From Psychrobacter urativorans (lineage in GTDB: Bacteria > Pseudomonadota > Gammaproteobacteria > Pseudomonadales > Moraxellaceae), in assembly GCF_001298525.1 (NCBI RefSeq), contig NZ_CP012678.1, forward strand, positions 1,922,001 through 1,986,000: DNA of 64,000 bases, in the 5' to 3' direction. How positions within the stretch are numbered: the stretch's first letter is position 1; every line of letters starts with the position of its first letter. Of the stretch, positions 1 through 64,000 are shown piece after piece. The notes under the pieces are model-generated. The model ran no database searches. It had not been told where the DNA came from and saw only the letters and a list, made by a program, of their open reading frames with translations. Position numbers and translations under genes: made by a program.

Positions 1-849
1 TGATATTGTGGTTTTATCTTGCTCGATTGAGCAAGAATCAACGTCTTCCGTCATCACATACGGATTGATAATCGGGTCAACACGACCCACGGTATCAACG
101 TCATTACTGACAACCTCGACCATGCCCGCTTGCCAATGGCGACGCGACGGGGTCAATAAATAACACGTACCGCGCAGGCTACTCATTTGCTCAAGGGTAT
201 AGCCTTTTGATAAGCCATGCACCACATCAACGATAGCGCGTTCGGCATTACCATATAATAAAACATCCGCACGGGCATCAAGTAAAATACTGCGGCGTAC
301 TTTATCTGACCAGTAGTCATAATGAGCGATACGGCGTAAGCTGCCTTCAATCCCGCCTAAGATAATCGGCACATCCGGATAGGCTTCACGGCAGCGCTGA
401 CTATAAACGATAGCCGCGCGGTCAGGGCGTTTGTCCGCGACATTTCCCGGTGAGTACGCATCATCACTACGGATTTTGCGGTCAGCGGTGTAACGGTTAA
501 TCATGCTGTCCATATTGCCTGCGGTTACGCCATAGGCATAAACAGGTTTACCAAGCTCCATAAAGGCATCTTTACTCTTCCAATCTGGTTGGGCAATGAT
601 ACCGACACGGAAGCCTTGTGCCTCTAATAAGCGCCCAATAATTGCCATGCCAAAGCTTGGATGATCGACATAAGCGTCGCCTGAGATGATAATCACATCA
701 CAGGCATCCCAGCCCAAATCGTCCATTTCCTTGCGGCTCATCGGTAAATAAGGCGCAGGCTCATAGCAGCTCGCCCAATGTTTATCATAATCGTAAAGGG
801 GCGTAGTGCCCTGTTTAAAAGCGGTGCGGGCGATGGTATCGGCAGACAT
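1..849 (-). CDS. ygiQ: YgiQ-family (UPF0313) radical SAM protein, N-terminal part, cut by window edge
   Basis: An open frame runs leftward from an ATG at 849 to the window edge without a stop, about 283 codons. The start reads [11 protein letters not shown], followed by [12 protein letters not shown] and the segments [38 protein letters not shown] and [20 protein letters not shown], all typical of the YgiQ N-terminal half. The radical SAM CxxxCxxC cluster of this family lies further downstream and is outside the window, so catalysis cannot be checked. The function of the family is unknown beyond SAM-radical chemistry. I see no defect in the visible part; the 3' end is missing only because the window starts here. 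Confidence 0.9.
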
Positions 850-1104
850 GGGACAACCTTTGGCTAAAAATGCAGCTATATAATGATAGGGTTCTTAAAG
901 GTCAGGACAGTAAATTATCCATCACTTTAAAAGGCGCTCATCTTAACATGAATAACCCTCACTATGCGATAAACGATTCGTGATAAGTGTTTGATAGTGT
1001 GAGGTAAACTGCTGTTATATTATAATAGTGCTTATCTACTGAGTATGGGTTTGTTTAAAATTATAATTATCAAACTAAATTGATATTCTTCTGGAATAAA
1101 TAAC

Positions 1105-1407
1105 ATGCTTGCGATGCTGATTTTAGGATTCTTTATGCCGGTAGTGTCACTCATTCATTTGATAGCGACGGTCTATTTTTATAAAAAGGGCTACTATCGT
1201 AGTCAATCTTTTACTATCAAGCATCTGGTAGTGGCGCTTTTCTTTCCGATAGCAGGTATGGCGTTAATCACTTTTGAATATGTGATGAACTTGAGTAAAG
1301 GCGGTATTGATGTCGCCTCATTTTTACTTATTTTATCGCTTTATGGATTATTGGTTGTCATCTTTGCTATTCCTTATCTACTTCATTTAAGGGCTGCCAA
1401 AAAATAG
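1105..1407 (+). CDS. small three-helix membrane protein, function unknown
   Basis: A 100-residue protein with three hydrophobic stretches at about residues 3-24, 40-60 and 71-93, separated by short polar loops (a KKGYYRSQSF loop after the first) and ending in a basic tail, LRAAKK. It stands alone between the divergent ygiQ-type gene and the convergent Lrp-family gene. It has no strong ribosome-binding site: the ATG follows a purine-poor AATAAATAAC. I do not recognise a named family. The hydrophobic pattern and the long unbroken frame support a real inner-membrane protein, but no role can be read from the sequence. Confidence 0.6.
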   Translation: MLAMLILGFFMPVVSLIHLIATVYFYKKGYYRSQSFTIKHLVVALFFPIAGMALITFEYVMNLSKGGIDVASFLLILSLYGLLVVIFAIPYLLHLRAAKK

Positions 1408-1456
1408 TAATGTTATGCTTTTTCCGGTAGCTGTCAGCAGTAATTAACGGTCGCTA

Positions 1457-1924
1457 TCAATCCAAAAAAATCTTCGTGCCGCTCTTGGTGAAATTCATCA
1501 CAAACTGACTTTTAAAGTTACGCACATTATTCTCATAGGTCAGCAGATGGCGGGTAAATTGGTGATAATCGCCCATATTTTTGGCATTAATCATTAACAT
1601 AAAATCCGCATCACCCGACACTTCATAGCAGCTCATCACTTGCGGCTGGGCATTCATCAGGCGCTCAAAGCGATGCTGCATCGAGGTATTAGAGCGCGCC
1701 ATCTCTATCATCACCACCGCTGTTAGCCCGTAGCCAACCTTATTGGGATTCACGATAGCGACTTGTTTAGTAATAACGCCATTGTCTATCAACGCTTGGA
1801 TACGGCGCTGTGCCGTGGCAATCGACACATGCACATATTCTGCGACAGTTTTTAACGGCAACGTGGCATCGTCTTGCAGTAAATTTAAAATGGCTTTGTC
1901 GGTATCATCTAGATGTTGGGTCAT
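1457..1924 (-). CDS. Lrp/AsnC-family transcriptional regulator
   Basis: A 155-residue protein with the classic Lrp/AsnC layout. The N-terminal helix-turn-helix covers about residues 5-55 (LDDTDKAILNLLQDDA, then VSIATAQRRIQALIDNGVI). A C-terminal RAM/ACT-like ligand-binding domain follows (VMIEMARS, YEVSGDADFMLMI). Such proteins form dimers to octamers and respond to amino acids. It is transcribed divergently from the RarD/EamA-type exporter at 2258, an arrangement common for Lrp-type regulators that control an amino-acid or metabolite exporter. Control of that neighbour is therefore likely but inferred. The length matches the family. Confidence 0.92.
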   Translation of the reverse strand: MTQHLDDTDKAILNLLQDDATLPLKTVAEYVHVSIATAQRRIQALIDNGVITKQVAIVNPNKVGYGLTAVVMIEMARSNTSMQHRFERLMNAQPQVMSCYEVSGDADFMLMINAKNMGDYHQFTRHLLTYENNVRNFKSQFVMNFTKSGTKIFLD

Positions 1925-2257
1925 GGGCTTCAGCTCTCTTTGAAGTTTTTTTGATAGTCTCTTGGATTAATGCTTTATCGAACACAGGTGTTAGGATAAA
2001 AAAATGGTGAATGATAATGTAGGTTCGTAATTATTACCGTTATAAAGCAAATATCAATAAAAAAACTGTTTTTAAAGTTAAAAATAGATAAATAAAATCA
2101 ATATTAGATAAATATAGAGAATTTTTATTAACACTATTCTATAAACTATCAGTTATCAGCAAACCTTAATCAGTAAAATTCTAATAATGATATTCATAAC
2201 TTTACTGATAACTTGAATCGTCCAATTGGCAGATTTACTCACATTTACCCTCAACTT
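1925..2257. promoter_or_regulatory. divergent AT-rich intergenic region between Lrp-family gene and exporter
   Basis: About 330 bases separate the start of the regulator from the likely start of the exporter. The DNA is very AT-rich, with several runs of A and T (around 2055-2145) that could act as curved DNA or Lrp-type contact sites. No clean palindrome or convincing -35/-10 pair could be picked by eye. It must carry both promoters because the genes diverge. Confidence 0.4.
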
Positions 2258-3274
2258 ATGGTGCTTAGCATGTTGACTACTTCCTCTAATACGCTTGCGT
2301 CCACCTTGTCACGGCGACTCTTACCTGCCATTTGGACAACTGGCAGCGTACAACAACGCACCCTAATGTTGGGGGTAGCTTACGCGGTTTTATCGAATGT
2401 GCTGTTTGGCATTCTATATGCCTATAGTAGCTTTCTTGCGCCATTATCTGGTACGCAAGTGTTTATCTGGCGCATGATTGCCATGTGGGTATCGCTAGTC
2501 GGTTATTTGTTATTAAGTGGTCGGTTAAATGTGTATCTTGATAAGTTACGCGCACTGAATACAGTAAAGCAGTGGGCATTGTTATTGCTGCCAACGCCGA
2601 TATTTTTAAGTCAGTTGTGGCTATTTATGTGGGCGCCAGTCAATAATCAAGGCGTACAAACCGCGATGGGTTATTTCCTATTTCCGCTGATGATGGTGGT
2701 GTTTGGCTGCGTTTTATTTGGCGAAAAATTAAGCCGTTTGCAGTGGTTAGCGGTGGGATTTGCTGCACTAGGTGTGGGTAGTGAGATTTTCCGGACGCAA
2801 AGTGTGTCGTGGGCGACGTTGTGGGTGTGTGGTACGTATCCGTTGTATTATATTATACGTAGGTTACAGGGCATTGATTCGATAACGGGTATGTTAGTTG
2901 ATTTGACCTTATTTATACCGTTTGCGCTCGCCTATTTATTTTTTATTGCACCCAGTAGTTTGGTACTGGTCGCAGGTTCTGGCTTTTTTATTATCATGCT
3001 GGCAGGTTTGGGTATTCTGAGTGTACTGGCGATGAAAACCAATATTGATGCCAGTCAAATGCTACCGGTCAATGTATACGGGATGTTGAGTTATTTAGAA
3101 CCAGCGTTGTTATTTATATTAGCGGTGACGTTATTGGGTAATCCGTTTGAGTCAGCGATGATCTATAGCTATGGCTTGATTTGGTTAGGCATTGCGTTCT
3201 TAATTGCGCATGGTGTGAAGCAATTGCGTCTGAATCGCAAAGCTCAAATTGTTACTATAGATAAAGCTGTATAA
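2258..3274 (+). CDS. RarD-like EamA/DMT-family transporter
   Basis: An inner-membrane protein of about 338 residues with roughly ten hydrophobic helices. Segments VLFGILYAYSSFL near the start, then VNNQGVQTAMGYFLFPLMM, LFGEKLSRLQWLAV and a C-terminal YLEPALLFILAVTLLG, align in order with RarD-type members of the EamA superfamily, which export small metabolites. The frame also opens at a TTG at 2213 and at another ATG at 2270. None of the three has a good ribosome-binding site; 2258 was chosen as the first ATG before the first helix. The divergent Lrp/AsnC gene suggests amino-acid-responsive control. Substrate unknown. Confidence 0.85.
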   Translation: MVLSMLTTSSNTLASTLSRRLLPAIWTTGSVQQRTLMLGVAYAVLSNVLFGILYAYSSFLAPLSGTQVFIWRMIAMWVSLVGYLLLSGRLNVYLDKLRALNTVKQWALLLLPTPIFLSQLWLFMWAPVNNQGVQTAMGYFLFPLMMVVFGCVLFGEKLSRLQWLAVGFAALGVGSEIFRTQSVSWATLWVCGTYPLYYIIRRLQGIDSITGMLVDLTLFIPFALAYLFFIAPSSLVLVAGSGFFIIMLAGLGILSVLAMKTNIDASQMLPVNVYGMLSYLEPALLFILAVTLLGNPFESAMIYSYGLIWLGIAFLIAHGVKQLRLNRKAQIVTIDKAV

Positions 3275-3310
3275 TTAGATTAGTAATTGTAAAGGTAATA
3301 AAAAAGCCAT

Positions 3311-3353
3311 AAAAAAGGACGATTCAGCCAAAATAGCTAAATCGTCCTTTTTA
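3311..3353. terminator. bidirectional rho-independent terminator between exporter and smpB
   Basis: A perfect 13-bp stem (3312-3324 with 3340-3352; arms AAAAAGGACGATT and AATCGTCCTTTTT) around a 15-base loop, with A and T runs on either side. It can end both the exporter transcript and the convergent smpB transcript. Confidence 0.88.
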
Positions 3354-3401
3354 TTATGCTAAAAATAATTAATTTAAGACAGTAGCATTAAACCAATAAA
3401 T

Positions 3402-3875
3402 TTAGTCTGCATTTTTAAAGCCGCGTTGTTTGTCACGTTCCCAATCACGGTCTTTTAAGGTTTTGCGTTTGTCGTGCTGCTTTTTACCGAGTGCTAAGCC
3501 AATTTGGCATTTCACCAGCGAATTTTTCCAGTAACAAGATAGCGGTACGCAGGAATAACCCTTTTGATTCACCGCACCAAATAATTTTTCAATCTCGCGG
3601 CGATTAAGCAATAGCTTGCGAGTACGAATACTATCAGGGTCGACGTGGGTTGAGCTACTGAGCAGCGGTTGAATATGCGATCCAAAAAGAAAAGCTTCAT
3701 TATTACGGAAGATGACATAGGCTTCCGTAATGGTCATTTTACCAGAACGAATGGCTTTGACTTCCCAACCTTGTAATACCACTCCTGCCTCAAAGGTTTC
3801 TTCAATAAAGTACTCATGGCGCGCCTTTTTATTGGCGCAGATTTGATTGTCTGGCTTTTTTGATTTTTTTGACAT
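3402..3875 (-). CDS. smpB: SsrA-binding protein SmpB
   Basis: A 157-residue SmpB, the partner of tmRNA in ribosome rescue by trans-translation. It has the family hallmarks [20 protein letters not shown] and [11 protein letters not shown], and the basic C-terminal tail [21 protein letters not shown] that enters the empty decoding channel. The frame opens upstream at 3911, but the ATG at 3875 is preceded by GAGGAAACC, a clear ribosome-binding site, and gives MSKKSKKP, the usual start. It is divergent from coaD. The ssrA RNA gene itself is not in this window as far as I can see. Confidence 0.96.
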
Positions 3876-4074
3876 GGTTTCCTCGTAAGGACTTCTGAGG
3901 ACAACTACCAATATTATCAGCGTGTCCTTGTCTATAATTCCTCATCCTAACTGTCTAGATTTTATAGCGCTAGGTTTTATTGTGGATGAGTCGAACTGCC
4001 TATTGTACCAAAGCATGTGGCGAAAATGTAGATGGGCTATGATAACAAATGTAGCAGATGAGTGTTAAATTTGA

Positions 4075-4635
<561 letters not shown>

Positions 4636-4685
4636 CTGATATATTAACGTCAATGTTAAGTGCCATACATTTTAAACAACGATGA

Positions 4686-5009
<324 letters not shown>

Positions 5010-5012
5010 AAA

Positions 5013-6326
5013 ATGACAACTTCCGCAACAAACGCTATTCATAGTGATTTTGACCAGCAACATCTATGGCATCCATACGCAAGCCTGCCACCCACTTATC
5101 CTAATATTGTTATTGATCATGCTGACGGTGTCTATATATTCACCGAAGATGGCACGCGCCTAATTGATGGCATGTCATCATGGTGGGCAAGCGTACACGG
5201 CTATAATCATCCCAAATTAAATGCGGCGATTACCAAGCAATTGGGCAAGATGGCACATGTCATGTTTGGTGGATTGACTCATCAGCCCGCGATAGACTTG
5301 GGCAAAAAACTGCTTGATATCGTTCCTGCTGGACTCGATGCGATATTTTATGCCGATAGCGGAAGCATTGCAGTAGAAGTGGCGCTAAAAATGGCATTGC
5401 AATATCAGGTTGCCGCCGCGCGTCCAAGCAAACAGCAATTTGCCTCGACTCATTCTGGTTATTATGGCGATACGTGGCATGCGATGAGTGTTTGCGATCC
5501 GGTCACTGGCATGCACAGTTTGTATGGTAATCAATTACCGATGCAGCATTTTGTTCCGGCACCACCGATGGGGTTTGAGCGTGACTTAACCCAAAATGAA
5601 CGTGATGAATTAACGACATTTTTCGCTGAAAATAGCGATAAATTAGCAGGTTTTATTATCGAGCCGATTATTCAAGGCGCAGGCGGCATGCGCTTTTATA
5701 GTCCGCAATATTTACAACTATTACGCCAATTGTGTGATGAGCATGATGTGCTTCTGATTGCTGATGAAATTGCCACGGGCTTTGGGCGTAGTGGTAAATT
5801 ATTTGCGTGTGAGCATGCCAATATCAGCCCTGATATTATGACAATTGGTAAGGCGCTGACTGGCGGTTATATGACTTTTGCCGCAACCCTTTGCACGCGT
5901 ACCGTTGCTGACACCATTAGCCAAAGTAATTATTCTGCATTAATGCATGGTCCCACTTTTATGGGTAATCCGCTGGCATGTGCGGTCGCTTGTGCATCAA
6001 TTGATTTAATCCTGTTTTATGATATTGAAGTGCGCACCGCAAACATGCAATCTGTCATGGAACAACAACTTGCACCTGCGGCGTTATTAGAGGGCGTTGC
6101 CGAGGTACGTTGTTTGGGTGCAGTTGCCGTTATCGAACTAGACGACGCCGTTAATATGCCGACCTTTCAGTCTTTGCTGATTGAAAATGGCATTTGGGTG
6201 CGACCGTTTGGCAAATTGGTTTATATCATGCCTCCCTTTGTGATTACTGATGCAGAATTGGTCACTTTATGCCAATCATTGCTAAAGGTCGTTACCCTAT
6301 ATTTAACGCAACAAGGTCAAAAATGA
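5013..6326 (+). CDS. bioA: adenosylmethionine-8-amino-7-oxononanoate aminotransferase
   Basis: A PLP-dependent class III aminotransferase that converts 7-keto-8-aminopelargonate to 7,8-diaminopelargonate using S-adenosylmethionine as amino donor. Family landmarks are HLWHPYASL at the start, DGMSSWWASVHGYNHP, the acidic PLP residue in IADEIATGFGRSGK, and the Schiff-base lysine K280 in IGKALTGGY. At 437 residues it has normal length. It starts three bases after the ferredoxin and ends in an ATGA overlap with bioD, so it is translationally coupled in a bioA-bioD unit. The bioB, bioC, bioF and bioH genes are not in this window. Confidence 0.96.
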   Translation: MTTSATNAIHSDFDQQHLWHPYASLPPTYPNIVIDHADGVYIFTEDGTRLIDGMSSWWASVHGYNHPKLNAAITKQLGKMAHVMFGGLTHQPAIDLGKKLLDIVPAGLDAIFYADSGSIAVEVALKMALQYQVAAARPSKQQFASTHSGYYGDTWHAMSVCDPVTGMHSLYGNQLPMQHFVPAPPMGFERDLTQNERDELTTFFAENSDKLAGFIIEPIIQGAGGMRFYSPQYLQLLRQLCDEHDVLLIADEIATGFGRSGKLFACEHANISPDIMTIGKALTGGYMTFAATLCTRTVADTISQSNYSALMHGPTFMGNPLACAVACASIDLILFYDIEVRTANMQSVMEQQLAPAALLEGVAEVRCLGAVAVIELDDAVNMPTFQSLLIENGIWVRPFGKLVYIMPPFVITDAELVTLCQSLLKVVTLYLTQQGQK

Positions 6327-7042
6327 GTGTTCTCTTTATCTCCGGAATTGATACCGATATTGGCAAAACTTATGCGACAGGCATGATTGCAAAAGCACTG
6401 ATGCAACAAGGTTTTAATGTCATTACCCAAAAATTGGTGCAAACTGGGGTAGCAATAAATCCAGATAGCGGTGTGATAGGTATTGCGGATGATATTATTA
6501 CCCATCGTCAATTGATGGATATTCCGCTACAGCCTTGCGACCTTGATTTTACCACTTGCCCTTACCGCTATGAAAAACCGGCGTCACCACATTTATCTGC
6601 AAGACTTGCCAATGATATTCTTAATCCTGATGTGATTACGAGCGCCACAAACAGTCTGCAAGCGGATTATGAGGTGGTGCTACTAGAAGCGGCGGGTGGC
6701 TTGTTAGTGCCCATTACTGAGAATTTATTAACCTTGGATTATATTGCTGAACAAGGCTATCCCGTTATTTTGGTCACATCAGGTCGGCTTGGCAGCATCA
6801 ACCATACGTTGCTAAGTTTAGAAGCCATAAAATCTCGTGGTCTAGACGTTCATAGCGTGATTTATAACCATATTCATGATAATGCTGCACAGACGGATAA
6901 ACAGATAGCGACTAGTACAGTTGATTTTTTGCAACATTATTTAGCGGAGAATTATCCAAATACGCATTGGTTATCTTTAACGGTGCAAGAAGATGATAAT
7001 TTTAATAATGTGGATTTTATACTCCCTCAAAACTTTGTATAA
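6323..7042 (+). CDS. bioD: dethiobiotin synthetase
   Basis: Closes the ureido ring of dethiobiotin from diaminopelargonate, CO2 and ATP. The P-loop FISGIDTDIGKTYATG sits at the very N-terminus, and VLLEAAGGLLVPI is the second conserved nucleotide/carboxylation motif. The frame opens at 6269 inside bioA, but the ATG at 6323 overlaps the bioA stop as ATGA and gives the family start MSVLFISG, for 239 residues. The family usually shows GTDTxxGKT; here the first T is replaced by I, a mild deviation. It is the last gene before rnpB, and no strong terminator separates them. Confidence 0.94.
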   Translation: MSVLFISGIDTDIGKTYATGMIAKALMQQGFNVITQKLVQTGVAINPDSGVIGIADDIITHRQLMDIPLQPCDLDFTTCPYRYEKPASPHLSARLANDILNPDVITSATNSLQADYEVVLLEAAGGLLVPITENLLTLDYIAEQGYPVILVTSGRLGSINHTLLSLEAIKSRGLDVHSVIYNHIHDNAAQTDKQIATSTVDFLQHYLAENYPNTHWLSLTVQEDDNFNNVDFILPQNFV

Positions 7043-7070
7043 ATTACCGCTAAAAATAAGCTAAAAAAAT

Positions 7071-7100
7071 TTCCGAAAGTAGGATTAATTTTGCTATACT
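7071..7100 (+). promoter_or_regulatory. promoter of rnpB (extended -10)
   Basis: TATACT at 7095-7100 is preceded by TGC, giving an extended -10 (TGCTATACT). A weak -35-like TTCCGA lies at 7071-7076, 18 bases upstream. The predicted start, about 7107, coincides with the 5' end expected for mature RNase P RNA. Confidence 0.6.
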
Positions 7101-7106
7101 AGCGCG

Positions 7107-7488
<382 letters not shown>

Positions 7489-7622
7489 TTTTTAGTAGTT
7501 TTTTAAATGTGTTTCTTTATTGGTTTATCTTTAAAGAGACATTGCAGTACCGGTTTGGTGTTTTAAAATTGCGCTTATTTTGAATTTAATTCAATATTTT
7601 TGCAAAAAATGCTTTTTAGGGG

Positions 7623-7651
7623 TTGACGACAGTCACTCATATCGGCATAAT
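7623..7651 (+). promoter_or_regulatory. strong sigma-70 promoter of the tRNA
   Basis: TTGACG at 7623-7628 and CATAAT at 7646-7651 are separated by exactly 17 bases, 14 bases upstream of the tRNA. The G+C-containing CGAGCC just after the -10 resembles the discriminator of stable-RNA promoters, which would make it sensitive to ppGpp (inference). Confidence 0.7.
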
Positions 7652-7665
7652 ACCGAGCCTAAAAT

Positions 7666-7742
7666 GGCGATGTAGCTCAGCTGGTTAGAGCGCATGACTC
7701 ATAATCGTGAGGTCAAGAGTTCAAGTCTCTTCATCGCCACCA
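7666..7742 (+). tRNA. tRNA with anticodon CAU, probably elongator tRNA-Met
   Basis: A complete cloverleaf of 77 bases including an encoded CCA: acceptor GGCGATG/CATCGCC, D arm GCTC..GAGC, anticodon stem CATGA/TCGTG with loop CTCATAA (anticodon CAT), T stem AAGAG/CTCTT with TTCAAGT. The anticodon stem contains one T-G wobble. CAU is shared by initiator Met, elongator Met and lysidine-modified Ile2. The paired first base excludes the initiator. Acceptor bases G4 and A5 differ from the C4/C5 pairs preferred by TilS in E. coli tRNA-Ile2, which favours Met, but the anticodon-loop flank ACTCATAATCG resembles Ile2, so Ile2 is not excluded. Confidence 0.93.
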
Positions 7743-7746
7743 TATT

Positions 7747-7780
7747 TTAAAAAACCAATCCTTAGTGATTGGTTTTTTTT
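7747..7780 (+). terminator. rho-independent terminator after the tRNA
   Basis: The stem AAAACCAATC/GATTGGTTTT with a CTTAGT loop is followed by a run of eight or more T. It lies directly downstream of the encoded CCA, so the tRNA is a single-gene transcript. Confidence 0.9.
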
Positions 7781-7896
7781 TGCGTGTTATATTCTGATTT
7801 TAGCGTCGCTATATTTTTATCCTGCTATTGTGGTCGTTGTTTAGCAAGCCCATGAAATGGGTACTGACAAAATCGCCTTACTTTATAGTTGAAAAC

Positions 7897-7905
7897 TGCT
7901 AGAAT
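7897..7905 (+). promoter_or_regulatory. possible lepA promoter (extended -10)
   Basis: TGCTAGAAT (TG at 7897-7898, TAGAAT at 7900-7905) fits an extended -10 element about 130 bases before lepA. The -35 region is poor (CTTACT), so the call rests on the -10 alone. Confidence 0.35.
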
Positions 7906-8032
7906 ACCTGCAGATGTCTGCGTGTTATCGCGAGTATTGTCGCTGTGTTACGCTTGGCATTATAGATTGCTGATTTTTAATAGTTATTTTTGACACATAC
8001 CAATCCCATTCCTCTTATTTAGTAGGCGCTTT

Positions 8033-9829
8033 GTGACTGCATTAGCCAATATTCGTAACTTTTCTATTATTGCCCACATTGATCATGGCAAATCGACCCT
8101 TGCCGATCGTTTTATTCAGATGTGTGGCGCGCTGCAAGATCGCGAGATGCAGGCGCAAGTCCTTGATTCGATGGATATTGAGCGTGAGCGCGGTATCACG
8201 ATTAAAGCGCAGTCGGTGACGTTGTATTATGACCATCCCAATGGTGAGCGTTATCAGCTGAACTTTATTGATACGCCCGGTCACGTGGATTTTTCTTATG
8301 AAGTCTCACGCTCATTAGCGGCTTGTGAAGGCGCGCTATTGGTTGTTGATGCGGCTCAAGGCGTGGAAGCGCAGTCGGTTGCCAACTGTTATACCGCTGT
8401 TGATCAAGGGCTTGAGGTCATGGCAGTTTTGAATAAAATTGACTTGCCACAAGTTGAGCCTGAGCGTGTTATTCAAGAGATTGAAGACATTATTGGTATT
8501 GATGCCGTTGATGCGCCGCGCGTGTCTGCAAAATCTGGTCTGGGCGTTGATAAATTACTTGAGGCGTTGGTTGAATTTATTCCTGCGCCAACCGGTGATC
8601 GTGATGCACCGCTGCAAGCGTTAATTATTGACTCATGGTTTGATAATTATTTAGGCGTCGTATCATTAGTCCGTGTGCGCCAAGGTACGATTAAAAAAGG
8701 CGATAAGCTTTATATTAAATCGACCAAAGATGCGCATCTAGTCGGATCAATTGGTGTCTTTACCCCGAAGCCGTTAGAAACTGGCATGTTACAAGCGGGT
8801 GAAGTGGGTTTTATTATTGCGGGTATCAAGGATATTGCTGGTGCGCCAGTTGGTGATACGATTACTCATGCCAGTACGCCTGATGTTGATCGTATTCCTG
8901 GATTTAAGCAGATTACGCCGCAAGTCTATGCCGGTATGTTCCCTGTTGAGTCTACGGACTTTGAAAAATTCCGTGAAGCACTGCAAAAGCTACAAATTAA
9001 CGATGCATCACTGTTCTTTGAGCCTGATACCTCAGATGCACTAGGCTTCGGTTTCCGCTGTGGCTTCCTCGGTATGCTGCACATGGAGATTATCCAAGAG
9101 CGTTTAGAGCGCGAATATGACTTGGATTTGATTACCACCGCGCCGTCAGTTATCTATGAGATTGTCAAAAAAGATGGTAGTACTATTTATGTTGATAACC
9201 CATCAAGATTGCCTGAACCGAATAATATTGAAGAATTCCGTGAGCCGATTGCCCGTTGTCAGATTTTAGTACCGCAAGATTATTTGGGTAATGTGATGAC
9301 GCTATGTATTGAGCGCCGCGGTGTGCAAGTCGATATGCGCTTTATGGGTCGTCAAGTGCAGCTCATCTTTGATATTCCGATGGGTGAGGTAGTCATGGAC
9401 TTCTTTGACCGTCTAAAATCGGTATCGCGCGGTTTTGCCTCTCTTGATTACAATTTTGAGCGTTATCAAGTAGATAAGTTGGTTAAAGTAGACGTATTAA
9501 TTAATGGCGATAAAGTCGATGCGCTTGCCATGATTGTGCATGAAACCCAATCACGCTACCGTGGTAATGCGCTGGTGACCAAGATGAAAGAGCTGATTCC
9601 ACGTCAGATGTTTGATGTGGCGATTCAGGCAGCGATTGGCAGCCAAATCATCGGGCGTAGTACTGTGAAAGCCATGCGTAAAGACGTCTTAGCGAAATGT
9701 TATGGCGGTGACGTGTCGCGTAAGAAAAAGCTACTGTCTAAGCAAAAAGCCGGTAAAAAACGCATGAAGCAAGTAGGCAATGTGGAGATTCCACAAGAAG
9801 CCTTCTTAGCTGTATTACAGGTTGATTAG
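8033..9829 (+). CDS. lepA: elongation factor 4 (LepA)
   Basis: A ribosome-associated translational GTPase that back-translocates or remodels stalled elongation and initiation complexes. The P-loop is HIDHGKSTL near residue 20; G2 GITIK, G3 DTPGH and G4 NKID follow. The LepA-specific C-terminal domain ends in [19 protein letters not shown] and [10 protein letters not shown]. It is 598 residues, the usual size. The start is GTG at 8033, giving (M)[18 protein letters not shown], with a weak AGG six bases upstream. It heads the lepA-lepB-rnc-era-recO-pdxJ series, the same order as in many gammaproteobacteria. Confidence 0.98.
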
Positions 9830-9908
9830 ATCATTGATAAACGAATCATCATTACTATTTTTACGGATGTCATCGTTGGATAAGTAGCTCGCTAATAGGC
9901 AATTGAGT

Positions 9909-10811
9909 ATGGATTTTGATTTTAATTTAATTTTAGTACCATTAACCATTGGCTTGGGTATTATTTGGCTATTAGATAAGCTAACACTGAAACAACGTAA
10001 AACACGTGGTCGCGGTAAAGAGAGTATGTTGGTACGTTGGGCATATGACTTTTTTCCGGTCTTGGCTGTGGTGTTAATTGTACGCTCGTTTTTGATTGAG
10101 CCGTTTAATATTCCGTCATCGTCTATGGTGCCAACCTTATATACTGGCGATTTTATTGCCGTCAATAAATACGCCTATGGTGTACGTTTACCACTGACTT
10201 ATAATAAGGTACTCGATACTGGTGCGCCTGAGCATGGCGATGTCGCCGTATTTCGCTATCCTGAAAATCCAAGCATTTACTATATTAAGCGCGTGATTGG
10301 GCTGCCCGGTGATACGGTCAGTTATAGTCAAGGAAAGCTTGCGATTAATAATGTGCCAGTCGCGACTAAAGCGGTTAATTTTGATGCCAATGCAGAACTG
10401 ACTTCTCAATTGTATGGTGCCGGACAGATTGCTCCCGGACAATTTCTCAGTGAAGCTCAAGCGGTAGAAATGGGTCAGCAAGAAGAAGATCATGCGCAGT
10501 ATTTCCAAGAAATGCAAGGTAAACATCAGCATTTGGTTCGTTATCTAACGGGCATGAACAGTTCGCAGTATGCACCATTTTTACAACAGCAAGCGCCAGA
10601 AGTAGTCAGCTCTGAAGGGACACAGTGGCGTATTAAAGTACCAGCAGGTCAGTATTTTGTGATGGGTGATAACCGTGATCGCAGTGCTGATGGCAGGTTT
10701 TGGGGCTTTGTACCGGATGATAATCTAGCGGGTAAAGCCGTCTATATTTGGATGCATAAGCCACCGGGTCTTAAGCTACCGACCTTTACGCGTAACGGTG
10801 CTATCGACTGA
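9909..10811 (+). CDS. lepB: signal peptidase I
   Basis: Inner-membrane serine protease that cleaves signal peptides from Sec and Tat substrates. Two N-terminal hydrophobic helices (about residues 6-22 and 45-60) precede the periplasmic catalytic domain. The nucleophile is S72 in PSSSMVPTL and the general base K127 in YIKRVIGLPGD; box E is GDNRDRSADGR. An insertion of about 90 residues between the lysine box and box E is glutamine-rich and comparable to the non-catalytic domain II of proteobacterial enzymes. The frame opens at a TTG at 9903; the ATG at 9909 was preferred (300 residues). Confidence 0.97.
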   Translation: MDFDFNLILVPLTIGLGIIWLLDKLTLKQRKTRGRGKESMLVRWAYDFFPVLAVVLIVRSFLIEPFNIPSSSMVPTLYTGDFIAVNKYAYGVRLPLTYNKVLDTGAPEHGDVAVFRYPENPSIYYIKRVIGLPGDTVSYSQGKLAINNVPVATKAVNFDANAELTSQLYGAGQIAPGQFLSEAQAVEMGQQEEDHAQYFQEMQGKHQHLVRYLTGMNSSQYAPFLQQQAPEVVSSEGTQWRIKVPAGQYFVMGDNRDRSADGRFWGFVPDDNLAGKAVYIWMHKPPGLKLPTFTRNGAID

Positions 10812-10930
10812 TAACGCAACTAGCATAAAGAGTTATGATGATTATTTTGTAACTTGGCATAGCAATTTGATACAGCAGTTTAATAGTTGCCCATTTCACA
10901 TATTTTATAGCGTGCTCAGGAGTGTTTATA

Positions 10931-11320
10931 GTGCAGCAACTTTCTAGTTTGTCCTCCCAGCGCGGTGCTAGTGTGACCAGTATTATATTGCTGTTAATTG
11001 TTATTGTAGTTGCTGGTAAGCTACTCATTGCGATTGTGCCTGCCCAAATTGGCGACTACCAACTGAATAAAGAGTTGGGCATTCAGCTTAAAGAAGCCAA
11101 TAGTAATAATGAGACAGCGAAGCAGTTTCTTGACCGTGTCAATCGTCAGCTGTCTATTAATGCAAATTATGACACCAATGCAGAAGACGTGTTTACTTTT
11201 ACCAATAAGAAAACAGGTCAGCTCGCTATTCATAAAAAATATGAGAAAACCAGTAACTTTTTTAGCAATGTTGATATTGTAAGCCGTTTTGAAGGGGACA
11301 TCAAAGCGACTACAGAGTAA
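10931..11320 (+). CDS. DUF4845 membrane-anchored protein
   Basis: A 129-residue protein with one N-terminal membrane helix (about residues 14-36, TSIILLLIVIVVAGKLL) and a small exported domain. DUF4845 proteins sit between lepB and rnc in Pseudomonas, Acinetobacter and relatives; the position and the pilin-like N-terminal helix support the call. The N-terminus QRGASVTSIILLL resembles a pseudopilin, but the canonical G-F-T-L-x-E motif is absent. The GTG at 10931 was chosen because AGGAG at 10918-10922 lies eight bases upstream; a GTG at 10922 overlaps that site. Function unknown; co-transcription with lepB and rnc is likely. Confidence 0.8.
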   Translation: MQQLSSLSSQRGASVTSIILLLIVIVVAGKLLIAIVPAQIGDYQLNKELGIQLKEANSNNETAKQFLDRVNRQLSINANYDTNAEDVFTFTNKKTGQLAIHKKYEKTSNFFSNVDIVSRFEGDIKATTE

Positions 11321-11490
11321 GGTAGCATTATCATCCTTGCTCTTCGACATAAGCAATGCGGCACTGTTTCTATACGACACAAAAGTGCTTTTAAATTCCT
11401 CTTTGTTCAGAATCTTTGTATATTTTGTCCTATTAGTTTTTACATTACTCCATTAGTTAGTCACATTAACAGGATAGCCAAAAACCACGC

Positions 11491-12306
11491 ATGAAACCAA
11501 CTTTACCACAAACCCAAATAGTACCTAAAGCCAAAAAAAACAGTGTATCTAGTGACAATGTAGCTAATACTAGTGAACCTGTAACGGTATCCGCAGAATT
11601 TATTCAACGATTGGCGGTATTAACACGCAAGTTGGGGTATGAGTTTAATGATTTAAGTTTACCGAAGTTGGCGCTGACGCATCGCTCATTTGATAGTAAA
11701 AAAAACTACGAGCGCTTAGAGTTTTTAGGTGACGCGTTGCTCGGCATGATTGTTGGTGAGGCGTTATATCATCGCTATCCTACTCAAAATGAAGGGCGGT
11801 TAACGCGTATGCGTGCCACTTTAGTACGTCAAGAGTCACTGGTGACTATTGCCCAAAACTTGGATTTGTCCAATCATTTAATTTTAGGCATTGGCGAGCG
11901 TAAAGGCGGTGGGCGTAATCGCGCGTCGATATTAGCCGATGCGGTGGAATCCTTGCTTGGCGCTATTTATCTAGACAGCAAAGATATGGAAGTTACTCGC
12001 GATTGTGTGCTAGCGTGGTATGGTGATTTAATCAATGACGTTAACGAACAAAAAGTCCTCAAAGACGCTAAGAGTCGTTTGCAAGAATGGTTGCAATCCA
12101 AGCAATTTGACTTGCCGCATTATGAATTAGTAGAAACGCGTGGCAATGCACCGTATCAGATATTTGTGGTACGCTGTGAGGTAAATATTATGAATTGCCC
12201 TAATATTACTGAGTCGGGAGAAAGCCGCCGCATTGCTGAGCAAAAAGCGGCAGAGCTGATGATTAATCAACTCCATAAACTCCCAAATTCCCTTAAAAAA
12301 ATATAG
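11491..12306 (+). CDS. rnc: ribonuclease III
   Basis: Double-strand-specific endonuclease that processes rRNA precursors and regulates mRNAs. The signature ERLEFLGDALLG carries catalytic acidic residues, and ADAVESLLGAIYLD supplies the metal-binding glutamate of the second site. A C-terminal dsRNA-binding domain begins near residue 190 (DAKSRLQEWLQ) and ends in RRIAEQKAAELMI. The protein has 271 residues, about 45 more than E. coli Rnc; the excess is mainly a polar N-terminal tail rich in K, S, T and N. Followed by era, as in E. coli. Confidence 0.97.
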   Translation: MKPTLPQTQIVPKAKKNSVSSDNVANTSEPVTVSAEFIQRLAVLTRKLGYEFNDLSLPKLALTHRSFDSKKNYERLEFLGDALLGMIVGEALYHRYPTQNEGRLTRMRATLVRQESLVTIAQNLDLSNHLILGIGERKGGGRNRASILADAVESLLGAIYLDSKDMEVTRDCVLAWYGDLINDVNEQKVLKDAKSRLQEWLQSKQFDLPHYELVETRGNAPYQIFVVRCEVNIMNCPNITESGESRRIAEQKAAELMINQLHKLPNSLKKI

Positions 12307-12485
12307 CTTACGTTTATTTAATACCTGAAGGCCTCGATATATAAAAATATTATTTAATCGCAAAAGTTTAAGTTAAAAACACGCGTTTTCAGATAGCACG
12401 AATTTTTAGGCAGACAGCAACTAAATGCTCTGCTTCTATTATTGAAAACAGCAGAAATTATTGCAGAACACCACAGGAACGACCT

Positions 12486-13607
12486 ATGAGCAATCACACT
12501 GATTTGCCATCTAACCATGAAGATAGTACCGAGAATATGACCGAAAACACAACTGTAAATACCAATGTAAGTGCCGTGAAAATTATTGATGACACGCAAA
12601 AGTCTGTGCAAGAAGATAGTCTTGTTGACCTAAACAACGATGACGCTATTGAAGATTTCTTTGCGCCAAGTGGACGCAAACGTTTAAGCGATGATTTTAA
12701 AACCGGTTATGTCGCGATTGTTGGTCGTCCAAATGTTGGCAAATCGACCTTGATGAACCATTTGTTGGGTCAGAAACTCTCTATTACGTCGCGCAAACCG
12801 CAGACAACCCGTCACCGCATTCACGGTATTTTGTCTAATGATGAGATGCAAGCCGTATTCGTTGATACACCTGGTATACATCGCAATGAAGTCCGTGCTA
12901 TTAATGAGCGTATGAATAAAGCGGCAGTATCTGCATTGGTCGATGTTGATTTGGTATTGTTTGTCGTCGATTCAGACCAATGGCGTGATGATGATCTATT
13001 GGTCTTACAAAAGCTTGGTAATACCAATCTAACTGTGGTTTTAGTCATTAATAAAGCGGATACGTTAAAAGATAAAGGTACGCTGTTGCCATTGATTGAG
13101 ACGTTTAGTGACAGCTTTGATTTTGCTGATATCGTACCTGTTTCGGCATTAAAAAACCAAAACTTAGATCGTCTACAAGAAGTGATTGCTTCACATTTGC
13201 CAATCGCTGCGCCTATTTATAATACCGAGCAAATCACTGACCGCTCAGAGCGCTTTTTAGCCAGTGAAATTATCCGCGAAAAAATCATGCGTAGTGCAGG
13301 TGATGAAGTGCCTTATGATTTAACCGTACAGATTGACGGTTTCAAAGATGAACCTGCGCACACGGATCCAAAAACGGGTCGTCCACGTAAAGCCTGTACC
13401 TTTATTGATGCGACAATATATGTTGAGCGCACTGGTCAAAAAGCCATTGTTATTGGTGATAAAGGTCAGCGTATTAAGCAAGTGGGGATGGACGCGCGTA
13501 AAGACATGGAGCTGCTGTTTGGCAAAAAAATCATGCTCACATTATGGGTAAAAATTAAGCGTGGTTGGTCTGATGATGAGCGTGCCTTAACGAGCTTAGG
13601 ATATTAA
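12486..13607 (+). CDS. era: GTPase Era
   Basis: Essential GTPase that binds 16S rRNA near its 3' end and assists 30S assembly. Motifs: G1 GRPNVGKSTL, G3 DTPGI, G4 NKAD, and the C-terminal KH domain with KAIVIGDKGQRIKQVG. It is 373 residues rather than the roughly 300 of E. coli Era, because of an acidic, Asn/Thr-rich N-terminal extension of about 70 residues (start MSNHTDLPSNHEDSTENM). The ATG at 12486 follows a CAGGAACG site, and no better internal start exists before the G domain, so the extension seems genuine. Confidence 0.97.
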   Translation: MSNHTDLPSNHEDSTENMTENTTVNTNVSAVKIIDDTQKSVQEDSLVDLNNDDAIEDFFAPSGRKRLSDDFKTGYVAIVGRPNVGKSTLMNHLLGQKLSITSRKPQTTRHRIHGILSNDEMQAVFVDTPGIHRNEVRAINERMNKAAVSALVDVDLVLFVVDSDQWRDDDLLVLQKLGNTNLTVVLVINKADTLKDKGTLLPLIETFSDSFDFADIVPVSALKNQNLDRLQEVIASHLPIAAPIYNTEQITDRSERFLASEIIREKIMRSAGDEVPYDLTVQIDGFKDEPAHTDPKTGRPRKACTFIDATIYVERTGQKAIVIGDKGQRIKQVGMDARKDMELLFGKKIMLTLWVKIKRGWSDDERALTSLGY

Positions 13608-13690
13608 TAAGCCGTTAATGTAGAGCTAATACACCTGATTACCAACACGTGCAAAAGCTGCGTCAACAGTCAGGGCTGAGGTAATAAATC

Positions 13691-14428
13691 ATGCGTAATG
13701 AAGCTTTAACCGGTTACTTATTACATCAGCGCCCTTATCAAGAAAAGCGTGCGCTTTATTATTTATTTTCTCAGCAGCATGGTGTGATTCATGGTATCGG
13801 TAAAAAAGGCGCGCCATTATTTGAGCCATTACAGTTATTTGCCACTGGTAAACGTGATTTAAAAACCTTTAGTCAAATCAATATCGTGTCATTAGCGCCT
13901 GATACCTCAAGCGCGACATCATTACGCTATGCTCAGATAAGCGGTCAACAGCAGTATGCCGCTTTATATCTCAATGAGATACTTTGGAAGCTATTACCGA
14001 CTGAAGATCCAATGCCAGACCTTTGGCAGCATTATCAAGACAGTCTGCTCACATTAAAGCAGCAGTTGACGGCGCAGGAATTGCGACTATGTTTACGGCA
14101 GTTTGAGCAGTATTTGTTTGAGCAGTTAGGTTTTGCGGTTTCTTTAGTGCAAGACAGCAGCCTCGAGAGTATTAAAACTGATGATACTTATCGATTTTTA
14201 CCTGATGTCGGTTTAGTGCCGATTGTACAAGCCAATGATAATGCAGATGCTACTATCCAAGTGGTTTTTAAAGGTAGCGAAATAGTAGCCATGGCGGAGT
14301 TAGGTATTACGGTAGCCACGCTTAGCGCATGGTCACGCTTGTATCGACAGCTAATGGATTATTTGCTTGATTATCAGCCGCTACAAAGCCGTTTACTTTG
14401 GCAACAGCAGCAACGTTACCAATCTTAA
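13691..14428 (+). CDS. recO: DNA repair protein RecO
   Basis: RecO loads RecA onto SSB-covered single-stranded DNA together with RecR in the RecFOR pathway. The start MRNEALTGYLLHQRPYQEKR and the following YYLFSQQHGVIHGIGKKGA form the N-terminal OB fold typical of RecO; the rest is helical. The 245-residue length is normal. The family's zinc-binding cysteines are absent, as in many gammaproteobacterial RecO proteins. It lies 83 bases after era and 110 before pdxJ, the conserved order. Confidence 0.93.
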   Translation: MRNEALTGYLLHQRPYQEKRALYYLFSQQHGVIHGIGKKGAPLFEPLQLFATGKRDLKTFSQINIVSLAPDTSSATSLRYAQISGQQQYAALYLNEILWKLLPTEDPMPDLWQHYQDSLLTLKQQLTAQELRLCLRQFEQYLFEQLGFAVSLVQDSSLESIKTDDTYRFLPDVGLVPIVQANDNADATIQVVFKGSEIVAMAELGITVATLSAWSRLYRQLMDYLLDYQPLQSRLLWQQQQRYQS

Positions 14429-14538
14429 AGTCGTAGTTTAATCTAAAGTTAGTTTACTCAAACTTAAGCTTATTTAGCTCGAATTCCTTGTATTTAATGA
14501 ACCGCATGTCAACTGAGTGTTATTAAAAGGACTTTTTT

Positions 14539-15306
14539 ATGACAACTTTATCACCAGACTCATCTTCCTCTAAAAAGCCATTATTAGGTGTCAATATCGA
14601 TCACGTGGCGACCTTACGTCAAGCGCGTGGTGTTGATTATCCAAGCCCCTTAGCAGCCGCATTATTATGTGAGCAAGCAGGAGCAGATGGCATCACCATT
14701 CATTTGCGTGAAGACCGTCGTCATATTCAGGATGCTGATGTTTATGAGATTGCCGCGCAATTGACCACCAGATTGAACTTAGAGATGGCAGCGACGACTG
14801 AAATGCTAGCGATTGCTTGTGAAGTGCAGCCATTCTGGGTCTGTTTAGTACCAGAAAAGCGCGCTGAGCTGACTACCGAAGGGGGTTTGGATGTTGCAGG
14901 GCAGGTAGCATGGCTGACGGATTATATTAGTAAGCTACACGATGCGGGTATTAAAGTATCTTTATTTATCGATCCTAATGAAACTCAAATAAAAGCAGCC
15001 GTTGCCTGTCAAGCTGATGCGATTGAGTTGCATACCGGTGCCTACGCAGAAATGGGTTTAGCCAATGATACTGCTGGACAGCAGACTGAGCTACAACGTA
15101 TTAAGCAAGCGGTCAGCATTGCACAGCAAGCAGATAGTGATATGTTGATTAATGCAGGTCACGGACTGACGCGTGATAATGTCAATGCTATTGCGCAAAT
15201 CGAAGGTATCTATGAGCTAAATATTGGTCATGCGCTGATTGCAGATGCTGTCTTTGTTGGTTTAATACAAGCCGTTATCATGATGAAGGTGGCTATGCAT
15301 CAATAG
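14539..15306 (+). CDS. pdxJ: pyridoxine 5'-phosphate synthase
   Basis: Condenses 1-deoxyxylulose 5-phosphate and 3-amino-2-oxopropyl phosphate to pyridoxine 5'-phosphate, the last ring-forming step of the DXP-dependent vitamin B6 pathway. Conserved elements are [41 protein letters not shown] and [12 protein letters not shown] of a TIM barrel. It is 255 residues with a short serine-rich N-terminal tail. AAAAGGA lies upstream of the ATG. It ends four bases from the end of the convergent pseudopilin gene, with no hairpin between them. Confidence 0.96.
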
Positions 15307-15310
15307 GTAA

Positions 15311-15859
15311 TTAAGCTGAGCAGTCAGTAGGATGCTCGCTGTTGGGTTTGTACTTAATGATTCCCGATTGATTGAAAGATATTTGATACATCGCTTTACT
15401 ATATATTGAGCGCGGACAATATTTGATATGACCAAAAAATCCGCGCGGCTTTCCGCTATCGCCCGCAAATCTCACATAATGACGCTGCCCAGCGCGTAGA
15501 TGCAGCGAACCGTATTTAGGGTTCAATCGTTGCTCTTCTATTAACACATCAACATTCGCATCAAAGTGGTTATTATCATTCTTATCTATAAATAATAATA
15601 AAGTCTTATTACTGTCTTTATTACAAAGGCCATTACTATCAGATAAGCACACCACAACGTTCTGACGTTGAATTAAACTCTCTGCTTTCGCCGATGTTAA
15701 GGTGTTCACCGTACTATATCTGATACGCTTAGCTTCCATATTCGCCAAGTGCGTCAAGATATAGGGCATAGCAATAGACATAATAATAGCCATAATTGAT
15801 ACGGTTACGATTAACTCTACCAATGTAAAACCATACTTATTTTGTATTTTTGAGTTCAT
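15311..15859 (-). CDS. orphan type IV pilin-like protein (GspH/FimT type)
   Basis: A 182-residue prepilin-like protein. The short basic leader MNSKIQNKYG is followed by FTLVELIVTVSIMAIIMSI, the prepilin peptidase site with glycine at -1, F at +1 and E5, and the hydrophobic N-terminal helix. The globular part contains a GspH/FimT-like pattern with four cysteines (VVCLSD, GLCNKD, KYCPRS, TDCSA). FimT/FimU proteins are minor pilins that prime type IV pili or bind DNA during uptake. No other pilus gene is nearby, so it stands alone, convergent with pdxJ; an isolated fimT-like gene is known in related bacteria. Confidence 0.82.
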   Translation of the reverse strand: MNSKIQNKYGFTLVELIVTVSIMAIIMSIAMPYILTHLANMEAKRIRYSTVNTLTSAKAESLIQRQNVVVCLSDSNGLCNKDSNKTLLLFIDKNDNNHFDANVDVLIEEQRLNPKYGSLHLRAGQRHYVRFAGDSGKPRGFFGHIKYCPRSIYSKAMYQISFNQSGIIKYKPNSEHPTDCSA

Positions 15860-16547
15860 ATTTATAGGGATAAAAATCTCGTAGGAAAATTCAAATTGGA
15901 ATAGTTTTTAGTGAGTGTTTATTCTAATATTTTTTCATTTAAATAGACTGAACTAAGAAAGATATAATACTTATCGCGTGAATAAATAATAACCATAGAT
16001 TAGCAATTTAAAATTACATAATGACTCGCACTGATGATGTATCACTACTTTTATTTAAATTTTAATGACATATTTGACTATTAAAATGCATAGGAAACGG
16101 TTGTTATATGGACTATATTATATTTATGAAAAAATGTTTACTTTTATAATGTAAATTAATTATAAAAGTAATGTCATAAAATGTTACAATTGGTGAATAC
16201 TGAGTTTTATTCATAGAGAAAAAGACTTAATTGTATTAAACTAAGTTTAGATGATAAAGACAAAGCAATGTATTACTTAGTGTCATCTAGTATTAAAAGG
16301 CAACTAGCGTAATATGTGTTATTGTTAAGTAACCTAACTTGGTTATTGTGTTTTAGTTATCACATTGTCGTGTAATAATGTGTAGCTGATTAATGAAAAA
16401 AGTTGTAAACTGAATTGATAGTCGCTAAGCTACTTCGTAATTAGTTTCACTGTTCAATAATACATCTGAAAAAATATATATTTTTTAGGTAATCTAGAAA
16501 GCGGTCTTGCTTAACGTAACACTAATATTATCCTTTGGAGGAAGTCC
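15860..16547. other. 688-base AT-rich intergenic region upstream of the OmpA gene
   Basis: Separates the pseudopilin gene (divergent) from the OmpA-family gene. It is strongly AT-rich with no convincing reading frame, tRNA or terminator. The last part holds a good ribosome-binding site (GGAGGAAG at 16537-16544) before the OmpA ATG. It probably contains both promoters and perhaps a long 5' leader for OmpA, but no single -35/-10 pair stands out by eye. Confidence 0.4.
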
Positions 16548-17807
16548 ATGAAATTGAATAAAATTGCTCTAGCCCTATTCGCCGTAACAGCTGCCCCACT
16601 AGCAGCTAATGCCGGCGTTACTATTAGCCCACTATTATTAGGCTATCATTACAGCGAAGGCGCTGATGAAGATCAGAGCGACCTTTTTAAAAGTGGTAAT
16701 AACACGGCTGCAATTGGTGCTGAACGTAATGATGGCGTTTATAAAGAAAACGGTCTTTATACTGGTGCGGCACTAGGTATTGAGATTACTCCTTCTACTC
16801 AGTTCCAAGTTGAGTATGGTGTATCAAATACTGATGGTCAAAGCGACAACGCTAACTTTGACGTTGAACAGCAAATGTTGTCTGGTAACTTTTTAATTGG
16901 TACTGAACAATTTACTGGCTACACTGACAGCAAACTTAAGCCATACGTTTTAATCGGTGCTGGTCAATCTAAAATTAAAGTAGAGAACCAAGACGCATAC
17001 GTTTCAAACAGAACAACAGAAGCATTCCCTGCTGGCTCTAACATCAAGGCTGGTTCTGAAGTATCTCAATCAACTGATACCATCGGTAACCTAGGTCTAG
17101 GTGCTATGTATCGTATCAATGATGCCCTAAGCCTACGTGGTGAAGCACGTGCGATTCATAACTTTGATAATAACTGGTGGGAAGGCATGGCCTTAGCTGG
17201 TTTAGAAGTTGTACTTGGTGGTCATTTATCACCAGTAGTAGCTGTACCACCAATGGTAGAGCCTGCAGCACCTGTTGATACGCCAATTTATGTTGTTGAA
17301 AATGACGTTGATTCTGACGGCGATGGCGTACCTGATAGCATCGATGCATGCCCAGGTACTCCAATGAATGTTGTTGTTGATGAACGTGGTTGCCCATTAC
17401 AAGTAGATATTACTGATGAACTAAAAATGGAGCTACGTGTATTCTTTGATAACGATAAATCAGCTATCAAAAACCAATACCAGCCTGAAATCGCTAAAGT
17501 AGCAGAGAAGATGCGCGAGTATCCTAACTCTATCGCCCGCGTTGAAGGTCATGCTTCTAAAACTGGTCCATCAGCACGTTACAACCAACGTCTGTCTGAA
17601 GCCCGTGCCGTTGCTGTGAAATCTATGTTGACTAACGAATTTGGTATCGCGCCAAACCGTCTATCAACTGTTGGTTACGGTTATGACCGTCCAATCGCTG
17701 ACAACAACACTGAAGAAGGTCGTGCTATGAACCGTCGTGTTTATGCCATCATTACTGGTGACAAAACTATGACTGTTGAACAAACTAAAGACATGATTGT
17801 TGAATAA
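16548..17807 (+). CDS. OmpA-family outer-membrane porin/peptidoglycan anchor with calcium-type repeat linker
   Basis: A 419-residue protein with a signal peptide (cleavage after AAPLAANA), an N-terminal beta-barrel region of about 200 residues, a proline-rich linker (VVAVPPMVEPAAP), one thrombospondin type-3-like motif (DVDSDGDGVPDSIDACPGTP), and a C-terminal OmpA domain with FFDNDKSAIK, ARVEGHAS and NQRLSEARAVAV. The last domain binds diaminopimelate of peptidoglycan. The TSP3 acidic repeat normally binds Ca2+. This layout matches OprF/Omp38-like major porins of Moraxellaceae and Pseudomonas. The very strong ribosome-binding site and long upstream region suggest high expression. Confidence 0.93.
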   Translation: MKLNKIALALFAVTAAPLAANAGVTISPLLLGYHYSEGADEDQSDLFKSGNNTAAIGAERNDGVYKENGLYTGAALGIEITPSTQFQVEYGVSNTDGQSDNANFDVEQQMLSGNFLIGTEQFTGYTDSKLKPYVLIGAGQSKIKVENQDAYVSNRTTEAFPAGSNIKAGSEVSQSTDTIGNLGLGAMYRINDALSLRGEARAIHNFDNNWWEGMALAGLEVVLGGHLSPVVAVPPMVEPAAPVDTPIYVVENDVDSDGDGVPDSIDACPGTPMNVVVDERGCPLQVDITDELKMELRVFFDNDKSAIKNQYQPEIAKVAEKMREYPNSIARVEGHASKTGPSARYNQRLSEARAVAVKSMLTNEFGIAPNRLSTVGYGYDRPIADNNTEEGRAMNRRVYAIITGDKTMTVEQTKDMIVE

Positions 17808-17848
17808 GTAGTTACTTGTTACGACATAGATAGTTTGTAAAATTACAA

Positions 17849-17877
17849 AAAAAGCTACCCTTTGGGTGGCTTTTTTT
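17849..17877 (+). terminator. rho-independent terminator of the OmpA gene
   Basis: AAAAAGCTACCC and GGGTGGCTTTTT pair (one T-G wobble) around a TTT loop and run into a T tract, about 45 bases after the stop codon. Confidence 0.9.
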
Positions 17878-17927
17878 ATTTATGTCCGTAGATAAATAAG
17901 TTATTACATAAATTTATGATCCAATAA

Positions 17928-17936
17928 TGCTATACT
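17928..17936 (+). promoter_or_regulatory. possible typA promoter (extended -10)
   Basis: TGCTATACT, identical to the extended -10 in front of rnpB, lies about 230 bases upstream of typA. The -35 region is weak. If used, typA would have a leader of about 225 bases, in which no known riboswitch was recognised. Confidence 0.42.
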
Positions 17937-18167
17937 ATCCGCCCACACACTTTGTAAATTAGCAAAGCGTGCACTAGCATGGCTAACGGTACGATGGATG
18001 TATCGGTATCGGTATAGATTTCTATTTCTACTTTGACAACTTAATCCAGTGCACATATCGTGCAATCGTTTAAGGGCAAAGTACAGTATCTGACTGATTG
18101 ATGATGAAAGCTTATCCAGCGGCGCCTACTGCTACTACATTTTTTCAAGACAAAACGAGCATTCTAT

Positions 18168-20015
18168 ATGGCGAACGACATTAAACATTTGCGTAATATT
18201 GCAATTATTGCCCACGTTGACCACGGTAAAACGACTTTGGTTGATAAGTTATTACATCAATCAGGTACTTTCGGCGATCGTGCAAATATTGCAGAACGCG
18301 CGATGGATTCAGGTGATATTGAGCAAGAGCGCGGTATTACCATTTTGGCTAAAAACACCGCCATTAGATGGACAGATAAAACTGACGATGTTGAATATCG
18401 TATCAATATCGTAGACACCCCAGGTCACGCCGATTTTGGTGGTGAAGTTGAGCGTGTTATGTCAATGGTTGACTGCGTTCTTCTAGTGGTTGATGCGGTT
18501 GATGGACCTATGCCACAAACACGCTTTGTGACGCAAAAAGCGTTTGAGCAAGGTTTGCGTCCGATTGTTGTTATTAACAAAATTGACCGTCCTGGTGCAC
18601 GTCCTGACTGGGTAATGGATCAGATTTTCGATTTGTTTGATAACCTAGGTGCAACTGATGAGCAGTTGGATTTCCCAGTTGTTTATGCTTCAGCATTGAA
18701 TGGCATTGCAGGTTTAGAAGCCGATAAATTAGCGGATGATATGACGCCGTTATTTAAGACTATCGTTGATGTTGTACAGCCACCACAGGTTGATGCAGAA
18801 GCTCCATTCCGTATGCAAATCTCAAGTATCGATTATAATAGCTTCGTCGGTGTTATCGGTATTGGTCGTATTCAGCGTGGTAAAATATCCACTAACACGC
18901 AAGTGACTGTGATCGATAAAGACGGTAACACACGTAATGGTCGCATCTTAAAAATCATGGGTTACCATGGTCTTGATCGTATCGACGTTAGTGATGCACA
19001 AGCAGGCGATATCGTATGTATCACTGGTATTGATGCACTGAATATCTCAGATACTATCTGTGATCCTAATCACGTTGAAGCATTGCCAGCGTTGACGGTT
19101 GATGAACCAACAGTATCTATGAATTTCCAAGTTAACAACTCACCATTTGCTGGTCGCGAAGGTAAGTTTGTGACTTCACGTAATATTCGTGAGCGTTTAG
19201 AGCGTGAATTGATTCATAACGTTGCATTGCGTGTAGAAGACACGGAATCTCCTGATAAATTTAAAGTATCAGGTCGTGGTGAGCTACATTTATCTGTACT
19301 TATCGAAAACATGCGCCGTGAAGGTTTTGAGCTGGGTGTATCAGGTCCAGAAGTTATCGTGAAAGAAGTTGATGGTAAGCTTCAAGAACCGTATGAAAAC
19401 GTTATTTTTGATATTGAAGAACAACATCAAGGTAGCATCATGGAGCAAGTTGGTCTACGCAAAGGCGAGATGACTGACATGCAGATTGATGGTAAAGGAC
19501 GTATACGTATTGAAGCTACTATGCCTGCGCGTGGTCTGATTGGCTTCCGCTCTGAGTTTATGACTTTAACCTCAGGTACTGGTATTCTAACGTCAAGCTT
19601 CTCGCATTATGGACCACAGAAAATTGGTGATGTTGGTGGTCGTGCGAATGGCGTATTGGTTTCTATGGCAAAAGGTGTTTGCTTAGGTTTCGCTCTATTT
19701 AACCTACAGAAACGCGGCAAGATGTTTGCTGAGCCACAGCTTGAAGTGTACGAAGGTATGATCGTTGGTCTGAACTCACGTAACGATGATATGGCTGTTA
19801 ATCCAACGACAGCCAAACAGTTAACCAACGTCCGTGCTAGTGGTACTGATGAAGCGTTAACTCTAACACCAGCGATTAAGTTCACCCTTGAGCAAGCACT
19901 TGAATTTATTCAAGATGATGAGTTGGTTGAAGTAACACCGAAGGCTATCCGTCTGCGTAAACGTTATTTGACTGAAAGTGAGCGTAAGCGTCACGGTCGT
20001 AAGAAAGGTGCTTAA
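18168..20015 (+). CDS. typA: ribosome-associated GTPase TypA/BipA
   Basis: Translational GTPase of the EF-G family involved in 50S assembly and in growth at low temperature and under stress. G1 [10 protein letters not shown]2 GITIL, G3 [11 protein letters not shown] and G4 NKIDRPGA are all intact. Beta-barrel and EF-G III/V-like domains follow, then the BipA-specific C-terminal domain ending in [10 protein letters not shown] and a basic tail [10 protein letters not shown]. The 615 residues are normal. BipA supports cold growth in other bacteria, which would fit a psychrotolerant host, but this is inference. It is monocistronic, with its own terminator. Confidence 0.98.
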
Positions 20016-20119
20016 TTTTAGTTAATACGTTGCTTTAATAGGACATACTAAGATCAAGTTAAAATACTGTCCCTAATTTGGTAAATTAATATTGCTTTTT
20101 TAGGGTCAATATTTAAAGG

Positions 20120-20170
20120 TAGTAGCATAAAGTGAGCGATATATAGTGCACTTTATGCTACTATTTTTTT
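20120..20170 (+). terminator. rho-independent terminator of typA
   Basis: The 14-bp perfect stem AGTAGCATAAAGTG/CACTTTATGCTACT (20121-20134 with 20149-20162) is followed by a T run starting at 20164, 105 bases beyond the stop. Confidence 0.88.
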
Positions 20171-20260
20171 ATGCCTGTTATAAGTCAACAATGATTCATA
20201 CCTCAATAGGTATTATCAATAAAGTTAACCACCAAGACTATTTGTTAAGGAGATAATGCT

Positions 20261-20698
20261 ATGAGTATCATATCTGAGTTTAAAGAGTTTGCTATCAAGG
20301 GCAATGTGATGGATTTGGCGGTTGGTGTTATCATCGGCGGCGCTTTTGGTACCATCACCACCTCATTGGTTGAAGATATTATTATGCCAATTGTCGCACT
20401 GATAGCTGGCGGCGAACTAAATTTTAAGAATATGTTTATCGTATTAGGGGATATTCCTGAAGGTGTCGCAAGAAATTATGATGCGCTGAAAGCTGCAGGC
20501 ATACCGGTTTTAGCCTATGGTAGCTTTTTTACGGTACTGATCAACTTTATTATTTTAGCGTTTATCATTTTTATGATGGTGAAATTTGTGAACCGTTTAC
20601 GTCGTCAGCAACCAGCTGTACCTGACGCGATAGCAGAGGAAATTGTATTGCTTCGTGAAATTAGTGCCAAACTTGGTAATAATAATAGTGTTAAATAA
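20261..20698 (+). CDS. mscL: large-conductance mechanosensitive channel
   Basis: A pentameric inner-membrane emergency valve that opens under osmotic downshock. The 145-residue sequence shows the family N-terminus [29 protein letters not shown] with the pore-lining helix TM1, a periplasmic loop, TM2 (about residues 84-107) and a charged cytoplasmic helix ending in [13 protein letters not shown]. The family is usually about 136 residues, so this is slightly long in the periplasmic loop. A strong AAGGAG precedes the ATG. Single-gene unit. Confidence 0.97.
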
Positions 20699-20729
20699 TC
20701 AGATATGATTGAATAAATTGATATGAAAT

Positions 20730-20763
20730 AAAAAAGGCTAACGTGATAAGTTAGCCTTTTTTA
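20730..20763. terminator. bidirectional terminator between mscL and a convergent gene
   Basis: AAAAAAGGCTAAC/GTTAGCCTTTTTT with a GTGATAA loop; T tracts on both strands allow it to serve mscL and the opposing gene at 20789. Confidence 0.9.
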
Positions 20764-20788
20764 TTTTTATAAAGACTTAAATAAGAAT

Positions 20789-21232
20789 CTATTGTGCATT
20801 CACTATCACGTAGTCATTGGTATTGATGAGAATCTCCGATGGGCGGTCGACGATGATACGTACTACATTATCATTAGTGACTTGTGACTTATAATAATTG
20901 TCTTCAGCAACGGTACAACCTAAGCAACGCGCCATGGCATCCCAAGGTTCAACGAAGAGCTTTTGCTGCGCTTGATCGGCATTACCCCCAATCAGTGAAA
21001 AGGGTAGGCTGACCACATAGGCAACCGTACCCGCCACCGCGTTGACCAACTGTAAGGGTTTGCCAACGATAGTATCTACTACCATGGTGTTATAAGAAGG
21101 ACCAAAATCTGTTTCATCAATTTCTATAGCTGCTGAGGCAGGTTGCATCAATGCCAGCATAACGCTTAAGCCTACAACAGTGGTGGAAATCTTATGCGTA
21201 AAGGTACGCTTTGGGTTAGCATTAACAGTCAT
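20789..21232 (-). CDS. exported protein of unknown function
   Basis: A 147-residue protein with a signal peptide: a basic start (NPKRTFTHK), hydrophobic VVGLSVMLALMQPASA and a likely cut after ASA. The mature part contains a hydrophobic stretch LVNAVAGTVAYVVSLPFSLIGG that may be a membrane or amphipathic segment, a CLGC motif, and a C-terminal region rich in V, I and N (DNVVRIIVDRPSEIL). The two cysteines spaced CxxC could form a disulfide or bind metal. I do not recognise a family. It is a single gene between the mscL terminator and mutM. Envelope location is an inference. Confidence 0.7.
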   Translation of the reverse strand: MTVNANPKRTFTHKISTTVVGLSVMLALMQPASAAIEIDETDFGPSYNTMVVDTIVGKPLQLVNAVAGTVAYVVSLPFSLIGGNADQAQQKLFVEPWDAMARCLGCTVAEDNYYKSQVTNDNVVRIIVDRPSEILINTNDYVIVNAQ

Positions 21233-21452
21233 AGCAGTATCCTAAAAAACGTCCTAAAAATCATAAGTATTAAAGATAAACATCCTTTAATAATACGATA
21301 ACAAATGAGTAACAATAGCGACTATTAAAGCAAGTTGCGCGTTGATAAGCAACATAAATGCGTCGGTAATCTTTACTAGATTTTTAAATGACTCAATTAT
21401 TAAAGTGCTAAATTCTTAAAGCACTGAATCGAAGAAAATTATTTCACCATTT

Positions 21453-22352
21453 CTATATTAACGGCTGGCAATTAGGACAGTAAACACTGGCACGACCGTT
21501 GAGCTTAATATTATCAAGAGGCGTATTGCACTTGGGGCAGTTTTCACTTTGTTTGCCATACACGTGTAAAGTTTGCTGAAAGTAGCCAGTTTGACCACTG
21601 GCAACGGTAAAGTCGCGTAAGGTTGAGCCACCAAGCGTAATGGCTTTTTGCAGAATGACTTTGATATGCTCAACCAATACGGCAATCTCCTGATAGGATA
21701 GCTGATGCGCTGGAGTGGCTGGATGAATACCTGCTAAATATAGGCTTTCGGTGGCGTATATATTGCCTACTCCAACGACTACTTTCTGTTCCATTATGAC
21801 CGATTTAATCGGGCGTACAATTGGGCGTTTCTTACTAACTTTATCCGTTGCTTCAACGTCTTTTCCCGTGCGTTGGATGAAATGATATAAATAATCAGCG
21901 GTAAAATCTGACGATAATGGTTCAGGACCTAAATGATCTAATAGCTTGCTACCATAATCATCATGCCATAAAACTGCGCCAAAACGTCTGGGATCATGGT
22001 AATGCAGTTGCGTAGCCGTACCGGCAACATTGTCAGGATCGCGAAAGGTCATGATTAAGTGATCATGTTTACGCTTATCTGTACCCAAAGGATGCTGCTG
22101 CAAACTACCTGACATCCCTAAATGTATGATGAGTTGACGAGTAGGCTGCTGTTTTAGTGTTGGGATAAAGGTGATGATTAAATATTTTGCACGACGCTGC
22201 ACTGAATCAAGCGTGTAACCGGCTAAGCTGTCTAAATCAGTAGGCATGAGCCAACGTAACTGTGGCTGAAACACTTGCACAGCATCAACTTGCTGACCCA
22301 ATAGCGGGGTCAGGCTGGTTTTAGTGGTTTCGACTTCGGGTAACTCAGGCAT
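21453..22352 (-). CDS. mutM: formamidopyrimidine-DNA glycosylase
   Basis: Base-excision enzyme that removes 8-oxoguanine and formamidopyrimidines and nicks the abasic site. The start MPELPEVET provides the catalytic N-terminal proline and glutamate. The catalytic beta-loop lysine lies in GTDKRKHDHL, DPRRFGAVLW supplies intercalating residues, and the C-terminal zinc finger is CPKCN...YCPNCQ. The 299 residues exceed the usual ~270 through an insert near residues 165-178 (GKDVEATDKVSKKR). It is 120 bases downstream of relA on the same strand. Confidence 0.97.
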   Translation of the reverse strand: MPELPEVETTKTSLTPLLGQQVDAVQVFQPQLRWLMPTDLDSLAGYTLDSVQRRAKYLIITFIPTLKQQPTRQLIIHLGMSGSLQQHPLGTDKRKHDHLIMTFRDPDNVAGTATQLHYHDPRRFGAVLWHDDYGSKLLDHLGPEPLSSDFTADYLYHFIQRTGKDVEATDKVSKKRPIVRPIKSVIMEQKVVVGVGNIYATESLYLAGIHPATPAHQLSYQEIAVLVEHIKVILQKAITLGGSTLRDFTVASGQTGYFQQTLHVYGKQSENCPKCNTPLDNIKLNGRASVYCPNCQPLI

Positions 22353-22471
22353 AGTGGTTTTTTATAAAGACCTTATCAAGATGAAAGACAGTTCTAATTT
22401 ACGGTTAAATAACGGATGACTCACTACTAACCATTAACTAAGCACTGGCGTGTTTTAAGCAAAACCTTGAA

Positions 22472-25039
22472 CTAGGCAACAGCACGACGGGCATGTAAGA
22501 TTCCTGGCTGCTGCTCAAGTTTGGCTAATAATTTTGATAACTGCCCGAGTCCTGAAACTTCGATATGAAACCTTAAAGAGGCAATATTATCATCGGTACT
22601 TAAGGTTTCAACTTGGCGAATATTGACATTTTCTTTATCAATAATATGGGTTAAATCTCGTAGTAATCCGCGCCTATCGTAAGCTTCAATGTGAATAGCA
22701 ACCGGTTGTGATCGACCGGATTTTGCTGTCCATGAAGCACTGATTTGGCGCTCAGGCTCGCGTTCAATCAAGCGTGTATATTCAGGGCAGCCACGATTAT
22801 GGATACTGACGCCGCGTGACAGGGTGATATAACCAGAAATTGGCTCACCATGAACAGGATGGCAGCAGTTTGCTAGACTAATCTCAATATTATCGAGACC
22901 ATCAATACAGATTTTATAAGCATCAATCTTGCCAGTAGACTTTGGATCAACGCTTGGGGTGTATTCTTCTTCTTCTTTTTCGGGTTCTAAGTGTAGCTGA
23001 CGGGAAATATGTCCGGTTAATTGATTGATACCAATTTCGCCAGTAACCAAGCCCACCCGAATATCGTCGGTATTTTTGACATTGAAAAGCGGCAAGTAAT
23101 CGTTTAAATCAATGCTATTGGGATGCAATGATAAACGTTCAAGCTCTTTACTGAGCATGTGCCGACCGATTTCAATATTTTTATCACGGTCTTGTTTATT
23201 AAACCATTGGCGCAGTTTTGAGCGTGCGCGGTTGGTGTGAATATAACCCAATGAGGCAACGAGCCAATCACGGTTAGGCTCGCGTGAGGATTTAGTGATA
23301 ATCTCAACTTGCTCACCGGTTTTCAGTTGATAGGTCAGCGGCACATAGCGTTGATTAACGCGTGCGGCTTGAGCGCGATTGCCGACTTGAGTGTGCACAT
23401 GGTAGGCAAAATCAAGGACGGTTGCGCCTTTTGGTAGCTCAGTAATATCACCGTCACGACTAAAGATATAGATACGTTCAAGCTCGTCAAAATCGACGGT
23501 TTGTTCATAATCATCGATTTGCTCAATATCGTCTGTTTCATCGCCATCGGCACGCGCCGTTCGGAGATGATTACGGTTTTCATTATTGATAGACAGCAGT
23601 TGCCGCAATGAGCTGATACGTTGACTGAGATATGTGTCTTTTTTATTCTTCAGCCCTTCTTTATAATTCACATGCGCACACATGCCAAGCTCTGCTTCAA
23701 AGTGCATGCTATTGGTACGGATTTGGACTTCTAGAGATTTATTTTCAGCAATGACAGCGGTATGTAATGAGCGATAGCCGTTGGATTTAGGGTTGGTAAT
23801 ATAGTCGTCAAACTGCTCAGGAATATAGCGCCATAGCCCATGCACCAAACCCAAGACATGATAGCAATCTGAGGTGCTCTCAACCAATACGCGTAGGGCG
23901 CGGATGTCATACAGTTGGTCAAACGATAAGCCTTTAAGCTTCATCTTACGATAAATAGAATAGATATGTTTAACGCGACCAGAGACTTCGCCCGCAATAC
24001 CTGCTTCTGCTAATGCCTGATTAAGCTGCTGCTCTACACGCTGAATATAAGATTCGCGCTCGCTACGTTTTTCAGCAAGCAGTTTAGCAATTTCTTTATA
24101 ATGCTCAGGGGCAAGATAGCGAAATGCCAAGTCTTCAAGCTCCCATTTTAGCTGCGCAATACCCAAGCGGTGGGCGAGTGGTGCATAAATGGTCATGACT
24201 TCACGAGCAACGCGGTACTGACGATCGCTATCAGAAAAGGACAGCTCACGCATGGCAAAAGTACGCTCAGATAGCTTAATCAGCACCACACGCACATCGT
24301 TAGTGACTGAGATGAGCATGCTATAAATATTCGATAGCTGCTCGCGCTGATTATTGACAAAGTGGTCTTCTAAGCGCTTATTACTCTCAATAATATCAGA
24401 CAGCTTTCCCATCGCTAAGGTGTCTTTGACAAGAGTGCTGATATCGGCACCAAAGCTTTTTTCGATTTCATTCATACTGATTAATGACGTGCGAGCACTG
24501 CGGTAGAGTAGCGCCGCTACTAGCGCATCTTCATCTTGATACAGATAGGTCAAAATATCGGTCATACCGATACCGGTCACATAAGCACCAGAGCGTTCAG
24601 ACTCATGGGTATTCATACGGCTACGAATAAACTCGCACGCCATCGTTAGCTTGGGTACGGATTCTTGTCCGATGCGTTGAGCGACTTTATCGAGCCAAGC
24701 GGGCACATCAATATTATTATGGTCGAGATCAAGCGTTTCGATGTCTAAAGAAATCATTTGCGCCTCTTCTAACATGGCATTGTCTAAATAGCTGTTACTT
24801 AAATAGGCTGCTCTAAGATTTGGGTCATCGCTGTAATAAGCATGATGTGCTGAGCGATCAAAAGTAGTGTGCAGCTTATGAGTGCTTAGCTGCTGTTTAA
24901 TATCGAGTGGAATTTGGGCGTAGCTATTGGCAGTTTGCTGCGTGCGTTGGGTTGCAACCAGCTTTGCCGCTGATGTCGCGCTATCGGCTTGTGTGGTTTG
25001 TCCATCCATCAGTGGCAGACCTTCACGAATTTTTACCAT
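22472..25039 (-). CDS. relA: RelA-type (p)ppGpp synthetase
   Basis: Ribosome-associated stringent-response enzyme that makes (p)ppGpp from ATP and GDP/GTP. Domains in order: pseudo-hydrolase HD region (about residues 115-280), synthetase (about 300-490; YDIRALRVLV, NPKSNGYRSLHTAV), TGS (FSRDGDITELPKGATVLDFAYHVH), helical and zinc-finger regions (ANCCHPVHGEPI) and a C-terminal ACT domain. The hydrolase HD motif is degenerate: at the expected HDxxED place the sequence reads LLYRSARTSL. That marks it as RelA rather than SpoT. It is 855 residues, longer than E. coli RelA through an N-terminal stretch of about 90 residues. Start MVKIREGLP fits the family. Confidence 0.96.
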   Translation of the reverse strand: MVKIREGLPLMDGQTTQADSATSAAKLVATQRTQQTANSYAQIPLDIKQQLSTHKLHTTFDRSAHHAYYSDDPNLRAAYLSNSYLDNAMLEEAQMISLDIETLDLDHNNIDVPAWLDKVAQRIGQESVPKLTMACEFIRSRMNTHESERSGAYVTGIGMTDILTYLYQDEDALVAALLYRSARTSLISMNEIEKSFGADISTLVKDTLAMGKLSDIIESNKRLEDHFVNNQREQLSNIYSMLISVTNDVRVVLIKLSERTFAMRELSFSDSDRQYRVAREVMTIYAPLAHRLGIAQLKWELEDLAFRYLAPEHYKEIAKLLAEKRSERESYIQRVEQQLNQALAEAGIAGEVSGRVKHIYSIYRKMKLKGLSFDQLYDIRALRVLVESTSDCYHVLGLVHGLWRYIPEQFDDYITNPKSNGYRSLHTAVIAENKSLEVQIRTNSMHFEAELGMCAHVNYKEGLKNKKDTYLSQRISSLRQLLSINNENRNHLRTARADGDETDDIEQIDDYEQTVDFDELERIYIFSRDGDITELPKGATVLDFAYHVHTQVGNRAQAARVNQRYVPLTYQLKTGEQVEIITKSSREPNRDWLVASLGYIHTNRARSKLRQWFNKQDRDKNIEIGRHMLSKELERLSLHPNSIDLNDYLPLFNVKNTDDIRVGLVTGEIGINQLTGHISRQLHLEPEKEEEEYTPSVDPKSTGKIDAYKICIDGLDNIEISLANCCHPVHGEPISGYITLSRGVSIHNRGCPEYTRLIEREPERQISASWTAKSGRSQPVAIHIEAYDRRGLLRDLTHIIDKENVNIRQVETLSTDDNIASLRFHIEVSGLGQLSKLLAKLEQQPGILHARRAVA

Positions 25040-25374
25040 AGCCGCATCCTTTTGTCTACTTTGAAACGGTATGACGTTTCTCTATTATCCATTTTTTATT
25101 TGTTATTATATTTATGTGGTCAATGAACGGTTACTAATTATCTTATTATGTGACTTTTGAAGTTATGTAGTGTTTGAAATTATGTGACTTTCGAACCATG
25201 ATTCATTATGTCACTTTCGAACGATGATTCAAGCGCGTGTCTGTAATAATCGGGGATATAAGAATAACACAATCATTAAATTTTAATAAACTTTAATCGA
25301 ATTTTTAATAAAGGATTATTCTTATAACGCGATTATTATGACGCTATGATGCTGACACTATAGGTATATCACTA
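25040..25374. other. relA upstream region with tandem repeats
   Basis: This 335-base gap precedes relA (read leftward) and follows the end of rlmD. It holds the repeat array described separately at 25146-25231 and AT-rich DNA on either side. No reading frame of note, and no clear terminator for rlmD was found. Confidence 0.4.
25146..25231. repeat. four tandem imperfect repeats upstream of relA
   Basis: Two 17-base units (25146-25162, 25163-25179) and two 26-base units (25180-25205, 25206-25231) all start with TTATGT and contain a version of GACTTTCGAA. The two longer units differ at only two positions. Direct repeats of this spacing between promoter and gene could be regulator-binding sites or a slippage product. 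Confidence 0.7.
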
Positions 25375-26916
25375 CTACGCTGAGATTTTTTCAAAACGAG
25401 CAATGGATTCTACATGACCCGTATGACAGAACATATCCATGACACCAGCATGAGTGAGACGATAGCCCTGTTCAAGCAATGCCTTAGTATCGCGTGCTAG
25501 GGTAGCAGGATTACAAGAGACATAAACGATACGTTCTGCGTTAAACTTAGGCAAATATTGCATAATTTCCCACGCACCAGAACGTGGTGGATCAATCAGC
25601 AGCGCATCAAAACCTTGATTTGCCCATGGTTTATCAGTGCAATCTTGGGTTAAGTCTTGGGTATAAAACTCGGTATTGTGAATGTCATTACGACGCGCGT
25701 TTTCAGTGGCGCGTGCAGTCATTGCATCGCTGCCTTCGACGCCGACGACTGAACCCGTTTCACCAACCAATCGTGCTAGTGGTAAAGTAAAGTTGCCTAA
25801 GCCACTGAATAAATCAAGCACACGTTCGCCTGCTTTTAGGTCTAATAAGTCGCACGCTAATTTGGTCATTTGGCGATTAACGGACAGATTTACTTGGGTA
25901 AAGTCAGTTGGAATAAACTCATAGGTTAAGTTGTATTCAGGCAGTTGATAATACAGACGACCAAACTGTTGGCTCATGTCATCATCCGCAGTAAGAGCAA
26001 TGCGCACGACACTATCCGCGCCTTTTGGTTGCAAATATAGCTGCCAATTGCGCACGGCAAAAAATACTTTGAGTTTCTCAACATCAGCATTTGACAACGG
26101 TTCTAAGTTGCGCACAATCAGCGCGACGGGTTGATTGCCATCAGGTAACTCTGGTAAATATTCACCCATTGCTAGCTCAAGCTGGGCGATTTTGTCACGG
26201 CTATCTAGAGTGCTTATTAAGGCTTTTAAGTTTTCAATCTCAAAGCCAATACGTGGGTCGAGAATATGACACTCATTTAACTCGGCTAAAAAGTTGCTCG
26301 AACGTTCGCGAAAGCCGACTAATGCGGTTTCTTTTTTAGCCACATAACGTACGCCCAAACGCGCCTTGGTACGATAGCCTAAACGGTCGCCAATGATAGG
26401 CGCAAGCCATGTTTCTGGCTGTACGTTTGCTTGGTGCTGCAACATCTCGGCAAGTACCGACTGCTTAAAGGTAATTTGACTCTCTGGCTGCCAATGCTGC
26501 AAGTTACAGCCACCGCAAACGCCAAAATGCGGGCAAGGCGGAACAGCGCGCTCAGGATTTGGATTGGCGGTAATCGTCACCGCATCGCCTTCTTCAAAGC
26601 TAGCACGGCTATTGGTTAATTTAACCTCGACAGTTTCACCGGGTAAGGCAAAGCTGACGAACACTTTTTTACCGTGCTTTTCTTCCGCATGACCGTCCGC
26701 CACACCAAAGCCATTACCATACACGGCAACGCCACGTCCATCATGAGACAAGCCATCAATAATAAAAGTTAGTGGCTCGGCATCTTTTAGACGGCGGCGC
26801 ACCTTTGGAGATGGCTTATTCTTTTTATTACTGGGTGGAATGGTGATGGTTTGTGCGTCGCTATGGTTGGCAGCGGCATTGGGAGTTACAGAAGTCTTTG
26901 AGTCGGTGGGTTGCAT
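25375..26916 (-). CDS. rlmD: 23S rRNA (uracil-1939-C5)-methyltransferase
   Basis: SAM-dependent methyltransferase for U1939 of 23S rRNA. A TRAM domain follows a basic N-terminal tail (about residues 45-110). The [4Fe-4S] cluster motif [15 protein letters not shown] comes next, then the Rossmann methyltransferase part with [25 protein letters not shown] and the nucleophile cysteine in [13 protein letters not shown]. The 513 residues are longer than E. coli RlmD (433), in part because of an N-terminal tail of about 45 polar, basic residues ([15 protein letters not shown]), plausibly RNA-binding. Confidence 0.95.
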
Positions 26917-27010
26917 AAACCTGCCTATATAATGAGGGTGTTAAAAATAATGGCAATTTTAACATATAAAACGGCTTAGGTATTCGACCGTGTTTTAAGC
27001 AGCGTAAGTA

Positions 27011-27048
27011 AAAAGACGGCAACTATAGATAGGGTATAGTTGCCGTCT
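27011..27048 (-). terminator. rho-independent terminator after the cysM-exonuclease unit
   Basis: The perfect 14-bp stem AGACGGCAACTATA/TATAGTTGCCGTCT (27014-27027 with 27035-27048) has a GATAGGG loop. Read on the minus strand it is followed by TTTTTACTT. It ends the leftward cysM-exonuclease transcript. Confidence 0.9.
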
Positions 27049-27106
27049 GCATAAAACTTTAAGTTATAGATAAAAAAATTTGTTAAATAAATGAATGATT
27101 TTAAAT

Positions 27107-27922
27107 TTATAGCGTTATCCAATCCGCAAGAAACTCATGATGGCGTATCGTACCGTCCTCTTGTGTCATTACGGTTAAATAATCACGGGTTTGCTGTTGC
27201 CACGCGTTGAAACCTTCTGAGGATAATTTGCCAGTCAAACGCAGCCAACGCAGATAAATCAACCATGTATTCAGCACGTCAGATTCACAATAAACGGTCA
27301 GCGTGTGCCATTTATCTTGCGTTACCAAATCACCGACCATACTGCCATCCACATCGGTCTTACCCGGTAGTCCGTACAGACTTGCGACCACATCCATCGA
27401 TTGACGCGCACTCGCACCATATTGGCTAAACCTATCCATCAAGTCTAAATGCCGATGTTGATAACGATTGACATAATTATTAAAGCGCATCGAGCTAATA
27501 GCATCGCCTTCTTCAAATAGCAGCGGCACGCTTAAATCGTAAAGCATGGCACGGTAGAGAAGAACCGGAATATCGAATCCTGAGCCATTCCAACTGACCA
27601 GTTGTGGCAAGTCTTTAAAATCACTAAATGCCTTAAAAAATTTGCGTAAAATTTCCTGTTCTGATAAATGCTCTGCGCTCAATGAAAACAGCGTGGTTTT
27701 GTCACCTTGCACATAAAAGGCTGAAATACACACAATGCGCTGTAGCGGCACACGCATAAAATCGCGTCCGCTTTCTTGAATGCGAATAGCTGTTAATGCA
27801 GATAAGGTGTCGGCATCATTTAAATCCGCCAGTTGCGGATAGATACGGCGCGCAGCATCGGTATCAGCAACCGTCTCGATATCGAATACCAACACGGGAT
27901 TGTAAGGTAGGGCATTGTTCAT
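27107..27922 (-). CDS. PolB-like 3'-5' exonuclease (DEDD superfamily)
   Basis: A 271-residue predicted nuclease related to the proofreading domain of family B DNA polymerases (Pfam DNA_pol_B_exo2 type), without a polymerase domain. Exo I is VFDIETVAD, Exo II is SWNGSGFDIPVL, Exo III is in the region YCESDVLNTWLIYLRW. These supply the metal-binding acidic residues. The frame opens at 27943, but the ATG at 27922 has AGGA seven bases upstream and starts just before the first strand. It follows cysM by 33 bases and is likely co-transcribed. Substrate and role, probably DNA repair or RNA decay, are unknown. Confidence 0.87.
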   Translation of the reverse strand: MNNALPYNPVLVFDIETVADTDAARRIYPQLADLNDADTLSALTAIRIQESGRDFMRVPLQRIVCISAFYVQGDKTTLFSLSAEHLSEQEILRKFFKAFSDFKDLPQLVSWNGSGFDIPVLLYRAMLYDLSVPLLFEEGDAISSMRFNNYVNRYQHRHLDLMDRFSQYGASARQSMDVVASLYGLPGKTDVDGSMVGDLVTQDKWHTLTVYCESDVLNTWLIYLRWLRLTGKLSSEGFNAWQQQTRDYLTVMTQEDGTIRHHEFLADWITL

Positions 27923-27955
27923 GACAGTATCCTGATTGACCATGTATGGGATTTA

Positions 27956-28924
27956 TTAAATATCGTTATCAGTAGAGGGGTTTAGGCTGTCATCAATATT
28001 ATACAGACCCGTGGATAAATAACGGTCACCGCGATCGCATACAATAAATGCAATGACGGCATTAGGATTGGCTTTGGCAATCTGTACCGCTGCCCATGCC
28101 GCAGCACCGGAAGATACTCCGGCAAAAATGCCTTCTGTTTTAGCCAATTTACGCATATAAACTTCAGCGGTATGTTGGTCAACATCCATGACTTCATCGA
28201 CCAAATCAGCCTCATAAATCCCTGGCATATAAGCGGCAGGCCAGCGACGAATTCCGGCAATCGACGCCTCTTCATCAGGTTGCAAACCGATAATTTGGAT
28301 GGCTGGATTTTGTTCTTTTAAATATTGCGAGACGCCAGTAATCGTGCCTGTGGTGCCCATTGAGCTGATAAAGTGGGTTATTTTACCATCCGTTTGCTGC
28401 CACAATTCTGGACCGGTGGTGAGGTAATGCGCTTGCTTATTATCCGGATTATTGAATTGGTCTAGCACCACGCCCAAGCCGTCCGCTTGCATTTTTAACG
28501 CCAAGTCGCGCGCCGCTTCCATACCGTCATCCACTTCAATCAAGGTTGCGCCATAGGCAATCATCGCGTCTTTACGTTCTTGCGTTGAATTGGTTGGCAT
28601 CAGTAAAGTGATGGGATAACCACGCATCGCAGCGACCATCGCAAGCGCAATGCCGGTATTACCACTGGTGGCTTCAATCAACGTATCACCGGGCTTAATA
28701 TCACCGCGCAATTCTGCCTGATAAATCATATTAAAAGCGGGGCGATCTTTTACCGAACCGGCTGGATTGTTGCCTTCTAATTTGGCGAGTAACTGTGCGC
28801 CATTATTAATCTGTTCTTGTTCAGGCAAGCGCTGCAATCTCACCAATGGCGTTTGACCGACGCAATCAGCAAGGTCAGTTATTTGGGTAATAAAGTTCGC
28901 GTGTGACGCAGTTGTAGACGACAT
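27956..28924 (-). CDS. cysM: cysteine synthase B (O-acetylserine sulfhydrylase)
   Basis: PLP enzyme that makes cysteine from O-acetylserine and sulfide or thiosulfate. The Schiff-base lysine is in NPAGSVKDRPAFNMI, the substrate loop is EATSGNTGIALAM, and the phosphate-binding loop is SSMGTTGTITGVS. The pattern with the RRWPAAYMPGI segment points to CysM rather than CysK. It is 322 residues; E. coli CysM is 303. Its start lies 355 bases from the divergent sensor-kinase gene. In many gammaproteobacteria cysM also sits beside the barA/gacS kinase, so the position supports both calls. Confidence 0.95.
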   Translation of the reverse strand: MSSTTASHANFITQITDLADCVGQTPLVRLQRLPEQEQINNGAQLLAKLEGNNPAGSVKDRPAFNMIYQAELRGDIKPGDTLIEATSGNTGIALAMVAAMRGYPITLLMPTNSTQERKDAMIAYGATLIEVDDGMEAARDLALKMQADGLGVVLDQFNNPDNKQAHYLTTGPELWQQTDGKITHFISSMGTTGTITGVSQYLKEQNPAIQIIGLQPDEEASIAGIRRWPAAYMPGIYEADLVDEVMDVDQHTAEVYMRKLAKTEGIFAGVSSGAAAWAAVQIAKANPNAVIAFIVCDRGDRYLSTGLYNIDDSLNPSTDNDI

Positions 28925-29279
28925 AAGACATCCTTGTTGTTATTTTCAATAGTCAGGTAAAGGTTAAAGGGTGCTTGATATACAGATAAAGGGCAGGTAA
29001 ATAAAAGTGGCGTTATTATATCAGTTTGTTTTTACCTGCGCTGATAGCATCCAGAGTTATTGGTAATTCCGTAGTCATTAATAAGTGGTCATTAATAAAA
29101 CGAACCCATCACATTGTCAGCCTTTATCTTTATAAATGCTGCTAAAATACGTTGAGTATTCAGACCGTTAGTAAGATAGAGTTATCATTACAACGTCATA
29201 AAATGGCTATATAAAAGCGGTTGTATAAATGCTAGGGCTGATTACTCTAAATAGCCTGGCATAACCGTCAATACCGTCA
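28925..29279. promoter_or_regulatory. divergent region between cysM and the BarA/GacS kinase
   Basis: 355 bases. An extended -10 candidate, TGCTAAAAT (29140-29148), points toward the kinase; its -35 is weak. Just before the kinase start the sequence ACCGTCAAT occurs twice in a row (about 29266-29281). No terminator or frame seen. Confidence 0.38.
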
Positions 29280-32200
29280 ATGGAGTTTACCTTTAGCATG
29301 GCATACAAAAAACGCTTTGATACCAGTAGCGCCTATGGTCAGTTGATTATCTTGGTGTTTTTGCCCATTTGTGTGTTGGCGGCGGTCGGTGGTATTTTGG
29401 TGTTTTATGAAACCATGCGTGCCAGTGAGTCGGAGCAGAAAGCCTTGGCAGAAGCGGTATTGATTCGCTATAAACCCATGGTTACTGAGCTGATTCCAGA
29501 ATTACTGGAGCAAGAACGCCAACAATTAAAAGACAATGAAAAAACAGCGAAGCAAATCGTTGGTGGTGTCGCCTCTGTCAGTCAGACAGCACTTGAAACC
29601 AGTATGAATCATGCGCAATTGCCAGTACCGCAAGTGCGCTCTGACCATTATATGGGTGCGCGTGGCGGCAGTTTGAGCAGTGCCGTCCTTTCAGAAGATG
29701 CACTGGGCGGAGTAAAAACACCAACGCCATCGAATGCGGTCATTATTGATGAGAAATTATCTATTGATAGCAATCAGCCCAATCCTAAAATTGCGCCACA
29801 AGGCGCGATGGCAACGCTGGTGGCGATTCGCGATAAGCTCAGTCGTATGCAGTCTGAACAACACGTACAGCGCATTGCCGTGATTAATGAGGATAATCAA
29901 GTATTGGCGACGGTGGGCTATGGTGTGAATGAGGTGTGGCCAATGATAGACACCTCGCAAAACTTTTTATCGCAGCAAGCAACCCCTATTGGAACGGCTT
30001 ATGGTAGTGCCTTGGGCGAATTTGAAGGGCAACGCTTGTGGCTGTTGGTCGATATGGACAATGAGCCGCTCTATATTGCGCGCTATCGTATTGCGATGGC
30101 ATTGGTCATTACGGGTTTATTGACTATTTTAATATTGTTATTGAGTCTCAATATCTACGCTAAGCGTTGGATTGCGCCTATATATGAGCTGCGATTGCAA
30201 TTACAACGTACCCATGTCGATAATTTATATAAGCCCATTCCAGTAGAATCTGATGGCGAGTTGAATTTATTACAACAAGATTTGGTTAAAACGTTACGGC
30301 GCTTACATGGTAGTTTTCAGGAGCTAAAAGATCACGCTGAACAAAGCGAAGATGATTTGCGTTTGGCATTTGATGAAATGGAAATGCAGAATATCTCTAT
30401 CCGTAATTCGCGTGATGCCGCCATTTCAACCAGCCAAGCCAAATCCGCATTTTTAGCCAATATCAGCCATGAATTGCGCACGCCATTGAACAGTATTGAC
30501 GGTTTTATTAATTTGCTGGCGCGTCATGGCGAGCTCAATGCAGAGCAAGACTTGTACGTGCAGACCATTCGTAAATCTTCCGCGCATCTGCTAGCCTTAG
30601 TCAACGATGTGCTTGATTTCTCTAAAATCGAAGCGGGTAAATTATTACTCGACCGCCATGAGTTTGACTTATATGACACCATTTATGATGTTGTTGATAT
30701 GCTCTCGCCGGTGTCGGCAGAAAAAGGCTTGCGCGTCGCAGTATTGTTTTATAACGATGTGCCGATGCGTATCGTTGGCGATGCGCTACGCCTCAAACAA
30801 GTGCTGACCAATATCGTTGGTAATGCCATTAAATTTACCGATACTGGCGATGTGGTGGTACGTGTCAGCTTGGACGATTATCAAGACAATTATCTGATGA
30901 TAAGTGTGCAAGATAGTGGCAAGGGCATTTCTGCTGCCGATCAAAAAATGCTATTCCAAAGCTTTAGCCAAGGCGACCCCTCGATTACCCGTCAATATGG
31001 TGGTAGTGGACTGGGCTTAGTTATTTCTAAACAATTAACCCGCTTGATGGGCGGTGACATTGGTTTTTATGACAATGCGCAAGAGAATATTGCCAATCAA
31101 GGCGCGACCTTTTGGTTTCGGATGCCAACCCATGTCGATGTGCTAGAGGCAGAAACGGGTCAAACCATTCCCTTGCCGGTGTTAGCGCCGCTTGCTAGCC
31201 CGACCGATGAATTTCATGTTTTGGTATGGATTAATCATGCGGCATCACGCCAAGTATTAAAAGCAAGCTTGCAAAATTTGCCTATTCATTTGACCCAAGC
31301 CAATTCTTTACCTGGTGTGCTTGAATCGCTAAAAGAGCGCGGTAATTATTGGGATTGGGTGATTGTCGATAATGATACCCAAGACGACATGATGGCGCTG
31401 CTCAAGCAAATCCGCCTGCATTATCAAGGTAAATTGGCGGTTTTTGGTTATCAAGTTGCCGCTGACCAAGCACTACTCAACCGTTATCACGCTAATATAT
31501 TGTACGAGCCACTCGATAAGCGCCAACTGTATGCCATGCTCGATACGCAAAAGAAAACCGTGCCGGTACAAAACCAAATGCCGCGTTGGCATGGGGTGAC
31601 CGTATTGGCAGTGGATGACCACTTGCCTAATCTGTTAGTTTTGGATGCGCTGCTCAGCGAGTTTGGTGTCAATGTCATCACCGCCAATAGCGGTTTTGAG
31701 GCGATTGAGATGATTAGTAAACAACAAACCAAAAATAATAAAACCTCAAAAACGACGCAGCAAAGCCTCTCTAATAAAACCCAAATTTCTAAAGCAGAAG
31801 CCCGTGCCCAAGTCAGTAAAACCGCGACTAACGCTAATAACGTTAATGTTTCGAGTGGCACAGAGGACAAAAACCGTACCGATGATAAAGACCGCATTGA
31901 CCTGATATTTATGGACATTCAAATGCCGCGTATGTCAGGGCGTGAAGCGGCAGAGCAAATTCGCAATATTGAAAATCCTGAGCATCGTATTCCTATTATT
32001 GCCTTAACCGCGCATGGATTATCGGATGAGCGCGACAAACTGCTTGCCAGTGGTATCGATGATTATGTCGGTAAGCCGATTAGTCAGCCGCAACTGCTAC
32101 AAGTGCTGCAAAAATGGCTGAATCGCCCAGCCACGTCCGAGCGTTATACCGCGCCGAATGCGGTAGTTATGAATACGGATACGCAAACGGTGACCGAAGC

Positions 32201-33029
32201 GCAACCATCATCCCAACCCGCATTACAACATGCATTGGCGCCAGAAACTGCCCCTCACTTGCTGGCTGCACCAAAGTTATTAACCCAAAATCCAGCAGCG
32301 AATAATGCTAATAAGGATTATCGTGCTACCAACGTGCCAACCAGTACAAGAAAGCCTGGTATGCCCAAGGATAATAATATATCGCGCCCGCTTTCTCTCA
32401 AAAAAATTCGTGACAACTATCTACGTGACAGCCAACCGCGTGATGACTATCTGCGTGAACCTCAACGCATCACCCAGCCACGCTATCAAGGATTGCATTA
32501 TCAAGGTCACCCACAAGACCCAGTAACAGATGCGGTATATGCCTCAGTTACTGAGGAAGATAACCCGTTGCTAATGCAACAGTCACAAGAAAGTATATTA
32601 AAAAGTAGCGCTATCGACGACTTAGAAATTTTAGACTGGCAAGATGCTTTAACGCGTTCAGCCAATAAACCAGATTTGGCGGCCACCCTGATAATTATGA
32701 TGCTCGATACCATTGTTAAGGAAAAGGAAGCATTGGCACAAGCATGGCAAGATCGTGACCGTAATGAGCTTAGCCAAATTGCCCATCGTATCTTGGGCGC
32801 GAGCCGTTATACCGGCGTGCCGCAACTGCGCCAAGCCAGTCAAGACTTGGAAGATAAGTGTTTGCTTAACATTCAACATACCACGCCGGCACAATTCGCG
32901 ATGCTCAAGCCTTATTATGAGACGTTATTACTGGCGCTTACCAATTTACAAACGCTTGATTTAACCCCTTATCCAGAGTTGGGCTTTCATCGTCTTAGTG
33001 AAAATGATATGGCATGGAAAATGATTTAA
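29280..33029 (+). CDS. gacS: BarA/GacS-type tripartite hybrid sensor histidine kinase
   Basis: A 1249-residue membrane kinase. TM1 is about residues 22-44, the periplasmic part 45-265, TM2 266-292, then a HAMP region, HisKA with H397 in ANISHELRTPLN, and HATPase_c (NIVGNAIKFTD, DSGKGI, GGSGLGLVIS). A degenerate receiver-like part is followed by a true receiver with D779/D780 and phospho-acceptor D879 in FMDIQMPRM. A C-terminal Hpt carries H1169 in AHRILGASRYTGV. This is the BarA/GacS layout that phosphorylates GacA/UvrY and drives Rsm/Csr small RNAs. The 100-residue gap between D779 and D879, against about 45 normally, reveals a K/S/T/N-rich insert. A second long polar linker precedes Hpt. 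Confidence 0.93.
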   Translation: MEFTFSMAYKKRFDTSSAYGQLIILVFLPICVLAAVGGILVFYETMRASESEQKALAEAVLIRYKPMVTELIPELLEQERQQLKDNEKTAKQIVGGVASVSQTALETSMNHAQLPVPQVRSDHYMGARGGSLSSAVLSEDALGGVKTPTPSNAVIIDEKLSIDSNQPNPKIAPQGAMATLVAIRDKLSRMQSEQHVQRIAVINEDNQVLATVGYGVNEVWPMIDTSQNFLSQQATPIGTAYGSALGEFEGQRLWLLVDMDNEPLYIARYRIAMALVITGLLTILILLLSLNIYAKRWIAPIYELRLQLQRTHVDNLYKPIPVESDGELNLLQQDLVKTLRRLHGSFQELKDHAEQSEDDLRLAFDEMEMQNISIRNSRDAAISTSQAKSAFLANISHELRTPLNSIDGFINLLARHGELNAEQDLYVQTIRKSSAHLLALVNDVLDFSKIEAGKLLLDRHEFDLYDTIYDVVDMLSPVSAEKGLRVAVLFYNDVPMRIVGDALRLKQVLTNIVGNAIKFTDTGDVVVRVSLDDYQDNYLMISVQDSGKGISAADQKMLFQSFSQGDPSITRQYGGSGLGLVISKQLTRLMGGDIGFYDNAQENIANQGATFWFRMPTHVDVLEAETGQTIPLPVLAPLASPTDEFHVLVWINHAASRQVLKASLQNLPIHLTQANSLPGVLESLKERGNYWDWVIVDNDTQDDMMALLKQIRLHYQGKLAVFGYQVAADQALLNRYHANILYEPLDKRQLYAMLDTQKKTVPVQNQMPRWHGVTVLAVDDHLPNLLVLDALLSEFGVNVITANSGFEAIEMISKQQTKNNKTSKTTQQSLSNKTQISKAEARAQVSKTATNANNVNVSSGTEDKNRTDDKDRIDLIFMDIQMPRMSGREAAEQIRNIENPEHRIPIIALTAHGLSDERDKLLASGIDDYVGKPISQPQLLQVLQKWLNRPATSERYTAPNAVVMNTDTQTVTEAQPSSQPALQHALAPETAPHLLAAPKLLTQNPAANNANKDYRATNVPTSTRKPGMPKDNNISRPLSLKKIRDNYLRDSQPRDDYLREPQRITQPRYQGLHYQGHPQDPVTDAVYASVTEEDNPLLMQQSQESILKSSAIDDLEILDWQDALTRSANKPDLAATLIIMMLDTIVKEKEALAQAWQDRDRNELSQIAHRILGASRYTGVPQLRQASQDLEDKCLLNIQHTTPAQFAMLKPYYETLLLALTNLQTLDLTPYPELGFHRLSENDMAWKMI

Positions 33030-33183
33030 CTTCAACCATATTTTGAGCATAAGTTCTGTATCAATGATAGCTGATGATAACGATGGCTCATAAGTGTCAA
33101 ATCTTTACAGTCAGTTATTGATACGGCAGCGATGATATAAGGCTGTTAACATTGACTCATTATTTTTGCTGTTAAGGACTGTC

Positions 33184-33996
33184 ATGCACGCTGTCGCTAC
33201 CTATCAATATCAAACCTTACAAGTGAGCATTGCCCAAGCTGTTTTAACCGTTACCTTAAATCGTCCGCATAAAAAAAATGCTATGAGTTTTGAGATGATG
33301 CAGGAGCTGCTTGCGGTGGCATCGCGGATTCGTAAAGATAAAACGCTGCGTGCGGTCATTATTAATGGCGCTGGCGAAACCTTTTGTGCCGGTATTGATT
33401 TGAGTGATTTGAACCAACCCAAAAACCAAGCCTTTGCTTTATGGGAATTGATAAAACCGTGTCAAAGTCTATTTCAGCGCGTTTGTCTAGTGTGGCGAGA
33501 GGTGCCAATGCCGGTTATTGCGGTGTTAGAAGGACATTGCATTGGCGCAGGTTTACAATTAGCGTTGGCTTGCGATATGCGCATTAGTACGCTTGATTGT
33601 CAATTATCTATTATGGAAGCGAAGTGGGGTTTGGTGCCAGATATGGGTTTGACCCAGTCAGCGCTTGGTGTAGTACGTGCCGATGTGCTCAAAGAATTGG
33701 CAATGAGCGCCAGAGTGATTGATGCCACAGAAGCCGCGCGTCTAGGTCTGATTAGTCATTGTAGTGATGCGCCATTCGCCTACGCGCAAACCCTTGCTGC
33801 TGAATTTGCAGCACGTTCTCCTGATGCGGTACTGGCGAGTAAACGGATCATTAATGCGATGCATCAACAATCCGCCATAACCCTATATCAAGAAAAATTA
33901 TGGCAAATAAAACTGCTGCTCGGGCGTAACCGTAAACTTGCGCTCAAAAAAGCCAAGCAAGCCAGCACCGTATTTACTAGCCGCCAATTTCGCTAA
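33184..33996 (+). CDS. enoyl-CoA hydratase/isomerase family protein
   Basis: A 270-residue crotonase-fold protein. The oxyanion-hole segments are GAGETFCAGIDLSDL and GHCIGAGLQLALACD, followed by EAKWGLVPDMG, where the family glutamate is replaced by a nearby acidic pattern. SARVIDATEAARLGLIS completes the fold. Such enzymes hydrate or isomerise enoyl-CoA in fatty-acid or aromatic-acid breakdown. The exact substrate cannot be told. The frame opens at a TTG at 33166, but the ATG at 33184 follows AAGGACTGTC and was chosen. It is a single-gene unit ended by a strong terminator. Confidence 0.88.
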   Translation: MHAVATYQYQTLQVSIAQAVLTVTLNRPHKKNAMSFEMMQELLAVASRIRKDKTLRAVIINGAGETFCAGIDLSDLNQPKNQAFALWELIKPCQSLFQRVCLVWREVPMPVIAVLEGHCIGAGLQLALACDMRISTLDCQLSIMEAKWGLVPDMGLTQSALGVVRADVLKELAMSARVIDATEAARLGLISHCSDAPFAYAQTLAAEFAARSPDAVLASKRIINAMHQQSAITLYQEKLWQIKLLLGRNRKLALKKAKQASTVFTSRQFR

Positions 33997-34087
33997 TAGC
34001 ATCGTTCTACGTACATTATAAATACGTTAACGCTGTCGTTTTTACGTGAAGGCGACTTGCTGAACTTTATATACTTATTGAAATATA

Positions 34088-34140
34088 AGCAGACAGCGTT
34101 ATATCAGATAGTATGATATAACGCTGTCTGCTATTTTTTT
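34088..34140 (+). terminator. very stable rho-independent terminator after the enoyl-CoA hydratase gene
   Basis: A perfect 19-bp stem (34088-34106 with 34114-34132) around GATAGTA, followed by seven T. One of the longest uninterrupted stems in the window. Confidence 0.93.
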
Positions 34141-34195
34141 CTTTGTATTAGCACTAAATCGATACCCTAACACTTTAATCATCATGGTCTAAAAT

Positions 34196-35455
34196 ATGTC
34201 TGTTCCAAAATCTACCCCGCCGCACCAATCTACCGCCTCAACTCGTGTACGCTCAGCGGAGCTACCTATTGCATGGATTATGATGCTTGGGTTGATTGTT
34301 GCCGTTGGACCGTTATCAATCGATATGTATTTGCCAGCGCTACCGTCAATGGCAAAGGATTTTGGCGTACCGACTGCCTTTATTGCCAACTCAGTTCCCG
34401 CTTATTTTGTGGGTTTGGTGTTTGGGCAATTATTTTATGGACCACTCAGCGATCGGATAGGGCGCGTTAAACCGCTATATTTTGGCATGATTTTATATGT
34501 TATCGCCTCAGTGCTTTGTGCAACCACCAATAATGAATATGTACTCTTTGCAGGGCGTACTTTACAGGCGCTTGGCGCGTGTGTCGGGGCAGTTGTTACG
34601 CGCGCGGCGATTCGGGATCGTCTCACAGCAAGACAGACAGCAAAAGCCTTTTCGATCATGATATTAGTTATGGGCTTAGCGCCCATCTTAGCGCCTTCAC
34701 TGGGGGCGCTATTTTTACAGTTCTTTAGTTGGCATTCTATCTTTTGGTTTTTAGCGGCATTTGGCTTACTCAATTTATTATTAACTAAGTTTTTCTTTTT
34801 TGAAACTCTGACCGAAGAAAATCGTAACGTCCGTCCGGCTAAAGAAGTGCTCAGCCAGTATTGGGACTTATTAAAAGACCCTACGTTCAATTATCCAGCC
34901 ATTGGTGGCGGTCTACTAATGGGCGCGATGTTTGTCTATATCAGCGCCGCTTCTGAGTTAATTATGGATACCTATGGTATGTCATCGACACATTTTGGTT
35001 GGATTTTTGGGATGAATGCTGCAGGATTTGTGGGCTTGACCCAGCTTAATCAGTGGCTTACCAATCGTTTCCGTATCCTTAGTATCTTACGTTTTGGGGC
35101 GATGATGCAGGTCATTGCGTCGGCAGGCTTGTTTATTCTAGGTCTTATTTTCGGCATTGATGCGTGGTTACCATTAGTATTGGTTTGTATTTTCTTCTGT
35201 ATTTCTGGTCTTGGCTTGACGCAGCCAAACTCATCCGCCATTGCACTGGCGTTTCAAAAGCAGCGTGCTGGCATGGCAAGTGCGCTACAAGGCTCGCTGA
35301 TGTTTTCAGTGGGTATTTTTGGCGGCTTATTACTCAATCTCTTCCCTGTTAATCCCGTACTTAAAATTGGTATTACGATGTTTTTGCTGATGAGTCTCGG
35401 CTGTCTGTTAATTTGGCGTATTGATCGGAATCTAAATCTTGATGATGCAGAATAG
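34196..35455 (+). CDS. Bcr/CflA-family multidrug efflux MFS transporter
   Basis: A 419-residue inner-membrane antiporter with 12 predicted helices. The start of helix 1 (GLIVAVGPLSIDMYLPALPS) and the motif A loop GPLSDRIGRVKPLYFGM are diagnostic for the Bcr/CflA drug-resistance branch. ALGACVGAVVTRAAIRD is the conserved helix 4 region. Bcr members export bicyclomycin, sulfonamides or other small molecules, sometimes dipeptides or cysteine. The substrate here is unknown. It is on the same strand as, but terminated separately from, the upstream gene, and no regulator adjoins it. Confidence 0.93.
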   Translation: MSVPKSTPPHQSTASTRVRSAELPIAWIMMLGLIVAVGPLSIDMYLPALPSMAKDFGVPTAFIANSVPAYFVGLVFGQLFYGPLSDRIGRVKPLYFGMILYVIASVLCATTNNEYVLFAGRTLQALGACVGAVVTRAAIRDRLTARQTAKAFSIMILVMGLAPILAPSLGALFLQFFSWHSIFWFLAAFGLLNLLLTKFFFFETLTEENRNVRPAKEVLSQYWDLLKDPTFNYPAIGGGLLMGAMFVYISAASELIMDTYGMSSTHFGWIFGMNAAGFVGLTQLNQWLTNRFRILSILRFGAMMQVIASAGLFILGLIFGIDAWLPLVLVCIFFCISGLGLTQPNSSAIALAFQKQRAGMASALQGSLMFSVGIFGGLLLNLFPVNPVLKIGITMFLLMSLGCLLIWRIDRNLNLDDAE

Positions 35456-35941
35456 CGGAGTACTGCCTACAGATAAGTCGCAGTGGCTATTAAAAAAATG
35501 AAATTTTGTCGTTGCTTTTATCACATCACTTAAGTATTATCTAATGTAAAGTTATGTATTAATTGTACGTTTATTATAAAAATAACATTACTAGAATATA
35601 ACGGAACTCTATTAACGCTATGTCTTCTTGAAGAATAAGCTAATCAGTACTTCTTTAATACCAAAGCAAATATTTTTTCTTATTATTTTTCATATTATCC
35701 TGTCTCTTTACCTAAACACTGCTTAAGCGTTAACAAGGCGCTTGAGCAGTGCTGACTATATTTACTCTTACAAACGACAATAAGACTCAGCCCATACCTT
35801 ACTTAGCTTTAATTGAAAGCCACCATAACGAGTACGATGCGGTTGCTCTTTCTTTCTGTCGATTATAATAACGTTAATACTATCAATAAATTAGGTTTTA
35901 CCACCTCATTTTTATTCTCTAATTGAACAAGGAAGTTAATT
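35456..35941. other. 486-base intergenic region before the CheA-like operon
   Basis: AT-rich, with no convincing frame. The main structure is the hairpin at 35717-35751 described separately. The final part carries AAGGAAG at 35930-35936, the ribosome-binding site of the kinase gene. No clean -35/-10 pair was identified. Confidence 0.4.
35717..35751. other. long inverted repeat upstream of the CheA-like operon
   Basis: CACTGCTTAAGCG and CGCTTGAGCAGTG form a 13-bp stem with one wobble around a 9-base loop. There is no T run after it on either strand, so it is not a standard terminator. It lies about 260 bases after the transporter stop and 190 before the kinase start, so it could be a regulator site, a leader hairpin or a processed 3' end. 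Confidence 0.65.
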
Positions 35942-38164
35942 ATGGATGTGCCGTCAAGGTCGAATTTAGACATCCCTAAAAGTCGTTATACCGCCATTAT
36001 TGTCTCTGTTGTTATTTTCTTATTATTAACCTCAGGGGTTCTAATCACCAGTATTTATAACTCACTTAAAATCCGTGATTTGCGTGCCGGCACAGCGTTA
36101 AGTGCCAACTTACGTAGTGATATTCCACGGCTGACACAAGAGATATATCTACTAAACACTATGCGAGAGCAAAAACAGCTTGCCGCTGAGCTTGCTATTC
36201 AAACGACCAAAGTCAATAAATTGGCTGAATCGATTGATGCTGAGGTGAAAACACTGGTTGATGGTGGTAAAGTTAATATTCGAGACGAAGAAGATGTCTA
36301 TAAGCCCTCACAAAAAGCAGATCAGCTTGAGTATGTGCAAAAGACATCAACGCTATGGGCGCCTTATAAAGCGGCATTAGGGCGATTTGTTATTGCTGAT
36401 ACGTCTTTAAATGCCAGTGCACTTGAAAATGAATTTGGCGATGCAAGCCAAGGTATTTATAATAATGCAACGGGCTTGACCGACAGCTTAAGTGGTGAAA
36501 ACGGGCAACGTGCTTCTTTCTTAAGAAACTTGCAGGTCTTTGGTATCTCATTTGCGATTATCTATTTTATCGTGTTCGTACTGTACTTTGTTCGTCGCCT
36601 AAAAGCTTCGGATGAAGAGCTGATTAGTGCGCGTCGCGAAACGCAAGAGATTATGGAAACCGTTAGTACAGGTTTGTTCTTGCTTGATAAAGACCTCAAT
36701 ATCGGTCAGCAGTACTCAACGGCTTTAACCAAAATTATTGGCTCTGACCGCTTAGGTGGTGAGAACTTTGCCAGCGTTCTACGTGGTCGTATTTCTGATA
36801 AAGACCTCAACACGACGCGCCAGTTCATTGAACAGCTATACAATCCTCGTGTGAAAGAAAAACTGGTTGAATCCCTAAATCCGTTGCATAAAGTGATGCT
36901 TCATGATACCTCTGGTGCTCAAGCGTCAGATAGCCGTTACTTAGACTTTAAGTTCTCACGCGTTTATGAAAATAAAGAAATTGCGCGTATTTTGGTGAAC
37001 GTGAGTGACGTATCGGATGCGGTTTATCTAGAGCAACGCCTAGAGAAAGAAAGTGCGCAAAACGACATGCAAATTGAGATGTTAACCACTATCTTGAACG
37101 TGAATCCAAAAATTATTAATGAATTTATCACGAATACTAAATTGCATATCGATAAGATGAATAATGTCCTAAAAAACCCAGGCAGCTCGCAATATGAGCT
37201 TGAAGGCAAACTTAGTGCTATTTATCGAGAGATGCATAGCCTAAAAGGTGAAGCCTCTGCCCTTAAATTGCACAGCTTTACAACCATTGCATCAGACGCC
37301 GAAGACAAGCTTAATGCGTTACAGAACCAAGGCAAACTTGGTGGTAATGATTTCCTACCCTTAGCCGTCAATCTGGATGAATTATTGAGTCTGTCGAATA
37401 CGATTGAAACCTTAGGTCAGCGTATTAATCAAGCCGCGCCTACTAGCATCTCTAATGTGAAAGCGACTACTGCACCTGTTGATAGAAATGAGTGGGATGA
37501 TTTTAATATTACCGACTCAAGTGTCAATAGTGCTGTAGATAATGCTGTCAGTGCGGATAACGGTTGGGATAGCGGTTTCAATAGTAATATTGATGTTGAG
37601 GATAACTCTGATAGTCATTTACTACCTTATTATCAAGATTTTGCGGCACAAATTGCTGCCAGACAAGGTAAACAAGTAGAGCTTAATATGACGTCGTTAG
37701 CTCATGTTGAGATACCAGTCCACCTTAAAAAAGCGGTTAAAGATATTAGCATTCAGCTATTACGTAATGCCGTCGTGCATGGTATTGAAGATGCTAATAC
37801 CCGTACGGCAGCGGGTAAACCTGCCACGGGTGTGATTGCCTTACAGATGAAGAATGATGGTCAAAACTTTACCATGACTTTAGAAGACGATGGTCAGGGC
37901 ATCAATTTTGATGGTATTCGTGACAAGCTCGTCGCTATGGGTCGTTTCGATGCTGCCGCTGCGCGCAACCTTGATCGTAATGAGCTGTTAAAGCAGTTGT
38001 TCTCGTCAGGCTTCTCAACTCGAGATGTCGCAGATGAAGATGGCGGTCGTGGTGTAGGCTTAGACATTATCAAAGCCCAAGTCAAAGAATACGATGGTAA
38101 GCTCAACGTGAATAGTGAATTTGGTAAAATGACACGTTTCGTCATCACCTTGCCTGCTGCTTAA
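35942..38164 (+). CDS. membrane CheA-like histidine kinase without CheW domain
   Basis: A 740-residue protein. TM1 is about residues 17-38, a periplasmic helical sensor 40-198, TM2 199-219, a PAS-like segment (TQEIMETVSTGLFLLDKD) near 235, an Hpt domain with H432 in MHSLKGEASALKL, a polar linker, then a CheA-class ATPase. That ATPase has the N box with N609 and H613 (LLRNAVVHGIE), G1 EDDGQGI (D649/D650) and G2 GGRGVGLDII. The N-box form and Hpt phosphosite are those of CheA, but the CheY-docking P2 and CheW-like P5 domains are missing and the protein has its own sensor. It should autophosphorylate H432 and pass the phosphate to the receiver encoded 21 bases downstream. Signal and output are unknown. 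Confidence 0.85.
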   Translation: MDVPSRSNLDIPKSRYTAIIVSVVIFLLLTSGVLITSIYNSLKIRDLRAGTALSANLRSDIPRLTQEIYLLNTMREQKQLAAELAIQTTKVNKLAESIDAEVKTLVDGGKVNIRDEEDVYKPSQKADQLEYVQKTSTLWAPYKAALGRFVIADTSLNASALENEFGDASQGIYNNATGLTDSLSGENGQRASFLRNLQVFGISFAIIYFIVFVLYFVRRLKASDEELISARRETQEIMETVSTGLFLLDKDLNIGQQYSTALTKIIGSDRLGGENFASVLRGRISDKDLNTTRQFIEQLYNPRVKEKLVESLNPLHKVMLHDTSGAQASDSRYLDFKFSRVYENKEIARILVNVSDVSDAVYLEQRLEKESAQNDMQIEMLTTILNVNPKIINEFITNTKLHIDKMNNVLKNPGSSQYELEGKLSAIYREMHSLKGEASALKLHSFTTIASDAEDKLNALQNQGKLGGNDFLPLAVNLDELLSLSNTIETLGQRINQAAPTSISNVKATTAPVDRNEWDDFNITDSSVNSAVDNAVSADNGWDSGFNSNIDVEDNSDSHLLPYYQDFAAQIAARQGKQVELNMTSLAHVEIPVHLKKAVKDISIQLLRNAVVHGIEDANTRTAAGKPATGVIALQMKNDGQNFTMTLEDDGQGINFDGIRDKLVAMGRFDAAAARNLDRNELLKQLFSSGFSTRDVADEDGGRGVGLDIIKAQVKEYDGKLNVNSEFGKMTRFVITLPAA

Positions 38165-38184
38165 TTAAGGACAATAAAGAAGCT

Positions 38185-38547
38185 ATGTATAAATTAATGA
38201 TTGTTGATGACTCCAATATTATTCGAAACCGCATCCAACGTGCCTATGACTCAGGAAAATTCCTCTTGGTTGCGACAGCGACCAGTGGTGTTCAAGCGAT
38301 TGAAAAATTTAATATTCATCGCCCTGATGTCATTACCATGGATTTGACCATGCCACAAATGGATGGTCTTGAATGTATCGAAAGAATTATAGCGATTGAC
38401 CCTGATGTGCGCATTTTGGTGGTGTCCGCCTTGTCTGACAAGTCCACTGGTATTGAAGCCTTATCGTTGGGCGCCAGTGGCTTTTTATGCAAGCCTTTTT
38501 CAGAAGAAGAGCTGGTAGAATCCTTGTATGAATTGATGCAAGACTAA
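38185..38547 (+). CDS. stand-alone response-regulator receiver protein (CheY-like)
   Basis: A 120-residue single receiver domain with no output domain. Acidic pair D8/D9 (MIVDDSN), phospho-acceptor D53 in TMDLTMPQMDG, the switch position S81 in VVSALS, and K103 in FLCKPF are all present. It resembles CheY/PatA-type receivers that act by protein contact. It lies 21 bases after the CheA-like kinase, its probable phosphodonor, and is followed by two CheX-type phosphatases, its probable off-switches. The absence of flagellar genes suggests a target other than the flagellar motor, which is inference. Confidence 0.92.
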   Translation: MYKLMIVDDSNIIRNRIQRAYDSGKFLLVATATSGVQAIEKFNIHRPDVITMDLTMPQMDGLECIERIIAIDPDVRILVVSALSDKSTGIEALSLGASGFLCKPFSEEELVESLYELMQD

Positions 38548-38593
38548 TACTATCAGGCGCCTTAAGTAGACACTTTATTAAAGAATAAAAACT

Positions 38594-39043
38594 ATGAAAG
38601 AACAAAAACTACAGATTTTTTTGAATATTATTACCAATTATTTTAAACAGTTTGGCGGTGAAGATCTGGTTGTCGATACCCCTTATTTGTTAGAAAATCA
38701 ACAACCAAAAGTTTATGATTATACTGGTGTGATTGGTATCTCAGGGGTGCAAAAAGGCGTGGTATATTTCACGGCGACACGTGATATATTGTCTCGTATT
38801 CTAGATAGTATGGGTGAACCGGATAAAAGTGAAGATAATTTTGTCGACCTTGCTGGTGAAGTGGCGAATACTATCGCGGGCAATGCTCGTACTGAGTTTG
38901 GTGCAAGTTTTCATATTTCTGTACCATTCGTCTTCAAAGGCTCACCGCAAAGTATTATTTTGCCTAGAGACGAACGCTCATTTATCATTCCCGTCGCATG
39001 GCAAGGTCAAGTCGGCGAAATTGTAGTTTGTTTGCAGAATTAA
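38594..39043 (+). CDS. CheX-type phosphatase, first copy
   Basis: A 149-residue protein of the CheX family, which dephosphorylates CheY-like receivers as a dimer. The signature DLAGEVANTIAGNA contains the E-x-x-N pair (E89, N92) that positions water and Mg2+ for hydrolysis. The fold order DYTGVIGISG, then GVVYFTATRDILSRIL, is typical of CheX. It starts 46 bases after the receiver gene and 40 before the second copy, so it is part of one operon. The partner is presumably the adjacent receiver. Confidence 0.85.
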   Translation: MKEQKLQIFLNIITNYFKQFGGEDLVVDTPYLLENQQPKVYDYTGVIGISGVQKGVVYFTATRDILSRILDSMGEPDKSEDNFVDLAGEVANTIAGNARTEFGASFHISVPFVFKGSPQSIILPRDERSFIIPVAWQGQVGEIVVCLQN

Positions 39044-39083
39044 AGGAAACACTCACAGATGATGAGTATGGACGATAACTATC

Positions 39084-39533
39084 ATGGTTAATGTAGAGAA
39101 ATTAGGCGTGTTTTTAAGCTCAATCAGCTCATTTTTTGCGCAGATTGACAGCACGCCAGTGGCGATTGATACGCCTTATTTGAATAATAATAAAAGTGCA
39201 GTAGGCTACGACTACAGTGGTATTATTAAGATTTCTGGTCCGCTAGAAGGCTGTGTTTATGTCAGCGCTCCTAGTAATATGCTACGTGAATTGATCAAAG
39301 TAATGGGTGAGCCTGACTCATCGATGACGATGATGAAAGATTTACTGGGTGAGATGGCGAATACGATTTCCGGTAATGCTCGTACTGAGTTTGGCACAGA
39401 TTTTGTTATTGCTCCACCAAAGATAGTCGATGGTGTGCCCAGTATCTCTTATTTGCCAAAAGACCGTAATAGCTATATCACACCATTTACTTGGCGTGGC
39501 TATCATGCGGTGATTGGCATTTGTATTGCTTAA
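39084..39533 (+). CDS. CheX-type phosphatase, second (tandem) copy
   Basis: 149 residues, the same length as the preceding gene and clearly its paralogue: both contain a (V/I)DTPYL segment, a YDY(T/S)G(V/I)I strand and a block ending NARTEFG. The catalytic pair is E90/N93 in GEMANTISGNA. Sequence divergence elsewhere is substantial, so the duplication is old. Two copies may form a heterodimer or serve different receivers. The gene closes the operon and is followed by a terminator at 39567. Confidence 0.85.
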   Translation: MVNVEKLGVFLSSISSFFAQIDSTPVAIDTPYLNNNKSAVGYDYSGIIKISGPLEGCVYVSAPSNMLRELIKVMGEPDSSMTMMKDLLGEMANTISGNARTEFGTDFVIAPPKIVDGVPSISYLPKDRNSYITPFTWRGYHAVIGICIA

Positions 39534-39928
39534 TGTATAGCCTAAGTTAAGCTGATTATTCATTATAAAAAAGCGTCGTTAATACGGCGCTTTTTTATGG
39601 TCTATTATATCGTTTAAAAACATAGCCTTTGGCGATGATAAAGGAGTAGAGCTTAATAACGATTTTGTGGTAAAATATAGCGCGACCATTTTTATAGTTT
39701 GTGTTTACACTTCACAGAATTTGCAAGCTGTAGATAATGGCTCAATTTTTTAAACCAACCAATGACACACACATCATGGCAAAAAATTGCTGGGTGTTCC
39801 GCGACTTGATTAATTTGCACTCGTACGTTGTTGCTGTATTAATAAACAGTAACCGTCAGCAAATGCGTGTCGGGGGATAGGCAGTTTTTGTGATGTGGAG
39901 GCATAACCCAACCAACAGGACATCTCTA
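39534..39928 (+). promoter_or_regulatory. rpsB promoter and leader region
   Basis: 395 bases between the second CheX gene and rpsB. After the CheX terminator (39567-39598) an extended -10 (TGGTAAAAT, 39668-39676) could start a leader of about 245 bases. Gammaproteobacterial rpsB leaders are known to bind S2 for autoregulation. The stretch CGTGTCGGGGGATAGGC near 39867-39883 is the only G-rich part and may belong to such a structure. This is inference; no structure was verified. Confidence 0.4.
39567..39598 (+). terminator. rho-independent terminator of the CheA/CheX operon
   Basis: AAAAAAGCGTCG and CGGCGCTTTTTT pair (one T-G wobble) around a short TTAATA loop; the T tract follows directly. 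Confidence 0.88.
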
Positions 39929-40738
39929 ATGGCTACAAAGAATCCAACCAAAATCGAAATGCGTGACTTATTACAAGCCGGCGCTCACTTTGGTCACCAA
40001 ACACGTTTTTGGAATCCAAAAATGGGACCATATATCTTTGGTGCCCGTAACAAGATTCACATCATCAACCTAGAGCACACCGTAAAAGCCTTCAACGAAG
40101 CGCTAAACTACGTAAACGGCTTAGCCAGCAAGAAAAACAAAGTATTATTTGTTGGTACTAAACGCGCAGCTAGCGGCATCATCGCTGAACAAGCGACTCG
40201 TGCTGGTATGCCTTACGTTGACCATCGCTGGTTAGGTGGTATGTTGACTAACTGGAAAACACTACGCCAGTCAATCAATCGTCTAAAAGAGCTTGAAAAA
40301 CAAGCAGAAGACGGTACTTTCGCTAAGCTTACTAAGCGTGAAGCGTTAGAGCGTACACGTGATATGCAAAAACTTGAGCGTTCATTAGGCGGTATTAAAG
40401 ATATGGGCGGTCTACCTGACGCAATCTTTGTTGTTGACGTTGATCATGAAGCAATCGCCATCAAAGAAGCCAAAAATCTAGGTATCCCAGTTATCGGTAT
40501 CGTTGATACTAACTCTAACCCAGACAACGTTGACTACATCATTCCAGCCAATGACGATGCTATCCGCGCTGTATCACTTTATGTGACTGCTATGGCTGAT
40601 GCAATTATTGCTGGTAAAGAATATGCACAAACTCAAGCAAGCGGCAACGCTGCTGATGCAGAGCAAGAAGTAGAGCAAGCAGCTACTGCTGAAGAAGCGG
40701 CTGATGTTGCAACGCCAGTAGAAGCAAAAGCTGAATAA
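39929..40738 (+). CDS. rpsB: 30S ribosomal protein S2
   Basis: Ribosomal protein of the small subunit body-head junction, needed for binding S1. Hallmarks are [23 protein letters not shown] without change, then [17 protein letters not shown] and [13 protein letters not shown]. The frame opens at 39890, but the ATG at 39929 follows ACAGGACATC and starts MATKNPTK, the family N-terminus, for 269 residues. The C-terminal 40 residues are an Ala/Glu-rich tail. tsf follows on the same strand as in most bacteria, with 209 bases between. Confidence 0.98.
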
Positions 40739-40762
40739 GCATTGATAATTAGCTGACTATAA

Positions 40763-40853
40763 GGATGCCTTGATAAGTTGCTTATCAGCATCCATATAAC
40801 GTTAATATAAGCTCATATATAATAGGCATGATGTAGTTCTACTCGTCATGCCT
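40763..40853 (+). promoter_or_regulatory. two hairpins between rpsB and tsf
   Basis: The first hairpin, GGATGC..GATAAG TTG CTTATC.GCATCC (40763-40793), and the second, AGGCATGA/TCATGCCT (40824-40853, followed by TGTTGTT), lie in the intercistronic gap. They may attenuate transcription or protect the rpsB 3' end; neither has a strong T run. Confidence 0.55.
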
Positions 40854-40947
40854 TGTTGTTGATATATCAAGCAAAATCTAAGTGCTGTTAGATATCACGC
40901 ACTCCCATACATAAAAATACTCATATACATAATAAAAGGTAACTCTT

Positions 40948-41832
40948 ATGTCAGAAGTAAAAGTATCTGCCAAAATGGTAAAAGAATTGCGCGACCGCAC
41001 TGGTCTTGGCATGATGGAATGTAAAAAAGCACTAGAAGAGTCAAACGGTGATGTTGAAACCGCCATTGACAACCTACGTAAATCTGGTCAAGCAAAAGCG
41101 GCTAAAAAAGCGGGTAACATCGCAGCTGACGGCGCTATCATTATCGCTCAAGGCGATAACAAAGCGTTCTTGTTAGAAGTGAATTGCCAAACTGACTTCG
41201 TTGCAAAAGATGAAAGCTTCACTGTATTTGCAGAAAAAGCGGCTAACCTTGCGCTAGAAAATAACGTGACTGACGTTGCTGCTATCTCTGCATTGCCGTA
41301 TGGCGATGGTCAAACCGTTGAAGAAGCACGTGTATCTTTGGTTCAAAAAATCGGTGAGAATATCCAAATTCGCCGTGTTGAAGTACTTGAAGGTGCTAAC
41401 ATCGCATCATACCGTCATGGTCTACGTATCGGTGTTGTGGTGTCTTATGAAGGCGGCGCTGCAGACACTGGCAAAAACCTTGCCATGCATATTGCTGCGT
41501 TCAACCCTGTTGCTATCGATGACGAAGACGTTGCTGCTGATTTATTGGCACGTGAAAAAGACATCATCGAAGCCAAAGCACGTGAGTCTGGCAAGCCTGA
41601 CAACATCGTTGAAAAAATGATTGAAGGTGGCTTACGTAAGTACCTAGAAGAAGTGACGTTACTACGTCAACCATACGTTATGGACAATGAGAAAAAAGTC
41701 GGCGACGTATTAAAAGCTGAAGGCGTTAAAGTACTTGGCTTTAAACGTTTAGAAGTTGGTGAAGGCATCGAGAAGAAACAAGAAGACTTCGCTGCTGAAG
41801 TTGCGGCAACGCAAGCCGCTGCTAATCAGTAA
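40948..41832 (+). CDS. tsf: elongation factor Ts
   Basis: Nucleotide exchange factor for EF-Tu. The N-terminal UBA-like domain has [30 protein letters not shown] is the conserved TDFVA core motif that inserts next to the EF-Tu nucleotide site; the C-terminal coiled region carries [21 protein letters not shown] sequence ([18 protein letters not shown]). The 294 residues are normal. A strong AAAGGTAA ribosome-binding site precedes the ATG. It shares its transcript with rpsB (likely) and ends at a clear terminator. Confidence 0.98.
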
Positions 41833-41937
41833 GTATAACAATAAGCCATAGTGCTTATACTTTGCATGCTTATTAGTTAGTGCTTAAAGTTAGCATCTTA
41901 TTAGATTTTTTATAAATAGTATGTCATCAAGCAAAAT

Positions 41938-41970
41938 AAAGCCCGTTATTTAACTAACGGGCTTTTTTTT
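41938..41970 (+). terminator. rho-independent terminator of tsf
   Basis: AAAGCCCGTTA/TAACGGGCTTT around TTTAAC, followed by eight T. It may also serve the convergent transglycosylase gene that ends at 41992. Confidence 0.92.
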
Positions 41971-41991
41971 ATGCTCATTTTAACAACTCGT

Positions 41992-42804
41992 CTAGCGTAA
42001 TGCTGCATAAGCCGCATTACTACTGGTGCCATAGCTGACCTTCATGGCCCCACCGGTATTAGTGTTTTGAGGCGTAGTATTACTGGCATTCATACTATTA
42101 CCAAACAGACTAGAGTCGTTTTTATACAAGCTATTATAGCGGCTCATGACGGTTTTAACGTAATTACGAGTTTCTTTAAAAGGTGGAATACCTTTATATT
42201 TATCAACGTTACCTTCACCAGCGTTATAACCTGCGACTGCATATTCCACTCTATTATTAAAGCGGCGCATGAGCCAAGCCAGATATTTGGCTGAGCCTTC
42301 GATATTTTCAGAAGGATTCCATGCATTGCTGACTTTAAAGCGCCTTGCCGTTGCGGGCATGAGCTGCATTAAGCCTTGTGCGCCTACAGGGGAGCGCGCA
42401 TTTGGATTAAAAGCAGACTCAGTATGCATCATGGCTTTTAGCAACGCGGGATCAACACCGTGGCGCTGCGCAGAGTCACGAATATAGGTGTCATAAGAAT
42501 TGCGGCTATTGCTACTGCTAGCGACGCTGCTGCCATAATTTTGGCTGCTAGTATTACTGTTGCTAGTATTACTGTTGCTAGTATTACTATTATTATCACT
42601 GCGATAATAAGTTTCTCTGACTTTTTTATTATAGGTATCAAAGTTACCGCTAGGTGCAACGTTGGTGAGTAATACTTGACCACGTTTGTCTTTATAGATA
42701 GTCATATTAGCGGCTTGCGCGGTAATAGATAATGTAGATAGAGCAACAGTGGTTAGTAAAATAGAAGACAGACGATGGCTAAATAGGGTGGTAATATTCA
42801 TCAT
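41992..42804 (-). CDS. lytic murein transglycosylase (SLT/Slt70-type domain)
   Basis: A periplasmic enzyme of about 270 residues that cleaves glycan strands of peptidoglycan. It has a signal peptide (start MMNITTLFSHRLSS, cut after ITAQA), a short DUF4124-like segment (IYKDKRGQVLLTN), a Ser/Asn/Thr-rich repeat linker, then the SLT domain with catalytic glutamate in MMHTESAFNPNARSP, VGAQGLMQLMPATA, and AVAGYNAGEGNVDKY. The upstream part of the frame (to 42915) lacks signal-peptide character, so the paired ATGs at 42804/42801 were chosen. The C-terminal 50 residues are an Asn/Ser/Thr-rich tail. Single gene. Confidence 0.9.
   Translation of the reverse strand: MMNITTLFSHRLSSILLTTVALSTLSITAQAANMTIYKDKRGQVLLTNVAPSGNFDTYNKKVRETYYRSDNNSNTSNSNTSNSNTSSQNYGSSVASSSNSRNSYDTYIRDSAQRHGVDPALLKAMMHTESAFNPNARSPVGAQGLMQLMPATARRFKVSNAWNPSENIEGSAKYLAWLMRRFNNRVEYAVAGYNAGEGNVDKYKGIPPFKETRNYVKTVMSRYNSLYKNDSSLFGNSMNASNTTPQNTNTGGAMKVSYGTSSNAAYAALR
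42547..42591. repeat. 15-base tandem repeat in the transglycosylase gene
   Basis: Three units of GCTAGTATTACTGTT (the third ending TATT) at 42547-42561, 42562-42576 and 42577-42591. They encode repeated NSNTS peptides in the linker. A length-variable linker is likely, because 15 bases keep the frame. Confidence 0.85.
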
Positions 42805-43166
42805 ATAGATATCACTTGTTATCGAATAATAGTAAAGCGCTTTGCCAAAAATCGCGTTATCTGGCGCGACAAAGCGGTTACCGTGATTGTCTGGATGGAT
42901 ATAAATTCCCGACAAAACTCACGAAAGACACTTGAAATAGATACAAAAGATAATAGTTGCTTACTATACCATAAAATAACTTTTAGCCGCATCAGAAGGG
43001 TTATAAAGATAACCAGAACGGAGTTTTTTTGTAAAAAATTTAAATAAATCAAAATATTAGCGCTATAAACTCTAAAAATCGGAGAGTAGACACCAATTGC
43101 TACTATTGTAAAGGAATGAGTTATAGATAGGCATCTCCGTAGGAAAGTAAGGAGAAATAAGCCTAT
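42805..43166. other. intergenic gap between lrgB end and transglycosylase start
   Basis: 362 bases. Only an imperfect hairpin just after the lrgB stop (about 43120-43165, arms TAGGC..TCTCC and GGAGATGCCTA read on the minus strand) was seen. The rest holds no convincing gene, and the transglycosylase promoter was not identified. Confidence 0.35.
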
Positions 43167-43856
43167 TTAAATGCCTAACGCAGTGATAAATATGGGCACC
43201 CAAACTGCCGTTAGTAGACCATTTACCGCCAGTCCAAATGCGGCATAGCGTCCAGCAGTATGACTGATTTGCCATGCCTCAACCGTACCAAAAGCATGAG
43301 CGGCAAGTCCTAAGGCTAAGCCTTTGGCGCGATCATCGTGGACATTGCGAAATAATAATGGCGCTAGGGTTGCGCCTATCAGTCCAGAGACAATAATAAT
43401 GAGATTTGCCATCGCCAGTGGTGCTTTAATGAGGTTTGCCACACTCAGACCAATCGGTGTCGTCACTGAGCGCGTTGCAAAGGCGAGCATCGTGTCATGA
43501 CTGAGCGAGAACAGATAAGCCAACCCCATCGGTAGTAATGCGCCAACCACGCTAGCGATGATGACAATAATAATAAGACGCTTGACGGGCAGTCCTTTAA
43601 AATCCATAGCGGCAAGTGGTATCGCCAGTAGCACGGTGACATACCCCAAGAGAGAGTCAAAGATGGGCTTGGCAACGCTATAGTAGTTTTTATAATCCCA
43701 CTGCACCAAAAATAAAAATACGACGACCAATACCATAGCCGTAATGACCATCGGTAGCCATGATAATCGCCGCGCCAATACGCGTGCAGAGACATGTGCC
43801 GCTAACGTTAATAGGATGGCGGCAATAGTCGCAATCACCAAATTATCCATGCTCAT
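43167..43856 (-). CDS. lrgB: LrgB-family membrane protein
   Basis: A 229-residue integral membrane protein with about seven helices. The conserved LrgB segments FATRSVTTPIGLSVA and GLALGLAAHAFGTVEAW are intact. LrgB works with LrgA in the antiholin-like system first studied in Staphylococcus, affecting murein hydrolase activity and export of small metabolites such as pyruvate or glycolate in other bacteria. It overlaps the end of the preceding lrgA-like gene by four bases (ATGA), so the pair is translationally coupled. Confidence 0.93.
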   Translation of the reverse strand: MSMDNLVIATIAAILLTLAAHVSARVLARRLSWLPMVITAMVLVVVFLFLVQWDYKNYYSVAKPIFDSLLGYVTVLLAIPLAAMDFKGLPVKRLIIIVIIASVVGALLPMGLAYLFSLSHDTMLAFATRSVTTPIGLSVANLIKAPLAMANLIIIVSGLIGATLAPLLFRNVHDDRAKGLALGLAAHAFGTVEAWQISHTAGRYAAFGLAVNGLLTAVWVPIFITALGI

Positions 43857-44356
43857 GGCTGCTCCTTTTGCTCACTATTACTATTAGAGCTACTATCAGC
43901 AATACTATGAACACCACTATCAGCACCTTTAGCATTAGCATCCTTATCATGAATCGCTGTATCAGCTGTCGTTTTACTTAGCCAGCGATTGCCAAGTATG
44001 GCAAGTCCCCACATGGGAATTAACGTACTGATGGCTATCGTTAGCATAAATCCTAACAGCTCATCGCCTAGCTCAAAGAGTAATATTCCCGCACCCGCAG
44101 ATACTGGCAAAAAGGCAAAGCCACTATCGACCAATAACGTATTACTGGCTTTGGTGAGCCAACTTGGCAATCCTGTAATGAATCGCCATATCGATAAGAT
44201 TAAAAACATGACCACCATTCCCACCACATTGGCAGCCTTTTCAAGACCTAGCCAATGACAGACGACCACCGCAGCTTCACGTACCACAATGACCATAACC
44301 AGCGTTATCATTATGGCAAACCATAATGGCAATTTAGAGGAGTAGGTAGCCTTCAT
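43853..44356 (-). CDS. lrgA: LrgA/CidA-family membrane protein
   Basis: A 167-residue holin-like protein with four predicted helices. The first is about residues 8-30, then AANVVGMVVMFLIL, FAFLPVSAGAGILLF and a fourth near LTIAISTLIPMWGLAIL. The family core G-x-x-L-P-A-P/V-x-G is represented by FAFLPVSAGAGI. It ends in a cytoplasmic tail of about 40 residues that is Ala/Ser/Asp/Asn-rich and not typical. The frame opens at a TTG at 44380, but the ATG at 44356 has AAGGG at a suitable distance and was chosen. ATGA overlap with lrgB. The first gene of a two-gene unit. Confidence 0.88.
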   Translation of the reverse strand: MKATYSSKLPLWFAIMITLVMVIVVREAAVVVCHWLGLEKAANVVGMVVMFLILSIWRFITGLPSWLTKASNTLLVDSGFAFLPVSAGAGILLFELGDELLGFMLTIAISTLIPMWGLAILGNRWLSKTTADTAIHDKDANAKGADSGVHSIADSSSNSNSEQKEQP

Positions 44357-44670
44357 AAGTAGCCCTTGCCAATTTGACAATGATAAAGAGGAGGTTTATG
44401 AGATAGAGTAGTATAGCGTGATTGGCAACAGCACCATTTAGCACATGATACTGTTGCCCGCACAAGAAGAGTCGTTAGCGAGCAATTGTGACAGACAACA
44501 TTACTTGCTCACTTTATCTGCTGACTTTATTTACTGAAAGATTTACAGCATGAGTGTGATTATATAGATAATAAATACACTAATAAACCTTAGCGGATGG
44601 TCATGCTTGACCTCAAAGTTTAATATTTTGATTTGGTAGGGATTATTGATTATTTGTTGTTGATTATCGA

Positions 44671-44712
44671 TGAGTAATTATTAATGAGTAATTGTTAATG
44701 AGTAATTGTTAA
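44671..44712. repeat. three tandem 14-base repeats
   Basis: TGAGTAATTATTAA at 44671-44684, then TGAGTAATTGTTAA twice at 44685-44698 and 44699-44712. Between hflX and lrgA, outside any gene. Confidence 0.85.
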
Positions 44713-44735
44713 TCTTGCAGGATTAGATAGCAGCA

Positions 44736-44776
44736 GGCTGTCAGTACCGACTAATTGCTAGCCAGTACTGACAGCC
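44736..44776. other. perfect inverted repeat downstream of hflX
   Basis: A 12-bp perfect stem GGCTGTCAGTAC/GTACTGACAGCC with a 17-base loop, 40 bases beyond the hflX stop codon. No T run follows on either strand, so it is either a weak terminator, a 3'-end stabiliser or a protein site. Confidence 0.65.
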
Positions 44777-44816
44777 CGTTATATTATTAAGGCAGTGGTT
44801 TACAAAAACTATAATT

Positions 44817-46265
44817 CTATAGGTCAAACCGCGGTGACTTAGGTTTAGCATCAACGACGGGTTCTTCTGCTAGATAGCCATCTTCAGTGAGTATTTCTTC
44901 AACTTCATCGGTATCACTTTTTTCGTCGTTATCCTTTTGCTCGAACGGTTCTAAAATTGGCAATAATAGTGTTGCTTGTGCCAATGGTAAAACATCGAGT
45001 GGCGATAAGTTCGCTTGACCTAACAGCTGTTGTAGCCTTTCGCTTGGCAGACGAATCGTTAAGCATTCATGACCCGTATCATCATAGCTTTCTGCTTCAA
45101 TAACGCCCAGCTCGTATAAAGTGTTTTTGAACTGACCAGCGTGATAAGGTAAGGTCAAATCAAAGGTCGTCAGTGTGCCAGTGAGCAGTTGTTGCACTGC
45201 TAAAGTGAGCTGTTCCATGCCTAGATTCTCTCTAGAGGACACATAGACACGATTGGGCTGACCTTCGCTTGCATATCCAATGTGTGCAGGCTCATTTGTT
45301 AAATCAATTTTATTGTAAATATTGAGCACAGGGACGTCATTGTCAATTTTAGAGAGAACATCTTTCACCGCTTCAATTTGCTCATGCATATCTTCACTTG
45401 CCGAGTCGATGACGTGCAACAGCAAATCAGCTTCTAGCGTCTCTTCTAGGGTGGCGTGAAAAGATTCTACGAGCTCATGTGGCAAATGACGGACGAAACC
45501 AACGGTATCGACCAGCACCACACGACCAACGCCTTGCCAGTCTAAGCGGCGCAGGGTAGGGTCTAGGGTTGCAAATAGCTTATCAGCGGCATAGATATTT
45601 TCATCGACTAAGCGATTAAACAAGGTCGATTTACCAGCGTTGGTATATCCTACGAGCGAGATAGTTGGCACGTCTGATTTTTGTCGTCTTGCTCGACCTT
45701 GGGCGCGCGTTTGTCTGACTTTCTCAATTCTACTTTTAAGCTGAGTCACTCGCACTTGCAATAAGCGACGATCCGTCTCTAACTGAGTTTCACCGGGTCC
45801 ACGCAGACCGATACCGCCTTTTTGACGTTCCAAATGCGTCCAACCGCGTACTAAACGGGTAGATAAATGATTTAATTGTGCCAGCTCAACTTGTAGCTTA
45901 CCTTCATAGGTACGTGCACGCTGAGCGAAAATGTCTAAAATAAGACCAGTGCGGTCGAGGACACGACATTGTACTAAGGCTTCAAGATTACGCTCTTGTG
46001 AGGGCGATAAGCTGTGGTTAAATAGAACAATATCCGCATCATGTTCACGTACTAGCTCCGCGATTTCTTGCGCTTTACCACTACCAACAAAGTATTTGGC
46101 ATCGGGTCTTTGACGAGAGCCTGTGACCAATGCCAAAGCATTGACGCCTGCTGAATCTGCCAACAGCTCAAACTCGCCAAGATCGTCAGGATCTTGCATT
46201 TGGCGGATGTCTAAATGTACTAAAATGGCGCGCTCGCCACCTTCATGTCTTTCAAAATATTCCAA
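44817..46265 (-). CDS. hflX: ribosome-associated GTPase HflX
   Basis: GTPase that splits or rescues stalled ribosomes, especially after heat or antibiotic stress. The HflX N-terminal domain has RPDAKYFVGSGKAQEIAELV and NHSLSPSQERNLE. The glycine-rich linker is GGIGLRGPGETQLETDRR. The GTPase domain carries G1 GYTNAGKSTLFN, G3 DTVGFVRHLPHEL and G4 NKIDL. At 482 residues it has an acidic C-terminal extension of about 50 residues. The start is a TTG at 46265 (MEYFERHEGGERAIL) with AGGTG about seven bases upstream; no ATG lies close enough to replace it. The hfq gene, often its partner, is not adjacent. Confidence 0.95.
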   Translation of the reverse strand: MEYFERHEGGERAILVHLDIRQMQDPDDLGEFELLADSAGVNALALVTGSRQRPDAKYFVGSGKAQEIAELVREHDADIVLFNHSLSPSQERNLEALVQCRVLDRTGLILDIFAQRARTYEGKLQVELAQLNHLSTRLVRGWTHLERQKGGIGLRGPGETQLETDRRLLQVRVTQLKSRIEKVRQTRAQGRARRQKSDVPTISLVGYTNAGKSTLFNRLVDENIYAADKLFATLDPTLRRLDWQGVGRVVLVDTVGFVRHLPHELVESFHATLEETLEADLLLHVIDSASEDMHEQIEAVKDVLSKIDNDVPVLNIYNKIDLTNEPAHIGYASEGQPNRVYVSSRENLGMEQLTLAVQQLLTGTLTTFDLTLPYHAGQFKNTLYELGVIEAESYDDTGHECLTIRLPSERLQQLLGQANLSPLDVLPLAQATLLLPILEPFEQKDNDEKSDTDEVEEILTEDGYLAEEPVVDAKPKSPRFDL

Positions 46266-46508
46266 AGAGTATCACCTATAAATGAAGTAAAAAAATCGCT
46301 ATGATTAATGAGTTTCAGTATTAAAGTAGCGTTCAGATAACTATTAATATGCGGTCTTATCACCTGATATTAAAGCGTTTGCACGTAATTAGTAATGGTT
46401 TTATGTTACAGCATTTATGATGCAAGTTATCATTGTCAGCTCATAAGAATCAAGGTGAGTGGATGTAGAGTAGTTGAGTGAACAAATCATCACTGGTGAA
46501 TAAAACTT

Positions 46509-46517
46509 TGATATACT
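46509..46517 (+). promoter_or_regulatory. possible promoter of the acyltransferase gene (extended -10)
   Basis: TGATATACT fits an extended -10 about 40 bases before the ATG; the -35 (ATCACT) is poor. Confidence 0.4.
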
Positions 46518-46557
46518 TATGACGATTTTTAAAGATATTCAATAAAGAGGAACACAG

Positions 46558-47373
46558 ATGAGCCAGTCTAAGTCAGGCTTTTCAGTCAGAAAAAACTTGG
46601 GTCGCGGTAAGCAAATTGCTGGCATGACCACCACGATTGCGGGTGGTATGCGCACTGCGCAACGTATTGGCGCGTTTCGTCAGCCACCGCGTGAAAAACT
46701 GCCGCGCTATATTCAGACTTTTTGTCGTAAAATGGCGAGTTCTTTTGGTGTGAAAGTGGTGCAAGTCGAGCCAGTACCGCAGCATCATGGGTTATGGGTA
46801 TCGAATCATGTGTCGTGGATGGATATCCCAGTGGTAGGCAGCGTGAGCCCTGCATTCTTCTTATCGAAAGCAGAGATTGGCGATTGGCCTATTTTTGGCA
46901 AGCTGGTTCATGCCGCAGGTACGGTGTTCATTAAGCGGGGTTCTGGTGATGTGGGTTCGGTGACGACGCAGATTGCCAGTTTTTTAAATGAAGGCTTTTC
47001 GGTGATATTTTTCCCCGAAGCGACGACCACTGATGGCAAAAAAATTAAGCGTATTCACGGTACGTTGCTGCAATCAGCCATTGACGCGGGTGTGCCCATT
47101 CAGCCAGTGGTACTGTCTTATGTCAATAAAGACGGCACGTTAAGTGAAGAGCTGCCGTATTTTGGCAAGATGACCATGAAAGATAGTATCAAGCGCGTAT
47201 TGGACAGTAAAAATGTGACTGCCTATGTGTTGCCACTTGAGCCGCTAGACCCGAATGGTTATAACAAAAGTGAGCTGACCAATATGCTGCAAAAGCGTAT
47301 GCAAGAAGGTTTAGAAGAGCTGCATGCGCGCGTATTGAGAACGTCTTCTAATGGGTCAGAATCTGTTTTATAG
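46558..47373 (+). CDS. plsC: 1-acyl-sn-glycerol-3-phosphate acyltransferase (PlsC family)
   Basis: A 271-residue acyltransferase that adds the second acyl chain to lysophosphatidate at the inner membrane. Block I is NHVSWMDIPV with the catalytic H-x4-D; the glycerophosphate-binding block II is GTVFIKRGS; block III is FFPEATTTDGKKIKR. The N-terminal 55 residues are basic and lack a strong membrane helix, unlike classical PlsC, so it may be peripheral or belong to the PlsC-like ornithine-lipid (OlsA) branch. The motif set cannot separate these. AGAGGAAC precedes the ATG. A single-gene unit. Confidence 0.88.
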   Translation: MSQSKSGFSVRKNLGRGKQIAGMTTTIAGGMRTAQRIGAFRQPPREKLPRYIQTFCRKMASSFGVKVVQVEPVPQHHGLWVSNHVSWMDIPVVGSVSPAFFLSKAEIGDWPIFGKLVHAAGTVFIKRGSGDVGSVTTQIASFLNEGFSVIFFPEATTTDGKKIKRIHGTLLQSAIDAGVPIQPVVLSYVNKDGTLSEELPYFGKMTMKDSIKRVLDSKNVTAYVLPLEPLDPNGYNKSELTNMLQKRMQEGLEELHARVLRTSSNGSESVL

Positions 47374-47433
47374 GTTGTTTAAAAGCCAATAAAAGCTGTT
47401 ATAACCTTCTATAAATTGCTGATAATCAATAGT

Positions 47434-47472
47434 AAAAAAGGCGTAAATCATAATGATTTGCGCCTTTTTATT
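47434..47472. terminator. bidirectional terminator between acyltransferase and tas
   Basis: AAAAAGGCGTAAATC and GATTTGCGCCTTTTT form a nearly perfect stem with A and T tracts on opposite sides, placed between convergent genes. Confidence 0.88.
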
Positions 47473-47526
47473 GGTTCGACAATTTGATTTGGCAATTTGG
47501 GTTTATAGGAGTCGATAACAAATAGT

Positions 47527-48567
47527 TTAAGGCGAAGGGTTTGGCTGCTTGGTATGTACTGCCTCAATCGCTTCTAAAACCTCAGAGCTAAGAGTCAGAT
47601 TAATACTGTCAATATTGGATTTTAGCTGCTCAAGACTGGTGGCACCGATAATATTACTGGTAACAAAGGGTCGGGAATTAACAAACGCCAATGCCATCTG
47701 TGCCATATCAAGACCGGCATCAGCGGCAATGTTGGCATATTGCGCGGTCGCCCACTGTGCTTGCTCATTGATATAACGCTCATAACGATCGTATTCCGTT
47801 AAGCGTGCACCCGCTGGACGTTTACCATCCAGATATTTCCCCGATAAAACGCCAAAACCAAGGGGCGAGTAAGCGAGTAGCCCGACATTTTCACGATGTG
47901 ATATTTCTGCAAGTCCTACTTCATAAAGACGATTAAGTAAGCTATACGGATTTTGAATGGTAATGGGCGCAATTAAATTATTTTTATCGGCTTCCCATAA
48001 ATAGCGCATGATGCCCCACGGTGTATCGTTGGATAAGCCATAAGCACGAATACGTCCTCTTTTAATCTCATCATTGAGTGCCTGAATGGTTTCTAAAAAT
48101 GGGGTTAAATCCTCTAATGGCTGCGTTGCCATATCCGTATCATAGCCACGTTGACCAAAGAAGTTGGCTTGACGTTCAGGCCAATGCAATTGATAAATAT
48201 CAATATAATCGGTCTGTAATCGCTGCAAATTGTCATCAATAGCGCTACTAATATGGGCAGCATTATAACGACTTGCACCATCACGTAAAAAGCTCATCGG
48301 TGAGATTTTACTGGCAAGTACGACCTTATCACGCTGATTATTTTTATTGAACCAAGAACCGATAAAGCGTTCCGTATTGCCTTGCTTGTCTTTATCGGGC
48401 GGTGACGGATACATCTCAGCGGTATCCCAAAAGTTCACGCCTTCACTTAACGCCATGTCTATCTGAGCATGGGCGTCACTTTCTGTATTTTGTTGTCCCC
48501 ATGTCATCGTACCTAAACAGATTTTGGAGACTTTTTCATTGATTTGTGGCAGCATTTGATAGTGCAT
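47527..48567 (-). CDS. tas: NADP(H)-dependent aldo-keto reductase, Tas type
   Basis: A 346-residue TIM-barrel oxidoreductase very similar in order and motif to E. coli Tas: GTMTWGQQNTESDAHAQID at the N-terminus, the catalytic aspartate and tyrosine in NFWDTAEMYP, lysine in VLASKISP, histidine in QLHWPERQANFFGQ, and NPYSLLNRLYEVGLAEIS. It reduces carbonyls with NADPH; the physiological substrate of Tas is not known. It is a single gene, convergent with the acyltransferase gene, 78 bases downstream of fkpB on the same strand. Confidence 0.93.
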   Translation of the reverse strand: MHYQMLPQINEKVSKICLGTMTWGQQNTESDAHAQIDMALSEGVNFWDTAEMYPSPPDKDKQGNTERFIGSWFNKNNQRDKVVLASKISPMSFLRDGASRYNAAHISSAIDDNLQRLQTDYIDIYQLHWPERQANFFGQRGYDTDMATQPLEDLTPFLETIQALNDEIKRGRIRAYGLSNDTPWGIMRYLWEADKNNLIAPITIQNPYSLLNRLYEVGLAEISHRENVGLLAYSPLGFGVLSGKYLDGKRPAGARLTEYDRYERYINEQAQWATAQYANIAADAGLDMAQMALAFVNSRPFVTSNIIGATSLEQLKSNIDSINLTLSSEVLEAIEAVHTKQPNPSP

Positions 48568-48645
48568 ATAACTATCCTTTTGGTGTTATTTACAGATATT
48601 ATTTATAAGTATCATTTACAAATGTTATGTTCAGTTTTTTCGCAA

Positions 48646-49143
48646 TTACTTTAACTGAATCCCAGTGACACCAGCTGGCGTGACTTTAAATATTTTAACT
48701 TTAAATAATACCGTTTGACCTGCAAGTGGATGATTGAAATCTACTTCGATATTGTCAGTATCAACGGCACTTACTATACCGGGTAAGGTATTTTTGCCTT
48801 TATCTTCAAATTCTATCAACATCCCAACTACTGGTGTGTCAGCAACCAGTGCAAACTGAGTACGGCTAAAATTTTGGATATTATCAGGATTCCAGTCGCC
48901 AAACGCTTGTGCCGGCTCAAGGTGTGCCGTACGTGTGTCGCCTGCGCGTAGATTCATCAGTACTTGCTCAAACCCTGGTAATAGACTCTCATCACCAATC
49001 GTTAAGGTGACTGGCGTGTCACGATTAAAGGTGGAGTCAATGACTGTGCCATTCTCTAACGTCACTTCAAAATGCAGTTTTACAAGACTGCCATAAGTAA
49101 TACGCGTGTCTTCATTGGGATTGATAAACTGAGATTCGGTCAT
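48646..49143 (-). CDS. fkpB: FKBP-type peptidyl-prolyl isomerase (SlpA/FkpB type)
   Basis: A 165-residue cytoplasmic proline isomerase and chaperone with an IF (insert-in-flap) domain. The FKBP half carries LVKLHFEVTLENGTVIDST and LLPGFEQVLMNLRAGD; the IF insert and the C-terminal DFNHPLAGQTVLFKV are the SlpA-type signature. In E. coli it lies next to lspA in ileS-lspA-fkpB-ispH. Here ileS and lspA are close but on the other side of a divergently placed cold-shock/DUF1294 gene, so the order is locally rearranged. Confidence 0.94.
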   Translation of the reverse strand: MTESQFINPNEDTRITYGSLVKLHFEVTLENGTVIDSTFNRDTPVTLTIGDESLLPGFEQVLMNLRAGDTRTAHLEPAQAFGDWNPDNIQNFSRTQFALVADTPVVGMLIEFEDKGKNTLPGIVSAVDTDNIEVDFNHPLAGQTVLFKVKIFKVTPAGVTGIQLK

Positions 49144-49290
49144 GGCTAAAGTTACCTATTGCGGGAGTAGGGAGACGGATGGAAAATAACATAATCAATG
49201 ATAAGCCATCTGCAAAAGCAGGTAAGCGGAATTAGTGTAACGTAAATGAGGTAATATATCTGCCAAATATCAGTGTATATAGGAATATCT

Positions 49291-49938
49291 ATGGCAAATA
49301 GACAGCAAGGTCAAATTAAAAAATGGCAAGAGGAAAAAGGCTTTGGCTTTATTGAAACGGAAGCTGGCGAGCAGGTTTTCTTTCATGTGAGTGAGTTTAA
49401 AGCACGTCGTCGTCCTACTCTTGGTGAAGCTGTGGTGTTTAGCGTTGGGCAAGACAATCAAGGGCGCAAGCAAGCAAAACAAGTACAAGAGCTTGGTTTT
49501 GTTCAGCAGCAGATGGCGCAAAAAAATCAACAAATTCGCCAACGTAATCAAAAACGTAGTGCCCAAGCGGACTTCGAGGCAGGTCAGAAAAAGCGTTTAT
49601 TTGTGGGCGTCGGCTTTTATATGGTACTCATATTACTGGCAGTTATGGATAAGCTGAGCTGGCTGGTCGTGGGTTGGTATGCCGCTTTGGGGTTGATTAC
49701 TTATTTAATGTATGCAAAGGATAAAGCAGCCGCACAAAGCGGGGATTGGCGTACGCCTGAATCGACGTTGCATCTCTTAAGTATGCTTGGCGGTTGGGTG
49801 GGTGCGATGGTCGCGCAGACTTATCTGCGTCATAAGTCACAAAAAGCGGATTTTCGGATGACGTATTATTTAACGGTATTGATTAATATGGCGGGATTAT
49901 TGTTTGTTTTAACCAATAAAGAGTTGTTACCTTTTTAA
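49291..49938 (+). CDS. cold-shock domain plus DUF1294 membrane protein
   Basis: A 215-residue fusion. An N-terminal cold-shock domain (about residues 4-65: GQIKKWQEEKGFGFIETE, then EQVFFHVSEF) retains the RNP1-like KGFGFI and RNP2-like VFFHVS nucleic-acid-binding motifs. A basic glutamine-rich coiled linker (about 66-107) leads to a membrane part with helices near 110-150 and 190-212 and the DUF1294 motif YAKDKAAAQSGDWRTPESTLH..GGWVGA. Such fusions are found across proteobacteria; how RNA binding is linked to the membrane is unknown. The ATG at 49291 follows AGGAATATCT; an earlier ATG at 49273 has no such site. Confidence 0.9.
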   Translation: MANRQQGQIKKWQEEKGFGFIETEAGEQVFFHVSEFKARRRPTLGEAVVFSVGQDNQGRKQAKQVQELGFVQQQMAQKNQQIRQRNQKRSAQADFEAGQKKRLFVGVGFYMVLILLAVMDKLSWLVVGWYAALGLITYLMYAKDKAAAQSGDWRTPESTLHLLSMLGGWVGAMVAQTYLRHKSQKADFRMTYYLTVLINMAGLLFVLTNKELLPF

Positions 49939-49986
49939 TAGTAGTGATCACTTATTATTTAATAACGATTAATAATCGCTAAAATA

Positions 49987-50034
49987 ATAAAAACCCCGCC
50001 ATAGTGAGCCATGACGGGTTTTTTGTTTATGCTT
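49987..50034. terminator. bidirectional terminator between DUF1294 gene and lspA
   Basis: AAAACCCCGCCAT and ATGACGGGTTTT pair with one bulge around AGTGAGCC, flanked by A and T tracts; it lies between convergent genes. Confidence 0.8.
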
Positions 50035-50041
50035 ATTTATA

Positions 50042-50761
50042 TCAGCTTTGGCGCTTTTTTTCCAAAAATAACATATCAATCACAATCAAAGCGACACCGA
50101 CACTAATGCCCATATCGGCAATATTAAAAATAGGATAATGCCAAGCATCGGCATAGTGCACATGGATAAAGTCGATGACATGACCATGTAGTAGGCGATC
50201 GATTAAATTACCTACAGCACCACCCAATACTAAGGCTAAGCCAAGTGATAACAGCTTAGCTTTACGGGGTGCTTTGACCAAATACGTTATCAAAAATAGC
50301 GACATGAGCAACGCCAGACCCGCAAAAAACCATTTTTGCCAACCGCCAGCATCGGCTAAAAAGCTAAAAGCCGCGCCATAATTGTATGCTAACGTCCAAT
50401 TCAAAAACGGCTCAATAACCGGAACCGGCTCTTGAAAAGTCAGTTTGGTTTCCGCGAGCCACTTTGTCCATTGGTCAATACCAAGCACGACAAGCGATAA
50501 TAAATACCATGCAAAAGCACGCTGTCCGTTAGCGATCAGCTTTGGTTTTTTACTGAGCCGACTTTTAGGCGTTAGTGAGCTGCCTGTGGTCACGTGCGCA
50601 GGTTTGATGGTTTCATTATGATTGGCGTTCACGGTTTGCTGAGACAGCTCAGCTGATTTATCGTCTAACGTCATGATATCTATATCAAACTTACTGTCGC
50701 TATCATCCTGAACCTTATCGTGCTCAGGCGTATCTGGCAGCGTGTTAGGCGCTTTAGGCAT
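50042..50761 (-). CDS. lspA: lipoprotein signal peptidase (signal peptidase II)
   Basis: Inner-membrane aspartic protease that removes signal peptides from lipidated prolipoproteins. Four helices and the two catalytic boxes are present: [19 protein letters not shown] and [11 protein letters not shown], with the catalytic aspartates in NLIDR and NIAD. The family is about 165 residues; this one has 239, because of an acidic, polar cytoplasmic N-terminal extension of about 75 residues rich in D, T and N. The ATG at 50761 lies inside the last codons of ileS (8-base overlap) with GAGGTG upstream, so it is translationally coupled to ileS. Confidence 0.95.
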
Positions 50762-53576
50762 AGTGACGCACCTCACCATGACCGCTGACGTTGGTTACGC
50801 AGCGCGCGCACAGCTCTGGATGGGCACTATCAACACCAATGTCATCACGCACATGCCAGCAGCGTACGCATTTAGTCCCTTCAGCAGCTTTAATCTCAAT
50901 ACTTAAATCCGCTGATTCGTCTGACGTGCTGTCTGCGCTCATGGCTTGCAAAGTAGCCTTACTGGTAATCAAGACAAAGCGCAATTCTTCACCAAGCTTC
51001 GCTAAGCTGTCATACATTGCGCCAGTGGCAGTTAAAACCACATCAGCGGATAGATTGGCGTTAATCAGCTTATTTTCACGCGCAGTTTCGATATGTTTAT
51101 TAACCATATCTTTAGCACGCATGATATGTTGCCAGTCATCAGCGCTGATGGCGCTTAACTCAACGGCTGGGAAGTCATACCATAATTGAGTGAATACATA
51201 GTGTTCATTATTGCCTTCAGCATTGGCATCGCCTTTGTTAAGCACTTCCCACGCTTCTTGCGCAGTAAAGGTTAAAATCGGTGTAATCCAGCGAATTAAC
51301 GCTTGGGCGATATGATAAATCGCCGTTTGTGCAGAGCGGCGCGGCTTGGCATCGGTTTGAGTCGTATACTGACGATCTTTGATAATATCGAGATAAAAAC
51401 TACCTAAATCTTGTGAACAAAATGCCGTCACGTGCTGGGTGACTTGATGGAAATCCATCGCATCATAGGCACTAACGATTTGCGCTTGTACCGTTTGCGC
51501 GCGCTCCATGATAAATTTATCAAGGCTGACCAGCTCATTGATATCAACACTATCGGTAGCAGGGTTAAAGTCATCGGTATTGGCGAGTAAAAAGCGTAAA
51601 GTGTTACGAATACGGCGATACATATCGACCGCACCTTTAAATGACGTTTTGCCTGCGCTCATCTCATAGCGATAGTCACTAGAAGCAATCCACAAACGCA
51701 GCATATCCGCGCCCGTTTTATTGATTTCCTCTTGCGGGGTGATGATGTTGCCAAGCGATTTACTCATCTTGCGACCGTTGGCATCGACCACAAAGCCGTG
51801 GGTCAATACTTGCTTAAAGGGCGGGCGACCGTACATCGCCTCAGACGTTAATATCGAGGTCTGGAACCAACCGCGATGTTGGTCTGAGCCTTCTAAATAT
51901 AAATCGGCAGGATTGGTCAGCTCGTCACGTTGCTCAAGAACGGTAAAATGCGTCGTACCAGAGTCAAACCACACATCTAGCGTATCCGTGGCTTTATCAT
52001 AATCAGCCGCTTCCGCGCCCAAGAAATCTTCACAACTGGCATCAAACCAAGCTTCTACGCCGCCTGCTGCGATTTTTTGCGCGGCAACTTCCATCAATAC
52101 CAAGGTATTAGGATGCAGCTCGCCAGTTTCTTTATGCGTAAAGAAAGCAATCGGCACGCCCCACGTACGCTGGCGTGAAATACACCAATCTGGACGGTCG
52201 GTCATCATGGCTTCAATACGATTTTGTCCCCATGCAGGCGTCCAGTTTACGTTTTTGATATCAGCAAGCGCCTGTTCGCGTAAGCCTTTAGCTTCCATAC
52301 TGATAAACCACTGCGGGGTTGCACGGAAGATAATCGGCGACTTATGACGCCAGCAATGCGGATAGCTGTGCTCAATTTTGGTATGGCTTAATAAATGACC
52401 ATTCTCATGCAACGCGGCAATGATTTTTGGATTGGCTTTATAAATATGCTCGCCCGCAAATACTGCTGCGGTATCTAAATATACGCCATTGCCATTGACT
52501 GGGTTTTCAACCGGTAAATTATATTTTAAGCCAACAATATAATCGTCTACACCGTGACCAGGAGCCGTATGCACCAAGCCAGTACCGCTATCGGTCGTCA
52601 CGTGATCACCCAAAATCAGCGGTACTTGACGCTCGCTAATCAGTGGATGCTGCGCGTGTAACCCTTCAAGAGTGCGACCTAATACGGTTGCTAGCACGCC
52701 TTGATTGCTTAAAGTTAGTGCTGTTAGTGCCGTTTCAATGAGGTCTGTGGCTAATAATAAATTGCCTTTTTCAGTCGCAACGACTGAATAGTCATGCTCA
52801 GGATGCACGGAAATTGCTTGGTTAGCAGGCAGTGTCCACGGCGTCGTCGTCCAAATAACCGCAGCAATGCCACCCTCAATTGCCGCTAATTCAGCAACTT
52901 TGTCACTATCTAAAACATCAAAGCTGACATAAATGGCATCGGATACTTTATCTTGGTATTCTACTTCGGCTTCTGCTAATGCCGAGCTACAATCCAAGCA
53001 CCAATTCACAGGCTTCATACCACGCGTCACGTGACCATTATCATAAATTTTGGCAAGTGAGCGCACGATATTGGCTTCTTGGTCAAAGTTCATGGTCAAA
53101 TAAGGATTGTTCCAATCGCCAAACACGCCCAAACGCTTAAAATCTGCCATTTGTAGCGCGACTTGGCTTTTGGCGTATTCACGGCATAACCCACGGAATT
53201 CTGTTGCCGATACTTTTTGTCCGACTTTACCGACTTTTGCTTCAACCTTTTGTTCAATTGGCAGACCATGACAGTCCCAACCCGGTACGTAAGGCGCATC
53301 GAACCCTGATAAGGTTTTTGACTTCACGATAATGTCTTTTAACACTTTATTGACCGCATGACCCAAGTGAATCTGACCATTCGCGTACGGAGGACCATCA
53401 TGCAAAATATATTTAGGTGCACCTGCACGTGCTTGACGAATCTTGCCATACACATCGTCCGCTTCCCATGCGCTCAACCAATCTGGCTCGCGATTGGCTA
53501 AATTGGCACGCATCGGAAATACAGTGTCGGCAAGGTTTAACGTATCTTTATAATCGAGGCTTGGCTTATCAGTCAT
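50754..53576 (-). CDS. ileS: isoleucyl-tRNA synthetase
   Basis: Class I synthetase that charges tRNA-Ile and edits valine. HIGH signature [16 protein letters not shown] near residue 60; the CP1 editing domain has [13 protein letters not shown] and [21 protein letters not shown] is [12 protein letters not shown]-terminal zinc finger is formed by [10 protein letters not shown]...CARC. The 940 residues match bacterial IleS. It is followed by lspA with an 8-base overlap. No ribF lies upstream; instead an 845-base gap separates it from the divergent alanine dehydrogenase gene. Confidence 0.98.
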
Positions 53577-54421
53577 AGAGGGAGTTCTTTATTTGATGTA
53601 GGAGTGGTGAATAGTCGATGAGGGTGTTTATTATAAAACCAATAGAGAGATAAAAATAAATCAGCAATAAAGCGCTAAAAACGTCTGTCATTATATGACA
53701 AAACGCGTGGGGTAAAAAGGACTGTTAGCGCTGTTATCTATTTAAGTAAAAATTTAAGTCATCCTTTAAATGCTTTTTAAAATCACTGGCACGAGCAATA
53801 ATTATGGTAAGCGTGCTTAACAAGCGTCCAATATTATGCTAACTTAACCGACAATAAATACAAAAATATATTCTTAAAAGTTATGATTGTTAATACTATT
53901 TTTCTAGATAGCATCAGCATTTATTTAGTAGAGACATCATCAGATGTGCTCGTACTGTGAGTCATCTTATCACTAAATGATGACCAACGCTTATACAGAC
54001 CATATACCATTAATATATAAAATATGATTATCAGATACTTACGAGTGTTATATACCATTACCCTCATTATGACAGCCAGTAATTCCAGTAGGTATAGGCA
54101 TATTGATCTGCTTAAATATCGTTTTGAATCCTTACCGTTATCATGGTGTGCTAATACCATCGCTTATATTATTAACCATAACCGTCTATCAGCAATGCTT
54201 CGATAACCTTTATGGATGACGTCACTATCAGCAAAGTTCAGCAGAATATTCTGATCTGCAATAGCCTCGATAAATTACCCTGAGCAGAGTCTCTGCGCGA
54301 TAAATATTGCGCTGGCATTATGACGACTTTATTATTTCGTTACCGTCATTAGTGATGTCTGGGTCTTTTAACCCAAACTGCAAGCTTTTTACCTAGAGTA
54401 ACTACCACGCAAGGAGCAACA
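53577..54421. other. 845-base intergenic region between ileS and ald
   Basis: The largest gene-poor gap in the window. It carries the promoters of two divergent genes. A short open frame on the minus strand (starts at 54067 or 54058, stop at 53921) could encode a one-helix peptide of 45-48 residues with YLIIIFYILMVYGLYKRW, but it has no convincing ribosome-binding site. Near ald there are two small palindromes, CAGAATATTCTG (54242-54253) and GCAGAGTCTCTGC (54284-54296), and TGGGT..ACCCA (54359-54374). No RNA family was recognised. Confidence 0.45.
54242..54253. promoter_or_regulatory. 12-base perfect palindrome upstream of ald
   Basis: CAGAATATTCTG lies about 170 bases upstream of the ald ATG. 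Half-sites CAG..CTG with an AT core are the general form of Lrp/AsnC-family sites, and ald genes are often under AsnC-type control in other bacteria. Without comparative data this remains a candidate. Confidence 0.35.
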
Positions 54422-55537
54422 ATGAAAGTAGGTATCCCAAAGGAAGTAAAAAACAACGAAAACCGCGTTGGCTTAACCCCGAGCGGCGTCAATGCACTCG
54501 TTGACGCCGGTCACACGGTTTATGTTGAGACCAATGCGGGTATTGGCTCACAGTTTACCGATGCCGATTATATCGATGCTGGCGCGACGGTTGTCAACAG
54601 TGCTACTGAAGCGTGGGATGTTGACTTACTGGTAAAAGTGAAAGAGCCGCAAGCAAGCGAGTATCCATTTTTACGTGAAGGGCTAAACTTGTTCACCTAT
54701 CTGCATTTGGCGGCTGAGCCAAAGCTTGCCAAAGTATTGGTTGATAGTAAAGTGAACGGTATTGCCTATGAGACGGTGCAATTAGCAGACCGCTCATTAC
54801 CATTATTGACCCCAATGAGCGAAATTGCAGGTCGTATGAGCACGCAGATTGGCGCGCAGTATTTACAGTCTTTTTATGGTGGCAAAGGTATATTGCTTGG
54901 CGGTGTACCAGGCGTGCAAAAAGGCAAAGTAACCATCGTTGGTGGCGGGGTATCGGGTACGGAAGCGGCAAAAATCGCTATCGGTCTGCGTGCTGATGTG
55001 ACTATTTTGGACTTGAGCCCAACCCGTCTCAAAGAGCTGTCTGAGATGTTTGGTAGTGGCGTACAGACGCTAATGTCAACCAAAGCTAATATTGCTGAAA
55101 GCGTTAAAAACAGCGATTTGGTTATTGGCGCAGTGCTGATTCCTGGCGCTGCTACGCCAAAATTGGTGACTGAAGAGATGATTAAATCTATGCAACCGGG
55201 TGGCGTTGTCATCGATATCGCCATTGACCAAGGCGGTATGTTTGAGACTACCGACCGTATCACCACTCATGATGATGCAACTTACGTTAAGCATGGCGTG
55301 ATTCACTATGCCGTTGCCAATATTCCGGGTGCGGTACCACGCACATCAACCATGGCATTGTCTAACGTGACGTTACCGTACGTTATGGCATTGGCAAATA
55401 AAGGTTTTGAGAAAGCTTGTAATGACAATGAAGCACTGGCTAAAGGCGTGAACACGGCACAAGGTCATGTGACTTATAAAGCCGTTGCTGACGCATTAGG
55501 CTATGATTTTGTTGAGCTAGGCTCACTTATTACCTAG
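54422..55537 (+). CDS. ald: alanine dehydrogenase
   Basis: NAD-dependent enzyme interconverting L-alanine with pyruvate and ammonia. The start [22 protein letters not shown] includes the substrate-binding arginine; [12 protein letters not shown] holds the lysine that binds the keto acid; YLHLAAEP the catalytic histidine; [17 protein letters not shown] the NAD-binding fold; and the second catalytic aspartate lies in [10 protein letters not shown]. The 371 residues are usual. The ATG follows AAGGAG at seven bases, a strong site. Single-gene unit ended by a hairpin. Confidence 0.97.
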
Positions 55538-55587
55538 TGTACCGCATATAGTTTAATGCTATTCGCGTGATATCTTAATGAAGTGAA

Positions 55588-55655
55588 AAAGCCTGCTAAT
55601 GAATGGTTTATCCCTATAATAATTAGGATGATAACTATTTATTAGCAGGCTTTTT
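55588..55655. terminator. terminator between ald and the thioredoxin-like gene
   Basis: AAAAAGCCTGCTAAT and ATTAGCAGGCTTTTT form a 15-bp perfect stem with a long loop of about 35 bases. The A/T tracts allow both directions, as expected between convergent genes. Confidence 0.8.
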
Positions 55656-55688
55656 CTGGTCTGTTTTTTACGATAAAGTGATTATAAG

Positions 55689-56237
55689 TTATAAAGAGCT
55701 CAGCCACAATCTCAATTTAAGTGACCATAACGGTTGAATACCTGTTAGCCCTTGGCTCATTTCACCATCTTTTAAAATCACAAATGAGGGCGTTACTTGC
55801 CCTTGCCAATCGGCGAATATAGCGCCTTCTTGATCATTCACTGTCGTAAAGCTGTAGTTATGTTCGCTTAAATAATCATGCAATTCTTGGTTATTGCCGG
55901 ATTTTATGGCGACGGTCACCACGGGATAATTCCCTTGTTTGGCAAGCGTATTTACCGCAGGCGAAGTGGTGCGACATATTGGACACCACGTACCCCAAAA
56001 ATAAACCAACGTTGGCTTATCGGCACTTAAAGTCGCTAAATCAACGGTTTGCCCTTGATAGTCGGTCAGTTGTAATTGCGGATTGGTAGGCATAATCGGC
56101 TGTCGCCACCAATTAATGGCAGTATAAATAACGATAAATACCGTGCCATAAAGTAGGATAGTTTTAAGCAGCGATAGCAGTCGCTTTTTAGGGCTTGGTT
56201 TGGTCTGAACTTTTTCAATATCGCTAGTTTTAATCAT
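55689..56237 (-). CDS. TlpA/ScsD-like membrane-anchored thiol-disulfide oxidoreductase
   Basis: A 182-residue protein with a basic cytoplasmic start, one membrane anchor (about residues 25-42, LLKTILLYGTVFIVIYTAI) and a periplasmic thioredoxin fold. The active site is YFWGTWCPICRTTSP, a CPIC pair, with a cis-proline in QVTPSFVIL. This matches TlpA/ScsD-type 'protein disulfide oxidoreductases'. CPxC centres in this group can be reducing or oxidising; its partner is not in the neighbourhood, and neither DsbD-like nor cytochrome c maturation genes are near. Confidence 0.88.
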   Translation of the reverse strand: MIKTSDIEKVQTKPSPKKRLLSLLKTILLYGTVFIVIYTAINWWRQPIMPTNPQLQLTDYQGQTVDLATLSADKPTLVYFWGTWCPICRTTSPAVNTLAKQGNYPVVTVAIKSGNNQELHDYLSEHNYSFTTVNDQEGAIFADWQGQVTPSFVILKDGEMSQGLTGIQPLWSLKLRLWLSSL

Positions 56238-56376
56238 AGTATTTGCTTTGTTTGTTTTATCATTTTAAGTACGTCATTTTTAAGTAAAGGGTTTGCATTC
56301 ATTATTTTTAGCAGATAAAAATAAACGGCTGAATGGTCAGCCGTATTATTTTTTTACGATTATTCTTTTAGGAACA

Positions 56377-58014
56377 TTAAGGCTTTAAGGCACGATCTTG
56401 CAGCGGCTCACCCTCTAACACGCTGCCCGTATTTTCATGGCGCTCTTCATCACTCAGCTTACTGGCGGGCACTTTTACCTTTTTCTTCCAGCGCAGGCTA
56501 AATAAATCATCACGGCGGTCAATCAGGTTATGAACTGAGCCTTCATTACGCACATGAATCAGTTTATCGAGGTCGATATCAGAGAAAAAGACCATTTCGG
56601 TATTGGGGGTGGTTTCTGCCATAATAGCATCATGCGGAAAAGCAAAGTCAGACGGCGAGAAAATAGACGACTGCGCGTACTGAATATCAAGGCTTTCCAC
56701 TTGAGGTAAGTTACCGACCGAGCCGCAAATCATCACATAGCATTCATTTTCAACGGCACGGGCTTGGGCGCAAATACGCACGCGTAAATAGCCATTTTTA
56801 GTATCTGTCCAAAACGGTACAAATAAGATATCCATGTCATCGAGTGCCATCAAGCGGGCTAATTCTGGAAACTCAATATCATAACAAACCAAAATTCCAA
56901 TACGTCCGGCATCGGTATCAAAGACTTGGACTTTATCACCGCCTTCAATTACCCAAGCACTACGTTCATGCGGTGTAATATGGATTTTACGCTGTTCTTC
57001 AACCGTCCCATCACGGCGACACAGATAGCTGACGTTATATAACACGTCTTCTTCATCGAGCAGTGGCATAGAACCGCAAATAACGTTGACGTTATAAGTC
57101 ACCGCTAAATGAGAAATCTCATTTTTAAACCATTCGGTATAACCCGCCAAAAAGCGAATGGCAATATTTTGGTCGGTCGATTCACACAGACCCATCAGCG
57201 GCGCATTAAAAAATTCGGGTAAGCAAGCAAAGTCTGAATTGTAATCCGCCATAATATCGACGAAAAATTCGACTTGTTGTAGCAGCTCTTCAGGCGATTC
57301 AACCTCACGCATCTGCCACTGAATACCGCCAATGCGCACTTCTGATTTACGGGTATTGGGCTTATAATCTTGCGGCTCATAATAAATATTTGCCCACTCA
57401 AGCAAGGTGGCAAAGCCCTTTGACTGCTTATCATCAGGCAAATAGCCGGTCAAAATACGTTTGACGATAAAGCCATTAGACAGCTGAAATGATAATGCAG
57501 GGTCGTGAATCTCACGCGCTTCAACCGCTTCGATATATTCACCCGGTGTTAAGTCTTGGTGGTCATAATATTTTGGAATACGACCGCCGGCAAGAATAGC
57601 GCGGAAGTTTAGCTGTCGGCACAGCTCTTTACGGGCATCATAAAGCCTGCGACCTAAGCGATAACCGCGATAATCAGGATCAATCAGCGCATCTAAACCA
57701 TAAATGGCATCGCCTTTCGGATTGTCGCGGATAATCTCTTTTTGCCCGATTAAATCATCATAGGTATGCGGATTCGAAAACTTTGTATAATCAACGCGCA
57801 TTGATAACACAATACCAATCAATTGGTCGTGGTCAAATAAGGCAATTTGCCCTTCTGGAAAGGCATCAATTAACGTATTAATGGTGGTTTTTGACCATGA
57901 ACCGCCCAAATTGGCATACACACGATCCATCAAAGCTTTTAATTGCGGATAATCTTTTTTCTTAATTTCAGCAATGGTGAGATGAAAGTCGTCGATTTTC
58001 TCAATTTTACTCAT
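56377..58014 (-). CDS. GNAT acetyltransferase fused to a carbon-nitrogen hydrolase
   Basis: A 545-residue two-domain protein. Residues ~10-200 form a GNAT fold (YGLDALIDPDYRGYRLGRRLYDARKEL is the acetyl-CoA-binding motif A region). Residues ~225-520 form a nitrilase/amidase-superfamily domain with the Glu-Lys-Cys triad: E in CLPEFF, K in EQRKIHI, and C377 in GILVCYDIEFPELA. The same fusion is widespread in bacteria but its substrate is not known. An acetyltransferase and an amidase in one chain suggest acyl transfer and release on one amine. It is a single gene, with the divergent BLUF gene 490 bases away. Confidence 0.92.
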   Translation of the reverse strand: MSKIEKIDDFHLTIAEIKKKDYPQLKALMDRVYANLGGSWSKTTINTLIDAFPEGQIALFDHDQLIGIVLSMRVDYTKFSNPHTYDDLIGQKEIIRDNPKGDAIYGLDALIDPDYRGYRLGRRLYDARKELCRQLNFRAILAGGRIPKYYDHQDLTPGEYIEAVEAREIHDPALSFQLSNGFIVKRILTGYLPDDKQSKGFATLLEWANIYYEPQDYKPNTRKSEVRIGGIQWQMREVESPEELLQQVEFFVDIMADYNSDFACLPEFFNAPLMGLCESTDQNIAIRFLAGYTEWFKNEISHLAVTYNVNVICGSMPLLDEEDVLYNVSYLCRRDGTVEEQRKIHITPHERSAWVIEGGDKVQVFDTDAGRIGILVCYDIEFPELARLMALDDMDILFVPFWTDTKNGYLRVRICAQARAVENECYVMICGSVGNLPQVESLDIQYAQSSIFSPSDFAFPHDAIMAETTPNTEMVFFSDIDLDKLIHVRNEGSVHNLIDRRDDLFSLRWKKKVKVPASKLSDEERHENTGSVLEGEPLQDRALKP

Positions 58015-58504
58015 AGTATTCCTGTTTTAGCGGTTTGCGTGTCTCATGCTATTAGCAGCGCTATTACTCAATACATCGACACAGCTTTTTGTAAATTTAA
58101 ATGGTTGTAAAGGCAAATGTTATAGACACAAAATTATCAGCGCGGTCATAGTTGTCAATGTCTGTGATTAATGACTAAGCTATTCCATAAGCGCGTAAGT
58201 TGCGACCTTAAAAAGATATCAATAGCGTCCTATTAAAGTTACACTATTCTAACGTTTACAATAGTTTGGAAGAATTATAGCTTCGTTACTGCCAACATTC
58301 TAAGTGATTGCCTACGTCCGCTATGATAACAAGCTTGAGTCGTATTAAAAGTGCAACGTAGTAAATATTTACTATGTTTTTGTGAGCTTTGGCAACGTTA
58401 TTTTATCATTACCTATATTTCAATCCTCTGATTTGGATATTTTATATTTAAGTATTTGTATTTTTGAGTCGCTAATTTTGGCGGCTGTTTAGGATTATCG
58501 TTTT
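58015..58504. other. divergent intergenic region before the BLUF gene
   Basis: 490 bases of AT-rich DNA between the fusion gene and the BLUF gene. It must contain at least one promoter for each. No palindrome, terminator or frame stood out by eye. Confidence 0.35.
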
Positions 58505-59134
58505 ATGCCATTAGGTGATATAAACACGCTCAGTACCTTAGCAAAAATAGATGAGTCAGCCTTGATTCAGTTGGTGTATGTGAGCAGTTTGACAGTAGTA
58601 GGACGTTTGAATACCGCGATATTTGAGCAAGTAGAAGGCAGTGCCCGCGCTTATAATAGTCAGCAAGGGATTACGGGTATTTTATGCTACGGTAATGGAC
58701 AGTTTTTGCAGTGTATTGAGGGTAAAAAATCAAAGATTTTAACGCTACAAAAAAGTATTTTTGCGGATAAACGCCATAAAAATTTGAAGGTGCTATCACT
58801 ACAAGCCATTGATGAGCGTAGCTTTTCTGATTGGCGTATGCGACTGTTATTTTTAGAGCGTTGGCTGTGGTCACCTGCTACCAAGCAACAAGCGACCCAG
58901 CTTTCACCGTTTCTCCCTTTTGCGCCGCACGGTTGGTCGCCTGAACGTACGGTAAAGTTTTTACAAATTATCCAAGACTTTGATACGCCGCCACACATTC
59001 AAGCGGCAGGTATTACTTATAATGCGCTTGGTAATATGTTCCGCCATATTGCTGCCCCGCACCAAGCTTTTTTAATCGTACAAAGCTTTTTAACGTTGCT
59101 CATTATCGTTGCGATAATACTGCTATTTTTATAA
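58505..59134 (+). CDS. BLUF-domain blue-light sensor with C-terminal membrane helix
   Basis: A 209-residue protein. The BLUF domain spans about residues 20-115 and keeps the FAD-photocycle residues when aligned with AppA: Y25 (LVYVSS), N51 (YNSQQGITG), Q69 (FLQCIEG), and W110/M112 (FSDWRMR). After a polar linker the protein ends in a strongly hydrophobic stretch, about residues 186-209 (FLIVQSFLTLLIIVAIILLF), predicted as a tail anchor. Short BLUF proteins such as BlsA of Acinetobacter control motility and virulence by light; the terminal helix is not part of BlsA as known. Output partner unknown. Single gene. Confidence 0.93.
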   Translation: MPLGDINTLSTLAKIDESALIQLVYVSSLTVVGRLNTAIFEQVEGSARAYNSQQGITGILCYGNGQFLQCIEGKKSKILTLQKSIFADKRHKNLKVLSLQAIDERSFSDWRMRLLFLERWLWSPATKQQATQLSPFLPFAPHGWSPERTVKFLQIIQDFDTPPHIQAAGITYNALGNMFRHIAAPHQAFLIVQSFLTLLIIVAIILLFL

Positions 59135-59186
59135 ATCATTCTTACTGTGTATTTTTAGATTCATATCTCGTTTATTCTAAGCACCA

Positions 59187-59228
59187 TAAAAAAGACGCCC
59201 AGTATCCATACTGAGTGTCTTTTTTAAT
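59187..59228. terminator. bidirectional terminator between BLUF and FAD-oxidase genes
   Basis: AAAAAGACGCCCAGTAT pairs with ATACTGAGTGTCTTTTT (wobbles and one mismatch) around CC, with A and T tracts; it separates two convergent genes. Confidence 0.82.
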
Positions 59229-59244
59229 TACCCTTTAAAAAAAC

Positions 59245-60678
59245 TCACTCCACATCAAAAATCTTCCCACGATTCATAATATTATTCGGATCAAACACCT
59301 TCTTAATCTCCTTCAAATACTCAATCTCCGTTTCACTGCGGCTATAGTGCAAATACGGCTTCTTCGTCATACCCACCCCATGCTCTGCTGAGACTGAACC
59401 ACCATACTTTTGCACCGTTTCAAACACATATTTATTAACCACCTGACATGCCGCAAAGAAATCATCCTTGCTCAAAGTTTCAGGTTTGAGAATATTTAAA
59501 TGCAAATTACCATCGCCGATATGCCCAAACCAACACACTTCAAAGTCAGGATAATTGGTGCTGACAATATGGTCAATGTCATTGATAAATGCTGGGACGT
59601 GAGTAATTAACACTGACACATCGTTCTTATAAGGCGTAAACACCGAAATAGTTTCTGAGATATACTCACGCAGCTTCCATAACTCCTGAGCTTGAGCGAT
59701 GCTTTGGCTCATCACCCCATCGACCACCCAGCCTTGCTCCATGCAGTCTTCGAAGATTGCCATCGCCTTATCCATGATGGGCTCATACGGCGCTTCAAAC
59801 TCTAATAAAGTATAGAACTTAGTACGGGATTCAAACGGCTCTTGTACTTGACCATGCGCCATCAGCTTATCAATCGCCACACTGTCAAAGAATTCAAAGG
59901 CGGTCAGGTCAATCTTGGCTTGAAACGCGGATAATACATTCATTACATCAGAGAAGTTATCCATGCCCAGTACCATGACGGTTAAGTCTTGCGGTGGACG
60001 TTCCAGTTTAATTTGGGCATGGGTGACTAAACCAAGTGTGCCTTCACTACCGATAAACAAGTGACGCAAATCATAACCAGTGGCATTTTTCACCATACCG
60101 CGATTGAGCTGTAAGATATCCCCTTTGCCTGTCACCACAGTTAAGCCCATAATCCATTGACGGGTCATGCCATAACGGATGACTTTAATGCCACCGGCAT
60201 TGGTGCCGATGTTGCCACCCATTTGACTGGAGCCTGCTGAGGCGAAGTCAACCGGATAGTAAAGGTCGTGAGATTCCGCAAAGGCTTGCAGTTGCTCAGT
60301 GACCACACCGGCTTCAATCTCAACCATACGGTCGGCAGGATAAAAGGTGCCGATTTGATTCATTTTGTCCATGCTGACGACAATCTCGCCATTGGCGGCA
60401 ACAGCTCCGGCTGAGAGTCCAGTACGACCGCCACTTGGGGTGAGGACGACGTGATGCTCATTGGCAAGTAAGACTAAGGCTTGGACTTGTTCGGTGGTTT
60501 TAGGAAAGACGATGGCAGAAGGCGCAGGCGCAAAGTGCTTCGTCCAATCCTTGCCCCAGTGCTCTAAACTCTCAAGGTCGGTGCGGATTTGAGCGGGGTC
60601 GAACTGATGTTGCGTCACCAAACTATCAAGAATGGCTTGAACGGCGGCAGTATTATTACAGATAATGGGTGCAGTCAT
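59245..60678 (-). CDS. FAD-binding D-2-hydroxyglutarate dehydrogenase-type oxidase
   Basis: A 477-residue flavoenzyme of the D-2-hydroxyglutarate/D-lactate/glycolate dehydrogenase family. The PCMH FAD domain has TPSGGRTGLSAGAV and GSSQMGGNIGTNAGGIKVIRYG; the C-terminal FAD-oxidase part has the metal-binding FGHIGDGNLHLNI and VSAEHGVGM. Its position, divergent from serA, matches the D2HGDH-serA pair of Pseudomonas, where D2HGDH oxidises the D-2-hydroxyglutarate made by SerA. The ATG at 60678 (MTAPIICNN) follows GAGACTATC and the family start; the frame opens further upstream at 60810 without support. Substrate assignment rests mainly on context. Confidence 0.9.
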   Translation of the reverse strand: MTAPIICNNTAAVQAILDSLVTQHQFDPAQIRTDLESLEHWGKDWTKHFAPAPSAIVFPKTTEQVQALVLLANEHHVVLTPSGGRTGLSAGAVAANGEIVVSMDKMNQIGTFYPADRMVEIEAGVVTEQLQAFAESHDLYYPVDFASAGSSQMGGNIGTNAGGIKVIRYGMTRQWIMGLTVVTGKGDILQLNRGMVKNATGYDLRHLFIGSEGTLGLVTHAQIKLERPPQDLTVMVLGMDNFSDVMNVLSAFQAKIDLTAFEFFDSVAIDKLMAHGQVQEPFESRTKFYTLLEFEAPYEPIMDKAMAIFEDCMEQGWVVDGVMSQSIAQAQELWKLREYISETISVFTPYKNDVSVLITHVPAFINDIDHIVSTNYPDFEVCWFGHIGDGNLHLNILKPETLSKDDFFAACQVVNKYVFETVQKYGGSVSAEHGVGMTKKPYLHYSRSETEIEYLKEIKKVFDPNNIMNRGKIFDVE

Positions 60679-61043
60679 GATAGTCTCGGTTGTGAATCCT
60701 AATTTTGAAATGCTTGGCTTGAATCTAACAGTATGAATATAAAAGCATAAATATAAAAATAATTGTGACGATGTTCTTAGAACAGGATTGCTACAGCTAT
60801 ATATTATCAAAAAGCTGAAGTCCTAACGCTAATAACAGAAAGTAGTCTAACGCGAATACTATTCTACCGCTAGCTTATATCTTCTAAGTAAGTGAGATGG
60901 AATGTCTTATTATGGTATAAAATAGTAACGTTTTATTTGTTAGTATTCCCTACATTAGTGCTTAATTTTGTGTAATATAAAGAGCTCATTCTCGTTTTAT
61001 TCATCGCAGACTATTTATAAACTAGTTATAGGACAGGTCTCAC
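60679..61043. promoter_or_regulatory. divergent promoter region between D2HGDH-type gene and serA
   Basis: 365 AT-rich bases. The serA side has ATAGGACAGGTC as ribosome-binding context. Repeated patterns such as TATAAATA and GAATATAAAAGCATAAATATAAAAATAA (60736-60762 region) were seen, but no clear palindrome. Co-regulation of both genes from this region is plausible. Confidence 0.4.
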
Positions 61044-62270
61044 ATGGCATTATCATTAGAAAAAGACAAAATCCGGTTTTTATTGCTTGAAGGTCTGCAT
61101 GAGAACGCCTTGAAAGTATTGCAAGGTGCGGGCTATAACAATATCGAATCACTCAGCCATGCGCTCGATCAAGATGAGCTGATTGAAAAAATTAAAGATG
61201 CGCATTTTGTTGGTATTCGCTCGCGGACGCAACTGACGCGTGAAGTGTTAGAGCAAGCGCAAAAGCTCATTGGTATTGGTTGCTTCTGTATCGGCACGAA
61301 CCAAGTTGATCTTGACGCAGCACGTGAGTTGGGCGTTCCCGTTTTTAATGCGCCATATTCTAATACGCGCTCAGTTGCTGAGCTGGTGCTTGCCGAAGCC
61401 ATTATGCTGTATCGTGGTATTCCTGAGAAAAGTGCTACGGTGCATCGCGGCGGTTGGGGCAAGTCTGCTAAAGACTCGCATGAAGTACGCGGCAAAACCA
61501 TCGGTATTGTCGGTTATGGCTCTATTGGCTCACAGCTGTCGGTATTGGCAGAAAGCTTCGGTATGAAAGTCATTTATCATGACGTGGTGACCAAATTGCC
61601 ATTGGGTAATGCGCATCAAGTGGGCAGCTTAAATGAGCTATTGGCACAAGCGGACATCGTTACCTTGCATGTGCCTGATGAGCCAAGCACGCGCTATATG
61701 ATGAAAGCTGAGCAGTTTGCACAAATGAAAGAGGGCAGCCATTTTATTAATGCAGCACGTGGCACCTGTGTCGATATTGATGATTTAGCAGCAGCGCTTG
61801 AATCTGGTAAAATCTTAGGCGCTGCAATTGATGTGTTCCCAAAAGAGCCTAAATCTGCCGATGAAGAGTTTGAATCACCGCTGCGTAAGTTTGATAATGT
61901 CATCTTGACGCCACACATTGGCGGTTCAACTCAAGAGGCACAAGCCAATATCGGTCTAGAAGTGGCGGAGAAATTTGTGCGTTATTCTGACCATGGTGAT
62001 ACCGTTACTGCTGTGAACTTCCCTGAAGTGTCTATTCCATTCAAGGTAGGCACTCATCGTCTATTGCACATTCACCATAACGTGCCGGGTGTATTGTCAC
62101 AGATTAACCGTTTGTTCGCTGAAGCCCATATCAATATCTTAGCGCAAAGTCTGATGACAGAAGGTGATATTGGTTACCTCATGATGGATGTTGACTATCA
62201 TGATTCAGATGCAGCGCTTGACCAGCTTAAAGACGTGCCAGAAACCATTCGTGTCCGTGTTTTATACTAA
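61044..62270 (+). CDS. serA: D-3-phosphoglycerate dehydrogenase
   Basis: First enzyme of serine synthesis from 3-phosphoglycerate; it also reduces 2-oxoglutarate to D-2-hydroxyglutarate in this family. The NAD-binding fold is IGIVGYGSIGSQLS; catalytic residues lie in AARGTCVD (arginine), the PKEP segment (glutamate) and LTPHIGGSTQEAQ (histidine). A C-terminal ACT domain (about residues 335-408, VPGVLSQINRLFAEAHINI) is the serine-binding regulatory part. The 408 residues correspond to the short, E. coli-type SerA. The gene is divergent from the D-2-hydroxyglutarate dehydrogenase-type gene, which would recycle the by-product. Confidence 0.97.
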   Translation: MALSLEKDKIRFLLLEGLHENALKVLQGAGYNNIESLSHALDQDELIEKIKDAHFVGIRSRTQLTREVLEQAQKLIGIGCFCIGTNQVDLDAARELGVPVFNAPYSNTRSVAELVLAEAIMLYRGIPEKSATVHRGGWGKSAKDSHEVRGKTIGIVGYGSIGSQLSVLAESFGMKVIYHDVVTKLPLGNAHQVGSLNELLAQADIVTLHVPDEPSTRYMMKAEQFAQMKEGSHFINAARGTCVDIDDLAAALESGKILGAAIDVFPKEPKSADEEFESPLRKFDNVILTPHIGGSTQEAQANIGLEVAEKFVRYSDHGDTVTAVNFPEVSIPFKVGTHRLLHIHHNVPGVLSQINRLFAEAHINILAQSLMTEGDIGYLMMDVDYHDSDAALDQLKDVPETIRVRVLY

Positions 62271-62751
62271 TACTAGATATCAAAAATTTAGTAGATGATA
62301 TAAATTCACGACCGCTAATTATAATTCGTATTCGTTAGAATTATAATAAATAGCAGATCATTTCTATAATGGTCTGCTATTTTTTTGGCTGATTTTTCAG
62401 TGTTATATTGCTTTGGTTACACTCTACATACATTTAATTATACAAGTTAACATATTCTTTATTATGAGGTGTGTTTGATAACTTATACTACATAGCGAAA
62501 GCCGATATTAAACTTATCAGTAATACTATTTATACTGATTAAAGCTCGTATATAGGTCGGTTGATGATGATTACATCAATGATTGGCTAAGTTAAAAATA
62601 TTTAGTGAACCAATTATTGCTTAAATAGCAATATTGTCAGACAAGGTTTATTTGAAGGTTATCGCGTGTTCGCTAATATACGCAGATTTATCATACTAAT
62701 TGTTTATCATACTAATTAATAGTTTACTAACATTACATTAAAGGATGCTTT
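62271..62751. other. intergenic region between serA and hydroxyisourate hydrolase gene
   Basis: 481 bases. The serA terminator occupies 62348-62384. The rest is AT-rich with a short direct repeat, TATCATACTAATT (62691-62703 and 62705-62717). No gene seen; the promoter of the next gene was not identified. An AAAGGA site precedes its ATG. Confidence 0.45.
62348..62388 (+). terminator. rho-independent terminator of serA
   Basis: AAATAGCAGATCATT/AATGGTCTGCTATTT (one wobble) around TCTAT, followed by seven T. Confidence 0.92.
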
Positions 62752-63177
62752 ATGAAAATGAACATAATGAGAGCAGCCGCACTCGGTGGCGTATTAGCCA
62801 TGACGGCAACTGCCAGCTTTGCAGCCGATCAAGGTACGTATCAGTTATCAAGCCATATTTTGGATATCAGCACTGGTAAACCTGCACCAAATGTTGACGT
62901 ACGCTTGATGAAACAAGTTAACGGTGTTTGGAAGTTACTTGATACTAAAAAAACAGGCGCTGATGGTCGTATTGGTGAGTTTTTACCAAACCAAGAGAAT
63001 GTTAAAAACGACGGTACTTATAAGTTGATTTTTGAAACCTCGCCTTACTTTTCTAACCAAGGCGCAAAATCATTCTATCCGTATGTTGAAGTGAACTTCA
63101 ATGTCGAAGGCGATAAGCATTACCATGTGCCAATCACTTTATCAGCGTATGGTTATAGCACCTATCGCGGTAGCTAA
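62752..63177 (+). CDS. hiuH: periplasmic 5-hydroxyisourate hydrolase (transthyretin-like)
   Basis: A 141-residue secreted enzyme. Signal peptide to about residue 24 (ALGGVLAMTATASFAADQ), then a transthyretin fold: the N-terminal SSHILDISTGKPAPNV bears the catalytic histidine, TGADGRIGEF the arginine, HYHVPITLSAYGYSTYRGS the second histidine and the diagnostic C-terminal YRGS. It hydrolyses 5-hydroxyisourate, the product of urate oxidase, to OHCU. It resembles the E. coli periplasmic HiuH, which is also exported and sits apart from a full urate pathway. No xanthine or urate gene is adjacent here. Confidence 0.96.
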   Translation: MKMNIMRAAALGGVLAMTATASFAADQGTYQLSSHILDISTGKPAPNVDVRLMKQVNGVWKLLDTKKTGADGRIGEFLPNQENVKNDGTYKLIFETSPYFSNQGAKSFYPYVEVNFNVEGDKHYHVPITLSAYGYSTYRGS

Positions 63178-63201
63178 GCGCTTATGAGCAAACGTTCAGA
63201 C

Positions 63202-63235
63202 AAAAAAAGAGATGCTTAGGCATCTCTTTTTTTTA
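63202..63235. terminator. bidirectional terminator between hiuH and trhO
   Basis: AAAAAAAGAGATGC/GCATCTCTTTTTTTT around TTAG; A and T tracts on both strands serve the convergent hiuH and trhO genes. Confidence 0.9.
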
Positions 63236-63251
63236 TGGTATACAGATTAAC

Positions 63252-64000
63252 TTAACCAGCGTTAACGTGGTTGGCTTCTTCTAATTGCCGACGCGCTTCG
63301 ATTTTAGCAGCTTTGCGTTTTTCAATCACGTCAATTACGTCGCTACCGATGTGCGCTTCGCCACGTTTTTTAGCCAATTGCATTTGATGTTCACGCTCAC
63401 GAAAGCGTGCTTTTTGCTCGTCAGTGGCTTTATCAATACAATGCGGGCAAGATTCACCTTTAATATAGGCAGGGCTTTGCTGATCCGCGATAGTAATCGG
63501 CATACGGCAGGCGAAACACTGATCATAATCGCCTTTTTCTAGGTTATGATTCACCGAGACGCGATTATCAAACACGAAGCAATCGCCTTCCCACATCGAT
63601 TCAGCAACCGGTACTTCTTCTAGGTATTTTAAAATACCACCTTCTAAATGATAGACCTCTTCAAAACCTTGTTGACGCATAAAGGCGGTTGATTTTTCAC
63701 AGCGGATACCGCCGGTACAGAACATAGCGACTTTTTTATGTTTGCTTGGGTCAAGCTCTTTTGCCACATAGTCTGGAAACTCGCGGAAGGTTTCTGTTTG
63801 TGGATTCACAGCATTTTTAAACGTACCAATTTGCACTTCGTAATCGTTACGAGTATCAATCAGGATGACTTCTGGGTCAGATATCAGTGCATTCCAATCG
63901 CTTGGCTTAACATAACGCCCAACCGATTGTAATGGGTCAATATTCTCAACGCCCATGGTCACGATTTCTTTTTTAAGCTTCACTTTGGTGCGATAAAACG
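63252..64000 (-). CDS. trhO: tRNA uridine(34) hydroxylase TrhO (YceA), 5' part cut by window edge
   Basis: A rhodanese-domain enzyme that uses O2 to hydroxylate U34 of certain tRNAs as a step in 5-methoxy/5-carboxymethoxyuridine formation. The rhodanese part holds [17 protein letters not shown] and the active-site loop [10 protein letters not shown]; the C-terminal zinc-like part has CFACRMPI and CPHC. The visible frame runs off the right edge in the family sequence [13 protein letters not shown]; the N-terminal ferredoxin-like domain of about 100 residues lies outside. The internal GTG at 63983 is not the start. Confidence 0.95.

Follow-up and report, generated by a model that had tools for sequence, protein, structure and literature searches.

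A putative small membrane signaling pathway made of chemotaxis parts in a nonswimming Psychrobacter

In the chemotaxis systems of spirochaetes and Thermotoga, CheX removes phosphate from CheY-P, and in the LuxP-LuxQ pair a sensor kinase operates with a periplasmic accessory protein. The QseG-QseE pair is presented in the same way in the available part of its source (PMC12691602). The portion of a CheA survey accessible to us reports that all the CheA proteins it covers contain four core domains, with P2 counted as auxiliary (PMC10542144); we take these four to be Hpt, P3, P4, and P5. The excerpt available for McpN assigns it a PilJ-type sensor domain (PMC6381276). In the sections available of a report on Borrelia CheA1, the similarity to the CheA of other bacteria is stressed and no transmembrane (TM) sensor is described (PMC10703414). 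Finally, the accessible text of a study of 16 Psychrobacter strains lists cheY and cheX without other chemotaxis or flagellar genes, apart from cheR in a few (PMC4754876).

Here we describe a locus in Psychrobacter urativorans (NZ_CP012678.1, positions 1,922,001-1,986,000, forward strand); coordinates refer to this whole 64,000-nt stretch, the window. To judge from sequence, the locus encodes a small membrane signaling pathway from chemotaxis parts (a kinase, a receiver, and two CheX-type phosphatases) in a nonswimming bacterium. Like CheA, the kinase has an Hpt with a phosphoacceptor His and a P4 ATPase, together with a separate CheY-like receiver and a CheX-type phosphatase. Unlike CheA, it has its own TM sensor and a PAS-like domain, lacks P3 and P5, and has no array genes adjacent. 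The similarities to the Thermotoga and Borrelia CheX proteins are PF13690 matches above cut-off, the E-x-x-N motif, and an adjoining gene for a CheY-like partner, whereas the two tandem paralogs and a genome without FliM set the window apart. As in LuxP-LuxQ and QseG-QseE, relatives of the locus place a lipoprotein gene beside that for a TM kinase whose periplasmic domain is helical, but their lipoprotein is of the SBP_bac_3 amino-acid type, the catalytic core is of the CheA type, and the SBP is missing in the window. A resemblance to PilJ-type sensors appears in two of the eight family kinases scanned (PF13675 above cut-off in L058 and L142, slightly below it in L059), although this Pfam family is not matched in the sensor half of the window kinase. 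With Borrelia CheA1, as portrayed in the text available, the kinase would share a non-chemotaxis role for a chemotaxis-type enzyme.

The four-gene module and its conservation

Four open reading frames (ORFs) lie on the + strand, separated by gaps of 20, 46, and 40 bases in gene order. A terminator-like stem-loop of 18 pairs (39562..39601, + strand) lies 3' of the operon and 5' of rpsB; it is much the longest of the eight sites found by the terminator scan, which expected 3.8. The promoter scan showed no excess over chance (13 sites, 12.7 expected). The module is real and conserved: among the best 80 of 501 relatives' loci found, the kinase-receiver pair is present in all 80 (the kinase is broken in L123), CheX adjoins in 77, and both CheX genes are present in 66.

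The first gene (35942..38164, + strand) encodes a membrane histidine kinase of 740 residues, characterized through its ORF, Pfam matches, motifs, sensor comparison, and a structure model with structure search. Its periplasmic part (residues 37-196), a predicted helical bundle, lies between TM1 (~16-37) and TM2 (~196-220). Residues 226-356, labeled PAS-like from model topology only, precede an Hpt domain (~379-500) that holds H432 within HSLKGEA. After a stretch that forms a low-confidence linker in the predicted structure (500-553), a CheA P4 ATPase spans residues 555-740, where the protein ends. Pfam returned HATPase_c (E 4.6e-13) and an Hpt match of 23.6 bits, slightly below the cut-off of 24.6; all eight other family kinases scanned exceed that cut-off (26.1-35.7 bits). 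CheA P4 chains top both structure-search lists, with ~32% identity between the kinase P4 and CheA P4 structures. The Pfam scan of the window kinase gave no CheW, P2, or P3 match and no HisKA-type DHp match, and the P5 CheW-like domain is absent (no PF01584 match at the locus). All 93 kinases aligned keep H432 and the checked ATP-site residues unchanged; the residue-conservation alignments exclude short pieces and four duplicate loci and keep some near-identical rows.

The single-domain receiver (38185..38547, + strand; 120 residues) was assigned from its ORF, a Response_reg match (E 2e-28), and its phosphoacceptor motif, D53, which is invariant in 95 of 95 receivers. CheX1 (38594..39043, + strand; E89-x-x-N92) and CheX2 (39084..39533, + strand; E90-x-x-N93) each have 149 residues, match PF13690 above cut-off (E 2.4e-21 and 2.5e-20), and are 44% identical across 144 residues. 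Across 165 CheX sequences, the catalytic Glu is kept in all and the Asn in 163. In a quickly built tree with several long branches, CheX1 falls in a clade that includes the Neisseriaceae CheX and CheX2 in a separate clade of Moraxellaceae paralogs; the duplication looks old.

The first-pass annotation, made from the DNA alone, had proposed a membrane kinase with a CheA-class Hpt (H432) and ATPase but neither P2 nor CheW, a receiver with D53, and two 149-residue paralogs with E-x-x-N CheX motifs, on one strand with gaps of 20-46 bases and one terminator. The ORFs, stem-loop, Pfam matches, and intact motifs bear out this description, and the gene order is kept in relatives at the frequencies given above. 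The tight or dual signal reset that the annotation read into the pair of phosphatases is a conjecture; among loci seen outside Moraxellaceae, a single CheX per module is the usual number.

Could one or both CheX proteins instead be the output, a partner that binds the phosphorylated receiver and relays its signal, and does the duplication reflect such a division of labor? Two paralogs at 44% identity from a seemingly old duplication, retained together in most of the best 80 loci, and the lack of any other consistently adjoining output gene would fit that proposal. Both proteins, however, retain the catalytic Glu and Asn, and copies can be lost: the Moraxella loci L124, L125, and L128 have CheX2 alone, and outside Moraxellaceae most modules seen have one CheX. 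We consider an output role for CheX improbable.

Probable exchange of the sensor half

Among the best 80 of 501 relatives, an SBP_bac_3 lipoprotein gene lies directly 5' of the kinase in 54 of the 62 Psychrobacter loci with upstream DNA, and in 56 of all 80; the first-pass annotation had overlooked this input component. The window and six relatives have no upstream SBP gene and a different sensor half, which is an alternative type. Between the window type and the SBP-bearing type, the sensor half is 13% identical, whereas the PAS-like and Hpt parts are 83-87% identical; sensor-half identities reach at most 19% between types and are at least 45% within them. DNA homology between the window and SBP-bearing loci stops at 35417-35456 and restarts at 36562-36638, which puts the junction, the point where the sensor half is replaced, at TM2. 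The exchanged segment, delimited by these homology ends and by tblastn (35455..36600, + strand; ends approximate), comprises intergenic DNA and the TM1-periplasmic-TM2 half of the kinase; in most Psychrobacter loci seen, the interval is instead occupied by the lipoprotein gene and the other sensor half. A remnant of the SBP gene was sought by tblastn at 35401-36000, and none was found.

The predicted topology is the same for both halves: four helices form a bundle, with a hairpin between the second and third. The halves could therefore be distant homologs whose difference reflects fast divergence rather than exchange. We regard this as very improbable, because the DNA of L068 and L129 is 91.6% identical downstream of about codon 230, yet the periplasmic parts of the two proteins are 12% identical, and because an AU test (33 rows, chosen by us from 66) rejects monophyly of the SBP-less kinase cores (p 1.9e-28). 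Searched against known structures, the sensor half from an SBP-bearing relative had no match at E <=0.001; the best sub-threshold match was 8bsb (Vc1313 ligand-binding domain), and NarQ fragments ranked below it with unrelated helical proteins in between.

SBP divergence follows that of the sensor half (partial r 0.87) and hardly that of adjacent segments (partial r -0.14 to 0.15 given the flanks, -0.08 to 0.21 given the ATPase part); because SBP and sensor half lie side by side, part of this co-divergence may stem from linkage. The window genome has five SBP_bac_3 genes above cut-off and one match below, considered as possible orthologs of the sensor SBP. They are ~21-27% identical to sensor SBPs over long alignments, and several have transporter-like neighbors by eye. 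As the window locus lacks an SBP gene and none of these genes is closely related to the sensor SBPs, the SBP part of our account concerns the relatives. The earlier suggestion that the kinase senses a periplasmic signal itself can hold at most for SBP-less forms, most Psychrobacter loci seen having the upstream SBP gene.

From these comparisons we infer that sensor cassettes are exchanged on a fixed Hpt/P4-receiver-CheX core; in relatives, the sensing half appears to be swapped as a unit, often with the adjoining amino-acid-binding protein. It is rather probable that the locus is an exchange site: recombination with one end at TM2 would swap the whole input unit among strains, either the lipoprotein with the TM1-periplasm-TM2 half or a lipoprotein-free version. 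Such exchange would rewire one conserved output to different extracellular signals. The natural allele pairs, with a near-identical core and different sensor halves, allow direct testing of the SBP-kinase link and of signal transfer through TM2.

Genomic setting and the type IV pilus

No che or fli gene was recognized among the ORFs neighboring the module. FliM is absent from the window genome and from all 105 same-genus genomes among the 299 family genomes searched, in keeping with the initial view of a compact membrane relay in a genus that appears nonflagellated. The further claim that no chemotaxis gene accompanies the relay is true of the neighborhood but not of the genome, which has a Pil-Chp-like cluster ~0.9 Mb from the module. 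The module is probably not confined to nonflagellated hosts either, as FliM is present in 7 of 109 CheX-bearing family genomes, whose CheX matches are weaker.

The cluster raises the possibility that the receiver feeds the Pil-Chp array as an accessory type IV pilus input branch, with CheX also trimming phosphate from PilG and PilH. Across the 299 family genomes, CheW occurs in 109 of 109 with CheX, and CheX in none of the 23 without CheW; these are hand counts from lists, with CheX presence defined by a Pfam match, and the Fisher tests on them ignore shared ancestry. The pilus link is likewise a clade-confounded correlation, with high-scoring PilT defined by a cut-off chosen after seeing the values (best E <1e-145) and two CheX-bearing exceptions, G260 and G266 (89% and 85% complete). 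Against this proposal, the receiver shares only 24-32% identity with the three Pil-Chp receivers, no CheW-like domain is present in the kinase, and CheW is missing from all seven Neisseriaceae genomes that carry kinase and receiver, a set that includes small MAGs whose completeness is not stated; CheX is adjacent in four of these seven loci. Given these seven genomes, Pil-Chp is not required, and the whole dependence suggested by the family co-occurrence is contradicted. We judge the accessory-branch reading unlikely.

Proposed signal flow

We favor, with some confidence, an autonomous sensor-kinase pathway made of CheA and CheX parts as the best explanation of the whole. The periplasmic helical bundle would receive the signal, which in most relatives seen probably comes from an amino-acid-loaded binding lipoprotein, and in the window arrives without one. 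TM2 and the PAS-like domain would relay it to control phosphorylation of H432 by the CheA-type P4 ATPase, and phosphate would pass to D53 of the lone receiver. CheX1 and CheX2 would strip it again; we propose this role for them since no phosphatase activity of its own is expected from a kinase that lacks a DHp domain. If so, CheA-type chemistry can operate within an ordinary TM sensor kinase that leaves dephosphorylation to CheX, and the module offers an explanation for the cheY and cheX genes listed in the available text on Psychrobacter strains (PMC4754876).

The receiver may bind a target elsewhere, possibly the machinery of type IV pili or surface behavior; type IV pili as the output are our guess. 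No conserved output gene was recognized beside the module across families. Individual loci have other neighbors: in L060, the modules are followed by proteins of 291 and 312 residues, one of which has a winged-helix match below cut-off while the other has no match; a receiver-Ser/Thr kinase is encoded near the module in L059, and a protein with a TonB C-terminal domain near that in L057.

Gene content and conservation of the module

Four codirectional genes occupy positions 35942–39533 of the window, separated by 20, 46, and 40 bases and followed by a terminator-like stem-loop at 39562–39601. In Pfam, the first product, a membrane kinase, matches HATPase_c, with Hpt just under its cut-off (23.6 versus 24.6 bits); the second matches Response_reg, and the third and fourth (CheX1 and CheX2) match CheX. 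The key residues named in the first-pass annotation are borne out, namely H432 in the kinase, D53 in the receiver, and E89/N92 and E90/N93 in the CheX pair. Upstream lies an MFS gene and then 486 bases without an ORF of at least 90 aa before the kinase; downstream are genes that we take to be rpsB and tsf, neighbor names being our own assignments. A 1249-aa ORF at 29280–33029, presumably BarA-like, resembles a hybrid sensor kinase by eye and has same-place relatives in many listed Psychrobacter loci.

From a genome-collection scan we examined the best 80 of 501 relatives, which belong to Psychrobacter (64), Moraxella (7), Neisseriaceae (7, including Alysiella, Conchiformibius, and Neisseria dentiae), and Cellvibrio (2). 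The gene order is conserved: among these best 80, the receiver follows the kinase in every locus (the kinase being broken in L123), CheX lies beside the pair in 77, and both CheX genes are present in 66. The three CheX-less loci are Neisseriaceae MAG contigs, one of which (L144) stops just after the receiver. Ten CheX regions were also fetched from 72 CheX-bearing genomes of a more distant gammaproteobacterial sample; the kinase-receiver-CheX trio is found in eight, with the kinase as two ORFs in L056, and is not present in L063 and L064. The catalytic residues are invariant except for the CheX Asn in two L060 rows. In a quick CheX tree, CheX1 groups with Neisseriaceae CheX and CheX2 forms its own clade, so the duplication looks old; CheX2 alone was seen in three Moraxella loci.

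Several loci depart from this arrangement. L060 carries two modules, each followed by a ≈300-aa protein. These two proteins, of 291 and 312 aa, look similar on visual inspection, one has a below-cut-off winged-helix match, and they are a possible adjacent output; Ser replaces the catalytic Asn in two of its three CheX proteins. A Moraxella MAG (L127:6857–14976) has two consecutive kinase-receiver modules, the first preceded by a Peripla_BP_4 protein gene. In Psychrobacter sp. TAE2020 (L123), the locus is degraded, with a fragmented kinase and CheX2 not found. A receiver-Ser/Thr protein kinase fusion, assigned by Pfam, immediately follows CheX at L059:9113–10354.

Kinase architecture relative to CheA

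Hydropathy places two transmembrane helices near residues 16–37 and 196–220 of the kinase. An AlphaFold2 model (mean pLDDT 82, pTM 0.54) predicts, on the periplasmic side, a bundle of four helices in which a hairpin links helices 2 and 3. It is followed by a domain at 226–356 labeled PAS-like only from its topology, a helical Hpt domain, a linker modeled with low confidence (500–553), and then P4; CheA P4 structures top both fold-search lists. No Pfam match to P3, P5, P2, or HisKA was found in the window kinase. According to one survey (PMC10542144), every CheA surveyed has four core domains, which we read as Hpt, P3, P4, and P5. On that reading, two of the four are missing and the window kinase is not a CheA.

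Kinases without a DHp domain are not expected to possess receiver-phosphatase activity of their own, which would explain the linked CheX. We favor, with moderate confidence, an autonomous sensor-kinase pathway assembled from CheA and CheX parts. The state of the periplasmic unit most likely controls phosphorylation of H432, phosphotransfer would pass the signal to D53 of the receiver, and CheX would reset it.

Replacement of the sensor half

In 54 of the 62 Psychrobacter loci having upstream sequence, an SBP_bac_3-type gene (SBP) lies directly in front of the kinase, commonly 12 bases away; this count leaves out L092 and L115, where the sequence starts inside the kinase. Assignment was by Pfam for L054, L055, L117, and L122 and by BLAST for the remaining SBPs; two SBP ORFs are listed at five loci (a single split gene in L084) and three at one. 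A lipobox-like LxGC occurs in all 59 SBPs longer than 250 aa, of which three match a narrower pattern. Proteins of this family contact the amino-acid backbone through Arg and Asp, placed here by alignment to solved relatives, and both residues are retained in 60 of 60 SBPs (reference included). At one Moraxella locus, a Peripla_BP_4 protein takes the SBP's position. The SBP gene is absent at the window locus, which is the SBP-less form, and at six relatives (L066–L070 and L113), as well as at L119 and the degraded L123.

The sensor half, from the first to the second transmembrane helix (TM2), has been replaced between SBP-less and SBP-bearing kinases, which we read as a probable cassette exchange. 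Comparison of 7 SBP-less with 54 SBP-bearing Psychrobacter kinases gives a mean identity of 13% (maximum 19%) for the periplasmic part and 83%, 87%, and 67% for the PAS-like, Hpt, and ATPase parts. Between the window and SBP-bearing loci, DNA homology ends at the MFS gene end and restarts at 36562–36638, the end of TM2. From roughly codon 230 onward, the L068 and L129 genes share 91.6% DNA identity, against 12% protein identity in the periplasmic part, and L067 and L079 show the same pattern at 85%. In kinase-core trees, the SBP-less type requires four or five changes, at least three of them forced by starred branches, and a single clade of SBP-less cores is rejected (p-AU 1.9e-28, over 33 chosen rows).

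Where an SBP is present, its identity tracks that of the sensor half (r 0.90; partial r 0.87 when the flanks are controlled for, 49 loci). Over the same 49 loci, the partial r of the SBP is −0.14 for the next kinase segment, 0.05 for MFS, −0.04 for the receiver, and no higher than 0.15 for any other segment. Controlling for the ATPase part instead gives 0.88 for the sensor half and up to 0.21 for other segments; a 52-locus run leaving out L117 gave 0.88 (0 of 2000 permutations). Between L082 and L111, the cores show full identity to two decimals, against 43% identity for the SBPs and 51% for the sensor halves. Linkage could add to this co-divergence; segments about as near the SBP as the sensor half do not track SBP divergence. 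We infer that the SBP contacts the kinase. Models predict a common topology for the two sensor types, so these may be remote homologs, perhaps of the PilJ-like bundle detected in two of eight relatives scanned. A literature search, with most subscription journals outside its coverage, returned no description of the operon or of cassette exchange, which is not proof of novelty.

Genomic distribution and candidate output

Among 299 family genomes, CheX occurs in 109, FliM in 14, and CheW in 276; within the 105 same-genus genomes, CheX occurs in 84 (counted by hand from genome lists) and FliM in none. An earlier study (PMC4754876) recorded cheY and cheX in 16 Psychrobacter strains that, cheR in a few aside, otherwise lacked chemotaxis and flagellar genes. 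A strictly non-flagellar relay is argued against by 7 of the 109 CheX-bearing genomes, from other genera, which have FliM. These Moraxellaceae genomes (G002, G003, G005, G018, G021, G030, and G032) have weaker, more distant CheX matches, and the co-occurrence was counted from matches. Because such genomes exist, our confidence in an autonomous pathway is slightly lowered.

CheW is present in all 109 CheX-bearing family genomes, and the window's genome has a Pil-Chp-like chemosensory cluster (L152, G000:C1:1036500–1056000) with two receivers, a CheW protein, an MCP, CheR, and a 2444-aa ChpA-like kinase, the Pil names being presumed from gene order. CheW was found in none of the seven Neisseriaceae genomes that carry both kinase and receiver (adjacent CheX in four), and we take this distribution to argue against dependence of the module on Pil-Chp. 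Within Psychrobacter, a high-scoring PilT match (best E under 1e-145, a threshold set after viewing the results) occurs in 82 of 84 genomes with CheX versus 12 of 21 without, which hints that the output might be the type IV pilus or surface behavior.
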